The position numbers and the translations under genes were made by a program. The notes under the pieces are model-generated. The model was given only the letters and a program-made list of their open reading frames with translations. It had not been told where the DNA came from and did not search any database. A stretch of 64,000 nucleotides of DNA from Erwinia sp. E602 (GTDB lineage: Bacteria; Pseudomonadota; Gammaproteobacteria; Enterobacterales; Enterobacteriaceae), in the NCBI RefSeq assembly GCF_018141005.1, contig NZ_CP046581.1:1-64000 (forward strand), in the 5' to 3' direction. Of the stretch, positions 1 to 64,000 are shown piece by piece (position 1 is the first letter of the stretch; every line of letters starts with the position of its first letter).

Positions 1-411
1 ATGATTACTATCACCGCCGCGGGTGCTAAACCCTCTGTTAAAGGCCCATCCGACTACTTCACCGGTACGGTGCGCATCGACGCGCCGTTCCAGGGCACCG
101 AACCTGCCCGCATCGGCGGGGCGACTGTCACCTTCGAACCGGCGGCGCGCACCGCCTGGCACACCCATCCGCTGGGCCAGACGCTGATCGTCACCGCCGG
201 CTCTGGCCTGGTTCAGGAGTGGGGCGGCCCGCTGCGCGAGATCCGCCCCGGCGACCAGGTGTGGATCCCGGCAGGCGTTAAGCACTGGCACGGGGCCGCG
301 CCGGAAACCAGCATGACGCATATCGCCATTGCCGAAGCGCAGGACGGGAAAGTGGTCGACTGGATGGAGCAGGTCAGCGATGAACAGTATGCGTCACCGG
401 TGAAATCCTGA
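1..411 (+). CDS. Cupin-domain protein
   Basis: A 136-residue single-domain cupin. The metal-binding motif 1 is visible as [11 protein letters not shown], and motif 2 is the [16 protein letters not shown] stretch, so the usual histidine and glutamate/glutamine ligands are largely present. The family includes small dioxygenases, isomerases, mandelonitrile-lyase-like enzymes and sensor proteins; the substrate cannot be told from sequence. There is no signal peptide, so it is cytoplasmic. The start codon is the first base of the window, so the ribosome binding site and any upstream extension are out of view. It is followed by about 1.1 kb without a convincing gene, so it is probably the last gene of its transcript. 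The domain call is firm; the function is unknown. Confidence 0.8.
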
Positions 412-1325
412 AGGCAGGTGAGTGGAAAAAAACAGTAATTCGGTGCTGTCATGCGTCCGTACAGGGTGCCTGATGCCGCCCGGTAAGGTAAACCGACAGA
501 TTATCGGGATCAACGCTGACAGGTGCTCATCACGCTGCGCGGGGTTGTAAAAAAGGTCACTGAAGACGTGGCCTTGTAACGGTGGCAATACCATCACCTG
601 AAGGCAGACTGTCGAGAGAAGCATGGGTCATAACGTCGTTTATCAACAGCGCACCGGAGGTGGTTTGCTGCAGGCGCTGGTGTGGCGGCTCAACGGGGGG
701 AAATAAGCGCAGGATACAAATTTTGTGCAGGGCTGAATAAAGTCGGCGCATCGGGCGTTAACGCTGTATCTGCTTAAGGGAGATAACCCGATGATTCGTT
801 CTGCCTGCCTGTTAAGCCTGATGTTCCCTGTCACCCCGTTCCGCTCGCCACGTGTCTCGATCGATACGGTTCGTTATCAGAATCGAGGTGTTTAATCATG
901 CGTCATTGAGTTAAACACCTCTGCGTTTTAATTATTTTCATTAACAGCGGCGATACGTTTAATACGGCTATTGTACAGAGAGTAACCAGAGATGCGTTTC
1001 TGACGCGGCTTAAGTTCAGGGTTTCTGATCAGAACCCCTGCCTGTTGCACCGGTTATCGACTGAATATGTTGATAGGTTCGCACCTTTCCGTATTATTAA
1101 CCTGTTGTTTTTAATATGCAAAGTAAAGCGTGGTTGGTGTTTCAGTTTTGATAAGGTCAAGGTGAAAGAAGGGGGGGGGCCATAATCATTAGTCAGAGCA
1201 GGGGAGTGTATAATAACGCATGCTCGAATGATAAGATTTTAAGGATGGAGAATTCCATTATTTTTATGATTTAAATCACCCATGCTTAAAATTAATTTTA
1301 GTGCCTGATGGCTTTTATTTTGCGC
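412..1325. other. Long intergenic stretch without a convincing gene
   Basis: More than 900 bases with only short overlapping reading frames of non-protein-like composition. Two things stand out: a perfect 11-bp inverted repeat near 885-921 (listed separately) and a run of nine G at 1171-1179. The second half is AT-rich, unlike the flanking genes. I recognise no decayed gene here. Confidence 0.5.
885..921. repeat. 11-bp perfect inverted repeat (hairpin)
   Basis: GAGGTGTTTAA at 885-895 is matched by its exact complement TTAAACACCTC at 911-921, with a 15-base loop. It is followed after three bases by TTTT and AT-rich sequence on the plus strand, so it could be a weak plus-strand terminator. It could instead be a binding site for a dimeric regulator. 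No gene ends nearby: the cupin stops about 470 bases upstream. Confidence 0.5.
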
Positions 1326-1353
1326 AAAAAAAACCGCCCCACAGGGGGGCGGT
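1326..1353 (-). terminator. Rho-independent terminator of the chemoreceptor gene
   Basis: Read on the minus strand, an 8-bp G/C stem (ACCGCCCC paired with GGGGCGGT) is followed directly by a run of eight T. It lies about 150 bases past the chemoreceptor stop codon and points the right way for that gene. Confidence 0.8.
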
Positions 1354-1498
1354 CAATATGCATTCAGGCACATCTTAAATATTTAACAATCAGCGGGCTA
1401 AGTAATAGTAGCCGTATGCTGAAAGCGCAAGGGACCTGTACGATTATTTACAAATGGCCCCTCTGCGGTTAAATAAAAAATCACGCTCCGTGCCGTTA

Positions 1499-3073
1499 TC
1501 AGGTTCTGAAGCGGCTGACCGCCGCCGTCAGCACCGACACGTGTTCGTCCAGCTTCTCAGTCGCCGCCGCAGAAGTGTGAACCAGCGTGGCGTTCTTCTG
1601 GGTTACGCTGTCCATTTCGTTTACGGCCTGGTGTATCTGGCTGATGCCCAGCATCTGCTCACCGGACGCCAGTGATATTTCGCCGATAGATTCGGCGAGG
1701 TCAACCACCGTGGTAGCGATACCGCGGATGTTGCTGGCGGTGGCGTCGGTGACTTTCGACCCTTCCGCTACCAGCGACGTTGCCTCACGCATCACGTCCT
1801 TGATTTCCCGTGCGGCCACCGCGCTGCGCTGTGCCAGAGTTCTCACCTCACCGGCGACCACGGCAAAGCCGCGCCCGCTTTCGCCCGCTCGCGCCGCTTC
1901 CACCGCGGCGTTCAGCGCCAGGATATTGGTCTGGAAGGCGATGCCTTCAATCACGCCGGTAATCTCGCTGACCTTGTCCACGCTTCTGGCAATGCCGCTC
2001 ATGGCGTCAGACATCTGGCCGGCGCTCTCACCGCCGTTACGCGCGCTTTTCGCCGCTTCACGCGCGTCCTGCGCCGCGCGTTCGGCGCCGCTGGCGTTGT
2101 TCCGCACCGTGGCGCTGAGCTGCTCCATGCTGGCCGCGGTCTGCTGCAGCGCCGACGCCTGCTGTTCCGTACGGGAAGCGAGTTCGTGGTTGCCGTTGCT
2201 GATGCCGTTTGCCACTTCGGCCACGTTAAAGGCGGTATCCTTCACGCCCGCCACCAGGGCACGCAGACGCTCCTGCATACCGGCCAGCGACGCCATCAGG
2301 CTGCTGCTGTCCCCCGGCCCGATCGCCGTTTCGGTGGTCAGATCGCCCTCTGCGATGGCCGTGGCCAGACGCACCGCCTCAGCCGGTTCACCACCCAGCT
2401 GGCTCTGCAGACGACGGGTGATCAGCCAGGTCATCAGGATACCCAGCAGGATTGAAAACCCGGTCAGGATATACAGCGTGGTGAATACGCCGGCCAGCAG
2501 GCGTGAGGATGAATCCAGCGTCGCGTTGGTGACCCTCTGCTGGTAATCAACCATTTCACCGATCGCCTTGCCATAGCTATCCGCGGCAGGCAGCAGCTGG
2601 TTAATAAACCACGCGCGTCGCGCTGCGTCGTCGGCCAGCGGATAAGTAAACAGCGCTGCGGCCTTCTCGCGCCAGGCGGCGCGCGTCTGTTCTATAACGG
2701 CTAACCGCAAAGAGGCTTCTTCGACCTCCTGCAGGTTAATGCCGGGAATCGACTTCGCCCCGTTGACCAGGCCGCGAAACATATCCGTTACCGCGTCATT
2801 CTTCTGCTGCAAAGTAATAAAAGTCTCTGATGTACGGGCCGCGCTATCATCATTACGCGCCAGCAGCCCCTGTACTTCGTTAAGCTGTTGCGAGAAAGTG
2901 TCCCGCAGGCCTCTTAATACCTCTAAGTCATTGAATCGCGCCGTAGTCAGCTTCTGCTGCTCCGAAGCGTTGTAAAGTTTATAGCCGGCGAAAAGTGAAA
3001 CGCAGACGCCGCACAGGATGACGGTGGCGAAGGCCAGCGTCAGCATTTTTTTCACGCTCATTGTGTTTTTCAT
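1499..3073 (-). CDS. Methyl-accepting chemotaxis protein
   Basis: A 524-residue transmembrane chemoreceptor that feeds ligand binding into CheA/CheW and flagellar switching. The N-terminus has a first membrane helix (about residues 10-32), a helical periplasmic sensor of about 155 residues, a second membrane helix (about 193-215) and a HAMP domain. The cytoplasmic signalling domain contains the near-invariant hairpin tip, readable as EGIAFQTNILALNAAVEAAR around residue 380. The protein ends SRFRT, without the NWETF-type pentapeptide that tethers CheR/CheB, so it probably depends on other receptors for adaptation. A TCCTT complement (AAGGA) lies 12 bases upstream of the start. A sigma-28 promoter is visible further upstream. 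The ligand cannot be predicted. Confidence 0.95.
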   Translation of the reverse strand: MKNTMSVKKMLTLAFATVILCGVCVSLFAGYKLYNASEQQKLTTARFNDLEVLRGLRDTFSQQLNEVQGLLARNDDSAARTSETFITLQQKNDAVTDMFRGLVNGAKSIPGINLQEVEEASLRLAVIEQTRAAWREKAAALFTYPLADDAARRAWFINQLLPAADSYGKAIGEMVDYQQRVTNATLDSSSRLLAGVFTTLYILTGFSILLGILMTWLITRRLQSQLGGEPAEAVRLATAIAEGDLTTETAIGPGDSSSLMASLAGMQERLRALVAGVKDTAFNVAEVANGISNGNHELASRTEQQASALQQTAASMEQLSATVRNNASGAERAAQDAREAAKSARNGGESAGQMSDAMSGIARSVDKVSEITGVIEGIAFQTNILALNAAVEAARAGESGRGFAVVAGEVRTLAQRSAVAAREIKDVMREATSLVAEGSKVTDATASNIRGIATTVVDLAESIGEISLASGEQMLGISQIHQAVNEMDSVTQKNATLVHTSAAATEKLDEHVSVLTAAVSRFRT

Positions 3074-3138
3074 AATAAAAATTCATCCTTTCAGCTGCCG
3101 TGTTAGCGTGATTTTTTAAAAAAAGACGGACACCACTA

Positions 3139-3165
3139 TTATCGGCATCAATAGGATTAACTTTA
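3139..3165 (-). promoter_or_regulatory. Sigma-28 (FliA) promoter of the chemoreceptor
   Basis: On the minus strand the sequence reads TAAAGTTA, then exactly 11 bases, then GCCGATAA. This matches the enterobacterial FliA consensus (TAAAGTTT-N11-GCCGATAA) at all but one position. It lies 66-92 bases upstream of the chemoreceptor start and reads toward it. The gene is therefore likely expressed as a class III flagellar gene. Confidence 0.92.
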
Positions 3166-3507
3166 CCGGTGCGACCGGTTTTTAACGGCCGGTTCGATTA
3201 TTAAACTCTTTGCTATTCAAAAATTAGAGTTATATTACTGGGTTTTTTTTAAATGATCTTGTCAACCCAGAATATTTAACCTTGTACATCCATAAATATG
3301 AGATTCTTTAACAACCTGCGCGGCGTTGCTCAGGCTATCCGCGCAGGTGCCGGTTCGGCAGCGCCGTGGTGTACTTCACCTGGCTCAGCGCGTAAAAGAC
3401 CTTAAACCCGGTCCTGACCATCGGCCATGGAGTGTAATGACAGTAGGGGCAGGTGGTCGTCAGGGAGAATAACGGGAAGGTCCTGGGGTGAATGCAAGAG
3501 TATAGTA

Positions 3508-3551
3508 TGCATATGCCAGGCATATACATGTTCTGCCCGTACGCCTATAAT
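3508..3551 (+). promoter_or_regulatory. vapBC promoter with palindromic operator
   Basis: A near-perfect palindrome TGCATATGCC-A-GGCATATACA (3508-3528, one mismatch) overlaps a -35-like TATACA at 3523-3528. A perfect -10 TATAAT follows at 3546-3551 after a 17-bp spacer. The vapB start is 50 bases further on, preceded by GAGGGA. This layout fits autorepression by VapB/VapBC, which is typical of the family. Confidence 0.7.
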
Positions 3552-3601
3552 GATCTGACCGGGAACTTTCCCCGGATCTGTTCAACCTGTGAGGGACAAC
3601 T

Positions 3602-3832
3602 ATGCGAACCGTATCCGTGTTTAAAAACGGTAACAACCGTGCTATCCGCCTGCCACGTGACCTGGACTTTGACGGCGTCAGCGAACTTGAGATCCTACGG
3701 GATGGCGATACCCTTATCCTGCGTCCCGTACGACCGACGTGGGGATCGTATCTGCAAGAGGAGAAAGCTGATAAGGACTTTATGGCCGATCGCGATGATG
3801 TTGTCAGTGATGAGGGGCGTTTTGAACTATGA
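3602..3832 (+). CDS. vapB: VapB-type antitoxin (AbrB/SpoVT fold)
   Basis: A 76-residue antitoxin of a type II toxin-antitoxin pair. The N-terminal half (RTVSVFKNGNNRAIRLPRDL) is the swapped-hairpin AbrB/MazE DNA-binding fold. The acidic C-terminal half (EEKADKDFMADRDD) is the disordered arm expected to wrap the toxin. GAGGGA five bases upstream supports the start. The stop codon overlaps the toxin start by four bases (ATGA), so translation is probably coupled, as in most vapBC pairs. It should repress its own promoter through the palindrome upstream. Confidence 0.9.
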   Translation: MRTVSVFKNGNNRAIRLPRDLDFDGVSELEILRDGDTLILRPVRPTWGSYLQEEKADKDFMADRDDVVSDEGRFEL

Positions 3833-4245
3833 CTAAAACCTTCATGCTGGATACCAATATCTGCTCCTTTATCATGCGTGAGCAGCCGGAAACGGTGATT
3901 CGCCGTCTTGAACAGGCTGTACTGCGCAACCATCGCATCGTTGTCTCTGCGATTACGTATGCGGAGATGCGTTTCGGTGCAATCGGTAAAAAGGCTTCAC
4001 CGCGCCATGCAAAGCTGGTTGAGGCATTCTGCAGCCGTCTTGATGCCATTCTGCCGTGGGACCGGGCTGCGGTAGACGCCACCACAGAGGTTAAGACTGC
4101 GCTCTTTGCCGCGGGCACGCCGATCGGGCCAAATGACACCGGCATTGCAGGCCATGCCATCTCCGCAGGGGCCGTTCTGGTGACCAACAACGTGCGAGAG
4201 TTTGAACGGGTAACGGGTCTGGCACTGGAAGACTGGGCAAAGTAA
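3829..4245 (+). CDS. vapC: VapC toxin, PIN-domain ribonuclease
   Basis: A 138-residue PIN-domain protein. The acidic residues that bind the catalytic Mg2+ are in place: Asp8 in MLDTNICSF, Glu in ITYAEMRFG, and Asp in the C-terminal GPNDTGIAGHAI block. The length is normal for enterobacterial VapC, whose known relatives cleave initiator tRNA in the anticodon loop; the target here is inferred only from family. It overlaps the antitoxin gene by four bases. With the catalytic residues kept and no frameshift, the module looks active. Confidence 0.93.
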   Translation: MTKTFMLDTNICSFIMREQPETVIRRLEQAVLRNHRIVVSAITYAEMRFGAIGKKASPRHAKLVEAFCSRLDAILPWDRAAVDATTEVKTALFAAGTPIGPNDTGIAGHAISAGAVLVTNNVREFERVTGLALEDWAK

Positions 4246-4250
4246 GCGTA

Positions 4251-4276
4251 GCGCCAGTACCCCTGGGTACTGGCGC
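4251..4276. terminator. 12-bp hairpin between convergent genes
   Basis: GCGCCAGTACCC and its exact complement are separated by only two bases. No T-run follows on either strand, so classic intrinsic termination is uncertain. The position, just past vapC and just past the convergent oxidoreductase, suits a bidirectional transcript-end structure. Confidence 0.55.
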
Positions 4277-4296
4277 GCTGGCAGGTCCGGACGGCG

Positions 4297-5709
4297 TCAG
4301 AAACGATACAGGCTGAACGCCTTTGGATCGAGAACCGGCTTTTTGCCCAGCAGCAGGTCGGCGGCGATTTCTGCTGAGACCGGGCTTTCGGTCATGCCCC
4401 AGCCGGTGGCGGTGTTGATCACCATCCCCGGATACTCCTTCACCTCGGAGATAATCGGGTTTTCATCCGGTGCGATGGACATCGCGCCGCTCCACTGGTC
4501 GATCAGTTTCGACGCTTTAAACGCCGGGAACTCGGCGCGCAGTTTTTCCAGCGAGCTGTTCAGCTCAGGCAGGTCCGGTGCGGCGACCATATCGCGGTTT
4601 TTCTCGAACGGCGATTCTTCACTGTTCTTCCAGTGCTTTGGCTGCATCAGCGTGTCGACCAGCTGTTTGTTCAGCGCGATATGCACCGGGAAGTCCGGCA
4701 GCGCCAGCAGCGGCAGATACTTATAGCCGTACATCAGGGATTCCTGCACCACCGGTGCCACGATCACGCGCGGCGAGGTGGCATAGGTGCCGTCGGCCTG
4801 TTCGCGGAAGTAGATGTTACCCGGCAGCGCCACGTTGCCGCCCGGCGCACCCGGCGCGCCGCTGATCAGCTGCTGTGACTGGTAGGCCGGCAGGGTAGGG
4901 ACGCTTACGTTCAGGTTCTGCATAAACAGGCGTGACCATGCCCCGCCTGCCACCACCACCTGCGAGGTACGGATCGCGCCTTTCTCGGTCACCACGTCGG
5001 AAATCGCGCCGCCCTGGGTTTCAATGCCGCGCGCCGCACAGTTGGTGAAGATCTTAACGCCGATCTTTTTAGCATGCTCGGCCATCACAAACGCCGCCAC
5101 TTCGGCGTCCAGGCTACCGGAGTCCTCTTCAAAACCGGCAATCTTCCATTCGGACTTCGCGCCGCGCAGGCGCTGGCTCAGTTCATCGCCCTGGATAATG
5201 CGGGTTCTGAACGGAATATCGCTGCCGGCTTCCTGACGTTTACGCTCGATCCAGGCTTTTACATGCTCGAGATCTTCGTCATCCAGCGGGACCTCAACGC
5301 GGCCCTGGGTACGGTAGGTGGTATCCGTGCCGATTCGGGCATTCATCTCGCGCCAGCGCTGTTTGGCAAGGTGGTGCAGCTGGAAGGTTTCATCCGGCAT
5401 TTTGTAGGTCATTACCTGGCCGTAGAAGCGGCTCGACTGTTCGCCGGCGATGTTGCCTTTCTCCAGCACCACCACGGACAGGCCACGCTCAACCAGGTTG
5501 ATGGCGGTCATGATGCCGAGGATGCCGCCGCCGATCACCACCACGTCAGACTGTTTCGGCAGCGGTTCGCTCAGGCCCGGCACAAAGCCGGAACGCGGCA
5601 TGCCCGGCAGCAGGCGGCCTTCGCGGGTCAGCATCGGCGTAAGAATAGCGCCACCGGCCACGGCCAGCGCCGCGCCACCGAGTAAAAATTTTCTTCTTGT
5701 CAGTTTCAT
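4297..5709 (-). CDS. Tat-exported FAD-dependent oxidoreductase (DAO family)
   Basis: About 470 residues from the chosen start. It opens MKLTRRKFLLGG followed by a hydrophobic stretch, a clear twin-arginine signal, so the folded flavoprotein is exported. The FAD-binding Rossmann motif is VVVIGGGILG, with Gly60, Gly62 and Gly65. The remainder has D-amino-acid oxidase/DadA-type architecture ending in a TGWGMTESPVSAE block. Such enzymes oxidise amines or amino acids; the substrate is unknown. A longer frame exists upstream (ATG at 5772), but the Tat motif and a purine-rich stretch just before 5709 favour the shorter start. No partner gene lies in the same direction nearby. Confidence 0.85.
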   Translation of the reverse strand: MKLTRRKFLLGGAALAVAGGAILTPMLTREGRLLPGMPRSGFVPGLSEPLPKQSDVVVIGGGILGIMTAINLVERGLSVVVLEKGNIAGEQSSRFYGQVMTYKMPDETFQLHHLAKQRWREMNARIGTDTTYRTQGRVEVPLDDEDLEHVKAWIERKRQEAGSDIPFRTRIIQGDELSQRLRGAKSEWKIAGFEEDSGSLDAEVAAFVMAEHAKKIGVKIFTNCAARGIETQGGAISDVVTEKGAIRTSQVVVAGGAWSRLFMQNLNVSVPTLPAYQSQQLISGAPGAPGGNVALPGNIYFREQADGTYATSPRVIVAPVVQESLMYGYKYLPLLALPDFPVHIALNKQLVDTLMQPKHWKNSEESPFEKNRDMVAAPDLPELNSSLEKLRAEFPAFKASKLIDQWSGAMSIAPDENPIISEVKEYPGMVINTATGWGMTESPVSAEIAADLLLGKKPVLDPKAFSLYRF

Positions 5710-6503
5710 TGCAGAACGTCTCTCTGGTAGACGACAGGCGGCCGGGTGACATCCTGTGCCGGCACCTGTCAAATCAATATACCTGGGTAAAAACAGGCGT
5801 TATCCCTGTGCAGCTAATGGTTTTAATGGTTCGAAAATGATATTTCCGTTATCCGTATGCTTAATGGCAATTAATCCCGCGATAAGGACGTGGGAATAGC
5901 CTGTTGGTACCGAAACATAGGCTTGCGTTATTAACCAACGGGCAAAGCGATCCCCGGCAGGGAATTAACTATTTCGCCATGACGCGATTGTCTTTTTTAA
6001 TGGCAATGAATCTCTTAATGCCATCCGACTTTTTACCTTTTTCCGTCTTTTAAGTGACAGGTGTGATAAGACCTGCCCGGAAGCATGGATTAAAAAGCAG
6101 CGTTTATTGGCATTGCCAGTGAGTCACATTAAATAGCCGTACTGTGTTTTCTCTGCGAAGCGTGTTTCTCTGTTACGAACCGGGAGCGGGTGGAAAATTC
6201 GCCAGAATAGCGTTTTTCTTACTGCCATGCCCCATAATGGTGCCGCACATTAACAAAGTTAGCGACAAAACAAAACGTCTTATGCACAGCGTGCTAACCG
6301 ATAACTCCCTGAAAAATTCAGGGTTTTAACAATATTATTCATTAAAATGAATATAAATTGCATATAAATGCATTAAATCGCCCCCTGCTGGCAGGTAATT
6401 ATTCATGCAAAAAAATTTGAAAAAAAACTTAAAATGACAAAATTGGTGGGGGATATTTAAGAGGGTGCGCTGTCATTCTGTCTGTATATAAAGCCAGATG
6501 GTT
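5710..6503. other. Intergenic region with an orphan plus-strand terminator
   Basis: About 800 bases, AT-rich, between the starts and ends of two minus-strand genes. The only frame of any size (about 61 codons near 6144) has no recognisable protein character. It does contain a plus-strand terminator at 6307-6327 with no plus-strand gene before it, and a GTTAGC/GCTAAC inverted pair upstream of that. This suggests a possible small RNA. Confidence 0.45.
6307..6327 (+). terminator. Orphan intrinsic terminator
   Basis: CCCTGAA, three A, TTCAGGG, then TTTT on the plus strand. No plus-strand coding gene precedes it, so it may end a non-coding transcript. A weak promoter-like pair (TTGGCA, 17 bases, TAAATA) lies near 6107-6135. 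Confidence 0.5.
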
Positions 6504-6524
6504 AAAGGGTCATTGAGACCCTTT
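6504..6524 (-). terminator. Hairpin past the GGT-like gene
   Basis: AAAGGGTC and its complement GACCCTTT flank a five-base loop, about 85 bases past the stop codon of the minus-strand gene. Only TTT follows on the minus strand, so this is a weak candidate terminator. Confidence 0.4.
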
Positions 6525-6608
6525 GCGCCGCCAGAATATCCCGCCGGCGACCTGAGAGTAACGGTAAACCCGTTCTCTTAGCCGCCTGCGGCATCGGTGC
6601 TCAGGTTA

Positions 6609-8207
6609 TCAGCAGACCAGCGCCTGACCATCTTTCCGGCTTTCGGAACCTGCAACATAGAAGCCCTGCGGATCGCGAACTATCGCCTGCGCGCCGCCAA
6701 AGTTATGACCCGACAGCGGATCTTCTACGCTAATCAGATGCCCCATCTCACGCAGCGTTGCCAGCACGTTGCGGTCAATGCCGGATTCGACCATCACCTC
6801 GCGCCCCTGCACCACGCGCCAGCGCGGGGCATCGATCGCCGCCTGCGGGTTCTGCTTATGCAGCATCACGCGCAGCGCCAGCTGCAGATGGCCCTGCGCC
6901 TGCATGGTGCCGCCCATTACGCCAAACGACATCAGCGGCTGCCCGGCCGCGTCCAGCGCAAACCCAGGAATAATGGTGGTGAACGGCCGTTTACCGCCCG
7001 CCACCACGTTCGGGTGCTGCGGGTCGAGCGAGAAGCCGTTGCCGCGATTCTGCAGGCTGATGCCGGTGCCGGGCACCACCACCCCGGAACCGAAGCCCAT
7101 ATAGTTGGACTGGATAAACGAGACCATCATGCCGCTGGCGTCGGCGGCGGTGAGATAGACGGTGCCGCTCTGCTGCGGCGAGCCATAGGTAAAATCCCCG
7201 GCACGATCGGGATCGATCAGCGCCGCCCGCTGCTGCAGATACTCGTCGCTTAACAGGTGCTCCGCCGGGAACTCCAGACGATCGTCGTCAGCGACGTAGC
7301 GTTCCAGATCGAGCAGCGCCAGCTTCATCGCCTCAAAGCAGAGGTGCAGGCAGGGTGCGGAATCAGGCGGATAGCGGCCAATATCCCACTGCTCTAGAAT
7401 GCCGATGGCAATCAGCGTGGCGATGCCCTGACCGTTCGGCGGCAGCTCGTGTACCTTTCCGCCGGCGAACGGCCGCGACAGCAGCCGCACCCAGTCCGCA
7501 CGGTGGTTGCTCAGGTCATCAAGGCTCAGCGCCGCGCCGTGCCGTTGCGCGCTGGCCACCATCTTCTGCGCCAGCTCACCGCGGTAAAACGCCTCGCCGC
7601 GCGTTTCGGCAATTTTCTGCAGCGTGGCGGCCTGGGCCGGGTTGCGGTACAGCTCACCGGCACGCGGCGGGCGGCCCCCGGGCGCGAAGCACTCGGCAAA
7701 GCCCGGCTGCTGCTGCAGTTTGTTGTAACCGGCCTGCCACAGCCGGGCGATCAGCGGCGACACCGGAAAGCCGTTACGCGCGTAGTCGATGGCCGGTTGC
7801 GCCAGCGTGGTCAGCGGCAGGCTGGCGAAACGCTCCGCCAGCGCCACCCACGCCGACACCGCACCCGGTACGGTCACCGCTTCCCATCCGGTTTGCGGCA
7901 TCGTTTTCAGACCGGCAAAACGTGCAAGGTTCCACTCAGCGGGGGCACGCCCGGAGGCATTCAGGCCATGCAGCTGCTTACCGTCCCAGACGATGGCGAA
8001 GGCGTCGCTGCCGATGCCGTTACCGGTCGGCTCCAGCACCGTCAGCGCCATGGCGCTGGCGATGGCCGCATCCACCGCGTTGCCACCCTGTTGCAGCATA
8101 CGGATGCCCGCCTGCGCCGCCAGCGGCTGCGAAGTGGCAACGGCGTTACGTCCCATCACCGGCACGCGGTGCGAAGCGTAGCTGACGTGGTAATCAAGAT
8201 TGCTCAT
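6609..8207 (-). CDS. Gamma-glutamyltransferase family protein
   Basis: A 532-residue Ntn-hydrolase of the gamma-glutamyltransferase superfamily. These are made as one chain that cleaves itself before a Thr, which becomes the nucleophile. That residue is probably Thr349 in SGTVYLTAADASG. The large-subunit start GGNAVDAAIASAMALTVLEP and the later GGTMQAQGHLQ block are family signatures. No signal peptide is visible, unlike E. coli Ggt, so it resembles the cytoplasmic YwrD-like branch, some of which act on cephalosporin side chains or other amides. AAGGGAGG just before the start is a strong ribosome binding site. The exact substrate is unknown. Confidence 0.9.
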   Translation of the reverse strand: MSNLDYHVSYASHRVPVMGRNAVATSQPLAAQAGIRMLQQGGNAVDAAIASAMALTVLEPTGNGIGSDAFAIVWDGKQLHGLNASGRAPAEWNLARFAGLKTMPQTGWEAVTVPGAVSAWVALAERFASLPLTTLAQPAIDYARNGFPVSPLIARLWQAGYNKLQQQPGFAECFAPGGRPPRAGELYRNPAQAATLQKIAETRGEAFYRGELAQKMVASAQRHGAALSLDDLSNHRADWVRLLSRPFAGGKVHELPPNGQGIATLIAIGILEQWDIGRYPPDSAPCLHLCFEAMKLALLDLERYVADDDRLEFPAEHLLSDEYLQQRAALIDPDRAGDFTYGSPQQSGTVYLTAADASGMMVSFIQSNYMGFGSGVVVPGTGISLQNRGNGFSLDPQHPNVVAGGKRPFTTIIPGFALDAAGQPLMSFGVMGGTMQAQGHLQLALRVMLHKQNPQAAIDAPRWRVVQGREVMVESGIDRNVLATLREMGHLISVEDPLSGHNFGGAQAIVRDPQGFYVAGSESRKDGQALVC

Positions 8208-8275
8208 AAACCTCCCTTACTGTGGGTCACTGCGCCCGATAACGGCGACGTCCGATCCAGCCGGTAAAAGATCCG

Positions 8276-8304
8276 CTGGCCTCACTCATAATGGCTGAGG
8301 CCAG
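8276..8304. repeat. 9-bp inverted repeat upstream of the GGT-like gene
   Basis: CTGGCCTCA and its exact complement TGAGGCCAG are separated by 11 bases, about 70 bases upstream of the GGT-like start. It could be an operator or a leader hairpin; nothing decides between these. Confidence 0.45.
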
Positions 8305-8412
8305 GGACGGTGTCATCTTTAACGGCAGGCTTTCCATACTGTTACGGGCGCAACGGCGTCAGGCGCAAGGCCGTAAGCTGATGAACGGAGAGTGACGGTA
8401 AGTGCGGTGAGA

Positions 8413-8443
8413 GAAAAAACGCCCTGAGAGGGATCTCAGGGCG
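8413..8443 (-). terminator. Intrinsic terminator of the membrane protein gene
   Basis: On the minus strand, CGCCCTGAGA pairs with TCTCAGGGCG and is followed by TTTTTT. It lies 35 bases beyond the stop codon of the upstream membrane-protein gene. Confidence 0.85.
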
Positions 8444-8478
8444 GGTAAGCATCGTGGGTCATTTCAGGCGGGTGATAT

Positions 8479-9519
8479 TTATGCCCTGATGCGACGATAC
8501 TCAGGATGGGTGTTCACCCCCCACAGGCCGGCAAAGGCGCTGACGACCGCACCGATCAGCAGCGCAATGAACGACCACAGCGCCAGTCTGGCACCGGCGC
8601 TGGCCGCCTGATCCGCTTTCTCAATCGCTTCTTTTTTGAGTTCGGCGTACTGCACTTTCGCCTCGTTCAGGCGGCCCTGCAGTTCGTCCAGACGCTGTTT
8701 CGCCTGAGTGACGGTGGTATCGCGGGTTTTGATAAAGTTATCAACCGCTTTATCCGCCTCTTCAGGGGTCATGCTGGTGTTCTGCGCCAGCGCATTTTTA
8801 ACATCATCACGGCTGACGGACTGGCTGACCGTATCGACCCGTGCTTTCAGCTTCTGACCCAGTTTATCAAAAATGGCATCGCTGCTGTCCGGGCTGACCG
8901 CCAGATCCTTAACGGCTGAAGCCACGTCATTGCCCGCCGCCTGCAGCTGGGACTGGAGATAGTCCGGCTGCAGCTCGGGGACGCCGGACTTGCGTAACGC
9001 CTCGGTGATATTGTCATCCGCGTTTGCCGCGGTCAGCTTAGTGTCGAAGCCAAGGCGATCCGACAGGTTTTTCGCCATATCTGCGGTGCCGCCTGCGGCT
9101 TTGGCCGCCACGCTGCCAATGCCGCTGACCGCGCTGCCGGTGGCTGAAGCGACAGAGCCTACCGCGGAGCCTGCCATATTCAGCGCCCCGCCGACCGCCA
9201 TAAAGCCCAGTACCGAAGCGACGATCAGCGAGGTTGCCCAGCTGAGGAATCCGTGAACGGTGCCGTCAGTGCCGGCAAGACGGCCGGCGATAAACCCGCC
9301 GCAGGCAAGGCTGATCACCACCGAAATCACCGACCACGCCAGCACGGCTTTATCCGCACCGTTCACCACATCGTCGGCTTTAGGCTGCAGCATTGACAGA
9401 CCGAGGCTGGTGCCGAGGGTGGTGAAGAGCAGGGACAGCGCAATAGCGGTGACCACGCCGGCGATCACGCTGCCCCATGATATACGTCTGACCACAACTG
9501 AATCTCTCTGAATGTCCAT
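8479..9519 (-). CDS. Membrane protein of unknown function with a central coiled-coil region
   Basis: A 346-residue protein. Three membrane segments lie at the N-terminus (about residues 14-42, 60-80 and 90-115), followed by Ala/Gly/Ser-rich sequence. A long hydrophilic helical region of about 160 residues comes next (repeated ITEALRKSGVPELQPDYLQSQ-like helices and an EELKK-type coiled coil), then one C-terminal membrane helix before GLWGVNTHPEYRRIRA. I do not recognise a characterised family. AAGGATAG seven bases before the ATG gives a clear start. A sigma-S-like -10 element upstream suggests stationary-phase or osmotic-stress expression. It is flanked by its own terminator, so it is a single-gene unit. 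Confidence 0.7.
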   Translation of the reverse strand: MDIQRDSVVVRRISWGSVIAGVVTAIALSLLFTTLGTSLGLSMLQPKADDVVNGADKAVLAWSVISVVISLACGGFIAGRLAGTDGTVHGFLSWATSLIVASVLGFMAVGGALNMAGSAVGSVASATGSAVSGIGSVAAKAAGGTADMAKNLSDRLGFDTKLTAANADDNITEALRKSGVPELQPDYLQSQLQAAGNDVASAVKDLAVSPDSSDAIFDKLGQKLKARVDTVSQSVSRDDVKNALAQNTSMTPEEADKAVDNFIKTRDTTVTQAKQRLDELQGRLNEAKVQYAELKKEAIEKADQAASAGARLALWSFIALLIGAVVSAFAGLWGVNTHPEYRRIRA

Positions 9520-9558
9520 AAACTATCCTTAATTTACATGGTTACGTGTTAATTCAAA

Positions 9559-9568
9559 TTAAGCGTAG
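9559..9568 (-). promoter_or_regulatory. Sigma-S-type -10 element
   Basis: On the minus strand the sequence reads CTACGCTTAA, a full match to the RpoS extended -10 consensus CTAYRCTTAA. The expected transcript start would leave a leader of about 30 bases before the membrane-protein ATG. Confidence 0.6.
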
Positions 9569-10036
9569 TTCATAAATAAGAATATTCTGCGCGCTTCTGT
9601 TTTTCCTGCTTTTATTTCTGGTGTGAGATGAATCCTGTCAGGGAGAGATGCCGGTGTCATTGTTTAATAAGGCGTGATTTACTATAAAAACATCAAAGAG
9701 ATCGGTGCTAACCGTAGCCAGCTAATTGGCGATCCTGTCAGGGTTTTTCAGGTAAAAAAATAAATTGCTAAGGAAAAGTTGACCGATCGATAAATCAGCG
9801 CTACGGCTGCATCTGCCGTTGTGACCTTGCTGAGGATGCTCCTGCGTTGCACGCGTTGTGAAATGCCTGACTCAATAAGGCCATGAGGTAATATGACTGA
9901 AAATAATTAAAGTCTCTGTCGTCGGGCATCGCAGTTCCGGATGCCGGACGCTTAAATTCTTGCGGCACCGCCGCTGACGAACAGTTCGCTGCCGCTGTCG
10001 TCAGAGGTTTGTCTGACTCTGACCGGGTGGGGATTT
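9569..10036. other. Intergenic region, no gene seen
   Basis: About 470 bases between the membrane-protein promoter and the 3' end of a LysR gene. I see no coding frame, no strong hairpin with a T-run and no repeat of note. Confidence 0.5.
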
Positions 10037-10975
10037 TTACAGCTTGTATGGCGTCATAGCCGGATCGCTGCCGATGCCCGACTGGTTTAAAATTAATTTT
10101 TTTAACCAGTCGGTAGATTTTTTTTTACCACTGCGTTCATGTGAGAATATTTTTACGGTGAAATGAGGTGCAAAGAACGGCAATTTAAACGTCTTAAAAT
10201 TAGCCAGTTTTTCCAGCTTTCCCGCAACGAATGACGGGATTGCCATAAGCAGTTCACTTTCGGCGATAATATAGGGTGAACTCAGCATTGAAGGGGTTTT
10301 AAGCGTAATCCGACGTTGCAGACCCAGCTTTGCGAGGTGCGTATCCAGCAATCCCTGTCTTTCATTCCACGGCGTCACCACCAGATGTCCTGCAGACAGA
10401 TAATCTTCCAGCGTCATGCTTTGACGATTAACGTTACCGATCACCACAAATTCATCACTGAAGAGTTGAACCTCGTCCAAATCCTGATGTTTAACGTCGT
10501 CCGGCTCGCTAAAACTCAGCGCCAGGTCCACTTCTCCTGCCAGTAACTGATTCAGGGCCGGGTTGTGAGGTAAATGAAACAGTTCAAAATTAATGCCGGG
10601 CGCAGTGTTTTCAATCGTACGCATCAGCTGCGGAAAAATACAGAAGGCGGTGTAGTCCGTTACCGCAACACGAAACGTTTCACTGCTGTTCAGGGGATCG
10701 AACGGCTGCACCGGGCTGAGATGCTGATTAAGGGCAGACAGTGACCTGGCGATGTGGGGAGCAAGCTGTTGAGCGTAAACGCTGGGGCACATTCGGTGCC
10801 CCTCACGATAGAACAGAGGGTCCTTCAGAAAGTCACGCAGGCGCGCTAAGGCATGGCTGAGTGCTGAAGTGCTCATTGAGAGTTCAACCGCCGCAAGCCG
10901 GACCGATCGGTGCCGGAACACCGCATCAAAAACAGGCAACAGGTTAAGATCGATACGCCTCAGCACATGATGCAT
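10037..10975 (-). CDS. LysR-family transcriptional regulator
   Basis: About 312 residues with an N-terminal winged helix-turn-helix (RIDLNLLPVFDAVFRHRSVRLAAVELSMSTSALSHALARLR). A type 2 periplasmic-binding-fold effector domain follows. The HVLRRIDLNLLPVF opening resembles the NodD/LeuO-like branch. I chose the fourth codon (ATGCATCAT) rather than the first ATG at 10984, because AAGGA sits 8 bases before it and runs straight into the first ATG. It is divergent from an acetyltransferase gene with a short shared promoter region that holds a T-N11-A-like dyad. The effector is unknown. Confidence 0.9.
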   Translation of the reverse strand: MHHVLRRIDLNLLPVFDAVFRHRSVRLAAVELSMSTSALSHALARLRDFLKDPLFYREGHRMCPSVYAQQLAPHIARSLSALNQHLSPVQPFDPLNSSETFRVAVTDYTAFCIFPQLMRTIENTAPGINFELFHLPHNPALNQLLAGEVDLALSFSEPDDVKHQDLDEVQLFSDEFVVIGNVNRQSMTLEDYLSAGHLVVTPWNERQGLLDTHLAKLGLQRRITLKTPSMLSSPYIIAESELLMAIPSFVAGKLEKLANFKTFKLPFFAPHFTVKIFSHERSGKKKSTDWLKKLILNQSGIGSDPAMTPYKL

Positions 10976-10995
10976 AGAATTCATCCTTACTTGAT

Positions 10996-11010
10996 ATTAA
11001 TGCACTTAAT
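10996..11010. promoter_or_regulatory. Candidate LysR-type operator
   Basis: ATTAA-TGCAC-TTAAT, a perfect 5-bp dyad within 15 bases, fits the T-N11-A geometry of LysR boxes. It lies between the divergent LysR and acetyltransferase genes. Confidence 0.45.
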
Positions 11011-11069
11011 TCATTGAAAGATACCCATTATCCTTTCAGCCTTCAAATGGTGATGATAAGAGACAGTGT

Positions 11070-11558
11070 ATGGACGTGATGATCAGGCAGGCCAGCGAGG
11101 CAGATACGGATGCCATCTATAACATGATCAATGGCTTATCCGTCTACAGAGAGGCACCGCTGGAGGCCATACCCGCCATTGAAGAAATCAGGACGTTTTT
11201 ATTCTCTCCGGGATCGCCTGCTGAAGCCTATATCTGTGAAATAGACGGGACTGTCAATGGATACGCGATAATCTCAATGAGTCAGGCCAGCTGGTCAGGC
11301 CGCCATCGCCTGAGCGTGGAAGAGCTCTACTTTACGCCCGACTACCGGGGGAGGGGGGCTGGAAAAACGCTGCTGCAGTATATCGCCCAACTGGCGGTAA
11401 GCCGGCAGTGCAGCCGCATTGAATGGAACGTACTGGAGTGGGATAAACCGGCCAACGAGTTTTATCAGAGTATTGATGCGCTGCCCCTTAACGAGTGGGT
11501 TCGCTACCGGCTTGACGGCCCCGCGCTGGAAAGATTCGCCAGCTGCACCACGCTCTGA
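11070..11558 (+). CDS. GNAT-family N-acetyltransferase
   Basis: A 162-residue acyl-CoA-dependent acetyltransferase. The acetyl-CoA pyrophosphate loop is YRGRGAGKTLLQYI, preceded by the strand EELYFTPD and followed by the CSRIEWNVLEWDKPANEFY block typical of the diamine/polyamine-type GNAT branch. An alternative start three codons in (ATGATCAGG) is possible. It is divergent from a LysR gene that may control it. The acceptor substrate is unknown; small amines are the usual targets in this branch. Confidence 0.9.
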   Translation: MDVMIRQASEADTDAIYNMINGLSVYREAPLEAIPAIEEIRTFLFSPGSPAEAYICEIDGTVNGYAIISMSQASWSGRHRLSVEELYFTPDYRGRGAGKTLLQYIAQLAVSRQCSRIEWNVLEWDKPANEFYQSIDALPLNEWVRYRLDGPALERFASCTTL

Positions 11559-11571
11559 CGGGGTCAGCAAG

Positions 11572-11599
11572 AAAAAGGACCGGCCGGTGAGCCGGTCCT
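11572..11599 (-). terminator. Intrinsic terminator of the MFS gene
   Basis: On the minus strand AGGACCGGC pairs with GCCGGTCCT across a six-base loop and runs into TTTTTC. It lies about 40 bases past the stop of the minus-strand transporter. The acetyltransferase on the plus strand ends only 13 bases before it, so the hairpin may serve both. Confidence 0.75.
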
Positions 11600-11640
11600 G
11601 CAGAGTATCAGGCCTGGGTAATTTACCCAAAAATCATGCC

Positions 11641-13266
11641 TTACTCAGGTGCAATCAGATAGCGTGCCACGGGCATCTGTTCTGCCTGATGAAATGCGGT
11701 TACCCGGTTCTGTATCCGTTGATCGTTCATCGTGTAGCGTTCAAGCTGGCGCAGATGCTCCATCCACGAGCCCACCTCAAATGTTTCAACGAAAATGCCG
11801 GGTTGCAGAATATCCTCGTACACCGCCCAGTTGATGGCGCCGCCGCGACGTCGTACGCGCCTTAAGTCCTGCATACAGACCATAAATGCCGGCGCATCCT
11901 GCTGTTGCAGCAGGTACTCGTAGCTTACCCGCACCGGCCCGCGATCGTGGTGCACATCCAGTACCGGAACCGGCTCGTTGCTATCACTGAGGTCCAGATT
12001 GAGGTCAGGATCTTTATCCAGACGCCAGCGCAATACGGTAAAGCAGCCCAGCACCATCCCCAGCGTTGCCACACACAGCGATAGCGGAATGCCGTAACTG
12101 GACGCGAGCTGCCCCCAGATGGCGCTACCCACGGTCATTGAGCCAAAGAACACGGTGAGGTAAACCGCCAGCGCCCGCGCCTTGACCCACTTTGCGGCGC
12201 TACGCTGCGCGCCCAGATTCAGGGTTGAGAGCACGGCAATCCATGCGAAGCCGGTGAAGAACTCAAACACGTTGAGCAGCCAGACATTGCGTATAAACGC
12301 CAGCGCCAGCAGGGTCGCGGCAAACATCAGGCTGGCCAGCACCATCAGCTGGTCGGCGTTAAAGCGTTTGCGCAGCCGGGGCAGGAGCACCGCGCCACAA
12401 ATCGCCCCGACGCCGATAAACGCCAGCAGAATGCCGTAGCCGCCTGGCCCCATCCCCAGTTCGCGGCGTGCAACCAGCGGTAGAAGCGCCCAGCCGGCGC
12501 TGCCGAACACGAAGAATGCCACGGTACGAACCAGTACGTTGCGCAGCACCGGTGCGGCGTGTACGTAGCGCAGACCGGCGCGCACGGCGGGAAAAAAGTG
12601 CTCCGGCGGCAGGCGCTGAATACCGGGCGACTCTTTCCAGCGGTACAGCACCCAGGCGACGCCAACGACAGAGAGGGCGTTAAGCAGAAACACCATCCAT
12701 GGCCCGGCGAACGACAGGATCAGCCCGCCGAGTGCCGGACCGATGGCGCGGCTGATATTGATACCCAGCGAGTTAAGCGCAATCGCGGGTCCTAACTCCT
12801 CCTTTTTCACCAGGTCCGACACAATGGCCTGAAACGGCGGTGAACTCATTGCCGCACCGGCGCTCATCAGGAAGGCCGCAATCAGCAGTACCAGCGGCGT
12901 GACGTGCCCGGTAAAGGACAACAGGGTCAGCCCGGCGGCGGCGATGAACACCCACAGCTGTGAAAACAGCAGATACTTACGCCGGTCGATAATATCGGCC
13001 AGCACGCCAGAGGGCAGGGCGAACAGGAACATCGGCAGGCTGCTGGCTGCCTGCACCAGCGCCACGCTGAGGGGATCGGCGCTGAGCGTCAGCATGGTCC
13101 AGTTGATCCCTACGTCGTTCATCCACGAGCCAATATTGGACACCACCGTGGCAATCCACAGCATGCGAAACACCGGCTGACGCAAAGGATCCAGAGATGA
13201 TGCCGCCGCCGGGGACGGCAGGGTCTCATTCTGCGTAATGTTGTTGATATCGTTAGCTTGCGCCAT
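11641..13266 (-). CDS. MFS transporter (MFS_3/EntS-like) with C-terminal cytoplasmic domain
   Basis: About 541 residues from the ATG preceded by AGGAAAG. There are twelve predicted membrane helices, with the A-like motif GVLADIIDRRKYL between helices 2 and 3 as in the EntS/MFS_3 family of exporters. After the last helix comes a soluble domain of about 130 residues (from LDVHHDRGPVRVSYEYLL) that resembles the monooxygenase/Dabb-like tail seen in this family. A longer frame upstream lacks a ribosome binding site and reads as non-protein. It lies 150 bases past the amidohydrolase gene in the same direction, so co-transcription is likely. The natural substrate is unknown; export of the amidohydrolase product or substrate is a guess from context. 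Confidence 0.88.
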   Translation of the reverse strand: MAQANDINNITQNETLPSPAAASSLDPLRQPVFRMLWIATVVSNIGSWMNDVGINWTMLTLSADPLSVALVQAASSLPMFLFALPSGVLADIIDRRKYLLFSQLWVFIAAAGLTLLSFTGHVTPLVLLIAAFLMSAGAAMSSPPFQAIVSDLVKKEELGPAIALNSLGINISRAIGPALGGLILSFAGPWMVFLLNALSVVGVAWVLYRWKESPGIQRLPPEHFFPAVRAGLRYVHAAPVLRNVLVRTVAFFVFGSAGWALLPLVARRELGMGPGGYGILLAFIGVGAICGAVLLPRLRKRFNADQLMVLASLMFAATLLALAFIRNVWLLNVFEFFTGFAWIAVLSTLNLGAQRSAAKWVKARALAVYLTVFFGSMTVGSAIWGQLASSYGIPLSLCVATLGMVLGCFTVLRWRLDKDPDLNLDLSDSNEPVPVLDVHHDRGPVRVSYEYLLQQQDAPAFMVCMQDLRRVRRRGGAINWAVYEDILQPGIFVETFEVGSWMEHLRQLERYTMNDQRIQNRVTAFHQAEQMPVARYLIAPE

Positions 13267-13415
13267 AACTACTTTCCTGGGTTTACCAAAGCGGATGCGC
13301 CACCGGCCCGTCGAGGACCGGCAGGCAGGCCGACTGGGTCTGTTCGCCGGGCAGGCGCAGACAGAACAGCCCGGCATTACTGCGGGGCTGCTGAGAGAAC
13401 AGACGCGTTTTAACG

Positions 13416-15293
13416 TCAGAATGCAAAACAGCTGCAGCCGAGCGCGCCCCAGAAGGCGTTATCTTCGGATACCGGCAGGTTGGCGCCGCGAGCCACGTCA
13501 TGTGAGTGGCTGTGCACGCCGCACGGACCGCTGCACTGGTGAGGCATCTGCTGCAGACCAACGCGGGTGTTCGCAGAAGGGGGGGCGCTGCGGTAGTGGC
13601 CCGGCACCTTCACCACCGGCGACCATTCTGGCAGCACAGGAATTGACGGCGGCGCTTCAGAGGTGAAAGAACCCGCAGCGTAGACGATGTTCCCGTCCAC
13701 CAGGGTCAGCACCGATTCAATACCCTTAATTTCTTCTTCCGGCACGCTGAAGTAATCCTTGCTCAGTACCACGACGTCCGCCAGCTGACCGGCTTTAATC
13801 TGTCCTTTCTTACCCTGTTCGCTGGAGAACCAGGCGCTGCCTTGCGTCCACAGCATCAGCGCCGTATCGCGATCCAGACGGGCGTTGACGTCATACATCT
13901 GCATCCCGCCTACGGTGCGGCCGGACACCAGCCAGTAGAGCGCGGTCCACGGGTTGTAGCTGGCCACGCGGGTGGCGTCAGTCCCCAGCCCGACCGGCAC
14001 GCCGGTCTCCAGCATGCGGGCCACCGGCGGCGTGTGGCGGGTTGCTTCGATGCCGTAGCGCTCGGCGAAGTATTCGCCCTGGAAGGCCATACGGTGCTGG
14101 ACCGCGATGCCGCCGCCTAACTCCTTGATGCGATCGATATTGCGCTGGGTAACGGTTTCAGCGTGATCGAAGAACCAGTGCAGGCCGTTAAACGGAATGT
14201 CGCGGTTAACCTTTTCAAACACGTCGAGCATACGGCTGATTGATTCGTCGTAGGTGGCGTGCAGGCGGAAAGGCCAACGGTGTTCAACCAGGTGGCGGAC
14301 GACGCGCTCAAGTTCATCTTCCATGCCCGGTGCCAGGTCGGGACGCGGTTCCAGGAAGTCTTCGAAATCGGCCGCCGAGAAGACCAGCATTTCCCCCGCG
14401 CCGTTGTGGCGGAAGTAGTCGGTGCCCTGGCCCGGAGTGAGCAGGTCGGTCCATTTTTCAAAATCTTCCAGCTCGTGCCCCGGACGCTGGGTAAACAGGT
14501 TGTAGGCGATACGGATCGTCAACTGCTTCTTCTCATGCAGCTCGGCAATCACCTGATAATCTTCCGGGTAGTTCTGGAAGCCGCCGCCGGCATCAATGGC
14601 GCTGGTGATGCCCAGACGGTTTAACTCGCGCATGAACTGGCGGGTAGAGTTCACCTGTTGCTCCAGCGGCAGTTTCGGTCCTTTCGCCAGCGTGGCGTAC
14701 AGGATCATGGCGTTGGGACGGGCGATCAGCATGCCGGTCGGGTTGCCGTTGCCGTCGCGCTGGATCTCACCGCCCGGCGGGTTAGGCGTATCTCTGGTAT
14801 AGCCCACCACTTTCAGTGCGGCACGGTTAAGCAGCGCGCGGTCATACAGGTGCAGTACGAACACCGGCGTGTCCGGCGCCGCTTCGTTGATCTCATCCAG
14901 CGTGGGCATACGCCGCTCGGCAAACTGGAATTCGTTCCAGCCGCCCACCACGCGCACCCACTGTGGCGAAGGGGTGCGCAGCGCCTGATTTTTCAGCATG
15001 CGTAGCGCATCCGCGACGGAGGGAACGCCTTCCCAGCGCAGCTCCAGGTTGTAGTTCAGACCGCCACGGATTAAGTGCAGGTGTGAGTCATTCAGGCCCG
15101 GTACGACGGTATGGCCCTTAAGATCGAGGACGTTGGTTCCCTCACAATGGTACTGCATAACTTCCGCCAGGCTGCCCACGGCCTGAAATTTACCGTCGCG
15201 AATGGCCACGGCATCGGCCACCGGGTTTTCGCGATCGACAGTGTGAAATCGTCCATTAGTGAGTATGACGTCGGCTTTACCAAGGGTAACCAT
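13416..15293 (-). CDS. Amidohydrolase family 3 (YtcJ-like) metal-dependent hydrolase
   Basis: A 625-residue TIM-barrel amidohydrolase. The N-terminal beta-sandwich part leads to the metal motif DSHLHLIRGG. Further ligands are suggested by LHATYDES, HWFFDHAETV and the late GTDATRV aspartate. The family hydrolyses amide or ester bonds; formamides and N-acyl compounds are typical of YtcJ-like enzymes. TGGAGA five bases upstream supports the start. The last 50 residues are odd: a Cys/His-rich tail including HQCSGPCGVHSHSHD and CSCF, which could bind an extra metal. It is divergent from an isochorismatase-fold hydrolase across a repeat-rich control region, and a transporter follows it. The substrate is unknown. 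Confidence 0.87.
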   Translation of the reverse strand: MVTLGKADVILTNGRFHTVDRENPVADAVAIRDGKFQAVGSLAEVMQYHCEGTNVLDLKGHTVVPGLNDSHLHLIRGGLNYNLELRWEGVPSVADALRMLKNQALRTPSPQWVRVVGGWNEFQFAERRMPTLDEINEAAPDTPVFVLHLYDRALLNRAALKVVGYTRDTPNPPGGEIQRDGNGNPTGMLIARPNAMILYATLAKGPKLPLEQQVNSTRQFMRELNRLGITSAIDAGGGFQNYPEDYQVIAELHEKKQLTIRIAYNLFTQRPGHELEDFEKWTDLLTPGQGTDYFRHNGAGEMLVFSAADFEDFLEPRPDLAPGMEDELERVVRHLVEHRWPFRLHATYDESISRMLDVFEKVNRDIPFNGLHWFFDHAETVTQRNIDRIKELGGGIAVQHRMAFQGEYFAERYGIEATRHTPPVARMLETGVPVGLGTDATRVASYNPWTALYWLVSGRTVGGMQMYDVNARLDRDTALMLWTQGSAWFSSEQGKKGQIKAGQLADVVVLSKDYFSVPEEEIKGIESVLTLVDGNIVYAAGSFTSEAPPSIPVLPEWSPVVKVPGHYRSAPPSANTRVGLQQMPHQCSGPCGVHSHSHDVARGANLPVSEDNAFWGALGCSCFAF

Positions 15294-15412
15294 ATGATCT
15301 CCAGAATTGAATGGTCTGATGCGCTCATTACGACCGCAGCCAGTGAAATGCTCTGCTGTAAAAGCAGGATAGTGGGATGACGGGATTATGATCAGGAGGC
15401 CGGTAGCAGGTC

Positions 15413-15461
15413 TAGTTATACAAAAGGATAGGTATACCTTCGTATAGTTATACCTATAGAT
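15413..15461. promoter_or_regulatory. Repeat-rich operator region between amidohydrolase and hydrolase
   Basis: Contains GTTATACAAAAGGATAGG followed by TATAC (15415-15437). This 23-base element recurs, with one substitution and one missing base, upstream of the FixJ-type regulator. A second partial copy GTTATACCTATAGAT occupies 15447-15461. ATAGGTATA and TATACCTAT form a 9-bp inverted repeat (15428-15436 and 15449-15457), and TAGTTATAC is repeated directly 32 bases apart. This is a strong candidate for binding by a dimeric regulator controlling both divergent genes. Confidence 0.7.
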
Positions 15462-15626
15462 AATAGTTTGAAAAATAAAAGGCTCCTACACTGCGCAGCA
15501 ACAGTGACCCACCCCTACGGATAGCAGCGAGCAGGAATGCGCTACCCGCTAACGGCGGCTGCTGCAAATTGATGCCATTCACTTTTTTTAATCAACTTAG
15601 CCACTCTAACCTCAATGGGTAATGCA

Positions 15627-16319
15627 ATGACCAATCGCAAGCTTGAAGTACTGACGCCGCAGAACTGCCAGATTATCTTTATCGATCAGCAGCCACAGAT
15701 GGCGTTTGGTGTGCAGTCAATCGATCGCCAGGTGCTGAAAAATAACGTGGTGGCGCTGGCTAAAGCGGCCAAAGTCTTCAATATTCCGACCGTACTGACT
15801 ACCGTTGAGACCGAAAGTTTTTCCGGTAATACCTTCCCGGAGCTGCTGGACGTGTTCCCGGGGCAGGACATCCTTGAGCGCACCTCAATGAACTCATGGG
15901 ATGACCAGAAGGTACGTGACGCACTGGCGGCGAACGGCAAGAAGAAAATTGTTGTTTCTGGTCTGTGGACTGAAGTGTGCAACAACACGTTCGCACTGTG
16001 CGCAATGCTGGAAGGTGATTACGAAATTTACATGGTGGCTGATGCTTCAGGCGGCACCACCAAAGAAGCGCACGACTATGCGATGCAGCGCATGATTCAG
16101 GCTGGCGTTATTCCTGTCACCTGGCAGCAGGTGATGCTGGAGTGGCAGCGTGACTGGGCCCACAAAGAGACGTACAACGCGGTGATGGACATTGCGAAAG
16201 AGCACTCAGGTGCTTACGGTATCGGCGTGGATTACGCCTACACCATGGTACACAAGGCGCCTTCACGTCAGAAGAGCGAACACCGTACCCTGGCTCCGGT
16301 TCCGGCACCGGTGCGTTAA
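15627..16319 (+). CDS. Isochorismatase-fold cysteine hydrolase (YcaC-like)
   Basis: About 230 residues of the isochorismatase-like hydrolase superfamily. The catalytic Asp20 is in IIFIDQQPQ and the nucleophile Cys118 in GLWTEVCNNTFAL. The same Cys position is found in E. coli YcaC as I recall it. The C-terminal part carries the helical region that builds the YcaC octamer. Members hydrolyse amides or isochorismate; the substrate here is unknown. I prefer the ATG four codons into the longest frame. It heads a same-strand series with two XapX genes, a response regulator and a giant sensor kinase, so it may be the output enzyme of that regulatory unit. Confidence 0.85.
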   Translation: MTNRKLEVLTPQNCQIIFIDQQPQMAFGVQSIDRQVLKNNVVALAKAAKVFNIPTVLTTVETESFSGNTFPELLDVFPGQDILERTSMNSWDDQKVRDALAANGKKKIVVSGLWTEVCNNTFALCAMLEGDYEIYMVADASGGTTKEAHDYAMQRMIQAGVIPVTWQQVMLEWQRDWAHKETYNAVMDIAKEHSGAYGIGVDYAYTMVHKAPSRQKSEHRTLAPVPAPVR

Positions 16320-16379
16320 ACCGTTCAACGGGCTGGCTCTTTGCGGAGCCGGCCCGCTTTTTCAGATAAAGGAGGGCCT

Positions 16380-16631
16380 GTGAGTCCTTTATTACTCTCT
16401 CTGGGCGCAGGCACGCTGATCGGCATCATCTATGCGCTGCTCAGGGTTCAGTCTCCGGCTCCGCCAGCGGTGGCACTGATCGGACTGCTGGGAATGGTTA
16501 TCGGCAGCACCCTGGGAGGGAAACTGCTTCACACTTCCCCATCAGCCAGGGTGACCACCAGCGAGCAACACCCGATCACCGCCGATCACCGGCCGGCATC
16601 GTTACCCTTACTGGCTAAGCAGGCGGGATAA
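16380..16631 (+). CDS. XapX-domain small membrane protein, copy 1
   Basis: An 83-residue protein starting at GTG, with AAAGGAGGG placed four bases upstream. It has two short hydrophobic segments (SPLLLSLGAGTLIGIIYALL and AVALIGLLGMVIGSTLGG) joined by VQSPAPPA, which is the XapX (DUF1427) signature. The C-terminal 30 residues are polar. The function of XapX proteins is unknown; they recur next to isochorismatase-like hydrolases and amidohydrolases. It is followed after two bases by a second XapX gene. Confidence 0.8.
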   Translation: MSPLLLSLGAGTLIGIIYALLRVQSPAPPAVALIGLLGMVIGSTLGGKLLHTSPSARVTTSEQHPITADHRPASLPLLAKQAG

Positions 16632-16633
16632 AC

Positions 16634-16918
16634 ATGTTGAAAACCTATTCTGTTTCACTGATCGTTGGCGTACTGGCGGGCCTGATCTATGCCATCCTTG
16701 ACGTAAATTCCCCGGCCCCTCCGATCGTTGCACTGGTGGGGCTGCTGGGCATGCAGACTGGCGAGCACATTATCCCGTTAGCCAGACGACTGATTCAACG
16801 CCAGCCGGTCAGTCTTCACTGGTTTCGCCATGAGTATCACCATAAAATCGGGGATAATTCTTCGTCCTCAGAGGACAAATCCTCCCAGGGAAGCGCCCGA
16901 TCCGGGCCTGAGTTTTAA
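16634..16918 (+). CDS. XapX-domain small membrane protein, copy 2
   Basis: A 94-residue paralogue of the preceding gene: VSLIVGVLAGLIYAILDVNSPAPPIVALVGLLGMQTGE repeats the XapX pattern with the NSPAPP turn. The C-terminal tail is different and polar. It begins two bases after the first copy ends, so the two are surely co-transcribed and may form a hetero-oligomer. The function is unknown. Confidence 0.82.
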   Translation: MLKTYSVSLIVGVLAGLIYAILDVNSPAPPIVALVGLLGMQTGEHIIPLARRLIQRQPVSLHWFRHEYHHKIGDNSSSSEDKSSQGSARSGPEF

Positions 16919-16932
16919 CTAAGGAAAACAGC

Positions 16933-17319
16933 ATGCAGCTGTCGCAGCGCATTATCGTCGTCGATGATGAACGTTCTGTCCGCAGTGGTCTGACCAACCT
17001 GCTTCAGTCAGAAGGTTTTCTGTCAGAGGCGTTTGATTCGGCAGAATCTCTTCTTTCTGATGAAGCAGCGATGGCGAATGCCGCGCTTTTTATCATTGAT
17101 GTGCAGTTGAAAGGCATGAATGGTTTTGAGCTTTTCATCAATCTTACCCGGCGGCTGAAAAACCCGCCGGGTATTATCATTTCCGGCAATGGAGATGAGA
17201 GTATGCACAGGTATGCGATCGCGCTTGGCGCGATTGCGTTTTTGCCTAAGCCCATAGAGATTGACACCTTGTTTGAACATATCCTCCATGCGTTTTCCTG
17301 CCAGGCTGCACGTCAGTGA
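16933..17319 (+). CDS. Receiver-only response regulator
   Basis: A 128-residue CheY-like protein with no output domain. Asp11/Asp12 form the acidic pocket, Asp56 in LFIIDVQLKG is the phospho-acceptor, Ser follows in IIISGNGD, and Lys is in FLPKPIE. Its stop codon overlaps the GTG start of the giant kinase by four bases (GTGA), so the two are translationally coupled and very probably partners. It may be a phosphate sink or an intermediate between the histidine kinase and the FixJ-type regulator at the far end. Confidence 0.92.
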   Translation: MQLSQRIIVVDDERSVRSGLTNLLQSEGFLSEAFDSAESLLSDEAAMANAALFIIDVQLKGMNGFELFINLTRRLKNPPGIIISGNGDESMHRYAIALGAIAFLPKPIEIDTLFEHILHAFSCQAARQ

Positions 17320-20300
17320 GCCTCCCTGTGCGGCCGTCTGTCGAAACAGAACATGATGAAATCCTGTTATCAGAGGACACTACCTTTAGCCGGCTGGTGC
17401 AGGATGACACGATTGACTGGTTTCTGTGTCGTCATGCCATTAGCGGTGAATCCTTTATTCTTGCCACCGCAGGCAATGATGAACTGCTCTCCCAGATCAC
17501 CCAGCGGCTGAAAAACGAATATGCGCTTCGCGGCAGATTATCGGAGAGCTGGGCGCTAAAACCGCGGCAACACACCCATTATCAAGGGCGATATGCGCTG
17601 ATCTACCCGCCGTTTAACTATCGCACTCTGGCAGATATTTTGTGCATGCCCCCCGGAGATATCACTGATTTTCTCACCCGTGCCGCAACGCTTTGCGGCA
17701 CGCTGAGCATGATGCATCAGCAGGGGCTGGTACACGGTGATATCAAGCCTGCCAACTTTTTTTATACGGACGATCGCACGGTGCTGCTGGGCGGCTTCGG
17801 GCTGTCATCTGTTAATGACGATTTACTGCAGAAGCCACCGTTGCAGGTCGCCGGCGGTACGCTGGCCTACATGTCTCCGGAGCATACCTCCCGTTCAGCA
17901 CATCCGGTCAGCCGCGTCAGCGATCTCTACAGTCTGGGCATTGTGCTGTACGAGTTACTGACCGGCAGGTTGCCCTACGGCAATATTGACGGCGGGCACG
18001 CGGAGTGGGTGCATCACCACATTGCCTCAGAGGCCCTGCCGCCGCATGCGTTGCGCAAAGAGATTCCGGTGGTTCTCTCGGCCATCATTCTGAAACTGCT
18101 GGCAAAATCTCCGGAAAACCGCTATCAGACGGCCGAGGCGGTGCTGGCCGATCTGAGGCAATGCGCGTCCACGTTAATGCCGGACGGGCTTATTGAGCCC
18201 TTTACGCCGGGGCTGCAGGACCCGCCGAACAGCCATTTTTCACTGAATACGCTCTGTACCGACCATCCACAGGCAGCGGAGATACTGGCGGCTTTTGATG
18301 AGGTAAGCCGCAGCGGCAAGCACAGCCTGGTGGTTGTCAGTGGCGCTCAGGGATCGGGCAAGTCATCACTTATCGCATCGTCCCTCAGACGACTGCGTAA
18401 TAACAAAGCGCTGCTCACCGTGGTGAAGGCCGATAAGCATTCGCCGGTGATGCCGTATACGGTGTTTACCGCCGCCTTCAAAGTGCTGGTACTCCACGTG
18501 CTGGGCCTTCCCCATGCAGAAATGACGCAGTGGAAGGCGCACATTACCCGCCTGCTTGGCGAACACGCCGGGCTGGCGGTCAATCTGGTACCGGAGTTGG
18601 GCATACTGCTTAACAAAAAGGTGACGGTTCAGTCCCATGCGCACACGCTTGATGCAAAGAAACGGCTGATGCTGGTTGCCGGTAACCTGGTTAAGGCGTT
18701 CACCGCGCCCGGGCGGCCTCTGGTTATTTTTATCGATGATATGCACTGGACCGATCAGGCCACGCTTCACCTGCTGCAGAATCTGCTCAGTTCCAGTGAA
18801 GATATCCCGCTGCTGCTGGTTATGGCACATCGCGATAGCCTCTCATTGCCTTGCCCTACCATCATCGGCAATCTGCAGCGTATTCGCGCCTGTGCCATGC
18901 GCATTACCGATATCACGCCGGCCCCGCTTTCTGAGACGCATATTGCCGGCTGGCTGGCCGGAATATTTCACACCACTGCGTCGGCCACCCTGGAACTTGC
19001 GCAGGTTATTCACGAGAAAACCGCCGGCAATCCGCTGGCAACCCATGAATTTTTCCGTCAGGCCCTGCGTGATGGGCTGATTAGCCACACCGCGCCGCGC
19101 CGCTGGGCCTGCGATCTGCAGGCGCTTAAAAACAGCCATTTTACGGCCAACGTTGCCGCCAGTGTTTTACTGCATCTCTCATTAATACCGGTGCCGACGC
19201 GTCAGCTACTGGGCAAGCTGGCGTTAGCGGGAAACGCGGGCCAGCTCGAGGTGATTAGCACCATTACCACCCTGCCCGTGGCTGACATTGAGCGGATGCT
19301 GTTACCCGCCGTGAAGGCAAGACTGATCGCGTTAAGCGATCAGGGTTACGCTTTTATGCATGAGAGCATGCATGAGGCGGCACTCGACCTGTTAACAGAT
19401 AAAGAGAAAGATGCTTTTCATTACGCCGCCGCGCTTATTTACAGGCGTAAATCCAGCCTCGATGTGACCAATGTGCTGCTTTTCAGCGCCGCGCATCATC
19501 TGGTTGCCATTAAAGATCGTTCATTGCTGGCTCAGGATATTGAGGGATGCTGCCAGCTGATACTGAAAGCGACCCGGCGTGCAAAAACCACCGGTGACTA
19601 CGTTTCAGCGCTGCGCTACCTGAAAATGGCCCGTTCTCTTCTCCACGACGTGGGAAAGAGCGATACCGGGGAGTTCCTTCTTGAAGAGGCCGAGTGCGAA
19701 TTTCTTAACGGCAATCTTGCTGCCGCACTGACGTTAAGTACCCGGCTTCACTTTTCATCCGGCGAGATGACAACGAAAGCGGAGGCTGCCTGTCTGATCG
19801 CTGAAATCCACATGCGGCAGTCGGACAGTGAACGTGCGCTGGAAACCGCGCTGGAGTGGCTTGCGGTGTTTGGTGTGCAACTGAACCGTCATCCTGGCCC
19901 GGAAGAGTGCGATGCAGCAAGGCTGGTTTTGAAGGAGGATGTGGGTAAAAATCCGTATACCCGGTTCCGTTCACTTCCGCTGGTGGAATGTAAAAATACC
20001 GTAGCCATCATGAATCTGATGGCCAGCGCCAGCACGTTCGCCGCCTTTACCAATCCACGACTGCAATTCATGCTGCTGTGCAGGCTGCTGCACCTGACCA
20101 TGGCCCGTGGACTGAGTGGCGCATCCACGCTCGCGCTCTCATGGTACGGGGTGGTCTGTGGCGATCGGTATGATGAGTACAGCCGTGGTTTTGCCAGCAC
20201 CCTGCTGGCGCGTGAACTGGTTTACAAGCATGACTTTGTGAGCTTTAAAGCGCGTACGCTGCTACCGCTTGACCAGGTCAGCGTGTGGACAATGCCGCTA

Positions 20301-22880
20301 ACCTACGCGATTGAGCGGGCCAGGGCTGCCTTTGACGTTGGGGTTGAAACCGGCGACCGGACCTCTGCCTGCCTGGCGCTGCGGCATATCATTATGAATA
20401 TGCTGGCCCGGGGAGACCATCTTGACGGGGTACACACGTCAGTCTCGCGGGCATTGCTGTTTGTGCAAAAGGCGCAGTATCGCGACGTTGAAGTTATTCT
20501 CGGCATGCAGCTGGACTTCGTCCTGTTCCTGCGTAAGCCACGGGGCCATACGTTCAGCGGCGATAATTTCCTGACGCCGGTGCTGGAGGTGGTGAAACCC
20601 GAAAACGCCGTTGAGCCGATACTCCTGATGCGGTTCTGGTCGCGACTGTACAAAGCGATGGCCCACTTCTTTGCACATGAATATGAAGTGGCAGAGCAGT
20701 TGTTTAAAGACGCGTTACCCTTTGTCGAACACATCCCCGGGCATGTACATATGCTCGATTATCACCTCTACAGCGCGTTGTCCCTGACCATTCCCTTAGA
20801 AACCGGGGCCATGACCGAGGATTTGCGGCAGCGGCTCGGGCACCATTTCGACAGGATTGTGACCTGGTCAAATGAGAACACGAAAACGTTTTCAGATAAG
20901 GAAGCCCTGCTTCGCGCGGAGCTGCTGCGTCTTGAAGGGGAAACGACCGGGGCATCAGAGCAGTTTGAAAAAGCCATTGCGTTGTCACGTGAAGGGCAGT
21001 TTCATCATATCAACGGACTGGCCTGCGAGCTGGCCGCAGGTCTGGCCTACGCCAGGGGCATGTCGTTCGCCGGTGATGCTTACATCAGGGGGGCAATAGC
21101 CGCATGGGACCGTTGGGGGGCAGGGGCCAAAGTTAAGCAGCTGGAAACACGGTATCCGGCACTCGCCTGCCACGCCTCTCAGACTGCGCTCAGCACCCTG
21201 TCCTTTGAACCCAGCGCCGCGATCGGCGACCTGCAGAGCATGGTAACCGTGATGCGCGCCCTGACCGAAGAGATCAACCTGGATCGGCTGATACACATCC
21301 TGATGATCATGCTGGTGGAACGCGCCGGTGCCCAGCACTGCATGTTAATCAGGCTGACCGACGATAATATTCCTGAAATCCAGGCAAGAGCCACCACCAC
21401 CGTTGACGGCATAAAGGTCAGAATTGTCCGCGAATTACCGGTCGCGACCGATCTGCCGTTGTCGGTCCTCTCTGCGGTGATCCGCACCGGGCAGGAGATC
21501 CGCACCGGCAAACCTGAGGTGTTCAGCCCGTTCAGTCAGGATAATTATCTGGTCGCCTCGGGGGCAGCGGTGATGTGCGTGCCGATGTACCGGCAGGCTC
21601 AGATGGTTGGGGTACTTTACCTGGAAAATCGGCTGATGCCCGATATGTTTACCGCCGAACACTCGCGGATTGTTTCCATGCTGGGCGCACAGGCGGCGGT
21701 CTCACTGGAGACGGCCCGACTGTATGCCGAACTGGTCGAGGAGAACAATCAGCGCCGTAAAATCGAAAAGAAACTGCTGTCCAGCCAGACGTCGCTGATG
21801 CTGGGGGAAAAAATCAGTCATACCGGCTCCTGGCACTGGCATGTGGAACCCGACGTGCAATACATCTCTGATGAATATAAACGGATTATGGGCCTTCCGG
21901 ATGAACAGACCACCACCTCGATGGCTGAATTCCAGCGTCGTGTTCACCCGGATGATATTCTTTGCCTGCGGGAGTTAATTGAAACCAGCGTGATGAAGGG
22001 GACCGTCATGCAGGCTGAGTTCCGTATTATCCGCGATAATGGCGAATGTCGTTATATTAAAGGCATTGGTGAGCCAAATGATAACTGGCCAGAGGTGGCT
22101 GAATACTTTGGCACGCTGACGGATATCACGGCACAGCGTGAATCAGAGAACGCTGTCAGGATCGCTCAGGTGGAGCTGGCTCGCGTGGCGCGTGCATCGA
22201 CCGTTGGCCAGCTTACCTCTTCAATCGCCCATGAAATTAACCAGCCGCTGATGTCTATCGTGGCTAATGCCGGTGCCAGCCAGCGCTGGCTGAAACGCGA
22301 TCCCGCTAATCTGGAGAATGCCTGCAACAGCCTTGATGAGATCATCAGTGAAGGCCGACGCGCCGGCAATATCATCCGCGGGCTTGAGGCGCTTACCCGT
22401 AAACAGGTCGTTGAGTTTGCTTCGGCAAGAATGCACCTGATTACGCGGGATATATTAAGCCTGTCCCGCCTGGAGCTGGAACGCAAACTCATCTCGCTGG
22501 AGCTGGACCTGTCGGCGGAAAATGACGCTATTTTTTGTGAAAACGTCCAGATACAGCAGGTTTTGCTTAACCTGGTCATTAATGCCATTGAAGCGATGGC
22601 GGAAAACGCCGGCGTACGACATTTACGTATCGCTTCATCGCATCCGGTCCGGGATGTGATTCGTATCGACGTGGCTGATAACGGTAGCGGGCTGCCCGGA
22701 GAGATGCCGGAAAAGATTTTCGAGTCGTTTTACACCACCAAAGCGGAAGGTATGGGCATGGGGCTGACCATCAGCAAAGAGATCATCAAACGTCATGGTG
22801 GCGTTTTGCACGCCGAAAATCGCCCTGAGGGAGGAAGTTTGTTCTGGTTCACCCTCCCGGTTGAGGGAAAAATGGAGTGA
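17316..22880 (+). CDS. Giant hybrid sensor: kinase-like, AAA ATPase, GAF, PAS and histidine kinase
   Basis: An 1854-residue cytoplasmic signalling protein. Its domains in order are:
- a Ser/Thr-kinase-like domain (1-290);
- an AAA/STAND ATPase with Walker A GAQGSGKSS at 343-351 and Walker B LVIFIDDMHW near 470;
- a long TPR-like helical region (about 650-1300);
- GAF (about 1320-1470);
- PAS (about 1486-1608);
- HisKA with phospho-acceptor His1639 in SIAHEINQPL;
- HATPase with N-box NLVINAIEAM and DNGSGLPG.
The Ser/Thr domain keeps HGDIKPAN, but DFG reads GGFG and no VAIK-type lysine is seen (FILATAG at that strand). It is probably a pseudokinase scaffold. It starts at GTG overlapping the receiver gene. 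The stimulus is unknown. Confidence 0.93.
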   Translation: MSLPVRPSVETEHDEILLSEDTTFSRLVQDDTIDWFLCRHAISGESFILATAGNDELLSQITQRLKNEYALRGRLSESWALKPRQHTHYQGRYALIYPPFNYRTLADILCMPPGDITDFLTRAATLCGTLSMMHQQGLVHGDIKPANFFYTDDRTVLLGGFGLSSVNDDLLQKPPLQVAGGTLAYMSPEHTSRSAHPVSRVSDLYSLGIVLYELLTGRLPYGNIDGGHAEWVHHHIASEALPPHALRKEIPVVLSAIILKLLAKSPENRYQTAEAVLADLRQCASTLMPDGLIEPFTPGLQDPPNSHFSLNTLCTDHPQAAEILAAFDEVSRSGKHSLVVVSGAQGSGKSSLIASSLRRLRNNKALLTVVKADKHSPVMPYTVFTAAFKVLVLHVLGLPHAEMTQWKAHITRLLGEHAGLAVNLVPELGILLNKKVTVQSHAHTLDAKKRLMLVAGNLVKAFTAPGRPLVIFIDDMHWTDQATLHLLQNLLSSSEDIPLLLVMAHRDSLSLPCPTIIGNLQRIRACAMRITDITPAPLSETHIAGWLAGIFHTTASATLELAQVIHEKTAGNPLATHEFFRQALRDGLISHTAPRRWACDLQALKNSHFTANVAASVLLHLSLIPVPTRQLLGKLALAGNAGQLEVISTITTLPVADIERMLLPAVKARLIALSDQGYAFMHESMHEAALDLLTDKEKDAFHYAAALIYRRKSSLDVTNVLLFSAAHHLVAIKDRSLLAQDIEGCCQLILKATRRAKTTGDYVSALRYLKMARSLLHDVGKSDTGEFLLEEAECEFLNGNLAAALTLSTRLHFSSGEMTTKAEAACLIAEIHMRQSDSERALETALEWLAVFGVQLNRHPGPEECDAARLVLKEDVGKNPYTRFRSLPLVECKNTVAIMNLMASASTFAAFTNPRLQFMLLCRLLHLTMARGLSGASTLALSWYGVVCGDRYDEYSRGFASTLLARELVYKHDFVSFKARTLLPLDQVSVWTMPLTYAIERARAAFDVGVETGDRTSACLALRHIIMNMLARGDHLDGVHTSVSRALLFVQKAQYRDVEVILGMQLDFVLFLRKPRGHTFSGDNFLTPVLEVVKPENAVEPILLMRFWSRLYKAMAHFFAHEYEVAEQLFKDALPFVEHIPGHVHMLDYHLYSALSLTIPLETGAMTEDLRQRLGHHFDRIVTWSNENTKTFSDKEALLRAELLRLEGETTGASEQFEKAIALSREGQFHHINGLACELAAGLAYARGMSFAGDAYIRGAIAAWDRWGAGAKVKQLETRYPALACHASQTALSTLSFEPSAAIGDLQSMVTVMRALTEEINLDRLIHILMIMLVERAGAQHCMLIRLTDDNIPEIQARATTTVDGIKVRIVRELPVATDLPLSVLSAVIRTGQEIRTGKPEVFSPFSQDNYLVASGAAVMCVPMYRQAQMVGVLYLENRLMPDMFTAEHSRIVSMLGAQAAVSLETARLYAELVEENNQRRKIEKKLLSSQTSLMLGEKISHTGSWHWHVEPDVQYISDEYKRIMGLPDEQTTTSMAEFQRRVHPDDILCLRELIETSVMKGTVMQAEFRIIRDNGECRYIKGIGEPNDNWPEVAEYFGTLTDITAQRESENAVRIAQVELARVARASTVGQLTSSIAHEINQPLMSIVANAGASQRWLKRDPANLENACNSLDEIISEGRRAGNIIRGLEALTRKQVVEFASARMHLITRDILSLSRLELERKLISLELDLSAENDAIFCENVQIQQVLLNLVINAIEAMAENAGVRHLRIASSHPVRDVIRIDVADNGSGLPGEMPEKIFESFYTTKAEGMGMGLTISKEIIKRHGGVLHAENRPEGGSLFWFTLPVEGKME

Positions 22881-22885
22881 GAGGA

Positions 22886-22909
22886 GCTCCCGCACGGGGT
22901 GGCGGGAGC
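22886..22909. terminator. Hairpin between convergent kinase and FixJ-type genes
   Basis: GCTCCCGC and GCGGGAGC form an 8-bp stem with an 8-base loop, six bases past the kinase stop. There is no T-run, so it is a plausible bidirectional transcript-end structure rather than a certain terminator. Confidence 0.5.
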
Positions 22910-22932
22910 ATTCACTGACGGTGGAAGGGGGC

Positions 22933-23571
22933 TCAGTAAATTCCACTACAGGCGGCCGCATCATCATCAGGCAGCCCTAGCTTTTCCGCTATTCTGACCA
23001 GCTCGGGCGCTGAGCGGACACCCATTTTTTCCATTACCCTGCGCTTATGCACTTTCGCGGTGATTTCACTGATCCCCATTTCGGCGGCTATCTGCTTATT
23101 GAGCAATCCCCGGATAACCAGCAGCATAAGTTCCTTCTCGCGCGGCGTGAGTGAACCGTAGCGCGTTTTCACCCGACGTTTTTCCTCAGAAAGGGCGACG
23201 CTTTTTTCAGAAAGTTTTAGCGCATCCGCGACGACATTCAGTAAATCATCGGGCATCACGGGTTTGGTTAAGAATTCAAATGCCCCCGCCTTCATCGCCC
23301 TGACCGTGATCGGGATGGTGCCAAAGCCGGTCAGAAAAATGGTGGGTATGGAGTAACCGCGTTCGGTCAGGTGATGGCTGACGTCAAAACCGTCTGACCC
23401 CGGCATGTTGAGGTCTACAATCAGGCAGCAGGGTGTACTGTAATCCGTCTGGCTAAGGAATTCGGCTGGCGAGGTGAAGCTTGAAACGGCATAACCTGCG
23501 GAACTGAGGAGGTTATCCAGTGAGTTGATGACAGACTGATCGTCGTCAACGATATAAATTTTTTTATCCAT
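22933..23571 (-). CDS. FixJ/NarL-type response regulator with LuxR DNA-binding domain
   Basis: A 212-residue regulator. The receiver domain has Asp9-Asp11, phospho-acceptor Asp53 in LIVDLNMPG, Thr in IFLTGFG and Lys in FLTKPVMPDD, a FixJ-like pattern. The LuxR-type helix-turn-helix follows at about residues 140-200 (SLTPREKELMLLVIRGLLNKQIAAEMGIS, with the sequence continuing ITAKVHKRRVMEKMG). It converges on the giant histidine kinase and is its likely DNA-binding output. A tandem 15-bp repeat about 300 bases upstream shares sequence with the hydrolase control region, which makes this protein the first candidate to bind that element. The ribosome binding site is weak. Confidence 0.93.
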   Translation of the reverse strand: MDKKIYIVDDDQSVINSLDNLLSSAGYAVSSFTSPAEFLSQTDYSTPCCLIVDLNMPGSDGFDVSHHLTERGYSIPTIFLTGFGTIPITVRAMKAGAFEFLTKPVMPDDLLNVVADALKLSEKSVALSEEKRRVKTRYGSLTPREKELMLLVIRGLLNKQIAAEMGISEITAKVHKRRVMEKMGVRSAPELVRIAEKLGLPDDDAAACSGIY

Positions 23572-23855
23572 AGAGACGCTTTCTGACTCTCAACGCTTTC
23601 TTCATGAACGTCAATATAACCTGATGCGATGGGTTTTAAAATATAAACTTCACAGGGCACCGGGATTGCAACGACGGGATTATTCCTGATGTGCCGTGCG
23701 TCATTTATTTACAGCCGCTTTGCGATGGTTCAGCATAGATTTTCATCAGTCAGTTTTAACCTTTAAAAGTCTGTAATTATTACGGTTGATGTTTAGCCGG
23801 CCTGTTCGTTATCACGCCTCGGCGAGCTGCATCAGGCACAGGAAAATATGCAATG
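23572..23855. other. Upstream region of the FixJ-type regulator
   Basis: About 280 AT-rich bases before the tandem repeat. I see no gene and no clear -10/-35 pair that decides a promoter. Confidence 0.4.
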
Positions 23856-23885
23856 ATCTCTTTGTATACTATCCCTTTGTATAAC
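23856..23885. promoter_or_regulatory. Tandem 15-bp repeat, shared operator copy
   Basis: Two head-to-tail 15-mers, ATCTCTTTGTATACT and ATCCCTTTGTATAAC, adjoin without a gap. The reverse complement of 23864-23885, GTTATACAAAGGGATAG then TATAC, matches the element at 15415-15437 except for one substitution and one missing base. It lies between the FixJ-type gene (minus) and the AraC gene (plus). Confidence 0.7.
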
Positions 23886-24025
23886 ATACACGTCGATTAA
23901 ACTGAGCCATAATGGCCGTATAAGAGAAACCTGTCAGCCTCACCCGAACCTGTTGATGCGCACGCCTGCTGACCAGCGTAGTCCTGTTGAGATTGAAATG
24001 AAAACGCATTTAGCCGGAAGAGAAG

Positions 24026-24487
24026 ATGAAATCAGCACGAAATAAAATCACTGATGCTGTGATTGAGGGTATTCTTCCCTGGATTGATAAAAATCTTTCT
24101 GATGAGTCGATAAGAGTCAGAACGGTAACAGAACGCAGCGGTTACGGCCACTGGCACTTTCAGCGGTTGTTTCGTCAGGGAACCGGTATTAATCTTGCTG
24201 CTTATATCCGGCTCAGACGTATTGCAAGAGCTGCACATCTGATTGCTTTTACGAATAAAGGGATGCTTGAAATCGCCGTTGAGAATGGCTTCTCATGTCA
24301 GCAAAATTTCACCCGCACCTTCAAGTCCTATTTTGCCATCACGCCGACTCAGTTCCGCAGGAAATATGCAAATCGCGCAGAAGCATTCAGGATATTAACC
24401 GAAGAACTTTACAATCATCACGAGCTCGCCTCCTCTGTAAAACTGAGCTCGGCCGTAAACTTGACGTTTACGCCGCGACAGCAGTAA
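24026..24487 (+). CDS. AraC-family regulator of MarA/SoxS size
   Basis: A 153-residue protein that is mostly an AraC DNA-binding domain. It has two helix-turn-helix motifs, the first around RTVTERSGYGHWHFQRLFRQ and the second IAVENGFSCQQNFTRTFK, followed by FAITPTQFRRKY. About 35 extra C-terminal residues have no clear fold. Like MarA, SoxS, RamA and Rob it lacks a separate ligand domain, so its own level is the likely control. A GGAAGAG ribosome binding site supports the start. The tandem repeat 140 bases upstream suggests it belongs to the neighbouring signalling circuit. Its targets are unknown. Confidence 0.9.
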   Translation: MKSARNKITDAVIEGILPWIDKNLSDESIRVRTVTERSGYGHWHFQRLFRQGTGINLAAYIRLRRIARAAHLIAFTNKGMLEIAVENGFSCQQNFTRTFKSYFAITPTQFRRKYANRAEAFRILTEELYNHHELASSVKLSSAVNLTFTPRQQ

Positions 24488-24652
24488 AAGGGCGTTAATG
24501 CCGTCATCTGAAGATGAGCAGCCGGGGGACATCTTCTTCAGCGTCATCAGCAAAACAGGCGCTGATTTGGCTGCCTTTTAAGACAATTGATGACTCAATG
24601 GCTTGTTATCTTAGCATGAGCCATTTTTCTTTCCCTGAAGAGTCCTTAATTT

Positions 24653-25861
24653 ATGCATGATATCGTCATTGTTGAGCCGGCATTTTTCACCCAGTTTCAC
24701 TGTGTGGGCAGCGCCTGTCCCGATCATTGCTGTAAAGGCTGGGATATCGAGCTTGATAAGCCGACGGTGAACCGCTACCTGCAGAGTGATGAGATTGAAA
24801 TACGTCACATAGCGCAGGAAAATGTCATCACGACGGAAATAAATGAGGGCAGCTGGGGGAAGATTAAATTACAAAGCAACGGAAACTGCTCTTTCCTCGA
24901 TGAAGACCGCCTGTGTAAAGTCCATAAGTCTCTGGGCGAAAAAGCGCTGAGCGGCACCTGCGCGATCTATCCGCGGCTGTATGGCAGCTTTAAATATGAG
25001 ATCCGCAGTAACCTGACCCTGTCCTGTCCGGAAGCCGCCAGGCTGCTGTTAACCACACCGGGGGCGATGCTCTTCGGCGAAAGGGTCAGGCAAAGCCCCG
25101 AGCCGCTGGATGCACCGGATATCAGCCAGGAGGACCGGCTGATCGGTCTGATGTGTACGCATATTATGGTCGGTTGCGGGTCAGACATCGAAGAGGGGTT
25201 TTACGGCATCACCATGCTGCTGCTTTATCGCGATAAGCTAGCCGGGGACGCTGACCTGCAGGAAAAAATGCTGCGTTTTTTCGAGGATATCCAGACGGCG
25301 CTGCAAAACGGCACGGTAAAAAAAGAAATGGCCGAGCTGCACCCCGATCATCAGCTGCAGTCCGCGCTGCTGTTACGTTTGCAAAGCTATCTGAGCACCA
25401 AAAATGAAGGGCGCGGCGGACAACGTTTACAGCGCTATTATCAGAACCTGACTGATTTAACCCAGGGTGTTACGCAATCCACCGAGGTGATGACGCCAGC
25501 ACGGCAGCTGAATACTATCTGGCGGGAGAAGGCGCTGCCGTGGCTACAGGCTCGCCCCCATCTGCTCAGTAATTATATTCAGTATCGACTCTATGAGGAT
25601 CGCTTCCCGTCGAAAAAGGGCAGGGAACCCTTAACCCATCTTCTGCTGCTGGTGTCGGAATGGCTCCTGTTAAAATGGCTGATTGCCGCTTCCGTTGAAC
25701 TTAACCCCGAATTCAGCGAAGAGGAGGTGATTACTATCGTTTACAGCTATCACAGCATCACTAAGCATGACAAATACGCTGATGATAAACTGCTGGCAGA
25801 GATCGAACAGATCGACTTCACCGATAAATTTTCACTGATCTATCTGCTGACTGACGGATAA
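24653..25861 (+). CDS. fliB: Flagellin lysine-N-methylase FliB
   Basis: A 402-residue protein matching FliB, which methylates surface lysines of flagellin. The diagnostic N-terminal cysteine cluster is intact: Cys17, Cys22, Cys26 and Cys27 in CVGSACPDHCCKGW. Further Cys residues follow in CSFL, CKVH, CAIYPR and CPEAAR; these are thought to bind an iron-sulphur cluster. The C-terminal half is helical. The gene stands alone, with no flagellin or fli genes in view, although a sigma-28-controlled chemoreceptor is present 21 kb away. A GAAGAG lies rather far (11 bases) from the ATG. Confidence 0.88.
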   Translation: MHDIVIVEPAFFTQFHCVGSACPDHCCKGWDIELDKPTVNRYLQSDEIEIRHIAQENVITTEINEGSWGKIKLQSNGNCSFLDEDRLCKVHKSLGEKALSGTCAIYPRLYGSFKYEIRSNLTLSCPEAARLLLTTPGAMLFGERVRQSPEPLDAPDISQEDRLIGLMCTHIMVGCGSDIEEGFYGITMLLLYRDKLAGDADLQEKMLRFFEDIQTALQNGTVKKEMAELHPDHQLQSALLLRLQSYLSTKNEGRGGQRLQRYYQNLTDLTQGVTQSTEVMTPARQLNTIWREKALPWLQARPHLLSNYIQYRLYEDRFPSKKGREPLTHLLLLVSEWLLLKWLIAASVELNPEFSEEEVITIVYSYHSITKHDKYADDKLLAEIEQIDFTDKFSLIYLLTDG

Positions 25862-25929
25862 GCAAAAGTCGGCCAGGTTTTCTGGTTCAGCAGCGCCGAC
25901 GAAGCGGGTCTGTACCGTGATACGGCCCG

Positions 25930-26832
25930 TCAGATCGACTCCTCCAGAAACTGAATAAAGGCTCTGACCTTTGAATTCAGCGCCGACCGCTCGTTAACGC
26001 AGGCATAAATATCCATCGGTAACGACGCCATATCAATCCCGTCGGTTGGGTCCGATTGCAGCAACGGGACCAGCAGACCCTGCTCAATCAGCGGCCGGGC
26101 AACAAAGCTCGCCAGTCGCGCAACGCCGCCGCCGTTCACGGCTATTCTGGCGATGATATCAATATCATCGCTGATAAATGCCGGGTTGAGCCTGGCGCTG
26201 ACCGGCTGGCCGTTGACCATAAAGGTCCAGGGCAGAAAACGGCCGTCGGTCGGATAGCGGAATACCAGGCAGGCGTGGCGGCTCAGCTCATCGGGATGTT
26301 GTGGGATGCCCGCGCGCGCCAGATACGCCGGGGCCGCGCAGAAGATAAAGGGTAATGAGACAATTTTTCGCGCAATCAGCTGGTCGCTGAGCTGTGCCTC
26401 AATACGAATGCTGACGTCGACGCCCTCCAGCCGGTGGTCGACGTTGCGATCGGTGCTAATCAGTTCGGTAACAATACCTGGGTAAGCCGCTTTAAAGGCC
26501 GGCATCAGCGGCGCGAGAACGTGACGGCCGAACGCGGCGGTGGTGGCGATGCACAGCGGGCCCTGCGGTTTGCTTTCCCGCGCAGCAGCCTCAGAGGCGA
26601 GATCGATATCATGGGGAATGTGGCGGACTTTCTCGAAATAACGCTGACCACTTTCGGTTAAGATCATGCTGCGGGTGGTGCGTGACAGCAGGCGCACGCC
26701 CAGATGTGCCTCAAGGCGGGAGAGGCTCTGGCTGACCGCCGCCGGGCTCATCCCCTTCGCACGCGCCGCCGCGGCGATGCTGCCGTTCTCCACCACGCGA
26801 ATAAAGGTGCCAATCAGCCCTAACAGATCCAT
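25930..26832 (-). CDS. LysR-family transcriptional regulator
   Basis: A 300-residue LysR protein. The helix-turn-helix is GLIGTFIRVVENGSIAAAARAKGMSPAAVSQSLSRLE, followed by HLGVRLLSRTTRSMILTESG, a pattern of the DmlR/CrgA-like branch. The effector domain covers residues 90-290. GAGG five bases upstream fits the start. It is divergent from the DUF2798 gene, which is its most likely target since LysR proteins often control the divergent neighbour. The effector is unknown. Confidence 0.92.
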   Translation of the reverse strand: MDLLGLIGTFIRVVENGSIAAAARAKGMSPAAVSQSLSRLEAHLGVRLLSRTTRSMILTESGQRYFEKVRHIPHDIDLASEAAARESKPQGPLCIATTAAFGRHVLAPLMPAFKAAYPGIVTELISTDRNVDHRLEGVDVSIRIEAQLSDQLIARKIVSLPFIFCAAPAYLARAGIPQHPDELSRHACLVFRYPTDGRFLPWTFMVNGQPVSARLNPAFISDDIDIIARIAVNGGGVARLASFVARPLIEQGLLVPLLQSDPTDGIDMASLPMDIYACVNERSALNSKVRAFIQFLEESI

Positions 26833-26973
26833 CGCCGCCTCAACGTCATATTCGATAGTTTTGCTTAATAATGATTAAAGCTTCGCCCGGCTACCGCCGC
26901 CCTGAACGGCCTGATAATTTAGCGGCTGTTTTATTCACCGCCGTTTATTATCAATCGTTAACAGGATGACACC

Positions 26974-27237
26974 ATGACCGACGCCGTCGCTAAAAATCCC
27001 GCCCGCATCCGCCTGCCAAAGCACGCCTCACCCTATATCTTTGCGCTGTATATGGCAACGATCATGGCGTTTCTGATGAGCCTGGTGATCACCTGGGCTG
27101 AGTTCGGTCTGGGCACGGATTACATGACAAATGTGATGAATGCCTATCAGATTGCCATGCCTGCGGCCTTCGTTTGCATCCTGGTGGTGCGCCCGGTGGT
27201 GATCCGGCTGGTGGGGCTGACCGTGCACGGCCATTAA
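26974..27237 (+). CDS. DUF2798 small membrane protein
   Basis: An 87-residue protein with two membrane helices ([21 protein letters not shown] and [21 protein letters not shown]). The arrangement and the MSLVITW/RPVV pattern fit DUF2798, whose function is unknown. CAGGATG six bases before the ATG is a good ribosome binding site. Its stop codon overlaps that of the convergent malT: the four bases TTAA at 27234-27237 supply a stop on each strand. Confidence 0.8.
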
Positions 27238-29960
27238 GCCCCGTAGCCCATCACCTGCAGCAGATGCTGCGCCTGCTGCACCGCGTCCTGGCGATGGGCC
27301 ACCCCCAGCTTCTGATACAGGTTGCGGATATGCGTCTTGATGGTGGTCGAGGCCACGTCCAGTTCCCCGGCGATCTGGTCGTTGCTGTAGCCGGAGTAGA
27401 TCAGCCCCAGCACCTGCCATTCGCGCTGGGTGAGCGGGCTGGTGCGGATCAGCTCCGGCACCTGCGGGTGGGTTAACAGCTTATTGACGAACCCTTCGTC
27501 GAAGTGCGCGAACTTATGGCGATGATGCTGGTTAATTTCGCGCAGGATCTGCTGCGCCCGCCGCTGCTCAAGGTCGGGCAGCAGGTTAAGCTGGAGCAGC
27601 TGACGCAGCTGCAGGGCCATCATCTCCCCCTCAATCACAAAGTGGCTGATAAACCCGGTGCGGTTCGCCAGCCCCAGCGCTTCGATCAGCGCCTGCTGCG
27701 CCTGCGCTTTACGGCCGGTGTGCCAGTAAAGCAGGTTGCTCAGCAGCAGGTTACGGTTCAGGTCACTGGTCAGGCGCAGCTGGCGGGCGTTGTGGTTAAG
27801 CTCATCCAGCACCGCTTCGGCTTCGGCAAACTTCTCCAGCAAAATCTGCACGCGGGCGATATTGCGCCACTGCCCCTGCTGGAAGTGGTTATCGGCCATA
27901 TCGGGCTTACGCGCCTGCTGCAGCCACTGCCCGGCGGCCGCCTTATCGCCGGTCATCTGCCAGTAGATCACCCGCGGCTTGTCGGTGTTGGTCAGCCAGT
28001 CGATATGATACTGGCCGGTTTTCAGCAGCGCCTCACAGCGCTGTAAATGATGGTGGGCATTGTCCAGCTGGCCGCGCGCCAGCGAACATTTCGCCAGCAT
28101 CGCCAGGCACTGCAGCTGCTGCTGCGGCTGAAAGTTGGTCAGCACCTCCAGCCCCTGGCGCGCGGCGTCTTCGGCGTCGTCCAGCCGCGACCATGACCAC
28201 AGCAGCTGCGAGCGCAGGCGCAGTAAAAATTCGTGCATCGGCAGCTGCTCCAGGTGCTGCTCGCGCACCAGTTCGAAGGCGCGCTCCTGCATCTCAAAGG
28301 CGGCCTGCAAAAAGCCCTGGGCGATCAGGATCTCGCTCTGCTGGATCAGCGCCCACAGCGCGTAGTGGTAGGCCTCGTGGCGGCGGGCGATCTGCTCGGT
28401 CTGCTGCATCAGCGGCAGCGCGCGGGCGAGGTCCCCTTTGCAGTGCTGGATTTCGCCGGTCACCGAGGTGGCGACAATGCGGCTGTAAAAACTCTCAAAG
28501 GAGAGAAAACGCAGCGCCTCGGCGGCCAGCTGCTCCGCTTCGTCCTGGCGCCCGTCGTTGATGGCGACCTGGGCGCGCAGCGCGTTGAACTCGGCGTTCA
28601 GGTCCTGATCCATTACCCGGTCCTGTTTTTGCATCTCGCATTCCGCCTGGGCCAGCAGCGTGTTGACCTCGGCGTAGCGGTGCTGGCTCTGGGCCAGCCA
28701 CGCCTGCAGCAGCACCAGCTTCGGGTTGCGGATCAGGCAGTCGTACGGCAGCGCGGCCAGGCACTCTTCCAGCAGCGCCAGCTCGCTATGATTGAACAGC
28801 GACCAGGCGTGCTGCAGCATAATATCGCGCAGCATCGCGATATCATCCGCGGCGAGGGCGTGGTGGATCGCCTCCGCCGGGAATCCCTGCGCCAGCCAGC
28901 CTTCTGCGGCGGCGCGGTGGATGGCGGGCAGCTCCGCCGTCAGCTCCCACTGGCAGCGCTGGCGCAGGAAGGTGGCAAACAGCGGATGGAAGTTAAACCA
29001 CTCGCCGGTGTCATCCATACGGTGAATAAACAGGCCCTGGCGCTCCAGCTCCTCCAGCCGCTGCTGGCCGTTGCTGTCGCCGGTCAGGCGCACGATCAGG
29101 GCATCATTCATCGAGCGCAGCAGCGAGCAGCGCAGCAGAAAATCCCGCGTCGGCGCATCAACGCGGTCCAGCACCTCCTCCACCAGATAGTCGGACAGGT
29201 GGCTGGCGTTCAGCCCCGCCAGCTTACGCGCCGACTGCCGGGTGGACTGGCGTGACGGCGTACTGGACTGGCGGGCAGACAGGGCAATCAGCTGCAGGGC
29301 GGTAGCCCAGCCGGCAACCTCATCGCACAGGCGGCTGCTGTCGGCCGGATCGATCGGGTCGTTCAGGCGGTTGTCGAAAAACTGCTGCGTTTCCGGGTGG
29401 GTGAACGCCAGCTGCGCGGCGTTCAGCTCCAGCAGCTGCTCGCGCACGCGCAGGTTGGCGATGCCCAGCGGCGGCAGGGTGCGGGACAGCACTACCAGCG
29501 ACAGGTTCTCCGGCTGATGCCGCAGGAAGAAGCGCATCCCGGCGTGGATCGCCTCACTGGTAATCAGATGATAATCATCAATCACCAGCAGCAGCGGGCG
29601 GTGCCAGTCCGACAGCTCGACAAACAGCTGGGCGAACAGCGCCGGCAGGCTGGCATACTGATGTTTCTGGCTGAGCGCCTCACTTTTGCCGCAGTGGCCG
29701 CCGCAGGCCTGCTGAATGGCGGCGATCAGATAACTGGCGAAACGCTCGGGCAGGTTGTCGCTTTCATCAAGAGAATACCAGCCAAGATCGCTCTTACCCG
29801 CGGCCCAGTGGGCCACCAGGGTGGTCTTTCCATAGCCCGCCGGGCCGGCGACCAGGGTCAGGCGATAGTTCGGTGCCGCCGAGAGCCTGGCCAACAGTCG
29901 GTCACGAACCACGGTATTTTGCTGCCGCACCGGGCGGCTCAGTTTTGATGGGATCAGCAT
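27234..29960 (-). CDS. malT: Maltose regulon activator MalT
   Basis: A 908-residue STAND-class activator, close in length to E. coli MalT (901). Walker A is GPAGYGKT at residues 39-46. The oligomerisation and ATPase core follows, then a long superhelical maltotriose-binding region. A C-terminal LuxR helix-turn-helix is at about 838-890 ([21 protein letters not shown]). With ATP and maltotriose it multimerises on MalT boxes in the malPQ and malEFG/malK-lamB-malM promoters, both present here. There is no obvious strong ribosome binding site; E. coli malT is also poorly translated. A CRP-like site upstream fits catabolite control. Confidence 0.98.
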
Positions 29961-30086
29961 TTTTTTCGATTCTGTTGAAGGTGATCAGGAGGCGTAATCT
30001 TTATTTCGCAGCGCGTAATTAATCACTTTTTCTAAAGTCCTCCTTTGAAACCCTGAATGCAACAATGTTGAGGAGTTACATGTCGT

Positions 30087-30108
30087 TAACTTGCTCTGCA
30101 TCACATTT
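30087..30108 (-). promoter_or_regulatory. CRP-like site upstream of malT
   Basis: On the minus strand AAATGTGAT is a perfect left half, followed by GCAGA and a weak right half GCAAGTTA. This half-strong arrangement resembles the E. coli malT CRP site as I remember it. It lies about 130-150 bases upstream of the malT start. Confidence 0.55.
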
Positions 30109-30126
30109 TTTAAGGCTGATTTTACC

Positions 30127-30202
30127 CCCCATCCTCCTCACCGGCCGCCTCCTCCGGCTACGCCCCGTTTCTCCTCCCTGCCTGATTGCCGGCGGGAGGA
30201 TG
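30127..30202 (+). promoter_or_regulatory. Cluster of MalT boxes before malPQ
   Basis: Against the consensus GGGGAKGAGG I count several near matches. On the minus strand, CCTCCTCACC at 30133-30142 matches 9 of 10. CCTCCTCCGG at 30148-30157 and TCTCCTCCCT at 30170-30179 each match 8 of 10. On the plus strand, CGGGAGGATG at 30193-30202 matches 8 of 10. Such a cluster upstream of malP is expected for MalT activation. Confidence 0.65.
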
Positions 30203-30281
30203 CCGCCCCGCGCTGAAGGCGGCAGCATAGCGCGTAATAACACTCCATTTTCCTACAGATCCGCGAATAAAGAGGCATGTG

Positions 30282-32684
30282 ATGCAGGTGACTTTTGATA
30301 AAACGCAGTTTACCGCCGCGCTAAAACGCCGGTGGCAGGGCTTTGGTTTACGCCGGGCAGAGCAGATGACGCCGCACCAGTGGTGGCAGGCGACCAGCGC
30401 GGCGCTGTCAGAGCAGCTGAACGCGCAGCCTGAACCCGCGGCAACGCAGCAGCCGCAGCGCCATGTGAACTATATTTCGATGGAGTTTCTGATCGGCCGG
30501 CTGACCGCCAACAACCTGATTAACCTCGGCTGGTATGATGAGGTCAGCCAGGCGCTGCAGGAGCAGGGCGTGGTGCTGGCCGACGTGCTGGAGCAGGAGA
30601 CCGATCCGGCGCTGGGCAACGGCGGGCTGGGGCGTCTGGCGGCCTGTTTCCTCGATTCGATGGCCACCGTCGGCCAGCCCGCCACCGGCTACGGCTTAAA
30701 TTATCAGTACGGCCTGTTCCGCCAGTCGTTTCAGCAGGGGCAGCAGCAGGAAGCCCCGGACAACTGGCAACGCGAAAGCTATCCGTGGTTCAGCCACAAC
30801 AGCGCGCTGTCGGTGGATGTCGCCTTCGGCGGCAGGCTGGTGAAAGATGCGCAGGGCACCGAGCGCTGGCAGCCGGCTTATACGCTGCGCGGCGAGGCCT
30901 GGGATCTGCCGGTGGTCGGCTATCAGAACGGCGTCACCCAGCCGCTGCGCCTGTGGCAGGCCAGCGACGTGCAGCCGTTCGACCTGACGCTGTTTAACGA
31001 CGGCGCGTTCCTCAGGGCGGAACAGCAGGGCATCGACGCCGCGAAGCTGACGAAAGTGCTTTATCCGAACGACCACCACGACGCCGGTAAACGCCTGCGC
31101 CTGATGCAGCAGTATTTCCAGTGCGCCTGTTCGGTCGCCGATATTCTGCGCCGCCATCACCTGCTCGGGCGCAGCATTGAGGATCTGCCCGAGTATGAGG
31201 TGATCCAGCTGAACGATACCCACCCGACCATTGCCATCCCGGAGCTGCTGCGCATCCTGCTTGACGAGCACCGGCTGGCGTGGGACGCGGCCTGGGATAT
31301 CGTGCAGAGAACCTTTGCCTACACCAACCATACGCTGATGCCGGAAGCGCTGGAGTGCTGGGATGAGAAGCTGTTGCGCAGCCTGCTGCCGCGCCACTTC
31401 TCGCTGATTAAAGCCATCAACGCCCGCTTTAAAAAAGTGGTGGAACAGCGCTGGCCGGGCGACAAAGCGGTGTGGGAGAAACTGTCGGTGCATCAGCATC
31501 GCCAGTTGCGCATGGCCAACCTGTGCGTGGTCAGCGGCTATGCCGTTAACGGCGTGGCGGCGCTGCACTCCGAGCTGGTGGTCAACGACCTGTTCCCGGA
31601 GTATCACCAGCTGTGGCCGACGAAATTCCACAACGTCACCAACGGCGTCACCCCGCGCCGCTGGTTAAAGCAGTGCAACCCGGCGCTCTCCGCGCTGATC
31701 GATCGGCAGCTGAAAACCGAATGGGTGACCGACCTCGACGCGCTGCAGGGGCTGGAGCAATCGCTGGACGACGCGGCGTTCTGCCAGCGCTATCAGCAGA
31801 TCAAGCGTGACAACAAAGTCGCGCTGGCCGCTTACGTTAAGCAGGTCACCGGACTGACGCTGAACCCGGAGGCGATCTTCGACGTGCAGATCAAACGCCT
31901 GCACGAGTACAAGCGTCAGCACCTCAACCTGCTGCACATTCTGTCGCTCTACCGTCAGCTGCGCGATAACCCGGAGATGGACATGGTGCCGCGCGTGTTC
32001 CTGTTTGCGGCTAAGGCGGCGCCGGGCTATTACCTGGCGAAAAACATCATCTTCGCCATCAACCAGGTGGCGGAGAAGGTGAATAACGACCCGCTGGTGC
32101 GCGACCGCCTGAAAGTGGTGTTTATCCCGGACTACCGCGTGTCGGTGGCCGAGCTGATGATCCCGGCGGCAGACGTCTCCGAGCAGATCTCCACCGCCGG
32201 TAAAGAGGCCTCCGGCACCGGCAATATGAAGCTGGCGCTGAACGGCGCGCTGACCGTCGGCACCCTTGACGGGGCCAACGTGGAGATCGCCGGACAGGTG
32301 GGTGAAGAGAACATCTTTATTTTCGGCAACACCGTCGATGAGGTGAAAGCGCTGCAGGCGGGCGGGTACGACCCGTTACAGGTCCGTGAAAAAGATAAGC
32401 ATCTGGACCGCATCCTGCAGGAGCTGGAAAACGGCTTCTTCAGCAACGGCGATAAACAGGCGTTCAGCCTGATGCTCGACAGCCTGCTCGGCGGCGGCGA
32501 CCCCTATCTGGTGCTGGCTGACTTTGCCAGCTACTGCGCCGCGCAGCAGCAGGTCGATGCGCTGTACCGCGATCGCGATGCGTGGACGCGCAAAACCATT
32601 CTTAACACCGCCCGCGTCGGCATGTTCAGTTCGGATCGGTCGATCCGCGATTATCAGCAGCGCATCTGGCAGGCGAAACGCTAA
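30282..32684 (+). CDS. malP: Maltodextrin phosphorylase
   Basis: An 800-residue GT35 alpha-glucan phosphorylase. It releases glucose-1-phosphate from maltodextrins with pyridoxal phosphate, which is bound by Lys650 in [13 protein letters not shown]. Other signatures are [15 protein letters not shown] and [11 protein letters not shown]. Length and sequence are typical of the short bacterial MalP without the regulatory N-terminus of animal enzymes. I start at the ATG six bases after AGAGG rather than at the GTG one codon earlier. malQ follows after nine bases in the same operon, and the MalT boxes lie upstream. Confidence 0.97.
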
Positions 32685-32693
32685 GGAGTCCGC

Positions 32694-34781
32694 ATGGAGA
32701 ATATTACGCTGGAGCAGGCGGCGAGGGCCGCGGGGATTGCCCCCGGGTTTATTAACGCCCACGGCCAGCAGCAGGCCACCGCGCCGGAAACCCAACGCGA
32801 GCTGCTGACGGCGATGGGCTGGCGGGCGGATCGTCGCCCGCTGGCCACGCCGGTGCCGGCGGTCAAAGTCTTTGTCGCCGGGCAACGCCTGGCGCTGCCG
32901 GTCGAGGGAGACGGGGAGTACCTGTGGACGCTGCAGCCGGAGAGCGGCGCCACGCAGCGTGGCCGCATCAGCGGCAGGATGACGCTGGTGCTGGCGGGGA
33001 AAATCCCGCCCGGTTACCACCAGCTGACGCTGACTCAGGCGGCGGAATCATGGACGTGCCGGGTGATTATCGCCCCGAAACGCTGCTATGAACCGGACGC
33101 GCTGCTGGCCGGCAAAAAGCTGTGGGGCGCCTGCGTGCAGCTCTATACGCTGCGCTCGGAGAGCAACTGGGGCATCGGTGATTTTGGCGATCTGACCCTG
33201 CTGCTGCGGCAGATTGCCGCACGCGGCGGGGATTTTGTCGGGCTGAACCCGATCCATGCGCTCTACCCGGCCAACCCGGCGGCGGCCAGCCCCTACAGCC
33301 CGTCGTCACGCCGCTGGCTGAACGTGATTTATATCGACGTCGGCGCGCTGGAGGATTTCCGCCAGAGTGAGGCGGCACAGCGCTGGTGGCAGCTGCCCGA
33401 GACCCGGCAGCGTCTGCAGGCCGTACGGGCCAGCGATGAGGTGGATTACGCCAGCGTAATGCCGCTGAAACTGGAGGGGCTGCGGCTGGCCTGGGCGCAT
33501 TTCCTCATGCGTAAGCCGCAGGATGCGCAGGTCAAGGCGCTGGCGAACTTTACCCGCCAGGGGGGCGAGAGCCTCCGGTTGCAGGCCACCTTTGACGCGC
33601 TGCACGCGCACCTGGCGCAGCGCAGCGGCGCGACCGGCGGCTGGGCCGGCTGGCCCGAAGAATGGCAGGACGCGCGCGGCCCGGCGGTGAGGGCCTTCTG
33701 CGAGCAGCACAGGCAGGAGGTGGAGTTTTATCTCTGGTTACAGTGGCTGGCGGAGACGCAGCTGGCGAACTGTTATCACACCAGCCAGCAGCTGGCGATG
33801 TCGCTGGGGCTGTACCGCGATCTGGCGGTGGGCGTGGTCCGCGACGGCGCGGAGACCTGGAGCGACGGCGAACTCTACTGCCTGAAAGCCTCGGTGGGCG
33901 CACCGCCCGATATCCTCGGTCCGCAGGGGCAGAACTGGGATCTGCCGCCGCTGGATCCGCAGGTGCTGGTACAGCGCGGCTATCAGCCGTTTATCGACCT
34001 GCTGCGCGCCAGTATGACCCGCTGCGGTGCGCTGCGCATCGATCACGTGATGGCGCTGCTGCGCCTGTGGTGGATCCCGGCGGGCGAGACGGCGGATAAG
34101 GGCGCGTACGTACACTATCCGGTGGACGACCTGCTGGCGATCCTCGCGCTGGAGAGCCAGCGCCATCGCTGCATGGTGATTGGCGAAGACCTCGGGACGG
34201 TGCCGGTGGAGATCGTCAGCAGGCTGCGGGAAGGCGGCGTCTACTCCTACAAGGTGCTCTACTTCGAGCGCGACGAGGAGCATCACTTCCGCGCGCCGCA
34301 GTCCTATCCGGTGCAGGCGATGGCGACCGTCACCACCCACGATCTGCCGACGCTGCGCGGCTACTGGCAGGCGGACGACCTGGCGCTGGGGAAAACGCTC
34401 GGGCTGTACCGCGATGACAGCGTGCTGCAGGGGCTGTACCTGGACCGTGCGCGCGCGCGTCAGGGGCTGCTTGACGGGCTGCATCACTACGGCTGTATCC
34501 CGAAACGAACCGGCAGCCACGCTGAACTGATGGCGATGACCCCGGTGATTAACCGCGGACTGCAGCGCTATGTTGCCGACAGCGCCTGCGCGCTGCTGGG
34601 CCTGCAGCCGGAAGACTGGCTGGATATGGCCGCGCCGGTGAACGTTCCGGGCACCAGCGATGAGTATCCCAACTGGCGACGTAAGCTCAGCCACACGCTG
34701 GAGCAGATGTTCGCCGACGATCGGATCAATAAGCTGATTAAGGACCTCGATAAGCGGCGGCGCAGCGGGTCGCTCAGCTGA
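32694..34781 (+). CDS. malQ: 4-alpha-glucanotransferase (amylomaltase)
   Basis: A 695-residue GH77 enzyme that disproportionates maltodextrins, releasing glucose and lengthening chains for MalP. The catalytic residues are visible: the nucleophile Asp450 in LRIDHVMALLR, the acid/base Glu498 in VIGEDLGTVP, and Asp550 in TTHDLPTLRGYW. The N-terminal domain of about 140 residues is the enterobacterial extension. It is nine bases downstream of malP, and AAGGAG overlaps the malP stop. A strong terminator follows 20 bases after the stop codon. Confidence 0.97.
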   Translation: MENITLEQAARAAGIAPGFINAHGQQQATAPETQRELLTAMGWRADRRPLATPVPAVKVFVAGQRLALPVEGDGEYLWTLQPESGATQRGRISGRMTLVLAGKIPPGYHQLTLTQAAESWTCRVIIAPKRCYEPDALLAGKKLWGACVQLYTLRSESNWGIGDFGDLTLLLRQIAARGGDFVGLNPIHALYPANPAAASPYSPSSRRWLNVIYIDVGALEDFRQSEAAQRWWQLPETRQRLQAVRASDEVDYASVMPLKLEGLRLAWAHFLMRKPQDAQVKALANFTRQGGESLRLQATFDALHAHLAQRSGATGGWAGWPEEWQDARGPAVRAFCEQHRQEVEFYLWLQWLAETQLANCYHTSQQLAMSLGLYRDLAVGVVRDGAETWSDGELYCLKASVGAPPDILGPQGQNWDLPPLDPQVLVQRGYQPFIDLLRASMTRCGALRIDHVMALLRLWWIPAGETADKGAYVHYPVDDLLAILALESQRHRCMVIGEDLGTVPVEIVSRLREGGVYSYKVLYFERDEEHHFRAPQSYPVQAMATVTTHDLPTLRGYWQADDLALGKTLGLYRDDSVLQGLYLDRARARQGLLDGLHHYGCIPKRTGSHAELMAMTPVINRGLQRYVADSACALLGLQPEDWLDMAAPVNVPGTSDEYPNWRRKLSHTLEQMFADDRINKLIKDLDKRRRSGSLS

Positions 34782-34800
34782 GGCTAACGCAGTAAGAACA

Positions 34801-34831
34801 GGGTTTCTCCCGCCGGTGGAAACCCTTTTTT
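34801..34831 (+). terminator. Intrinsic terminator of malPQ
   Basis: GGGTTTC and GAAACCC are separated by an 11-base loop and followed by six T on the plus strand, 20 bases past malQ. Confidence 0.9.
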
Positions 34832-34857
34832 GTTGAGTGAATTCAGGGAGTATCAGC

Positions 34858-34886
34858 AAAAAAAAGGGCGGCTTATTCAGCCGCCC
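34858..34886 (-). terminator. Intrinsic terminator of malEFG
   Basis: On the minus strand GGGCGGC pairs with GCCGCCC over a seven-base loop and runs into eight T. It ends the malEFG transcript about 63 bases past malG and sits back to back with the malPQ terminator. Confidence 0.9.
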
Positions 34887-34949
34887 AGAGGACACAGGAA
34901 AAGTACTACACCCGTTGCCGGGATAACGCGCAAAAAAGCGTGCGGTAAA

Positions 34950-35840
34950 CTAGCCTTTTACCCCGCCGGCCGTCAGGCCACCGACCAGCCAGCGCTGGGC
35001 AATCAGGAACACCGCGGTGATCGGTATGGCGGAGAGGATCGCGGCGGCGGCGAAGTCCCCCCACAGGTAGTTCTGCGGGTTAAGGTACTGCTGCATCCCC
35101 ACCGCCAGCGTGTAGCTGTTGACGTCGCGCAGCAGCAGGGAGGCCACCGGCACCTCGGTGATCGCGGCGATAAATGACAGGATAAACACCACCGCCAGGA
35201 TCGGCACCGACAGCGGCAGCAGCACCAGGCGGAACGCCTGCCACGGCGAGGCGCCGTCCAGCGCCGCGGCCTCCTCCAGCGAACCGTCGATGGTTTCGAA
35301 ATAGCCCTTGATGGTCCACACGTGCAGCGCAATGCCGCCCATATAGGCGAAAATCACCCCGCCGTGGGTGTTCAGCCCGAGGAACGGCACGTAAATGCCA
35401 AGCCGGTCAAACAGGGCGTAGAGCGCCACCAGCGACAGCACCGCCGGAAACATCTGGAAGATCAGCATGCCCTTCAGCAGTGAACTTTTGCCACGGAATT
35501 TCATACGGGCAAAGGCATAGGCGCAGGTGGTGGAGAGCGCCACGATGCCCACCGCCGTGATGCCGGCGATTTTGATCGAGTTCCACAGCCACAGCAGCAC
35601 CGGGAACGGCGGCGGGGTCAGGCTGCCGTCGGCGCTGGTCACGCTGATGCCCAGCGCCAGCTTCCAGTGATCCCACGAGACCTGATCCGGGATCAGGCTC
35701 CCGGTGGCAAAGTTGCCCGGCCGCAGTGAGATGGTGAACACCATCAGCAGCGGGAACAGGATCAGCGCCAGAAAGCACAGCAGTAACAGATGCGTTACCA
35801 GCAGCCTGGCTTTTTGCGACCTTGGTTTGACCATCGGCAT
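34950..35840 (-). CDS. malG: Maltose ABC transporter permease MalG
   Basis: A 296-residue inner-membrane permease, the same length as E. coli MalG, with six membrane helices. The EAA loop that docks on MalK reads [23 protein letters not shown]. It ends in GLTAGGVKG, the C-terminal stretch that in E. coli reaches into the MalK dimer. AAGGAG eight bases upstream supports the start. It lies 12 bases after malF in the malEFG operon. Confidence 0.98.
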
Positions 35841-35852
35841 GGGTGTTGCTCC

Positions 35853-37418
35853 TTAATCGAATTTCATACGTGAGGCTTTCAGATTGATGACAGCCAGCGC
35901 GCCGACCAGCAGGAAGATCAGCGTGGCGATCGCCGCGGCCAGACCGAAGTCCTGCCCGCCGCCGCCCTCAAAGGCGATACGGTAGGTGTAGCTGACCAGC
36001 AGGTCGGTATGCCCGGCCGGCGTGGTGGTGCCGATCATGTCCGGCCCGCCGTTGGTCAGCAGCTGGATCAGCACGAAGTTGTTAAAGTTAAACGCAAAGC
36101 TGGCGATCATCAGCGGCGTCAGCGGTTTAATCAGCAGCGGCAGCGTGATGCGGAAGAAGTTCTGCATCGGGGTAGCGCCGTCCATCGCCGAGGCTTCGTA
36201 GAGGTCATCCGGGATCGCCTTCAGCAGGCCCATACACAGGATCATCATGTAGGGATACCCCAGCCAGGTATTGACGATGATAATCATGCATCTGGCGGTC
36301 CAGGGATCGCTGAACCACGCCGGTTTGATGCCAAACAGCGCGTTAAGCATCAGGTTGATCTCGCCGAAGCTCTGGTTAAACAGCCCCTTGAAAATCAGGA
36401 TGGAGATAAACGCCGGTACGGCGTAGGGCAGGATCAGCAGGATGCGGTACGCCGCTTTGCCTCTCAGCGCTTCCCACTGCACCACGCAGGCCAGCACCAT
36501 GCCGACGGCGACGGTCAGCACCACGGTCAGCAACGCGAACACCACCGTCCAGACAAAGATCGACAGGAACGGCTTCTGAATGCCCTCATCGTGCAGCACG
36601 CGCAGGAAGTTGCCCCAGCCGATGCCGACGGTAAAGCCGGGGCTGAGTTTCTCCGCCTGCCACTCCCCGCCGGCGTCTACCGCCTGATAAAAGCCGCTGT
36701 GCATATTCGGCCGGTAGACCACGCCGGACCGCGCGTCGGTCAGCTGCTGGTTCTCTTTATTCAGGTGGTACAACGGCTGCGTGCCGGAGAACTGGCGCAG
36801 CGAACTCATCCGCAGCGTGGCGCCATCCGGCAGCCGGGCCATCAGCCTGCCGAGCGCCTGACGGTTCCGGGTCACCACCCGCAGCCCGGCCTTCTCGCCG
36901 GCGGGAAGCGCCTGCGGCGTCAGCGTCAGCGCCTGCACGGCGGCGGCATCAAAGGCAAAGGGCGGTGAGACCAGCACCTCAGCGCCGTCCGATGAGCTCA
37001 GCGCCAGCTGCCAGCGATCGCCGGCGGGATAGAGGGCAAAGTTCAGCGCTTTGCCGCCCTGAAATTCACGGCCCATCAGCACCGACTGCGCCCGCTCAAA
37101 CGTCAGCTGATTGGTGCTGCTGTAGTTGGTAAAGGCGATGGCGATGGTGCAGACCAGCGGGAACAGCACAAACAGCGCCATTCCGGCCAGGCCGGGATAG
37201 ACATAGCGCCACGCACAGGCGCGGCGGTTGGCGTAAATACAGAGGCCGCTGCCGGAGAGGATCAGGGCCAGGACGGCAAACAGGTATTCACCCTGCGCAT
37301 ACATCAGCACGATTAGATAACCGGTTAAGCAGGCGAGCAGGCCGATGGCCGGCCATTTCAGCGCATGACTCAACGGCCGTTTTTTTTCAGCGGTCAGACC
37401 GGTTTGGGCTACTGGCAT
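35853..37418 (-). CDS. malF: Maltose ABC transporter permease MalF
   Basis: About 521 residues from the ATG that follows AAGGAAG; a longer upstream frame has no ribosome binding site. There are eight membrane helices. The large periplasmic P2 loop between helices 3 and 4 (about residues 90-270), which contacts MalE, is present. The EAA loop reads YEASAMDGATPMQNFFRITLP. The N-terminal stretch GYLIVLMYAQGEYLFAV closely follows E. coli MalF. It pairs with MalG in the MalFGK2 importer. Confidence 0.98.
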   Translation of the reverse strand: MPVAQTGLTAEKKRPLSHALKWPAIGLLACLTGYLIVLMYAQGEYLFAVLALILSGSGLCIYANRRACAWRYVYPGLAGMALFVLFPLVCTIAIAFTNYSSTNQLTFERAQSVLMGREFQGGKALNFALYPAGDRWQLALSSSDGAEVLVSPPFAFDAAAVQALTLTPQALPAGEKAGLRVVTRNRQALGRLMARLPDGATLRMSSLRQFSGTQPLYHLNKENQQLTDARSGVVYRPNMHSGFYQAVDAGGEWQAEKLSPGFTVGIGWGNFLRVLHDEGIQKPFLSIFVWTVVFALLTVVLTVAVGMVLACVVQWEALRGKAAYRILLILPYAVPAFISILIFKGLFNQSFGEINLMLNALFGIKPAWFSDPWTARCMIIIVNTWLGYPYMMILCMGLLKAIPDDLYEASAMDGATPMQNFFRITLPLLIKPLTPLMIASFAFNFNNFVLIQLLTNGGPDMIGTTTPAGHTDLLVSYTYRIAFEGGGGQDFGLAAAIATLIFLLVGALAVINLKASRMKFD

Positions 37419-37442
37419 AGGGGCTTCCTTGTAGGCAGGGTG

Positions 37443-37460
37443 GGGAGCCCGCAGGCTCCG
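37443..37460. repeat. Small hairpin in the malE-malF gap
   Basis: GGAGCC and GGCTCC flank a four-base loop in the 87-base malE-malF spacer. In E. coli this spacer holds palindromic units that stabilise malE mRNA. The short hairpin here may do the same, helping to keep MalE more abundant than MalF. Confidence 0.45.
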
Positions 37461-37505
37461 CACCCTCTGTTTCATGACTTCAACGGCATCAGCTGGTGAG
37501 GTGAT

Positions 37506-38720
37506 TTATCTGGTAATGCGTGACTCAGCGTCCTGCAGCGCCTGCGATACGGTCTGACGGCCGTTGACCGCGTTGATGATGGCGCTGCGTTCGGCATACC
37601 AGAACGCGCTCATCTGCGGGATGTTCGGCATGATTTCACCGTTTTTCGAGTTGGCCATGGTGGCGGCGATGCGCGGATCCTTCTCCAGCGTTTGCTGGTA
37701 CGATTTCAGCGCCACCGCCCCCAGCGGTTTGTCTTTGTTGACCGAGCCCAGGCCCTCGTCGGTGATCAGGTAGTTTTCCAGGAACTCTTTGGCCAGCTCC
37801 TTGTTCGGGCTGGCGGCGTTAATGCCGGCGGTCAGCACGCCAACGAACGGCTTAGAGGGTTTGCCGTGGAAGGAGGGCAGCAGCGCCACGCCGTAGTTGA
37901 TTTTGCTCTTATCGAGGTTTGACCACGCCCACGGCCCGTCGATGGTCATCGCGGTCTGGCCCTTGTTAAAGGCCGCTTCGGCGATCGAGTAGTCGGTGTC
38001 GGCGTTAATGTGTTTGTTCTTCACCAGATCGATAATGAACTGCAGGCCGGCGCGGGAGCCGTCGTTATTCACCCCGGTGTCTTTGATGTTGTATTTGCCG
38101 TTTTCATACCTCCAGGCATATCCGCCGTCGGCGGCGATGAGGGGCCAGGTGAAGTAGGGTTCCTGCAGGTTCCACATGATGGCGCTTTTGCCTCGGGCGC
38201 GCAGTGAGGTGTCCAGCGCCGGGATCTCTTCCCAGGTTTTCGGCGCCTCTTTGATCAGGTCTTTGTTGTAAATCAGCGACAGCGCTTCCACCGCCACCGG
38301 GTAGCCGATCAGCTTGCCGTTAAAGGTGACGGCGTCCCAGGTGAACGGGAACAGTTTGTCTTTAAACGCCTGATCCGGGCTGATTTCCGCCAGCAGGCCG
38401 GACTCGGCGTAACCGCCGAAACGGTCATGCGCCCAGAAAATAATGTCAGGGCCGCCGCCGGTGGCCGCCACCTGCGGATACTTCTCTTCCAGCTTGTCCG
38501 GGTGTTCAACCGTGACTTTGATGCCGGTCTCTTTTTCAAACCGCTTACCGACTTCCGCCAGGCCGTTATAGCCTTTGTCACCGTTGATCCAGACAACCAG
38601 CTTGCCTTCTTCAATTCTGGCAAAGGCGGAAGAGGACAACACCATCGATGCCAGCGCGGACACGGCCAGGGCATGTTTAACGATTTGTTTAATGTAAGGG
38701 GCCTTAATGCTGAGAGTCAT
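37506..38720 (-). CDS. malE: Periplasmic maltose/maltodextrin-binding protein
   Basis: A 404-residue type 2 binding protein closely following E. coli MalE. The signal peptide is about 34 residues, longer than in E. coli, with probable cleavage after SSSAFA before [19 protein letters not shown]. The ligand-site tryptophan and acidic residues of the E. coli protein are recognisable ([25 protein letters not shown], and [12 protein letters not shown] at the end). It delivers maltodextrins to MalFGK2 and to the Tar receptor where present. AAGGA seven bases upstream fits the start. It heads the malEFG operon. Confidence 0.98.
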
Positions 38721-39096
38721 AATCCAGTCCTTTTATTCTCTGTTAGGAGTCGGTAATGCTGATGTCACAGACGCAATGACAGGGTACCGCGCCAGTGTGG
38801 ATTCAACCCGGCGCGGCTTCATCATCCCCCCCTCTACGCCCCCACCGCGCAGAGTGTGATCCCACCGACACTCTCTGGCGTTATGTGGCTTACCGCGCAG
38901 CAATCCCTTTCATTTTTTGCAACCCCGATCACGAATTTGCCGCCCGGCCGGAACTTTTTTCCGGCTGCCTGTCTCGCCGTTCCTCCCTGCGCCTCCGCCG
39001 TGAAAAACTTTGTTACGGATGATTACGCTTATCCGCTAATCCCTCACTCTTCGTTGCATCGAGTTTTCCCGCAGGCGTCAGGTACAGGAGTTCAGC
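38721..39096. promoter_or_regulatory. Divergent malEFG / malK-lamB-malM control region
   Basis: A 376-base region between divergent mal operons. CATCATCCCC at 38820-38829 matches the inverted MalT box at 9 of 10 positions. AGTGTGAT near 38854 starts a possible CRP site (right half CGACA, weak) and further partial boxes are present (for example GTTCCTCCCT near 38980). A run of C-rich boxes at 38820-38845 suggests several weak MalT sites. In E. coli MalT and CRP together activate both operons from such a region; which sites are used here is inference. Confidence 0.7.
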
Positions 39097-41532
<2,436 letters not shown>

Positions 41533-41616
41533 CGTTTTACATGAGCTGAGACGTGCTGGCTGGTGGATTATCGGTGGATATCCGCCAGCCTTTATTGTGA
41601 GCAAAAGGAAACCACG

Positions 41617-42513
41617 ATGAGAAAAAATCTGCTGTCGCTGTGTCTGTCGCTGAGCCTGATGGCGGCGTCGCCTGCCCTGGTGGCTGCCGCGCAGAATGAT
41701 GTGAATACCGCACCGGCGATCGCCAGTCAGACCCTGCGCAACCTGTCATGGACGCCGCTGGTACCGCCGGTGACGCAGGACGTCACGCTGGGAACCGCCA
41801 GCGCTGAAATTAATCAGGGGGATATCCAGGGCGCGGTGGCGGCCTTTGCCCTGCCTGCCGACCGGGGATCGCTGGAGATCACCCTGACCAGCATTGCCGC
41901 CGGCAAAACGCTGTATGCGCCGAATGTGTTAGTGCTGGATGAACAGATGCGCCCGGCGGCCTTTTACCCTTCAGGCTATTTCCCGTATCAGCAGCCGGGG
42001 ATCGTCTCCAGCGACCGGCTGGAAGGCACCCTCAAGCTGACGCCGGCGCTGGGACAGAAGCAGATTTTCCTGCTGGTCTACACCACGCGTCAGGATCTGG
42101 CCGGCAGCACGCAGATGGTTAACCCGGCGAAAGCTTATGCGGCGGGCGTGGGTAACGCCGTGCCGGATATTCCCGATCCGGTGGCGCGCCATACGCCGAC
42201 CGGCACGCTGAGCCTGAAGGTGACCGCCGAACAGAAAACCGGCAACGTGATGATTGGTCAGTTCTTCCCGGCCCCGGCCCCGACAGCAGCACCGGTGGTG
42301 GTGGGCAGCAGCGTGCCTGCGGCGGCACCAGCACCAGCCCCGGTCAAACCGGATGCGCCGATGCTCGACGATTCCGAAAGCTACTTTAACGAAGCGATCA
42401 GAAAAGCGCTGAAGGCGGGCGATGTCGATAAGGCGCTGAAGCTGCTGGATGAAGCGGAACGGCTTGGGTCGAAAACCGCACGTAAAACGTTTATTGCCAG
42501 CGTGAAGTCGTGA
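41617..42513 (+). CDS. malM: Maltose operon periplasmic protein MalM
   Basis: About 298 residues from the ATG that follows AAAGGAAA. The signal peptide is MRKNLLSLCLSLSLMAASPALVAA. The mature part matches MalM, a periplasmic protein of unclear role encoded last in malK-lamB-malM. A Pro/Ala-rich linker (APAPTAAPVV and AAAPAPAPVKP) precedes a C-terminal helical region. No obvious terminator follows. The stretch up to the next gene, about 180 bases, holds nothing I can assign. Confidence 0.93.
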   Translation: MRKNLLSLCLSLSLMAASPALVAAAQNDVNTAPAIASQTLRNLSWTPLVPPVTQDVTLGTASAEINQGDIQGAVAAFALPADRGSLEITLTSIAAGKTLYAPNVLVLDEQMRPAAFYPSGYFPYQQPGIVSSDRLEGTLKLTPALGQKQIFLLVYTTRQDLAGSTQMVNPAKAYAAGVGNAVPDIPDPVARHTPTGTLSLKVTAEQKTGNVMIGQFFPAPAPTAAPVVVGSSVPAAAPAPAPVKPDAPMLDDSESYFNEAIRKALKAGDVDKALKLLDEAERLGSKTARKTFIASVKS

Positions 42514-42691
42514 ACTGCGGGCTTTTACGTTGGTGGGTGAGTATCAGGGAGGCGTAGTGCGTTAGTCACATGGGGCGTGCCGGGTTTGCCGCTGGTGACC
42601 CCGGGGATCTGGCTCAGATATCGAGTGGCCGGGGAAGCGGTGACCTGTGGCAGAACGGCGGCGTGTATGCTGGCCGATCTGCTTTGAACGG

Positions 42692-43015
42692 TTATTTTCC
42701 GGCCAGCCGCCTGTTCAGGTCTTCGTAAATTTCGTCGCGTCTGTCGACGGCAACCACGGTAACCGTAACCCTGACATTTCCCGCGTCATCAGAGGTGACG
42801 GTATACGCCAGCCGGAAGCCGTCGTTTCTCAGTTTGATTTTGTAGCAGTTATGCTGGAGAGAAAGCCGGTTGGCCGGCATCGTCAGCGCTTCATATGACG
42901 CCGCGCGCTTCTTCAGCACTTTGGCAAACTTCTCCCGGATAGACGGGTTCAGAGAGTCCCACTCTTTTTTGGCCAGCGCCTTAAACTTCAGTGTGGCCTT
43001 GAAGGTATCGGACAT
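42692..43015 (-). CDS. RelE/ParE-superfamily toxin
   Basis: A 107-residue toxin: KATLKFKALAKKEWDSLNPSIREKFAKVLKKR forms the N-terminal helices. The core LQHNCYKIKLRNDGFRLAYTV, then VTVVAVDRRDEIY, is the RelE fold with the basic and aromatic residues used for ribosome-dependent mRNA cleavage. It resembles StbE. The start overlaps the antitoxin stop by one base (TGATG), so it is translationally coupled. The reading frame is intact, so the pair is probably functional. Confidence 0.9.
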   Translation of the reverse strand: MSDTFKATLKFKALAKKEWDSLNPSIREKFAKVLKKRAASYEALTMPANRLSLQHNCYKIKLRNDGFRLAYTVTSDDAGNVRVTVTVVAVDRRDEIYEDLNRRLAGK

Positions 43016-43266
43016 CAGAGGTCGTCCCAGCTTACGTCGAGCTCGTCGTCTCCGGCTCTGTCCAGCGCTTTTTGCAGCAGCAGCGCATCGCTCACGTGCT
43101 CGAACATCAGCTCAAACATCGCCGGCGGCACGCAGTAAAACGCGGGTTTGTTGTGGTTGAGCACGGCAACGGGTTCGCCGTGCGACTCGTTCATAGCGGC
43201 CGTCGGGTTCTTTTTGAACTCGGTGATGGACGCGGTTTTTCTACTCAGAATGTTTTCGGTGATCAT
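43015..43266 (-). CDS. Phd/YefM-family antitoxin (StbD-like)
   Basis: An 83-residue antitoxin. ITEFKKNPTAAMNESHGEPV and then AVLNHNKPAFYCVPP are the StbD-like Phd fold, and the acidic tail DDELDVSWDDL should bind the toxin. GGAGG four to five bases upstream fixes the start; the longer upstream frame is spurious. Inverted repeats in the AT-rich promoter region are candidate operators. Confidence 0.9.
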   Translation of the reverse strand: MITENILSRKTASITEFKKNPTAAMNESHGEPVAVLNHNKPAFYCVPPAMFELMFEHVSDALLLQKALDRAGDDELDVSWDDL

Positions 43267-43310
43267 GCATCCTCCGGGCAGCGTATCAGACGTAAATAGC
43301 AGTACTGATG

Positions 43311-43368
43311 ATAGTGCTTTTTTTAGGTCTTTAAAAGGTGCTTTTAAAAGCGCCTTTAATAGCACTAT
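43311..43368 (-). promoter_or_regulatory. Inverted repeats upstream of the StbDE-like pair
   Basis: ATAGTGCT at 43311-43318 is the exact complement of AGCACTAT at 43361-43368. Inside it AAAGGTGCTT (43334-43343) faces AAGCGCCTTT (43348-43357) with one mismatch. The region is AT-rich and starts about 45 bases before the antitoxin gene, as expected for autoregulatory operators. Confidence 0.55.
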
Positions 43369-43381
43369 AAATAACGTTATC

Positions 43382-43699
43382 CAGTAAAGAATAATGTGAA
43401 CAGCGACACGCTTGCTCCCTCGGGAGCCCTTAGCACACTGGGGCAGGTCGATGTTACAGGCTGCGGCAAGATTGTGCAGCGCAATAGCACTCAGATCGCG
43501 TAGAAACGTCATCCGTGGTAGGGGGGCCGCAAGAAACCGGTGGGCAGCCGGCTCTTCCTGAAATGGCGCTAAGAGCCAGCGCCTCAAAAGACTTCAAAGA
43601 GGTTGAATCAATCGCGGCCGCACTCATACAGTGGCGCCGTAAAACAGCGATGGTGTGAGCCGTCGGCCCGGACCTGTCCGGCCGGGCTGGCGATGGATA
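43382..43699. other. Gap with a small unassigned reading frame
   Basis: No clear gene. A plus-strand frame from ATG at 43563 to TGA at 43658 (MALRASASKDFKEVESIAAA, then LIQWRRKTAMV) has protein-like composition and stays open upstream. It could be the tail of a decayed gene. I do not recognise its family. Confidence 0.3.
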
Positions 43700-44461
43700 T
43701 CACCCGGGCTGGTGGCTCTCAGCAACCAGATCTAACCGGATATTTTGTTTAATTAACAGCTTCCTGGCATCATCAGGGATGGCATCATCAGTGATCACCT
43801 GGTTGAAAGTATGCTCAATTGAAACAGGGTAGGGATGCACCAGGCCAAACTTGGAGGAGTCAGTTAATGCCACCGTGTGGGTGACTTTTCCCATCACCGC
43901 ATTAACAACATCGCACCGTAACATATTTCGTCCGGTAAACCCTGTTTGCGGATGCCAGCCGTCGACGCCGATAAAGGCCTTGTGGAAGTGTAACTGCTGG
44001 ATGCAATAGCGTGCTAACGGACCGACAACGGATTCACTGCTCTTCTGTAACTGGCCACCGATAATGATCACTTCACACTGGGAATCCCTTAACAGGTGAG
44101 CAATGTAATGGCTTACCGTAATGATGGTTAAGTTTGATCGGGTTGCCAGCGTTCTGGCCAGCAGGGCATTGGTGCTGCCTCCCTCAATGAACACGGATTC
44201 GCCATCAACAATTTGAGAAGCGGCAAACTCAGCGATTGACTGTTTCACGCTGTATCTTGTCCGCAGGCGCGAACTGACGTCATCACTGTCTGGCGTAACC
44301 GCCGAACCATGAATACGTTTCAGGAAGTTACTTTTTTCAAGCGTGTTCAGGTCCTGACGAATGGTGACTTCAGAAACGCCGGTTAGCTGAGACAGTTCGC
44401 TGACGCTGACGCTGCCTCTTTCATTGACTAACCGTATTATCTGTTCGTGTCTGTTGTTCAT
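43700..44461 (-). CDS. DeoR/GlpR-family transcriptional regulator
   Basis: A 253-residue sugar-metabolism-type repressor. The helix-turn-helix is [20 protein letters not shown], then IRQDLNTLE, with the DeoR signature. The DeoRC sensor domain has [15 protein letters not shown] and [22 protein letters not shown]. Effectors of this family are usually phosphorylated sugars. It lies 103 bases downstream of the DUF1479 gene on the same strand and probably controls it. No sugar kinase, aldolase or PTS gene is nearby, so the inducer is not deducible. Confidence 0.9.
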
Positions 44462-44564
44462 TTCATTTCAGGCTTGCAGGGATAAGTACGTCGAGTCTAG
44501 CAGATTCATAGATAACAAGCAGTTGCCCTGATGGTTATTGAACAGGGCAACTCTGCGATCGCGA

Positions 44565-45824
44565 TCAGCTAAGCCCCAGGCTTCTTTTGCCGATGGCGTT
44601 TAAATCAGCCGTGGTGAAACGCGACTGCCAGTCCTGTTCGTAATTCTCGCGGGGGAAGTCTGCCGGCGACGCTCCTTTGTCCAGAGCATCGGCAACGCTT
44701 CGTGCATAAGCCAGGTTTTTCTCACACAGCGGTGCTGCAGGAATATACATCACATTGCCCCAGCCCTGCTGATCCTCGACCGGCGCAACGGAATGAATGA
44801 TATCGCAATGCCACCAGACCGAGTCCCCGGCCTGTAATGCAGGAATTGAACACAGCCCTTCGACCAGGTCAGGATGCCACTGCGCTGAAATGGGCAGAAC
44901 TTTACCCGGCCCAACGCCGCAGAGTTCATCTTCCGGAACATCCTTCAGTAAGGGGCGCAGAAGAACATACGCCATCGCCACCGGCACAGGGACGACGTGC
45001 AACAGGCCCTGGCCGGTCGCCATATCCGACAGCGCCGTCCACCCCTGGAAGGTCCTGAATGCTGAGCATTTAGTCGTATTATCAACGTCATACTCATTCA
45101 CTTCTGAACGGTATGCCGCATCCCATGGATCGTAATCGTCGAACTGACCGGTGAAGATTTTACGGAAGACCTTCTGATAAGCCGGGAGTAACCAGCGCTC
45201 CAGCGCGCCTGAGTCGGTATGCGCGCCAAGCCCCTTCGATGTGGTCCCCGGCAGGCGGCGACGGATACGGTCCGGATAAATGATGTTCACATCCGGATCG
45301 AACCAGCTGATGCCCGCAGATTCAAATTTCCAGAGACGATTCAGAAAAGACTGCGTCAGCGCCATCGCGCTGCTTTGACGCGCCTCCATTTGCGCATGTG
45401 ACCAGTAAATGGGGTATATCTCCGGGCGGGAAGCCTCAAGACTGCCAAAGAATGCGTCGCCAGGGCCTTTGTACTGCGCATCGAAATCATTGCGCTCAAG
45501 ATACTCAAGCATGGAGCGATCCCAGGCCAGGGCCTTACTCCGTTCAAAGTTCTGGCGAACCACAAGGCAGCCACGGCGTCTGATATGCTCAACGGCTTCC
45601 GGGCTCACTCTCTTTTCAGCGATATCAGCCCAGCTGACCTCCGGCCATGCCGTGCCATATATTGCTTCATCGGCTTTTGCCGCTGCAATCTCCTGAATAA
45701 TCCTGGTTTTTACTTTCTGGAACACCCCTTCAACGTCTCCGATTTGCTGACGAAGCTGTTGTTTCATCAGGCGGATACTGGCCTTGTGGTCTTCTGGCAG
45801 TGTGGTCGATGTAAAAACGTTCAT
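44565..45824 (-). CDS. DUF1479 protein (YbiU-like, putative Fe(II) dioxygenase)
   Basis: A 419-residue protein matching DUF1479/YbiU. The likely iron-binding facial triad is seen as AHTDSGALERW (His and Asp) and CDIIHSVAPV (second His). A later Arg-containing region could hold 2-oxoglutarate, so a non-haem oxygenase role is probable but unproven. Related fungal proteins are similarly uncharacterised. GGAGGAG six bases upstream gives a clear start. An 8-bp inverted repeat lies just upstream, and a DeoR-type gene follows, so regulated expression in response to a carbon compound is likely. Confidence 0.85.
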   Translation of the reverse strand: MNVFTSTTLPEDHKASIRLMKQQLRQQIGDVEGVFQKVKTRIIQEIAAAKADEAIYGTAWPEVSWADIAEKRVSPEAVEHIRRRGCLVVRQNFERSKALAWDRSMLEYLERNDFDAQYKGPGDAFFGSLEASRPEIYPIYWSHAQMEARQSSAMALTQSFLNRLWKFESAGISWFDPDVNIIYPDRIRRRLPGTTSKGLGAHTDSGALERWLLPAYQKVFRKIFTGQFDDYDPWDAAYRSEVNEYDVDNTTKCSAFRTFQGWTALSDMATGQGLLHVVPVPVAMAYVLLRPLLKDVPEDELCGVGPGKVLPISAQWHPDLVEGLCSIPALQAGDSVWWHCDIIHSVAPVEDQQGWGNVMYIPAAPLCEKNLAYARSVADALDKGASPADFPRENYEQDWQSRFTTADLNAIGKRSLGLS

Positions 45825-45857
45825 GGTAACTCCTCCGGATTAAGCTGCATAATTTTC

Positions 45858-45885
45858 CGAACGAACATCAAAAAACCTTCGTTCG
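45858..45885. promoter_or_regulatory. Candidate operator of the DUF1479 gene
   Basis: CGAACGAA and TTCGTTCG form a perfect 8-bp inverted repeat with a 12-base spacer, starting 34 bases before the DUF1479 start codon. Spacing and position fit a DeoR-type repressor site. Confidence 0.6.
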
Positions 45886-46076
45886 TAAGTTTTGTTGCTT
45901 CGAATGCTAACAAGGATGCAACATGAAGGCGGTGATTCCCGTCACATTTTTGTTGCGAACCTACGTATCAGAAGCCGGTTATCGCTCGCGGCAACCGATT
46001 GCGTGAGAGTATTTGTGATGGGGGAGAGCTTTGGCTGCGCATCTGATGCGTGGTCGAGAGGTTATGCATGCATTAG

Positions 46077-46101
46077 TTGTACTTGTTTACGTACATGTAC
46101 T
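46077..46101 (+). promoter_or_regulatory. yefM-yoeB operator palindromes
   Basis: TTGTACTTGTTTAC is followed by the perfect palindrome GTACATGTAC (46091-46100). E. coli yefM-yoeB is controlled through adjacent palindromes with TGTACA cores, and the TGTAC repeats here are similar. The antitoxin start is 35 bases on. Confidence 0.6.
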
Positions 46102-46135
46102 ATGCTGGGGTCATTAACTGATGGGAGCTAACAAC

Positions 46136-46381
46136 ATGCATGCAATCAATTTTACTGATGCCCGCAAAAATTTCGCCGATACAATGCAGCGTGTCACCGA
46201 TGACGCAGAGCCCGTGCGCGTCATACGCCGTGATGCACCCGATGTTGTGATAATGGATGCGGAAGAGTATGAGGCGCTGATAGAAACGGTTTATCTGTTC
46301 AGCAACCCGACGAACGCAGCGCATATCAACGAGTCCATGAAACAGGCGGAGCGTGGCGAATTTGTCGAAGTGGAATATTAA
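46136..46381 (+). CDS. yefM: Antitoxin YefM
   Basis: An 81-residue Phd/YefM antitoxin: MHAINFTDARKNFADTMQRV, then a PVRVIRRDAPDVVIMDAEEY core, then LIETVYLFSNPTNAAHINES, which follows E. coli YefM closely. GGGAGC seven bases upstream fixes the start; an upstream in-frame start lacks a binding site. It neutralises YoeB and represses the operon. The toxin frame overlaps its last codons. Confidence 0.93.
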   Translation: MHAINFTDARKNFADTMQRVTDDAEPVRVIRRDAPDVVIMDAEEYEALIETVYLFSNPTNAAHINESMKQAERGEFVEVEY

Positions 46382-46637
46382 GTTCACGAAGAATGGCGCT
46401 GATGATATCAACTACTGGCGTGATACCGACAAAAAGAAATTTGAGCGTATCCGCCAGCTACTTCACAGCATCGAGGCTGATCCGTTAGCAGGTATCGGAA
46501 AACCTGAACGGTTACGGCATCACAAAGATCCGGCGCTCTATTCTCGTCGTATCGATCAGAGCCACCGACTGGTCTACTCAATCCAGAACGGGGAAGTCAT
46601 CATCTATGCAGCCCGTTATCACTATGGTGACAAATAG
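46353..46637 (+). CDS. yoeB: Toxin YoeB
   Basis: A RelE-fold ribosome-dependent mRNA interferase. The diagnostic blocks are DDINYWRDTDKKKFERIRQL, then IGKPERLRHH, then YSRRIDQSHRLVYSI and the C-terminal AARYHYGDK with the catalytic His/Tyr end. The start is uncertain: GTG at 46353 or TTG at 46362 (GGCGGAG lies 10 bases before the TTG). Either overlaps the yefM end, as in other yefM-yoeB pairs. A TTG start would keep toxin synthesis low. Confidence 0.92.
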   Translation: MANLSKWNIKFTKNGADDINYWRDTDKKKFERIRQLLHSIEADPLAGIGKPERLRHHKDPALYSRRIDQSHRLVYSIQNGEVIIYAARYHYGDK

Positions 46638-46696
46638 TAAGAAGCAAGGGCTGATGTTTTGTCTGTCGCTTGCTAGATGATTCTTTTTTGGTCCAG

Positions 46697-46753
46697 TAAT
46701 TTAACATAATCAATAAATTAATCGGTGCACATAATACTAATTATGTTAAATTA
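46697..46753. repeat. 14-bp perfect inverted repeat in an AT-rich promoter region
   Basis: TAATTTAACATAAT at 46697-46710 and its exact complement ATTATGTTAAATTA at 46740-46753. The same region contains ACATAAT near 46730 and ATTATGTT near 46773, so the ACATAAT core recurs at least four times. It lies 70-130 bases upstream of the AriR-like gene and is probably an operator array. Confidence 0.65.
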
Positions 46754-46824
46754 AAGCATAATGATCTGACATATTATGTTGATTTATAATCAATTTCGCT
46801 TCCATATGATTTCAATGCAGGTGC

Positions 46825-47097
46825 ATGATTTATGATATGATACCCTTCCGTGAGAAATTTATGATGAAATCAGAAGACACCCTTGACTGGTATCCGGCAC
46901 AGTTGCCTCCGGTTAAAATAATCCTTGGTGAAGCCGTACTCGCCGTAGGAAAACAGGGAAGGCCTATCAATACCCGAACGTTGCTTGAGTACTTGCAGGT
47001 GATGCAAGGCAAACAAAAAAGAAGGGATGATAAAGTCGCGATGAAAACCGCAATTGATGTTCTCAGGGACAATCAGCGCATTAACGGCAGATGTTAA
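46825..47097 (+). CDS. AriR/YmgB-like small regulator
   Basis: A 90-residue protein. The pattern PPVKIILGEAVLAVGKQGRP, then INTRTLLEYLQVMQ and a DDKVAMKTAIDVLRD helix, resembles the E. coli YcgZ/YmgA/AriR family of biofilm and acid-resistance connectors. Identity is low, so the call is tentative. Alternative starts exist at the ATGATG at 46861. The rest is helical with no DNA-binding motif of its own. The repeat-rich, very AT-rich upstream region suggests strong regulation. Its end overlaps a hairpin shared with the convergent giant gene. Confidence 0.55.
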   Translation: MIYDMIPFREKFMMKSEDTLDWYPAQLPPVKIILGEAVLAVGKQGRPINTRTLLEYLQVMQGKQKRRDDKVAMKTAIDVLRDNQRINGRC

Positions 47098-47102
47098 TGC
47101 GC
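47076..47102. terminator. 10-bp hairpin between convergent genes
   Basis: GCGCATTAAC and GTTAATGCGC flank a seven-base loop; the stop codon of the AriR-like gene lies inside the stem. There is no T-run on either strand. It probably acts as a bidirectional transcript end between this gene and the glucan synthase. Confidence 0.5.
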
Positions 47103-47116
47103 ATTACACGCCTGCG

Positions 47117-50100
47117 TCAGTTCTGAATGATTTCAATCGTATGAGTTTTTCCATCGTCCATCAGCGGGATTCTGTCATCCGCCAGGGGGATGCCATCCAG
47201 AGTAACCTGATAGGTTACCTCGCCACGTGAAACAGTAATGTGATACTGACTGCTGCCATGCTGATAAGTCATGCTAAATGACGGCCAGCTGTCCGGCAAC
47301 AGAGAGTGAACGGTAAGGGAATTACCGTAACGTCTTATCCCCAACAGCTCTTCTGTCAGCAGACGGTACGCCCAGCCTGCGGACCCGGTATACCAGCTCC
47401 ACCCTGCCCGACCGGTATGCGGCGCGACGCTGTATACATCAGCACTCATGACATAGGGCTCCGCTTTATATCTTTCCACGCCCTTGGCATCCAGCGTGTG
47501 GTGTATCGGGTTGATCGCAGACCAGAGTTGCCACGCGCGCTCTGCATTCCCCATTCGGGCAAAGGCCATCACGGCCCAGATGGCTCCATGGGTATACTGC
47601 CCGCCGTTTTCCCGCACGCCCGGCAGATAACCCTGTATGTAACCGGGATTCGGTCCATGACCGTCAAATGGAGGGGAAAGCAGCTTAATTAGCCCGACAT
47701 CGGTATCGACCAGGTGCTTGTCCAGCGCCTGCATCGCCTTAACGGCGCGTTCAGGATCGGCCGCCCCGGAGAGAACGGACCAGCTTTGCGCGATGGCATC
47801 AATCCGGCAGTCCTGCGAGTCTTTGGATCCCAGAGGCGTGCCATCGTCAAAATAGCCACGCCGGAACCACTCGCCATCCCAGGCGGCGGCATTGAGATTT
47901 TTCTGCAGGCGCACCGCCTCCAGACGGCACAGCGACGCAACATGTTCATCCTGGCGCCGCTCAGCGAGCACCGCGAAACGCTGTAAAATGTCGTACAGGA
48001 AGAATCCGAGCCAGACACTCTCCCCTTTACCGTCGATGCCGACCCGGTTCATCCCGTCATTCCAGTCGCCCGCACCCATAAGCGGCAAACCATGCTGGCC
48101 AAACCGTAGCCCGTGCTTAATCGCCTTAACGCAGTGCAGCCAGAGCGTCTCTCTGGTGTGGCTGATGAGTGGCGTATCGTAAACGGACTCTTCGCCGGGC
48201 TGGAGCTGGCGCCCTTCCAGCCAGGGGATGCATTGCTCCAGTATCCCGGTATTCCCGGACGTTTCGACGTAGTGACAGACCGCGAGCGGCAGCCAGAGAT
48301 AATCATCAGAACAACGCGTACGTACGCCGTTGCCGTGCGGAGGATGCCACCAGTGCTGCACATCGCCCTCAATAAACTGCCTGGAGGCGCACAGCACAAT
48401 CTGGTCGCGCAGTCGTTCCGGTGCGCAGTGGCTCAGCGCCAGCGTATCCTGAAGCTGATCGCGAAAACCAAACGCGCCGCCGGACTGGTAATAACCACTG
48501 CGTGCCATCAGACGACAGGCCATCGTCTGATACAGCAGCCAGCCGTTAACCAGTAAGTTAACGGTGCTGTCCGGGGTGTTGACCACGATGGTATCCAGCA
48601 TGCGGTGCCAGTATCGGTGAACGGCGTTAAGCTCCTGGCGAGCGTTGTCCTCATCCAGATAGCGGGCGAGCACCGTCTGCGCCTGGGCAGGATTTTCCCC
48701 GCTGCCAAGTATAAAAATAAAGGTCTTCTGATCGCCATCAATCAGGGTAGTGACAGACTGGATTGCGCCGCACGGATCGAGACCGGCACCCACGTTACCT
48801 GACAGCCTGCGTAGCTTCATGGCGGCTGGGTTTTGCAGAGAGCCGTTGCGGCCAATAAACTCGCGGCGGTCGGCCGTAAAGGAACCATTTGGGTCGTTGA
48901 CGGCAAAAAATGCGGTGCGCCCTTCGCCGCTAGCGCCGTAAAAATTACTGGCCATCACGCTGCTACCACCCGGCACGCTTACCGCATGCGTCACAATGTG
49001 GGGGGCTGAACGCGTGCGCGATTCACCAAGCGTCCACTCCACGTATCCTGTGACCGATAGCTGCCGCGCACGGCCCGAATTATTACTGAGCGTCAGGATC
49101 GCCAGCTTAAGCGGGGCATGTTCGGCGACCAGTACCGTCAGCTCACTGTCTATCCCGCTCTCGCGGTGGGCGAATACGCTGTAGCCAAAGCCATGGCGGG
49201 TCAGATAATCGCCGCGCCCGCGCACGGGTAACGCAGTGGGCGACCAGCACTCGCCGCTTTCTTCATCACGAATATAAAAAGCTTCACCGCTGCGGTCGCT
49301 TACCGGATCGTTTTCCCAGGGCGTCAGGCGGTATTCATGAGCGTTCTCGCACCAGCTGTAGGCCTGTCCTGCTTCAGATATCACGCTTCCAAAACAGTCG
49401 TTTGCCAGCACATTGGACCAGGGAGCAGGCGTCGGCTGGTTTTCCTTCAGGAGAATCTGATACTCCCGACCATCTTCAGAAAACCCGCCATGACCGTTGA
49501 AATGTCGCAGCCTGTCGGTATCTGGCGTCCAGTCCGTGTGCTGATTACTCCCTGCCGCGCTGCCCGGCACAAAAGGCCTGAGCGTTTTTTTCGACAAGTG
49601 GATCCGCTGGTTAAGCTGTTCGTTAAGACCACCGGCACGATCGTCGAGATACAGACAGGCCACACTCATTAACAATTGCTTATCATCGGCAGACAGGTGC
49701 TCGCCGTTACGTACAAAAATCCCGCCCGATTTATCCAGCATGCTGGCTTCTGAACCGGCATAGATTAGATCCATAATCTGCGTCTGCAACACCTGCTGGT
49801 AGCCGCCGGGGCTGTTATTGAGGATAACAAGGTCCACCTCCAGCCCTTTCAGCCGCCAGTAGCGATGCGCCTGAATTAACGTGGTGACGGAGGCCATACT
49901 CTCCTCGCTGGCGGCGCTGAGCAGCACAATCGGCAGATCGCCTGAAATAGCCCAGCCCCACAGCGCGGACTGACCGCGCCTGTTCCGGCTGATGACCTCG
50001 CCGCCGGCGCGTAATTCCGGGCCGGGATAGAGCACCGCGCTGGCGAGACGGTTAAACAGCGTGGCGTCATCTTCGCTGGCGTTCATCTGCCGTAACACCA

Positions 50101-53100
50101 CCAGACTGTGCGACCAGGCCAGCTCAAAGACGCGCTCGGCAATCGGGTAATCGCGGTATTTTTCCAGCAACGCCAGGCTGTGCTGACGACTCTCGCTGAT
50201 GCCATAAATGATATCAATCGTTACCGGCACTCCCGGCAGGAGCGTCACGGCGTGGCGTATTGCCAGGATGGGATCCAGCACCGCGCCCGACGTATTGCTG
50301 AGCGGCCCGTTTTCATGGGCAGCCGCGGCATCAGCAGGACTTCTGCCCCTGCCGATAAACTTAGCCCGATCGGTTTCAAACGAGGCGCCTGCGCCGTCAT
50401 CGCCATGCACGACCATCATGTGAAACAGGTACGGACTCGGTTCATCCGGCGAACGCGGACGTCGGTGGCACAGAATAGCGTCCCGTCCCGGGTCAATCTC
50501 AGTTTCAATGAATAAATTGCTGAACGCCGGGTGTGCCAGATCGCTGGCCTCTGGGGCCATCACCACTTCGGCGTACGTCGTCAGTTCAAGCGTTCGCGGC
50601 AGACGCCCGCGGTGTACAAGGGTGACCCGTCGCAGCTCTATATCATCTTCCGGAGAGACCACAACCTGCGTTCTGATGCTCAGAGTGCCGAAGGTGCGCC
50701 TGAATTCCGCGCACGCGTCGGTGAATATCATCTCATCGTTGCCGTCAGCGTGTCCGCCCACGGGGTGCCAGGTGTTGCTCCAGACCTCATCCGTAAGCGG
50801 GTCGCGGATATAGCAGAACGATCCCCAGCAATCACGGGTCGTGTCGCTGCGCCAGCGGGTAAGGGAAATCGAGTTCCAGCGGCTGTATCCGCCGCCGCCC
50901 GGCGTCATCATCAGGTGGTAGTGTCCGTTGGATAGCAGCTGTACCTCAGGCGTCGGGCTGTCCGCACGGGTGAAGACTCGCGGCTCATAGCGCACCGGTT
51001 TCACCCTCCCCTCGTGGGATTCAAAATGACGGCGGGGACTGTAGAGATCGACCACATCCGGTACGCGCTCCTGGAGCAGCAGGTTTGCCGACATAAAGGC
51101 AGGGCTCGCCATAAATCGAGCGGTCATCGGAGCGTCCAGCAGAAGATGCGCCAGCGCCTGAAATCCCATGCCCTGATGATGTGCCATCCACGATTGCACC
51201 ACGGCGTACAGTTGCCCGGTAGCAAGCCGTGATGGCGTATAGTCCAGCGCTTCATAAAACCCATATTCGCCGCGCGCACCGCTCTGCTCCAGCCTGAGCA
51301 AGTTTTCGCAGGCCTTCTGCGGAGAAACCAGCAGCGCCAGCAGCGTAGCGTACGGCGCGACGACCATATCGTCGGCAAGCCCCCGACGCAGACCCAGGCC
51401 GGGTACGCCAAATGCCTGATACTGATAATTGTGTTGAACATCAAAGGCATGATAGCCGGACTCAGATACGCCCCACGGCACGCCGCGCTCCTTGCCCCAG
51501 TGGATCTGGCGCATCACCGCGGATTTGCTCATCTTATCAAGCAGACTGCCGTGCCAGGTCGGCATCACCAGATTCGGCATCAGATATTCGAACATCGAGC
51601 CGCTCCAGGACATCAGGGCGGTTTCATTATCGATGGTGGTGAACAGCCTTCCGAGCGCGTACCAGCTTTTCATCGGTAGCTGATTCGTTGCGATGGCGAC
51701 AAAGCTGGTCAGACGGATTTCAGAGGGCAGAAGGTCATAGTGGCTTTTGTCGGCCGTATTCGTGTCACGGTTAAATCCGACGCTGAGCAGGCTGGTCGCT
51801 TCGCTGTAAAGAAACGCAAAATCCATACGCGCATGGTCGCTCAGCCGCTGTTCAAGCTCGCCGATCATATCCAGCCGCAGGCGGGCGTAGGTAATAACCG
51901 ATGCCGGAGGCGTCCCTTCACCTGCGCAGGTCGCGCCCGCCAGCCAGCTCAGCGTCGGCAGCGTCTCGCCGCAGTATGCCGGGGGTAACCAGCCGAGCAG
52001 ATGCGACCATTCATGGCAAAGTTCGACCAGCTGTTGCTCCAGACGCTCCGTCCAGCGCACCACAAGGTGACCCTCCTGCCGACACGCGCCGGTGAGATGG
52101 TTGCACTGTGCGCGCATATTTTTAAGCGCGTCATACAGTCGCCCCAGAGGCAGCGCCGCCGCACTGGCGCACTGACTGCGCAGCAGTTTCAGCGCACCCG
52201 GCGCACCCGGCCCCCAGTGTTTTTCCAGAAGGGAAAGCGTATCGTCCAGGCCGGCTAATATCCTTTCGCCGTTCAAAACCGGCTGATTACGCATGCCTGA
52301 CACCCCTTCACGCAGCGTCAGCAGATGTCCGGCCATGTTGCCGCTGTCAACGCTTGAGACGTAGCGCGGGCTGAGCGGCGCAAGCGTACGGGTGTCATAC
52401 CAGTTATATAAATGACCGCGGAAGTGTTCCATCTTATCCAGCGTGTCCAGGGTCAGCATGATGCGCTGCAGCACGCCGCCGCCGTGCAGATAGCCAAAGT
52501 CCCAGGCCGTCAGGTTAGCCAGCAGAGAGAGGCCAATGTTGGTGGGTGACGTACGATGCGCGACCGCAGGCTGGGGGATTTCCTGATAATTGTCAGGGGG
52601 GAGCCAGTTCTCTTTCGCCGTGGCAAACGTTTCAAAGAAGGCCCATATTTCCCGACTTGTCTGCCGCAGCAGCTGTTTCTGTTGCTGATTCGGCAAACAG
52701 GCCTTACGCACAGCCGGCTGGCTCAGCCAGCTCATCAGAAGGGGTGTCAGGCACCACGTGACGCTGATGGCTATCGCGATGGTCAGCAGCAGCGGTGCAA
52801 AAACAGACGTCAGAGCCGTAAGCGCCAGACCGCAGGCGACGTTCAACCACATAGCCCGACAGAAGCCCAATGCAGAGACGTTGTTCTGGCCGTTATCCGG
52901 GCTATGGCTTACCCACTGGGTGAGATTGCGCTGGCTTACGCCAAGACGCCAGAGCGTAACGCCGATCGCATATAACGAGTAACCGGCTTCGTGCGGCGTT
53001 ATCACCACGGTCAGCCCGATACGGGAAACGCGCTTCAGTGCTCCGGCTGCGACCAGCATCAGATGCTGCCTGAAGGGACGGCGAAGCGGTTTATGCAAGA

Positions 53101-55699
53101 GATCCCAGACGATGCTTAACGCCGCAGGCAGCAGCAGTATCACCATCAGCACGCCAAGCCAGTACTGCGGATTGGGGATCCACAGCAGCGTGCTAAACAG
53201 CAACAGCAGGAAGGAAGGCGCCACCAGGCTGCGTCGCAGATTATCAAATAATTTCCAGCGGGAAAGCGCGGAGAGCGGATTTTTATCCCGGGTTCCGTCT
53301 GCTTTTCTCACCCGGAGCCTGAGCCAGTTGAGTAATTGCCAGTCCCCGCGGATCCAGCGCGTACGGCGCGCGACGTCGGAGAGATAATCATTCGGATACT
53401 GTTCGTAGAGTAAGACTTCGCTCAACAGGCCGGAGCGAGCGTAGCAACCCTCCAGCAGATCGTGGCTGAGAACGAGATTTTCCGGGCAGGCGTTGGCGGT
53501 GGACTGGACAAAAATATCCACATCATAAATACCTTTGCCAACGAACGATCCCTCGCCGAAGAGGTCCTGATAGATATCGGAAGACATCATCGAGTAGGGA
53601 TTATTACCCGGCACACTGCTGCGCAGGGCGGCGTAGCGTCCTTGCCCGTTGCGGGGCATCTCCTCCGCCAGGCCGGGCTGTAAAATCCCGTACCCTTTAA
53701 TGACTCTCTGGCGCGTCGGATCGTATTCTGGCTTGTTCAGCGGGTGCGCCATCGTGGCCACCAGTTTATGCGCGGTATCGCGTGGCAGGAGCGTATCGCT
53801 GTCCAGCGTGATCACGTATTTAATCTGTCCGGGTAACATGTGCGGGGGCAAGCCTGCAGCGCTTGAAAACTGTGCTCCCGGCTGGCGTAACCAGCTGTTC
53901 AGCAGCGCCAGCTTGCCCCGCTTGCGTTCATACCCCATCCATATCCCCTGTGTATCGTTCCATTCGGGCTGGCGGTGCAGTAAATAAAAGCGAGGCCGGC
54001 TGCCGGGATAGCGCCGGTTAAGCTTTTGCGTCTCTGCTAATGCCTGGCTTAACAGGGCACTGGTTTCCCGGCTATTTTCGGTTAATGAATCAGCAAAATC
54101 GGTGAGAAGCGCGAAGCAGAGATGATCATCCTGATTACCGAGGCAGCACACTTCGAGACGAGTGAGAAGCTTGCTGAGGCCTTCATGGCTTGTCAGCATG
54201 CAGGGGATCGCCACCATGGTGGCATACTCAACAGGAATGCCGTCTGAAAAGTCCATCCGCGGCAGAGGGCTGGGGATGCGAAAACGCGTGGTTGCTTCGC
54301 TCAGCATATCGCTCACCAGCTGGCTGACAGCAACAATAAGAGGAAACGCCAGCGGTATCAGCAGCCAGGAGATCGCATGCTGCGCCGTCTCATACAATAC
54401 GGCGGCCGTAACGGCGGTGGTTAAAAGGCTTATGCTGCCGAGCCATGACAGTAGGGGAAATTTATTAAAACTCTGTCGCAGCCGTTTGATACCCGACCTC
54501 TCAGCCGACAGTAATTCTTCGAGCTGCGCGCGCCCCTCTCCCAGCAGAAAATAACCAATATGTCGGTGCGCAGTGTCTGCGGCCATTTCACCAGACAGTG
54601 ACAGCACGCGGTTTGCGACTTCCGGTTCACTGAAGCGACTCTCTCTGGCCAGCGTCTCGATCACGTGGCGATAATGGTCCCGGGTATCGAAGTGCATGCG
54701 CGGGTAGATAGCCGCAGGATCACGTCGCAACGTCTGCTCCACTACGCTGATGCTCTCGGCGAACTCCGCCCAGTTTGTTTCACTCAGCAAGCGCAAACCG
54801 GCAATGCTGTTGCTGACGGAGAGCTGGCTGGCAGCAAGCTGCTGATTGAAACGGTGAATGAGCGCCTCAGTCGTCACTCCCTGCTCTGCAAGACGCTGTT
54901 CAACCCAGCTGAGAGGAAGCGCCAGCGCGTTGCCATGTCCCTGCAGGCGGCGAAACAGCTCTGCGACAAAAGCGCTACTCAGCGGAGGGTGAGAACGTGC
55001 CATATCGGCGATAACCATGATTACGTCGGCGGGAGCATGCTCAGCACATTCAAAAATTTGCGTTACCCATGTATCCGCAAGGTTGCGTTCCTGCTGTGCC
55101 TCAGCCACTTCGCAACTCACCCGCCGCAGGTTTTCAATCAGCGCCAGACGCAGCATCCCCGGCAACGCCCAGACTTCCCCCAACGTCAGCGGCGTCAGCT
55201 GTTGATAGGCGGTGAGATAGCTGGTCAGACTGACGGTATCCCAGCGCCCGTCGCCATGAGCGATGGCCTCTGAGGCGATATCATAAATCCGGGGGCATTG
55301 ATGCGGGGAGGCCAGTGCAGGAAGCCCTTTACCGAAGCTTTTCGGCAGGTGCTGGCGAACCATGCGGATCTGCTCTTCGATCAGGTAGTAGTTGTCCAGC
55401 AACCACTCGCCTGCGGGCATGATACTGGTTTTTTTACCGGCGTTGAGTGCGTAGCAGCTTTGTGTAATCACCGCCTCATTGTCACTGAGTCGTTTAAGCA
55501 GGTAATAGGGTAGTTTATCCGGGGACAACTTATGCGTGCGGGCCAACTTTTGCCCGAAACGCTCCAGCTGTGGCGTCGAAAACAGCTCCGATCGTAAGTC
55601 GTTCTCACCGCCCGTATCGTTTGCCGGGAAAGGAACGCGTTCGCTGTCTTCGGGCAGAATACGGGCGCGCTTAAACCACGCCATAAGTCTCGTTTTCAT
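47117..55699 (-). CDS. Cyclic beta-1,2-glucan synthase-like protein (NdvB/ChvB type)
   Basis: A 2860-residue inner-membrane protein, the size of rhizobial NdvB/ChvB. It carries:
- membrane helices near 415-470;
- a GT84 glycosyltransferase with the DSD motif at 633-635 and an RRTRWIRGDWQ (QxxRW-like) motif near 780;
- further helices near 815-1000;
- a glycoamylase-type domain (about 1280-1500, with SGYHAFDVQHNYQYQAFG);
- two beta-sandwich GH94 carbohydrate domains;
- a C-terminal GH94 phosphorylase domain with the catalytic Asp in GAGDWNDGMNRVG near 2545.
In relatives these parts prime, elongate, cyclise and size the glucan. The frame is unbroken. Cyclic glucans act in osmoadaptation and host interaction; that role here is inferred. 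Confidence 0.93.
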   Translation of the reverse strand: MKTRLMAWFKRARILPEDSERVPFPANDTGGENDLRSELFSTPQLERFGQKLARTHKLSPDKLPYYLLKRLSDNEAVITQSCYALNAGKKTSIMPAGEWLLDNYYLIEEQIRMVRQHLPKSFGKGLPALASPHQCPRIYDIASEAIAHGDGRWDTVSLTSYLTAYQQLTPLTLGEVWALPGMLRLALIENLRRVSCEVAEAQQERNLADTWVTQIFECAEHAPADVIMVIADMARSHPPLSSAFVAELFRRLQGHGNALALPLSWVEQRLAEQGVTTEALIHRFNQQLAASQLSVSNSIAGLRLLSETNWAEFAESISVVEQTLRRDPAAIYPRMHFDTRDHYRHVIETLARESRFSEPEVANRVLSLSGEMAADTAHRHIGYFLLGEGRAQLEELLSAERSGIKRLRQSFNKFPLLSWLGSISLLTTAVTAAVLYETAQHAISWLLIPLAFPLIVAVSQLVSDMLSEATTRFRIPSPLPRMDFSDGIPVEYATMVAIPCMLTSHEGLSKLLTRLEVCCLGNQDDHLCFALLTDFADSLTENSRETSALLSQALAETQKLNRRYPGSRPRFYLLHRQPEWNDTQGIWMGYERKRGKLALLNSWLRQPGAQFSSAAGLPPHMLPGQIKYVITLDSDTLLPRDTAHKLVATMAHPLNKPEYDPTRQRVIKGYGILQPGLAEEMPRNGQGRYAALRSSVPGNNPYSMMSSDIYQDLFGEGSFVGKGIYDVDIFVQSTANACPENLVLSHDLLEGCYARSGLLSEVLLYEQYPNDYLSDVARRTRWIRGDWQLLNWLRLRVRKADGTRDKNPLSALSRWKLFDNLRRSLVAPSFLLLLFSTLLWIPNPQYWLGVLMVILLLPAALSIVWDLLHKPLRRPFRQHLMLVAAGALKRVSRIGLTVVITPHEAGYSLYAIGVTLWRLGVSQRNLTQWVSHSPDNGQNNVSALGFCRAMWLNVACGLALTALTSVFAPLLLTIAIAISVTWCLTPLLMSWLSQPAVRKACLPNQQQKQLLRQTSREIWAFFETFATAKENWLPPDNYQEIPQPAVAHRTSPTNIGLSLLANLTAWDFGYLHGGGVLQRIMLTLDTLDKMEHFRGHLYNWYDTRTLAPLSPRYVSSVDSGNMAGHLLTLREGVSGMRNQPVLNGERILAGLDDTLSLLEKHWGPGAPGALKLLRSQCASAAALPLGRLYDALKNMRAQCNHLTGACRQEGHLVVRWTERLEQQLVELCHEWSHLLGWLPPAYCGETLPTLSWLAGATCAGEGTPPASVITYARLRLDMIGELEQRLSDHARMDFAFLYSEATSLLSVGFNRDTNTADKSHYDLLPSEIRLTSFVAIATNQLPMKSWYALGRLFTTIDNETALMSWSGSMFEYLMPNLVMPTWHGSLLDKMSKSAVMRQIHWGKERGVPWGVSESGYHAFDVQHNYQYQAFGVPGLGLRRGLADDMVVAPYATLLALLVSPQKACENLLRLEQSGARGEYGFYEALDYTPSRLATGQLYAVVQSWMAHHQGMGFQALAHLLLDAPMTARFMASPAFMSANLLLQERVPDVVDLYSPRRHFESHEGRVKPVRYEPRVFTRADSPTPEVQLLSNGHYHLMMTPGGGGYSRWNSISLTRWRSDTTRDCWGSFCYIRDPLTDEVWSNTWHPVGGHADGNDEMIFTDACAEFRRTFGTLSIRTQVVVSPEDDIELRRVTLVHRGRLPRTLELTTYAEVVMAPEASDLAHPAFSNLFIETEIDPGRDAILCHRRPRSPDEPSPYLFHMMVVHGDDGAGASFETDRAKFIGRGRSPADAAAAHENGPLSNTSGAVLDPILAIRHAVTLLPGVPVTIDIIYGISESRQHSLALLEKYRDYPIAERVFELAWSHSLVVLRQMNASEDDATLFNRLASAVLYPGPELRAGGEVISRNRRGQSALWGWAISGDLPIVLLSAASEESMASVTTLIQAHRYWRLKGLEVDLVILNNSPGGYQQVLQTQIMDLIYAGSEASMLDKSGGIFVRNGEHLSADDKQLLMSVACLYLDDRAGGLNEQLNQRIHLSKKTLRPFVPGSAAGSNQHTDWTPDTDRLRHFNGHGGFSEDGREYQILLKENQPTPAPWSNVLANDCFGSVISEAGQAYSWCENAHEYRLTPWENDPVSDRSGEAFYIRDEESGECWSPTALPVRGRGDYLTRHGFGYSVFAHRESGIDSELTVLVAEHAPLKLAILTLSNNSGRARQLSVTGYVEWTLGESRTRSAPHIVTHAVSVPGGSSVMASNFYGASGEGRTAFFAVNDPNGSFTADRREFIGRNGSLQNPAAMKLRRLSGNVGAGLDPCGAIQSVTTLIDGDQKTFIFILGSGENPAQAQTVLARYLDEDNARQELNAVHRYWHRMLDTIVVNTPDSTVNLLVNGWLLYQTMACRLMARSGYYQSGGAFGFRDQLQDTLALSHCAPERLRDQIVLCASRQFIEGDVQHWWHPPHGNGVRTRCSDDYLWLPLAVCHYVETSGNTGILEQCIPWLEGRQLQPGEESVYDTPLISHTRETLWLHCVKAIKHGLRFGQHGLPLMGAGDWNDGMNRVGIDGKGESVWLGFFLYDILQRFAVLAERRQDEHVASLCRLEAVRLQKNLNAAAWDGEWFRRGYFDDGTPLGSKDSQDCRIDAIAQSWSVLSGAADPERAVKAMQALDKHLVDTDVGLIKLLSPPFDGHGPNPGYIQGYLPGVRENGGQYTHGAIWAVMAFARMGNAERAWQLWSAINPIHHTLDAKGVERYKAEPYVMSADVYSVAPHTGRAGWSWYTGSAGWAYRLLTEELLGIRRYGNSLTVHSLLPDSWPSFSMTYQHGSSQYHITVSRGEVTYQVTLDGIPLADDRIPLMDDGKTHTIEIIQN

Positions 55700-55831
55700 A
55701 GGGTTGCTCTGATTCGACGTTAACGTGCAGGAGCAGTTGCGAAATCAGTTCAGAAATGTTCTCTCAGGATGGGCGTAAGGCATCAGGGACTGAACAGCTG
55801 CTGGAATTATGTTCAGTATAGAACATTGGTT
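55700..55831. other. Upstream region of the glucan synthase gene
   Basis: About 130 bases. ATTATGTTCAGTATAGAAC contains a -10-like TATAGA. No confident promoter can be called. Confidence 0.3.
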
Positions 55832-55920
55832 AAGAAGCCAGTACGGCGATGTACCGAGACGTCCAGCGCGGAGACCGTTTCGTCACAAATTACCAGCCGC
55901 GTGCAGACGATCGGCCCCGC
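55832..55920 (-). pseudogene. Relic of an oligopeptide-type ABC transporter ATPase
   Basis: Translated on the minus strand, the fragment reads RLVICDETVSALDVSVHRRT. This is the Walker B/D-loop region of Opp/Dpp-type ATPases, whose usual form is LLICDEAVSALDVS. Sequence on both sides does not continue the protein convincingly. It therefore looks like a short remnant left by deletion, next to the repeat-bounded segment. Confidence 0.7.
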
Positions 55921-55981
55921 GTAATACTGACGCGCTACTAGTTACAACATTCTAATCTCGTGATTAAACCCATGCGAAACT

Positions 55982-56059
55982 CTCACCCTCTGAAGTTAAC
56001 CTTCACTTACAACGTACCGTTCAGCTTAAAACAAGCTTAAGCAGTTCTTGATGCCTGTT
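55982..56059 (+). repeat. 78-bp direct repeat, left copy
   Basis: Begins CTCACCCTCTGAAGTTAACC and ends GATGCCTGTT. It aligns to 58267-58343 with about nine substitutions and one gap. Together the two copies bracket the orphan small gene and the FtsK-like gene. Confidence 0.85.
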
Positions 56060-56134
56060 TAAGCCGGTACTGAACAAAGGGAAAATAATTGCTTGCACAG
56101 GATTTTTTTAGCATCGCCATAAAAAATATTTACC

Positions 56135-56383
56135 CTACTTATTATCGACTAATATTTTACAAAGAGAGCGAAGAGCTTCTTCCTGTTCAACTATATTTTC
56201 TGGTTTATAGTATCTGTTGATAAGTCCCTTGTCCTGCTGGCAATCATAAACATTGATATCCAGCCATCCTTGTGACCAGAAATCCAAAGCCCCTATAAGA
56301 TTATTTCCTGAGAATTCATCGCGCTCTAAAGAACCAAAGTCTCCATTAGGGTATGAGCTGTAAGTTAAAATATAGCTTCCCAA
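56135..56383 (-). CDS. Orphan small AT-rich gene, possibly truncated at its start
   Basis: An 82-residue acidic protein (GSYILTYSSYPNGDFGSLER, then DALDFWSQGWLDINVYDCQQ-like core and a helical end EEALRSLCKILVDNK). The only start in frame is TTG, with no ribosome binding site. The frame also stays open and protein-like for 16 more codons upstream (KYDIVPKLGSY), back to a TGA, without any ATG or GTG. It therefore probably lost its 5' end. Size, composition and low GC resemble orphan immunity genes of toxin loci, but I recognise no family. Confidence 0.5.
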   Translation of the reverse strand: MGSYILTYSSYPNGDFGSLERDEFSGNNLIGALDFWSQGWLDINVYDCQQDKGLINRYYKPENIVEQEEALRSLCKILVDNK

Positions 56384-56586
56384 CTTTGGTACAATGTCAT
56401 ATTTAAAGGAGATATGTTCATTTCAACCAACCCCCTATTTCGTATCTACAGTATTAATATCCTGTGTTTCAGGAAAAATGGTGGCACCTTGTCTATTTAG
56501 AGGCATTTTTGAGCACTTCTCGACTCCGGCCGCAACATTTTGTACCACCCCACATTCTCTCCCTGAATGAAGCTAAAAGATCCTGC
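56384..56586. other. AT-rich spacer before the FtsK-like gene end
   Basis: About 200 bases of low-GC sequence. A strong plus-strand AAAGGAGATATG near 56404 has no reading frame behind it (a stop follows within a few codons). It may be a relic ribosome binding site. Confidence 0.35.
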
Positions 56587-58188
56587 TTAACGACGCAGCC
56601 AGGATGTAAACCATCTTAGTGCCCCGCGTTTCTCAGATACAGCATCAGGGGAATCGCTCACGGATGCTTTCGCATCCTGTCCACAGTATTCCTGCTCCCG
56701 GGGTACAGGCATCACCTGCTCCTGGGGTTCAGGCATTAGCACTCTGCGAATACCGCTATGATCCGGACCGCTCACCAGTCCAGCGCTCTCCAACCGTTCT
56801 ATTAGCCGCGATGCCTGGTGGTAACTAGTTCGTAGCGCGCGCTGTAGTTGAGAAATCGACGCTTTCCGGGTCACGCTCACCACGCGAATGGCCTCGTCGT
56901 ACACGGGCCCGAAATCATTAACGTCATCCTGGGCAGGTAGTCTCTCAGGGTCGGAGGTGATCCCACCAAGATACTGGAACGGGTAACGATCTTTCCAGAA
57001 CTGCACCAAAGTATGGATGTCCTGCGCAGAAGGGCTGACACACTGTAACCGCAGCGCCTCAGATGTGTTGGGGCAAAGAAAGAGCATATCTCCCTCTCCT
57101 GTTAACATCTCAGCCCCATCGCGGTGGATGATCGTTCTTGAATCCGCTTTACCAGCCGTGGTGAGAGCGATACGGGAAGGAATTGCCGCTTTAATGCGGC
57201 TGGACAGCACATCAATTGAGGGGCGCTGGGTGGAAAGAATCAGATGTATACCAGCAGCATGCGCCTGCTGTGCCAGGCGAAGCACCGTTTCCTCCAGCGG
57301 ATTGCCAGCCGATAGCATCAGGTCGGCCACATCGTCGACTACCACCACGATAAACGGAAGCGTGGTCAGAGTGGGCAGACAAGATGCTGAGGTGCCCTCT
57401 CCTGTCAGGAAAGGGTCCGCTAAAGGCGTGCCCATGCGCTCAGCGCGTTCCACCCTGTCGTTATATGTAGAAAGGCTGTTTACGCCCAGAGCAGACATCA
57501 GCCTGAAGCGACGTTCCATTTCAACGCCCGTCCAGCGCAAAGCATTTAAGGCTTGCTGTTTGTCCTCAATCACATCAGTCAGCAAATGCGGTAACTTCGC
57601 ATATCCGACAAATGTCACTGGCCGCGGAGCGATAAGAATAAAGCGAACTGTTTCCGGTGCGGCACGGGATAAAAGGCATAACAGGAATGCATTCAACAGA
57701 ATCGATTTTCCCGAGCCGGTCATGCCTCCAATCAGCAGATGAGACACTGCCTGTAAATCAATCACCACCGGCTCCCCGGAGAGGCTGACCCCAGGGACGA
57801 TGGCCAATGGCGATACCGGATCCGCCGCAGCCAGATAGTTTAACACGGTGCTTAACGCCACGGTCTGACGATGAGTATTTTGGATCAGGATGCCGACATA
57901 TGGCGTTCCGGAGAGGTGCTCGATGACCTCAACTGAGGCTACGCAAAGCCTGCGTGCCAGGTCGTTTTTTAGTGCGGAAAATCGTCTGGCCGTGACGCCG
58001 GGGCCGGGGAGTACCTCAAGTAATGTGAACACAGGGCCGGTTTTGACGGCCATTATCTCAGCTTGTACCCCGAACTCTTCCAGAGAGTTGGCTACGTTCC
58101 TTGCCGCTTCACGTTCGGCACAGGTCGTTGCTGTAGCCAGAAGTGGATCAAAATTAACGTTGTTATTCATTATGTAATACCAGTTCAT
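56587..58188 (-). CDS. Soluble FtsK/SpoIIIE-type DNA translocase paralogue
   Basis: A 533-residue protein equal to the motor part of FtsK without its membrane and linker domains. The alpha-domain is about 20-120, Walker A GGMTGSGKS at 154-162 and Walker B VVVVDDVADLM at 281-291 (VDE in E. coli FtsK, here VDD). The QRPSIDV block and the winged-helix gamma domain (about 430-487) follow. Overall it follows E. coli FtsK closely (AAGIHLILSTQRPSIDVLSS). The gamma recognition helix differs (RTSYHQASRLIE), and an extra tail of about 45 residues ends RWFTSWLRR. Two candidate ATGs (codons 1 and 7) both lack a clear ribosome binding site. It is bounded by direct repeats. Confidence 0.9.
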   Translation of the reverse strand: MNWYYIMNNNVNFDPLLATATTCAEREAARNVANSLEEFGVQAEIMAVKTGPVFTLLEVLPGPGVTARRFSALKNDLARRLCVASVEVIEHLSGTPYVGILIQNTHRQTVALSTVLNYLAAADPVSPLAIVPGVSLSGEPVVIDLQAVSHLLIGGMTGSGKSILLNAFLLCLLSRAAPETVRFILIAPRPVTFVGYAKLPHLLTDVIEDKQQALNALRWTGVEMERRFRLMSALGVNSLSTYNDRVERAERMGTPLADPFLTGEGTSASCLPTLTTLPFIVVVVDDVADLMLSAGNPLEETVLRLAQQAHAAGIHLILSTQRPSIDVLSSRIKAAIPSRIALTTAGKADSRTIIHRDGAEMLTGEGDMLFLCPNTSEALRLQCVSPSAQDIHTLVQFWKDRYPFQYLGGITSDPERLPAQDDVNDFGPVYDEAIRVVSVTRKASISQLQRALRTSYHQASRLIERLESAGLVSGPDHSGIRRVLMPEPQEQVMPVPREQEYCGQDAKASVSDSPDAVSEKRGALRWFTSWLRR

Positions 58189-58266
58189 CTGTTAAAGGGT
58201 ATTTTAGTTACAACACACAATGGCTTAATTAAACTAACCCGGGCCTTCGGCCCGCTCAGCAATCCA

Positions 58267-58343
58267 CTCACCTTCTGAACTTAACTTCACTTACAAGGTA
58301 CCATTCGGCTTAAAACAGGCTTGAGCAGTTCTTAAGGCCTGTT
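58267..58343 (+). repeat. 77-bp direct repeat, right copy
   Basis: Begins CTCACCTTCTGAACTTAACT and ends AAGGCCTGTT, matching 55982-56059 in the same orientation at roughly 87% by eye. It lies about 80 bases upstream of the FtsK-like start codon. Confidence 0.85.
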
Positions 58344-58500
58344 CTTTTGACTAACCACTCCGGGCATCGGTAACTCTCTTGCTCTGCTGTACTAACCTGT
58401 TCATTCAACGGATCCTCCCGAATGAAATCCTTTATTCGCCTCGCCGATTGCCGTAAAAAGAGGGATTCACTTAGGATATCGCTTAGTTTCGGAGCTTACC

Positions 58501-59838
58501 ATCGCCAGCGCTGACCGCCTCACTTCGCTAATCACAGTCAAACGGCTCGCGGCACTGACCGCCGCCGCGCTGCTGTTAACCAGCTGCTCCTCCACCCCGC
58601 CGCGTTCGCTGGTGACGCCGCCGCCGACGGTGATGGTTAAGCCTCCGCTGCCGGTCAACCCCGCGCCGATGCAGGGTCCGCTGCGCGGCGTATGGCTGGC
58701 GACCGTCTCGCGGCTGGACTGGCCGCCGATCGCCTCGGTTAATGCCCGCCCTGAGCAGCGCATTCGCCTGCAGCAGCAGGCGCTCATCGCTAAGCTGGAT
58801 AAGCTGAAGGGGCTGGGGATTAACGCGGTATTTTTTCAGGTAAAACCCGACGGCACCGCGCTGTGGCCATCTGAGATCCTGCCGTGGTCAGATATGCTGA
58901 CCGGGCAGATCGGCGAGGATCCGGGTTACGATCCGCTGCAGTTTATCCTCGATGAAGCGCACAAGCGTGGCATGAAGGTACATGCCTGGTTCAACCCCTA
59001 CCGGGTATCGGTGAATACCAAAGCGTCGACGACCGCGGAACTTAACCGCACCCTGTCGCAGCAGCCGGCCAGCGTGTTTGTCCTGCACCGCGACTGGATC
59101 CGCATCTCCGGCGAGCGCTACGTGCTGGACCCGGGCATTCCGGAGGCGCGTGACTGGATCACCAGCATCGTGGCGGAAGTGGTATCGCGTTATAACGTCG
59201 ACGGCGTGCAGTTTGACGACTACTTCTACGCCGACTCTCCGGGTTCGATGCTCAACGACGGTCAGACCTTCAGCCGCTACGGTCAGGGGTTTGCCAGCAA
59301 GGCGGACTGGCGTCGGCACAATACCCAGCAGCTGATCGAACAGGTGTCGCGTACCATTAAGCAGCTGAAGCCGGGTGTCGAGTTTGGCGTCAGCCCGGCC
59401 GGGGTGTGGCGCAACCTGTCTCATGATGCCGCCGGCTCCGATACGCGCGGCGCGGCCGCCTATGATGAATCCTTCGCCGACACCCGCCGCTGGGTGCAGA
59501 GCGGGCTGCTCGACTATATCGCCCCGCAGATTTACTGGCCGTTCTCCCGCAAGGCCGCCAGCTACGGCGTGCTGGCCAGCTGGTGGGCTGAGGTGGTGAA
59601 ACCGACCCGTACCCGCCTCTATATCGGCGTAGCGCTGTACAAGGTCGGCGAAGCCTCGAAGATCGAGCCGGACTGGACGATCGGCAACGGCGTACCAGAG
59701 CTGAAAAAACAGCTGGATATGAACGAATCACTGCCGCAGATCGACGGCACCATCCTGTTCCGCGAGAACTACCTGAACCAGCCGCAGACGCAGAGCGCGG
59801 TTAACTACCTCAGAGACCGCTGGGGAAGTGGAAAATAA
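58501..59838 (+). CDS. digH: Peptidoglycan glycosyl hydrolase DigH (YddW), lipoprotein
   Basis: A GHL10-family hydrolase close to E. coli DigH, which cleaves denuded peptidoglycan glycan strands. Recognisable blocks are MRGIWLATVSRLDWPP-like RGVWLATVSRLDWPP, FFQVKPDGTALWPS, DGVQFDDYFY (catalytic region) and GVSPAGVWRN. The lipobox LTSC (Cys at 58585-58587) marks an outer-membrane lipoprotein. The start is a problem: between the in-frame stop at 58423 and the lipobox there is no ATG, GTG or TTG. I place it tentatively at ATC 58501, six bases after GGAG. A GTG at 58612 would remove the signal peptide. Confidence 0.85.
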   Translation: MASADRLTSLITVKRLAALTAAALLLTSCSSTPPRSLVTPPPTVMVKPPLPVNPAPMQGPLRGVWLATVSRLDWPPIASVNARPEQRIRLQQQALIAKLDKLKGLGINAVFFQVKPDGTALWPSEILPWSDMLTGQIGEDPGYDPLQFILDEAHKRGMKVHAWFNPYRVSVNTKASTTAELNRTLSQQPASVFVLHRDWIRISGERYVLDPGIPEARDWITSIVAEVVSRYNVDGVQFDDYFYADSPGSMLNDGQTFSRYGQGFASKADWRRHNTQQLIEQVSRTIKQLKPGVEFGVSPAGVWRNLSHDAAGSDTRGAAAYDESFADTRRWVQSGLLDYIAPQIYWPFSRKAASYGVLASWWAEVVKPTRTRLYIGVALYKVGEASKIEPDWTIGNGVPELKKQLDMNESLPQIDGTILFRENYLNQPQTQSAVNYLRDRWGSGK

Positions 59839-59853
59839 CAGTGCGTCTTCACG

Positions 59854-60849
59854 TTATTCATGGTTAAAGCGTTGTCGATGCTGGCTGGGCGTCACACCCA
59901 TGATTTTGCGGAAGACCTTGCGGAAGGCAGAAGCGTCGGTATATCCCACTTCCCAGGCAATCACATCGACAGCCTGCCCTGTAAGCTCCAGCGCGTCTCG
60001 CGCTTTCATTATCCGCACCTGTTGCAGGTAATCCGTCGGCCTTAATCCCGTAGCTTTCTGGAAATGGCGGAGAAAGGTGCGTGGTGACAGTGACACCCGT
60101 TCTGCCATCTTTTCAATACTGTGCTGCTCGGAATAGTGGGCATGCAGATGATGCTGGATAAGTAAAATCTTGCTGTCACCATGTTCGAAATCAGGGATAA
60201 AAACGCTGTAGGGACTTTGTTCACGCCTTGGGGGATCGACCAGCAAAAATCGGGCGGTGGCAAGCATTGTGCCCGTTCCTGATATTTTCTCGATCAACGT
60301 CAGCCCCAAATCTATCCAGGCCAGGATCCCGCCTGCGGTAATTATATCGCCATCGTCGATGACCATTTTTTCCGCTACCACGTCAATCGCTGGGAAACGA
60401 TCGGATAACGCCTGCGCAAAAGCCCAGTGCGTTGTTGCGCGACGGTGGTTAATCAACCCGGTTTCGGCCAGAACAAATGCACCGGCACAAACCGAACACA
60501 GCGTGACACCCTTGTTATAGAGTGTATTCATCCAGTCAGCGGGCACCTTCATTGAAGTCATCAGTGCTGGCATCACCAGGCTTGGCGGCGCAATCAGATA
60601 GCTCATACGATGGGGTTCATCCGGATGGCTGTCCCAGACACATTCCACGGTATTAGCGCCTTCAGTAACCTGCCAGTGCGAAACCCGTATCGCCCGTTTA
60701 CGCTCCTCTCCGGAAATGCTCATAGCCCAGTCAGCGGCGATCCTGAACATATCGGTCAGGCCGTACACTGCGGCGAGTTGGCAGTCCCGGTAAATCAACA
60801 CACCAATTTCAGCTATAACCGTGCTTTTAACAGAACTGAGATTTGTCAT
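59854..60849 (-). CDS. GlxA-family AraC regulator with DJ-1/PfpI domain
   Basis: About 331 residues. The N-terminal DJ-1/PfpI-like domain (about 10-190) has the nucleophile-elbow stretch VTLCSVCAGAFVLAETGLI. The C-terminal AraC domain (about 225-325) has IEKMAERVSLSPRTFLRHFQ and a second motif VIAWEVGYTDASAFRKVFRK. Such GlxA/FtrA-like regulators sense small molecules or nitrogen compounds; the ligand is unknown. I start at ATG 60849, since the longer frame opens with TTG. It is divergent from a Tat-exported hydrolase across a perfect 14-bp palindrome, its likely target and operator. Confidence 0.9.
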   Translation of the reverse strand: MTNLSSVKSTVIAEIGVLIYRDCQLAAVYGLTDMFRIAADWAMSISGEERKRAIRVSHWQVTEGANTVECVWDSHPDEPHRMSYLIAPPSLVMPALMTSMKVPADWMNTLYNKGVTLCSVCAGAFVLAETGLINHRRATTHWAFAQALSDRFPAIDVVAEKMVIDDGDIITAGGILAWIDLGLTLIEKISGTGTMLATARFLLVDPPRREQSPYSVFIPDFEHGDSKILLIQHHLHAHYSEQHSIEKMAERVSLSPRTFLRHFQKATGLRPTDYLQQVRIMKARDALELTGQAVDVIAWEVGYTDASAFRKVFRKIMGVTPSQHRQRFNHE

Positions 60850-60864
60850 TTTCAACGCTTATAA

Positions 60865-60878
60865 TGTCATATATGACA
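60865..60878. promoter_or_regulatory. 14-bp perfect palindrome between divergent genes
   Basis: TGTCATATATGACA, preceded by TATAAT (60860-60865) whose last base it shares. TTGTCAT recurs at 60843-60849 as a half-site. This is a good candidate operator for the adjacent GlxA-type regulator. Confidence 0.6.
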
Positions 60879-60960
60879 AGTGTAACGCCTTACGTAATGC
60901 CTGACAATCATGTTCAACAAGTCATCACCGCGATGGCCTGAAAACTGTAAAGGAGCGCAT

Positions 60961-61944
60961 ATGTCAGGCGCAGAAATTGAAAAGTTAAAAATTTCAAGGC
61001 GTAACCTTTTGATCCTCGGCAGCACGCTGTCGGCAGGTATTGGGCTCTCACACTCATCCCTCGCCCAGGGCATAACATTTTTATCATCACCTTCAGGAGA
61101 TATCCCTATGAGCAACGGCATCATTACTACCAAAGACGGCACCCGAATTTTCTACAAAGACTGGGGCCCGAAGAGTGCACAACCTGTCGTCTTCCACCAT
61201 GGCTGGCCGTTAAGCGCTGATGACTGGGATAACCAGATGTTGTTCTTCTTATCTGAAGGTTTTCGCGTAATCGCCCACGACCGCCGTGGTCACGGACGTT
61301 CCGACCAAACCGATGCAGGTAATGATATGACCACCTACGCAGCAGACGTGGCCGAACTTGCCAGGACGCTGAATCTGAAGAACGCCATTCATATCGGCCA
61401 CTCTACCGGCGGCGGCGAAGTGGCGCGTTATGTCGCACATGCTGAAAAAGGCCGGGTGGCAAAAGCGGTTTTGATCGGTGCTGTCCCCCCTGTCATGCTG
61501 AAAACAGCCGCCAACCCGCAGGGTTTACCCTTAACGGTATTTGACGGTTTCCGTTCTGCTCTGGTAGCAAACCGTGCGCAGTTCTATATCGACGTGCCGG
61601 CAGGCCCATTTTATGGCTTTAACCGCCCTGGCGCGAAAGTCAGCCAGGGATTGATAAACAACTGGTGGCGACAGGGAATGGCTGGCGGCGCTAAAGCGCA
61701 GTATGACTGTATTGCCGCGTTCTCAGAAACTGATTTTACTGAGGACCTGAAAGCCATCACCGTTCCGGTATTAGTTATGCATGGTGAAGATGACCAGATA
61801 GTGCCGATTGATGACTCCGCACATAAGTCAGTCAAACTGTTGAAACAGGGCACCCTGAAAACCTATCCCGGTCTGCCGCATGGTATGTGCTCGACCAACC
61901 CTGAAATAATTAACCCTGACTTGCTGGCTTTCGCCAGGCGTTAA
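60961..61944 (+). CDS. Tat-exported alpha/beta hydrolase (non-haem chloroperoxidase/arylesterase type)
   Basis: About 327 residues. The N-terminal twin-arginine motif SRRNLLILG and a hydrophobic stretch ending SSLAQG form the export signal. The mature enzyme begins near [14 protein letters not shown]. The catalytic triad can be placed: Ser in GHSTGGGE, Asp in HGEDDQIVP, His in GLPHGMCS. The [14 protein letters not shown] block and a [10 protein letters not shown] turn are typical of cofactor-free chloroperoxidases/esterases. AAAGGAG with six bases to the ATG supports the start. Most relatives lack a signal peptide; the Tat extension is unusual. The natural substrate is unknown. A GlxA-type gene is divergent. 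Confidence 0.9.
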
Positions 61945-62299
61945 ACATTGCAACCCCGGAGGATTAGCGGCAATCACCTGATTCTATTAGCCGCCTGTTT
62001 AAACTGGCATCCTGCTTCGGGGTCAATGATGCCATCGCGTTGAATAACTTCAGACTTGCTATGCGGTCAGGTATTGTTGTGCAGCATGCTCAACGGGTGA
62101 ACCCGTTTGTCAGGCCACCCGCAACCGTTTCTGCCAAACCCGCCCTCATTTACCCGCAGTTATGTTATTCATGGCTGCGGATATTTCATAAAGTATTCAG
62201 CCACTCCGCTAAGCTGGTTGTTAACGGGCAGCCCCCCTGAAGGGCTTGCCGCGCGCCCATTTCTGCCGTTATGCCGCCATCAAAAAGGATCACGCCATC
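61945..62299. other. Intergenic region, no gene seen
   Basis: About 350 bases between the hydrolase and a cupin gene. Frames across it have no recognisable protein. No T-tailed hairpin was found. Confidence 0.45.
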
Positions 62300-62656
62300 A
62301 TGAAAGTGCAAAAAATCGAACAACCCGCCGCTATCCCCGCGCTGGATCCGCAGGGCAGCATCGCCGGACTGCCCGGCTCACCGGAAATTAAGCTGTTCGG
62401 GCTGGAGAAAACCATTCCCGGCACCAGCGGCATTGATACCGGTATTTTCGAGTGCGGGCCGGGCAGCTATCGCCGTGGGGTTAAGCAGGCGGAAGTGATG
62501 CACTTTCTGTTCGGCAGCGGATCGTTCACCCCGGACGGGGAAGAGACGCTGACTTATAAAGCCGGTGACACCTTTTTCTTTGAGGCCAACACCGAAGGCA
62601 CCTGGGTGATGGAAACGCAGATGCGCAAGCTGTACGTGATATTTGACGTGAAATAA
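62300..62656 (+). CDS. Cupin-domain protein (DUF861/cupin_3 type)
   Basis: A 118-residue cupin. The core runs GIFECGPGSYRRGVKQAEVM, then HFLFGSGSFTPDGEETLTYK and AGDTFFFEANTEGTWVMETQ, with the pattern of ureidoglycolate-lyase/EutQ-like cupin_3 proteins. An AAGGAT lies about ten bases before the ATG; the upstream in-frame start has no binding site. The gene is isolated, with a MerR gene converging on it 115 bases later. Its function is not predictable beyond the fold. Confidence 0.8.
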   Translation: MKVQKIEQPAAIPALDPQGSIAGLPGSPEIKLFGLEKTIPGTSGIDTGIFECGPGSYRRGVKQAEVMHFLFGSGSFTPDGEETLTYKAGDTFFFEANTEGTWVMETQMRKLYVIFDVK

Positions 62657-62771
62657 GCGCGTCGTCACTGCGTCACTCACAGGCCGGTTGCCTGGTAAGT
62701 CTCTGTACGGCGATTATGCCCCTTAGCGGTCCGTTTGATCGTCAGGACACGCAGCGTGCCACGCCCTTCCG

Positions 62772-63212
62772 TCAGGTTTTTCTGCCGGGTTTTCCTGGCT
62801 TAAACGCCCGGGCACTTCTGGCCTGGCCCGCTGAGATATCCATCAGCCGTCGGAAATTTGGGCATTCAAAATGACTGGGCGCCCCGCAGTCCGCCACGTG
62901 GCGCAGGGTGTCGCGCAGCGCCGTCAGCTCAAGGATCTGCGCGTCCAGCTGGTCGGCGCGGGCGTGCAGCTTATCCCGCGGCAGTTCGCTCACCCCACCG
63001 CGGCCAAACAGGCCGCCGATCTCCTGCAGCGAAAATCCCGCCGTTTGCCCCATCGCAATCAGCCGCAGTTGTAACAGCACCTCGGGCGCGTACTGCCGCC
63101 GCAGGCCGTGGCGCGCCACCGCGTGAATAAGACCGCTTTTCTCATAGTAACGCAGCGCGGAGGGGCTCACCCCGGACTGCGCCGCCACCTCGGCAATATC
63201 GAGTAATTTCAT
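62772..63212 (-). CDS. MerR-family transcriptional regulator
   Basis: About 146 residues from the ATG after TTGAGG. The winged helix MKLLDIAEVAAQSGVSPSAL, then RYYEKSGLI, is classic MerR, followed by the dimerisation coiled coil and a short effector region. Cys109 and Cys117 (DCGAPSHFECP) have the C-x7-C spacing that CueR uses for copper (from memory), but the rest of the loop differs. Redox or electrophile sensing is equally possible. It is divergent from an MFS exporter whose promoter has the 19-bp spacer MerR proteins act on. Confidence 0.9.
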   Translation of the reverse strand: MKLLDIAEVAAQSGVSPSALRYYEKSGLIHAVARHGLRRQYAPEVLLQLRLIAMGQTAGFSLQEIGGLFGRGGVSELPRDKLHARADQLDAQILELTALRDTLRHVADCGAPSHFECPNFRRLMDISAGQARSARAFKPGKPGRKT

Positions 63213-63214
63213 AC

Positions 63215-63245
63215 TTGACCTCAAGTCGACTTCAATTCGTAGACT
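63215..63245 (+). promoter_or_regulatory. MerR-type promoter with 19-bp spacer
   Basis: TTGACC (-35) and TAGACT (-10) are separated by exactly 19 bases. The dyad CCTCAAGTCGACTTCAAT fills the start of the spacer and resembles a SoxR/MerR box. It reads toward the MFS gene, whose ATG is 35 bases past the -10, and overlaps the start region of the merR-type gene. Confidence 0.8.
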
Positions 63246-63280
63246 AGCCTGACACCCTGCCTTTAACAAGAGAATGCACT

Positions 63281-64000
63281 ATGACTCAGATCACTCCTTC
63301 CGCCCCACCGCTGTCGTCTGCGCGACTGACCGCCGCGCTGGTGCTGGCGATGCTGCTGGCGTCGCTCGGCACCAGCATCGCCAATATCGCCCTGCCGGTG
63401 CTGGGGACGGCGTTTGCCGCCCCGTTCTCTGGGGTACAGAGGGTGGTGGTAGCCTACCTGGCGGGATTAACCGTCGCCGCGGTGTATGCCGGGCGGCTCG
63501 GCGATCGCTTCGGACTGCGGCCAATGCTGGCCGCCGGGCTGCTGCTGTTTGCGGCGGCATCGCTGCTCTGTAGCCTTGCCAGCCAGCTGCCGCTGCTGGT
63601 GCTGGCGCGGCTGCTGCAGGGCATCGGGGCCGCCTTTATGATGACGCTGTCGATGGCACTGATGCGTCAGATCAGCACGGCCGGGCGGCCTGGCCGCAGC
63701 ATGGGGCTGATGGGCAGCGTCTCCGCGCTGGGAACGGCGCTCGGCCCGGCGCTCGGCGGGCTGCTGCTGCCGCTGACCGGCTGGCGCGGACTGTTCTGGA
63801 TGCCGCTGCCGCTGGCGATCGTCGCCCTGCTGCTGCTGCTGGTCGCCCTGCCGGGTCAACCACCGGCGACATCAGGCGTACCGCCCGGCCTGCGTCAGGT
63901 TCTCAACCGCGCGATGTTCAACACCCTGGCGCTGAATCTGCTGGTAGCGGCGGTGATGATGACCACCCTGGTGGTCGGGCCGTTTTATCTGAGCCAGGGG
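63281..64000 (+). CDS. MFS drug transporter (DHA2-like), cut by the window end
   Basis: The first 240 codons of a major facilitator exporter. Hydrophobic helices alternate with AGRLGDRFGLRPMLAAG (motif A, loop 2-3) and LARLLQGIGAAFMMTLSMAL (motif B region). A motif C-like GSVSALGTALGPALGGLLLP lies in helix 5, which marks a drug/proton antiporter. AAGAGAA precedes the ATG. There is no stop before the window ends, so length and class (12 or 14 helices) are open. The adjoining MerR-type promoter suggests induction by a substrate or stress signal. Confidence 0.9.
   Translation, partial: MTQITPSAPPLSSARLTAALVLAMLLASLGTSIANIALPVLGTAFAAPFSGVQRVVVAYLAGLTVAAVYAGRLGDRFGLRPMLAAGLLLFAAASLLCSLASQLPLLVLARLLQGIGAAFMMTLSMALMRQISTAGRPGRSMGLMGSVSALGTALGPALGGLLLPLTGWRGLFWMPLPLAIVALLLLLVALPGQPPATSGVPPGLRQVLNRAMFNTLALNLLVAAVMMTTLVVGPFYLSQG

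Follow-up and report, generated by a model that had tools for sequence, protein, structure and literature searches.

The closest described systems are those of StyR, TodT and TmoT, response regulators of aromatic catabolism composed of a receiver and a LuxR-type helix-turn-helix (HTH) domain. Their operators are ATAAAC-N4-GTTTAT dyads with a 4-bp spacer and an inner AC-N4-GT, and their promoters carry several sites each, with the activating site near -40 (PMC5874301, PMC2442086). Phosphorylated StyR (StyR-P) activates from the site STY2 at about -40 and shares in repression once further sites are filled (PMC2442086). Here we describe a related arrangement in a 64,000-nucleotide stretch of DNA from Erwinia sp. 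E602 (the window). Searches of the open PMC library listed no paper whose title or opening lines of abstract describe the locus. Our comparisons indicate that an element found twice in the window is real and evolutionarily conserved, and that it is most likely the docking site of the response regulator encoded between the copies. A small set of enzyme, transporter and regulator genes appears to be switched on through it, both here and in many relatives.

The element is an array of 14-bp pseudo-palindromes, TATAC-N4-G(G/T)ATA (TATAC-N4-GKATA), repeated every 16 bp (Table 1). Three units (15417-15462) occupy the intergenic region between the amidohydrolase and isochorismatase-like genes, and two units (23855-23883), 15 bp apart, lie ahead of an AraC-family gene. 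The original prediction had reported one sequence in both control regions, GTTATACAAAAGGATAGGTATAC at 15415-15437 (+) and GTTATACAAAGGGATAGTATAC at 23864-23885 (-), identical apart from a single substitution and a missing base, and this description proved accurate. Its tandem 15-bp repeat on the AraC side likewise corresponds to the units at 23870-23883 and, more weakly, 23855-23868. On the amidohydrolase side it had noticed units 1 and 3 and overlooked the middle one (15433-15446); the period there is 16 bp. The 15-bp period is peculiar to the AraC-side copy of the window, since the listed AraC arrays of relatives have a period of 16 bp.

Table 1. Coordinates of proposed operator units, putative promoters and genes at the locus
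Feature	Position	Strand	Remarks
Operator unit 1, TATACAAAAGGATA	15417..15430	+	Proximal to amidohydrolase promoter; alignable in 10/10 genus orthologues
Operator unit 2, TATACCTTCGTATA	15433..15446	+	Perfect TATAC-N4-GTATA
Operator unit 3, TATACCTATAGATA	15449..15462	+	Proximal to isochorismatase promoter
AraC-proximal operator unit, TATACAAAGGGATA	23870..23883	-	Genome pattern match; arrays upstream of AraC homologues in relatives
Second, weaker AraC-side unit, TATACAAAGAGATC	23855..23868	-	2 mismatches to consensus; 15 bp from proximal unit; direct reading
Inferred amidohydrolase promoter	15385..15414	-	-35-like TAGACC 15414-15409, 18 bp, -10 CATAAT 15390-15385; listed as promoter-like
Inferred isochorismatase promoter	15463..15492	+	Weak -35 region abutting unit 3; -10 TACACT 15487-15492
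Inferred AraC-gene -10, CATAAT	23908..23913	+	24 nt past proximal unit; direct reading
MFS_3 transporter	11641..13377	-	Probably co-transcribed with amidohydrolase
Amidohydro_3 metal-dependent hydrolase	13416..15293	-	Inferred target
Isochorismatase-fold, YcaC-like hydrolase	15615..16319	+	Inferred target
Single-domain response regulator (receiver only)	16933..17319	+	Domain search
Giant sensor kinase	17316..22880	+	Ser/Thr-kinase-like domain, AAA_16, GAF, PAS, HisKA, HATPase; HisKA motif HEIN at 1639
FixJ/StyR-type response regulator (receiver + LuxR-type HTH)	22933..23571	-	Proposed binder of operator units
Short AraC-family regulator, related to Rob/RamA/MarA/SoxS	24026..24487	+	Inferred target

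The sequence is short and AT-rich, and chance resemblance or a dispersed repetitive element was therefore weighed as an explanation. When the window was searched for GTTATACAAANGGATAG with up to 3 mismatches, two matches were found, both at 0 mismatches, while 100 shuffles searched at the same tolerance gave a mean of 0.14 and reached two matches once. Direct comparison of the two intergenic regions yielded a best common 17-mer with 1 mismatch; among 300 pairs of dinucleotide-shuffled regions, the best 17-mer had 2 mismatches in 3 pairs and more than 2 in the other 297. When up to 2 mismatches were allowed, TATACAAARGGATAG matched the 5.17-Mb genome at the two sites and nowhere else, against 7 matches for the reversed pattern. 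The observation is confirmed and is stronger than the original prediction claimed. One-mismatch matches do occur in 8 of 27 genus genomes that lack the regulator, but the off-locus matches in the genus equal those of the reversed control (9 and 9), and conservation at the locus extends across many genera. These comparative data already refute the chance or repeat explanation, to which we assign a negligible probability.

Within the genus, the FixJ-type regulator is present in 10 of 37 genomes, the isochorismatase orthologue (at least 92%) occurs in the same 10, and the array lies at the same promoter in all of them. Because regulator and enzyme share these 10 genomes, co-occurrence in the genus is unable to separate the two; they were separated instead by an alpha/beta-hydrolase locus and by unlinked cases. 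In the family, where at most the 7 best regulator candidates per genome were scored, the regulator was found in 42 of 392 genomes and the two-unit pattern in 36, with both in 33 (Fisher p ~3e-36, kinship among genomes not being corrected for). Of the 42 genomes encoding the FixJ protein, 41 keep at least one site; the nine scored as 'regulator only' include eight that carry one unit, two units with one degenerate, or units around an apparent insertion. The regulator of G339 is accompanied by no unit in the stretch read, which contains the isochorismatase gene with an apparent insertion before it and no amidohydrolase gene. Neither of two outcomes that would have told against the original prediction came about: the motif is not dispersed across the genome, and it is present at the orthologous loci of relatives (10 of 10 in the genus, 41 of 42 in the family). 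Of the 154 genera sampled in the family, 23 have the regulator. A scan of 84,980 species returned 119 matching stretches, and among the 80 listed all 53 enterobacterial matches fall at the same two promoter types, 48 at amidohydrolase/isochorismatase and 5 at AraC promoters. The complete genome G302 retains the amidohydrolase and two units with no FixJ homologue at E 1e-20, and we take this to be what is left of a system otherwise lost. A class-wide search of 369 genomes added one further regulator homologue (46%, G591), with no site pattern at up to 1 mismatch in its 3.6 kb.

Comparison of 75 distinct arrays, comprising 235 units at 1-5 per array, revealed a highly regular architecture. Of these arrays, 34 were first seen outside the pattern scan (4 with one unit, 4 with two, 20 with three and 6 with four), and the other 41 carry the pattern-scan label, some having been found both ways. 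Spacing between units is exactly 16 bp in 159 of 160 cases, as measured with a chaining script that favours 16-bp steps, and the last unit ends in AGATA in 71 arrays. The arrays sit between two divergent promoters in near-constant geometry: ATTAT, the complement of the amidohydrolase -10, stands at a fixed distance from unit 1 in 63/75, and TANNNT is found exactly 24 nt past the last unit on the isochorismatase side in 65/75. AraC arrays of relatives have GATAAT-like hexamers 24-25 nt past the last unit. The gap from unit to -10-like hexamer is 24-26 nt on the amidohydrolase, isochorismatase and AraC sides, the putative -35/-10 assignments being consensus matches; the putative isochorismatase promoter is absent from the list of promoter-like sites. 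GATAAT at 15459-15464, inside unit 3, was tried as the isochorismatase -10 and dropped because all units would then cover the core promoter and because the downstream TANNNT is conserved in 65/75 arrays.

This geometry bears on how the regulator might act. Arrays of up to five units would be able to crowd a promoter, and StyR-P offers a precedent for activation from STY2 near -40 combined with a role in repression (PMC2442086). The FixJ-type protein could therefore bind and repress, or work in a dual mode set by occupancy as StyR does at its promoter. Against this, on either side the -35 position lies downstream of the end of the nearest unit, with a spacing that most arrays share, and the -35 hexamers themselves are poor; activation therefore fits, and repression or a dual mode seems unlikely. 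The outermost unit on each side abuts the poor -35 and would have its centre about 44-46 bp upstream of the predicted start, the arrangement of an activator that works beside polymerase; most likely, the regulator activates both promoters from about -44. Each TATAC-N4-GKATA unit may bind one regulator dimer, and as the 16-bp stacking corresponds to ~1.5 helical turns, neighbouring dimers would occupy opposite faces of the DNA.

The candidate binder contains a PF00072 receiver and a PF00196 GerE/LuxR-type HTH, both above the Pfam cut-off. Its closest solved protein is 1yio (E 4e-48; 'response regulatory protein' in the table), which, with 1zn2, we take to be StyR, followed by FixJ (5xso, 5.8e-36). 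FixJ of rhizobia belongs to the same subfamily, and the NCBIfam FixJ model NF006900 is the best match; however, its score of 169.6 bits is below the 255-bit equivalog cut-off, and the neighbouring genes here are not nitrogen-fixation genes. Among homologues, conservation is higher in the HTH (0.85) than in the receiver (0.70), and the recognition helix hardly varies. All 53 of 53 homologues have Lys173 and Val174, which correspond to the StyR operator contacts Lys175 and Val176, whereas at the position of the third StyR contact, His179, 43 homologues have Arg and 10 have Lys. The StyR-type operator ATAAAC-N4-GTTTAT is not matched: the half-site is TATAC rather than TAAAC, one base different in each half, although the 4-bp spacer and the inner AC/GT are shared. 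Also unlike the StyR, TodT and TmoT systems, the sites form a contiguous array of 1-5 units with a 16-bp period common to two divergent promoters, and the enzymes and the kind of kinase are other ones. The regulator probably works like StyR and TodT, yet we do not file it as a member because of the operator difference. No unit was seen in front of its own gene. A contrast of the HTH between homologues with and without sites failed because G056, which lacks local sites, has a similar HTH and a unit ~80 kb away.

The FixJ-type protein is the only DNA-binding protein found to travel with the sites. The association holds in the 5 of 10 genus genomes that lack a nearby AraC gene, and also in genomes whose kinase gene is elsewhere or was not found, at loci with an alpha/beta hydrolase in place of the enzymes, and in cases where regulator and sites are unlinked. 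For example, in one Chimaeribacter locus the regulator, kinase and receiver genes lie beside an array facing an alpha/beta hydrolase gene; the 19 kb read there contain no match to the amidohydrolase or the isochorismatase. This distribution argues strongly for the original suggestion that one regulator, most simply the FixJ-type protein, would serve both sites. A similar double palindrome in Elusimicrobiota overlaps the promoters of TetR-like genes, so sequence alone does not name the binder; but none of the window's other DNA-binding genes was seen to have the same distribution, and the sites accompany the FixJ/kinase module even where the enzyme is a different one, making another, unlinked regulator (e.g. 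of TetR type) very improbable. The AraC protein was also considered as an autoregulating binder of both arrays, its gene being ~140 bp from the second array and its homologues adjoining arrays in relatives. However, the amidohydrolase array is intact in five of the ten genus genomes that have no AraC match within at least 5 kb beyond the regulator, and also in a sixth, G026, whose only match (39%) is 4.5 kb away and lacks tandem units. Moreover, in L138/G022 an AraC homologue with three units is on a different contig from the enzymes. The marbox of the MarA/SoxS/Rob/RamA relatives is asymmetric, whereas the units here are symmetric. Judged by the AraC genes near these loci, the AraC reading is so improbable that we reject it, and we regard the protein as more plausibly a target of the system than its binder. 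Models of the MarA/SoxS/Rob/RamA group match it best, all below their equivalog cut-offs (RobA 101 of 380 bits, RamA 90.6 of 180, SoxS 85.2 of 174); the difference from that group is that its gene appears as the target of a two-component system.

We therefore consider it highly probable that the element is the operator of the FixJ-type regulator, which would activate the divergent enzyme promoters and the AraC gene. Gene linkage suggests that the giant kinase phosphorylates the regulator. In its phosphorylated form the regulator would turn on the amidohydrolase and MFS transporter genes to one side of the first array and the YcaC-like hydrolase gene to the other, and it would act on the Rob/RamA-like AraC gene from the second array, the presumed outcome being chemical detoxification or uptake. 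Within the limits of the stretches compared, the transporter gene adjoins the amidohydrolase gene in 7 of 9 genus relatives. Dual protein kinases with Ser/Thr-kinase and histidine-kinase domains are described in PMC1262709. Like those of the HstK type, the giant kinase combines Ser/Thr-kinase, GAF and histidine-kinase domains in one protein, but it also has AAA_16 and PAS. Its Ser/Thr part contains HGDIKPAN with GFG in place of DFG, and DFG is found in none of the 65 rows of relatives' kinases examined, which makes kinase activity of this part improbable.

The proposed circuit ties together a giant kinase that had not been characterised, a regulator that looked like an orphan and two enzymes without known substrate; it is testable and comes with an exact predicted operator. 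The paired replacements, TATAC for TAAAC in the operator and Arg/Lys for His at one contact position, make a specificity rule for LuxR-type HTHs directly testable, and the arrays, which naturally range from 1 to 5 operator copies at promoters that otherwise resemble one another, should be useful for relating operator number to response. More tentatively, as a reading that could well be wrong, the locus may be a plug-in module, in which a FixJ/StyR regulator with an altered contact is paired with the matching one-base operator change, the array gains or loses whole 16-bp units, within a range of 1 to 5, between two fixed divergent promoters, and the cassette is put before new genes (AraC, alpha/beta hydrolase, GAPDH, porin and a DUF1427 gene) in some lineages. 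If so, unit number and cassette capture would drive the evolution of response strength and regulon membership.

Both copies of the element, noted as lying 8.4 kb apart, were confirmed at the stated positions. The first site comprises three units in the divergent gap between the Amidohydro_3 gene and a YcaC-like isochorismatase-fold gene, the second two units ahead of a short AraC-family gene; a receiver-only protein, a kinase and a FixJ-type regulator surround the two sites. In the window, a search for GTTATACAAANGGATAG with up to three mismatches returned just the two copies, each with 0 mismatches (0.14 matches expected). The view that two such copies were unlikely to arise by chance also held: the best 17-mer common to both intergenic regions (1 mismatch) was equalled in 0 of 300 shuffle pairs. 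When the search was widened to all 5.17 Mb of the genome, allowing up to two mismatches to TATACAAARGGATAG again yielded just the two copies, against 7 matches to the reversed pattern; at this stringency the element is not scattered. A fixed 16-bp-period pattern (up to three mismatches; 2 control matches) matched the first site only, because the period of the AraC-side site is 15 bp.

Proposed operator units of the first site, and stretches from other species carrying the Elusimicrobiota-type motif
Feature	Location	Description
Operator unit 1	15417-15430	first site, 14-bp pseudo-palindrome TATAC-N4-G(G/T)ATA
Operator unit 2	15433-15446	first site, 16 bp on from unit 1
Operator unit 3	15449-15462	first site, 16 bp on from unit 2
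Elusimicrobiota-type motif	L098, L110, L111, L126, L130, L131, L135, L137, L139, L149, L162, L163, L165, L168, L171, L174	

The kinase (17316-22880), of 1854 residues, has Ser/Thr-kinase-like, AAA_16, GAF, PAS and histidine-kinase domains. Its Ser/Thr-kinase part (residues about 110-290) contains HGDIKPAN, with GFG replacing DFG; DFG occurs in 0 of 65 rows (window and relatives), which have GFG, RFG, SFG or GFC there, so this part is probably a pseudokinase. Directly 3' of the isochorismatase gene is a strong terminator-like hairpin (16329-16356), and the receiver and kinase genes may therefore be read only partly from the array promoter. Adjoining the AraC gene, the product of 24653-25861 passes the score threshold for FliB flagellin lysine-N-methylase.

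Orthologues of the regulator were detected in 10 of 37 genus genomes (E <= 1e-40), the same ten that have the isochorismatase orthologue (at least 92%). As anticipated, the element is present at the orthologous loci: in all ten, the orthologous gap contains three units, within a block of ~55 bp whose surroundings are much less conserved. Allowing up to one mismatch, the pattern matched 20 times across the genus: 11 matches fall at this locus, including both sites of the window, G008 and G023, and 9 lie elsewhere, the same number as the reversed control gave. Four of the ten (the window, G008, G023 and G027) have a good AraC match at the locus, and each of these genes is preceded by units. No AraC match was found within at least 5 kb beyond the regulator in G001, G007, G014, G018 and G022; G022 has an AraC homologue with three units on a different contig (L138), and G026 an AraC match of 39%, 4.5 kb off and without tandem units.

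At the family level, where up to seven candidates were scored per genome, the regulator (E <= 1e-50) was found in 42 of 392 genomes and 23 of 154 genera. The two-unit pattern (up to one mismatch) occurred in 36 genomes, and its reversed control in 2. Regulator and pattern coincided in 33, although relatedness among the genomes means that the Fisher value for this co-occurrence overstates independence, and in 33/33 the pattern lies in the amidohydrolase-isochorismatase gap. The pattern occurred without the regulator in three genomes: G049 (1.1 Mb), taken as chance; G064, 49% complete, with genes matched in pieces and a partial regulator at 4e-32; and G302, with two units beside the amidohydrolase, where regulator and isochorismatase were not found. 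Nine genomes had the regulator without the two-unit pattern: G157, G176, G259 and G270 have one unit each, G269 and G336 two with one degenerate, G056 a unit ~80 kb from the regulator, and G337 a 1.8-kb gap with a unit towards either end. The stretch read from G339 has no unit. In G337 (L295:5421-7221) and G339 (ahead of the isochorismatase gene, L256 before 2260) the divergent promoter region seems to have been interrupted or shifted by an insertion. At least one unit is thus kept in 41 of the 42 genomes with the regulator.

In a collection of 84,980 species, TATMC-N4-GKATA-N2-TATMC-N4-GKATA matched 119 stretches, and neighbours were examined for the 80 listed. Fifty-three of these are Enterobacterales by the genus in their title, 48 lying next to an amidohydrolase or an isochorismatase and 5 next to an AraC homologue. 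The remaining 27 lack all three neighbours; L102, L137 and L141 among them have weak kinase or regulator matches (27-31%). Sixteen of the 27 (14 titled Elusimicrobiota and 2 untitled bacteria) share TATAC-N4-GTATA-NN-TATAC-N4-GTATA, with NN being AT in 14. Seven mutually related proteins adjoin this motif, and the one tested has a TetR_N match. The motif has the look of an operator for TetR autoregulation, with its sequence arising by convergence. In an unrelated proteobacterial MAG, a single case (L141:3999-4876), 125 bp separate a two-unit array from a response regulator gene with receiver and LuxR-HTH.

Seventy-eight distinct gaps were reduced to 75 arrays by merging those identical with their flanks, about half originating from the pattern scan, and these hold one (4 arrays), two (5), three (45), four (19) or five (2) units. 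Spacing is 16 bp in 159 of 160 cases and 15 bp in one, the chaining script favouring 16. Of the 235 units, 229 have TATAC as their left half-site. The right half varies with position in the array: first units end in GGATA (54) or GTATA (17), middle ones mostly in GTATA, and 71 of 75 last ones in AGATA. On the amidohydrolase side ATTAT, the complement of a -10 element, begins 32 bp ahead of the first unit (63/75), and on the isochorismatase side TANNNT begins 24 nt past the last (65/75); in relatives, the arrays at AraC genes show GATAAT-like hexamers 24-25 nt beyond their own last unit. Assuming usual -10-to-start distances, the outer units would be centred at about -44 to -46, directly upstream of poor -35 hexamers, a geometry that makes activation of these promoters by the regulator the preferred reading.

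The original proposal that one FixJ-type regulator would act at both regions is supported by distribution and module linkage. Among the window's DNA-binding genes, only the FixJ-type gene was observed to share the sites' distribution. Chimaeribacter (G248) has regulator, kinase, receiver and a two-unit array whose amidohydrolase-type promoter faces an alpha/beta hydrolase; no amidohydrolase or isochorismatase match was found in the stretch read. In P. agglomerans HJS002 and P. brenneri, regulator and array stand at the locus without the kinase, which lies away from the enzymes (L312:8935-15091 and L313:8641-14865; 76-77% identity) with one unit before each receiver gene, that in L313 with an isochorismatase-type promoter. 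G270 keeps the regulator and one unit, with no kinase at E <= 1e-100.

Among 53 regulator homologues without stops, conservation is 0.85 in the HTH versus 0.70 in the receiver. The closest solved protein is 1yio, which we take to be StyR. At positions aligned to putative StyR contacts, Lys173 and Val174 are invariant, and Arg177, at the position of StyR His179, is Arg in 43 and Lys in 10. In an excerpt of PMC5874301, three StyR residues (Lys175, Val176 and His179) are described as putative contacts with the operator, and ATAAAC-N4-GTTTAT is given as a consensus possibly recognised by the StyR-like proteins TodT, TutB and TmoT. Compared with that consensus, the array has the same 4-bp spacer and inner AC/GT, with TATAC instead of TAAAC; one residue and one base may have changed together, a suggestive pairing.

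Tandem units also precede other genes, each in a single lineage: the alpha/beta hydrolase in Chimaeribacter (L258:12883-13846), type I GAPDH in Mangrovibacter (L148:7058 and L270:15791-16867), a Gram-negative porin in P. brenneri (L313:17432-18722) and a DUF1427 gene in G380 (L314:13180-13605).

In the proposed circuit, a signal would act on the kinase, which would phosphorylate the regulator; regulator dimers, as symmetry and family suggest, would occupy the stacked units and alter transcription of the amidohydrolase and an MFS transporter, the YcaC-like hydrolase and AraC, with the promoter geometry of this last step read from sequence and the sign of its effect presumed. Because it would join enzymes, an MFS protein and a Rob/RamA-like regulator, our guess is that the cell may use the circuit to respond to a natural compound of amide type.
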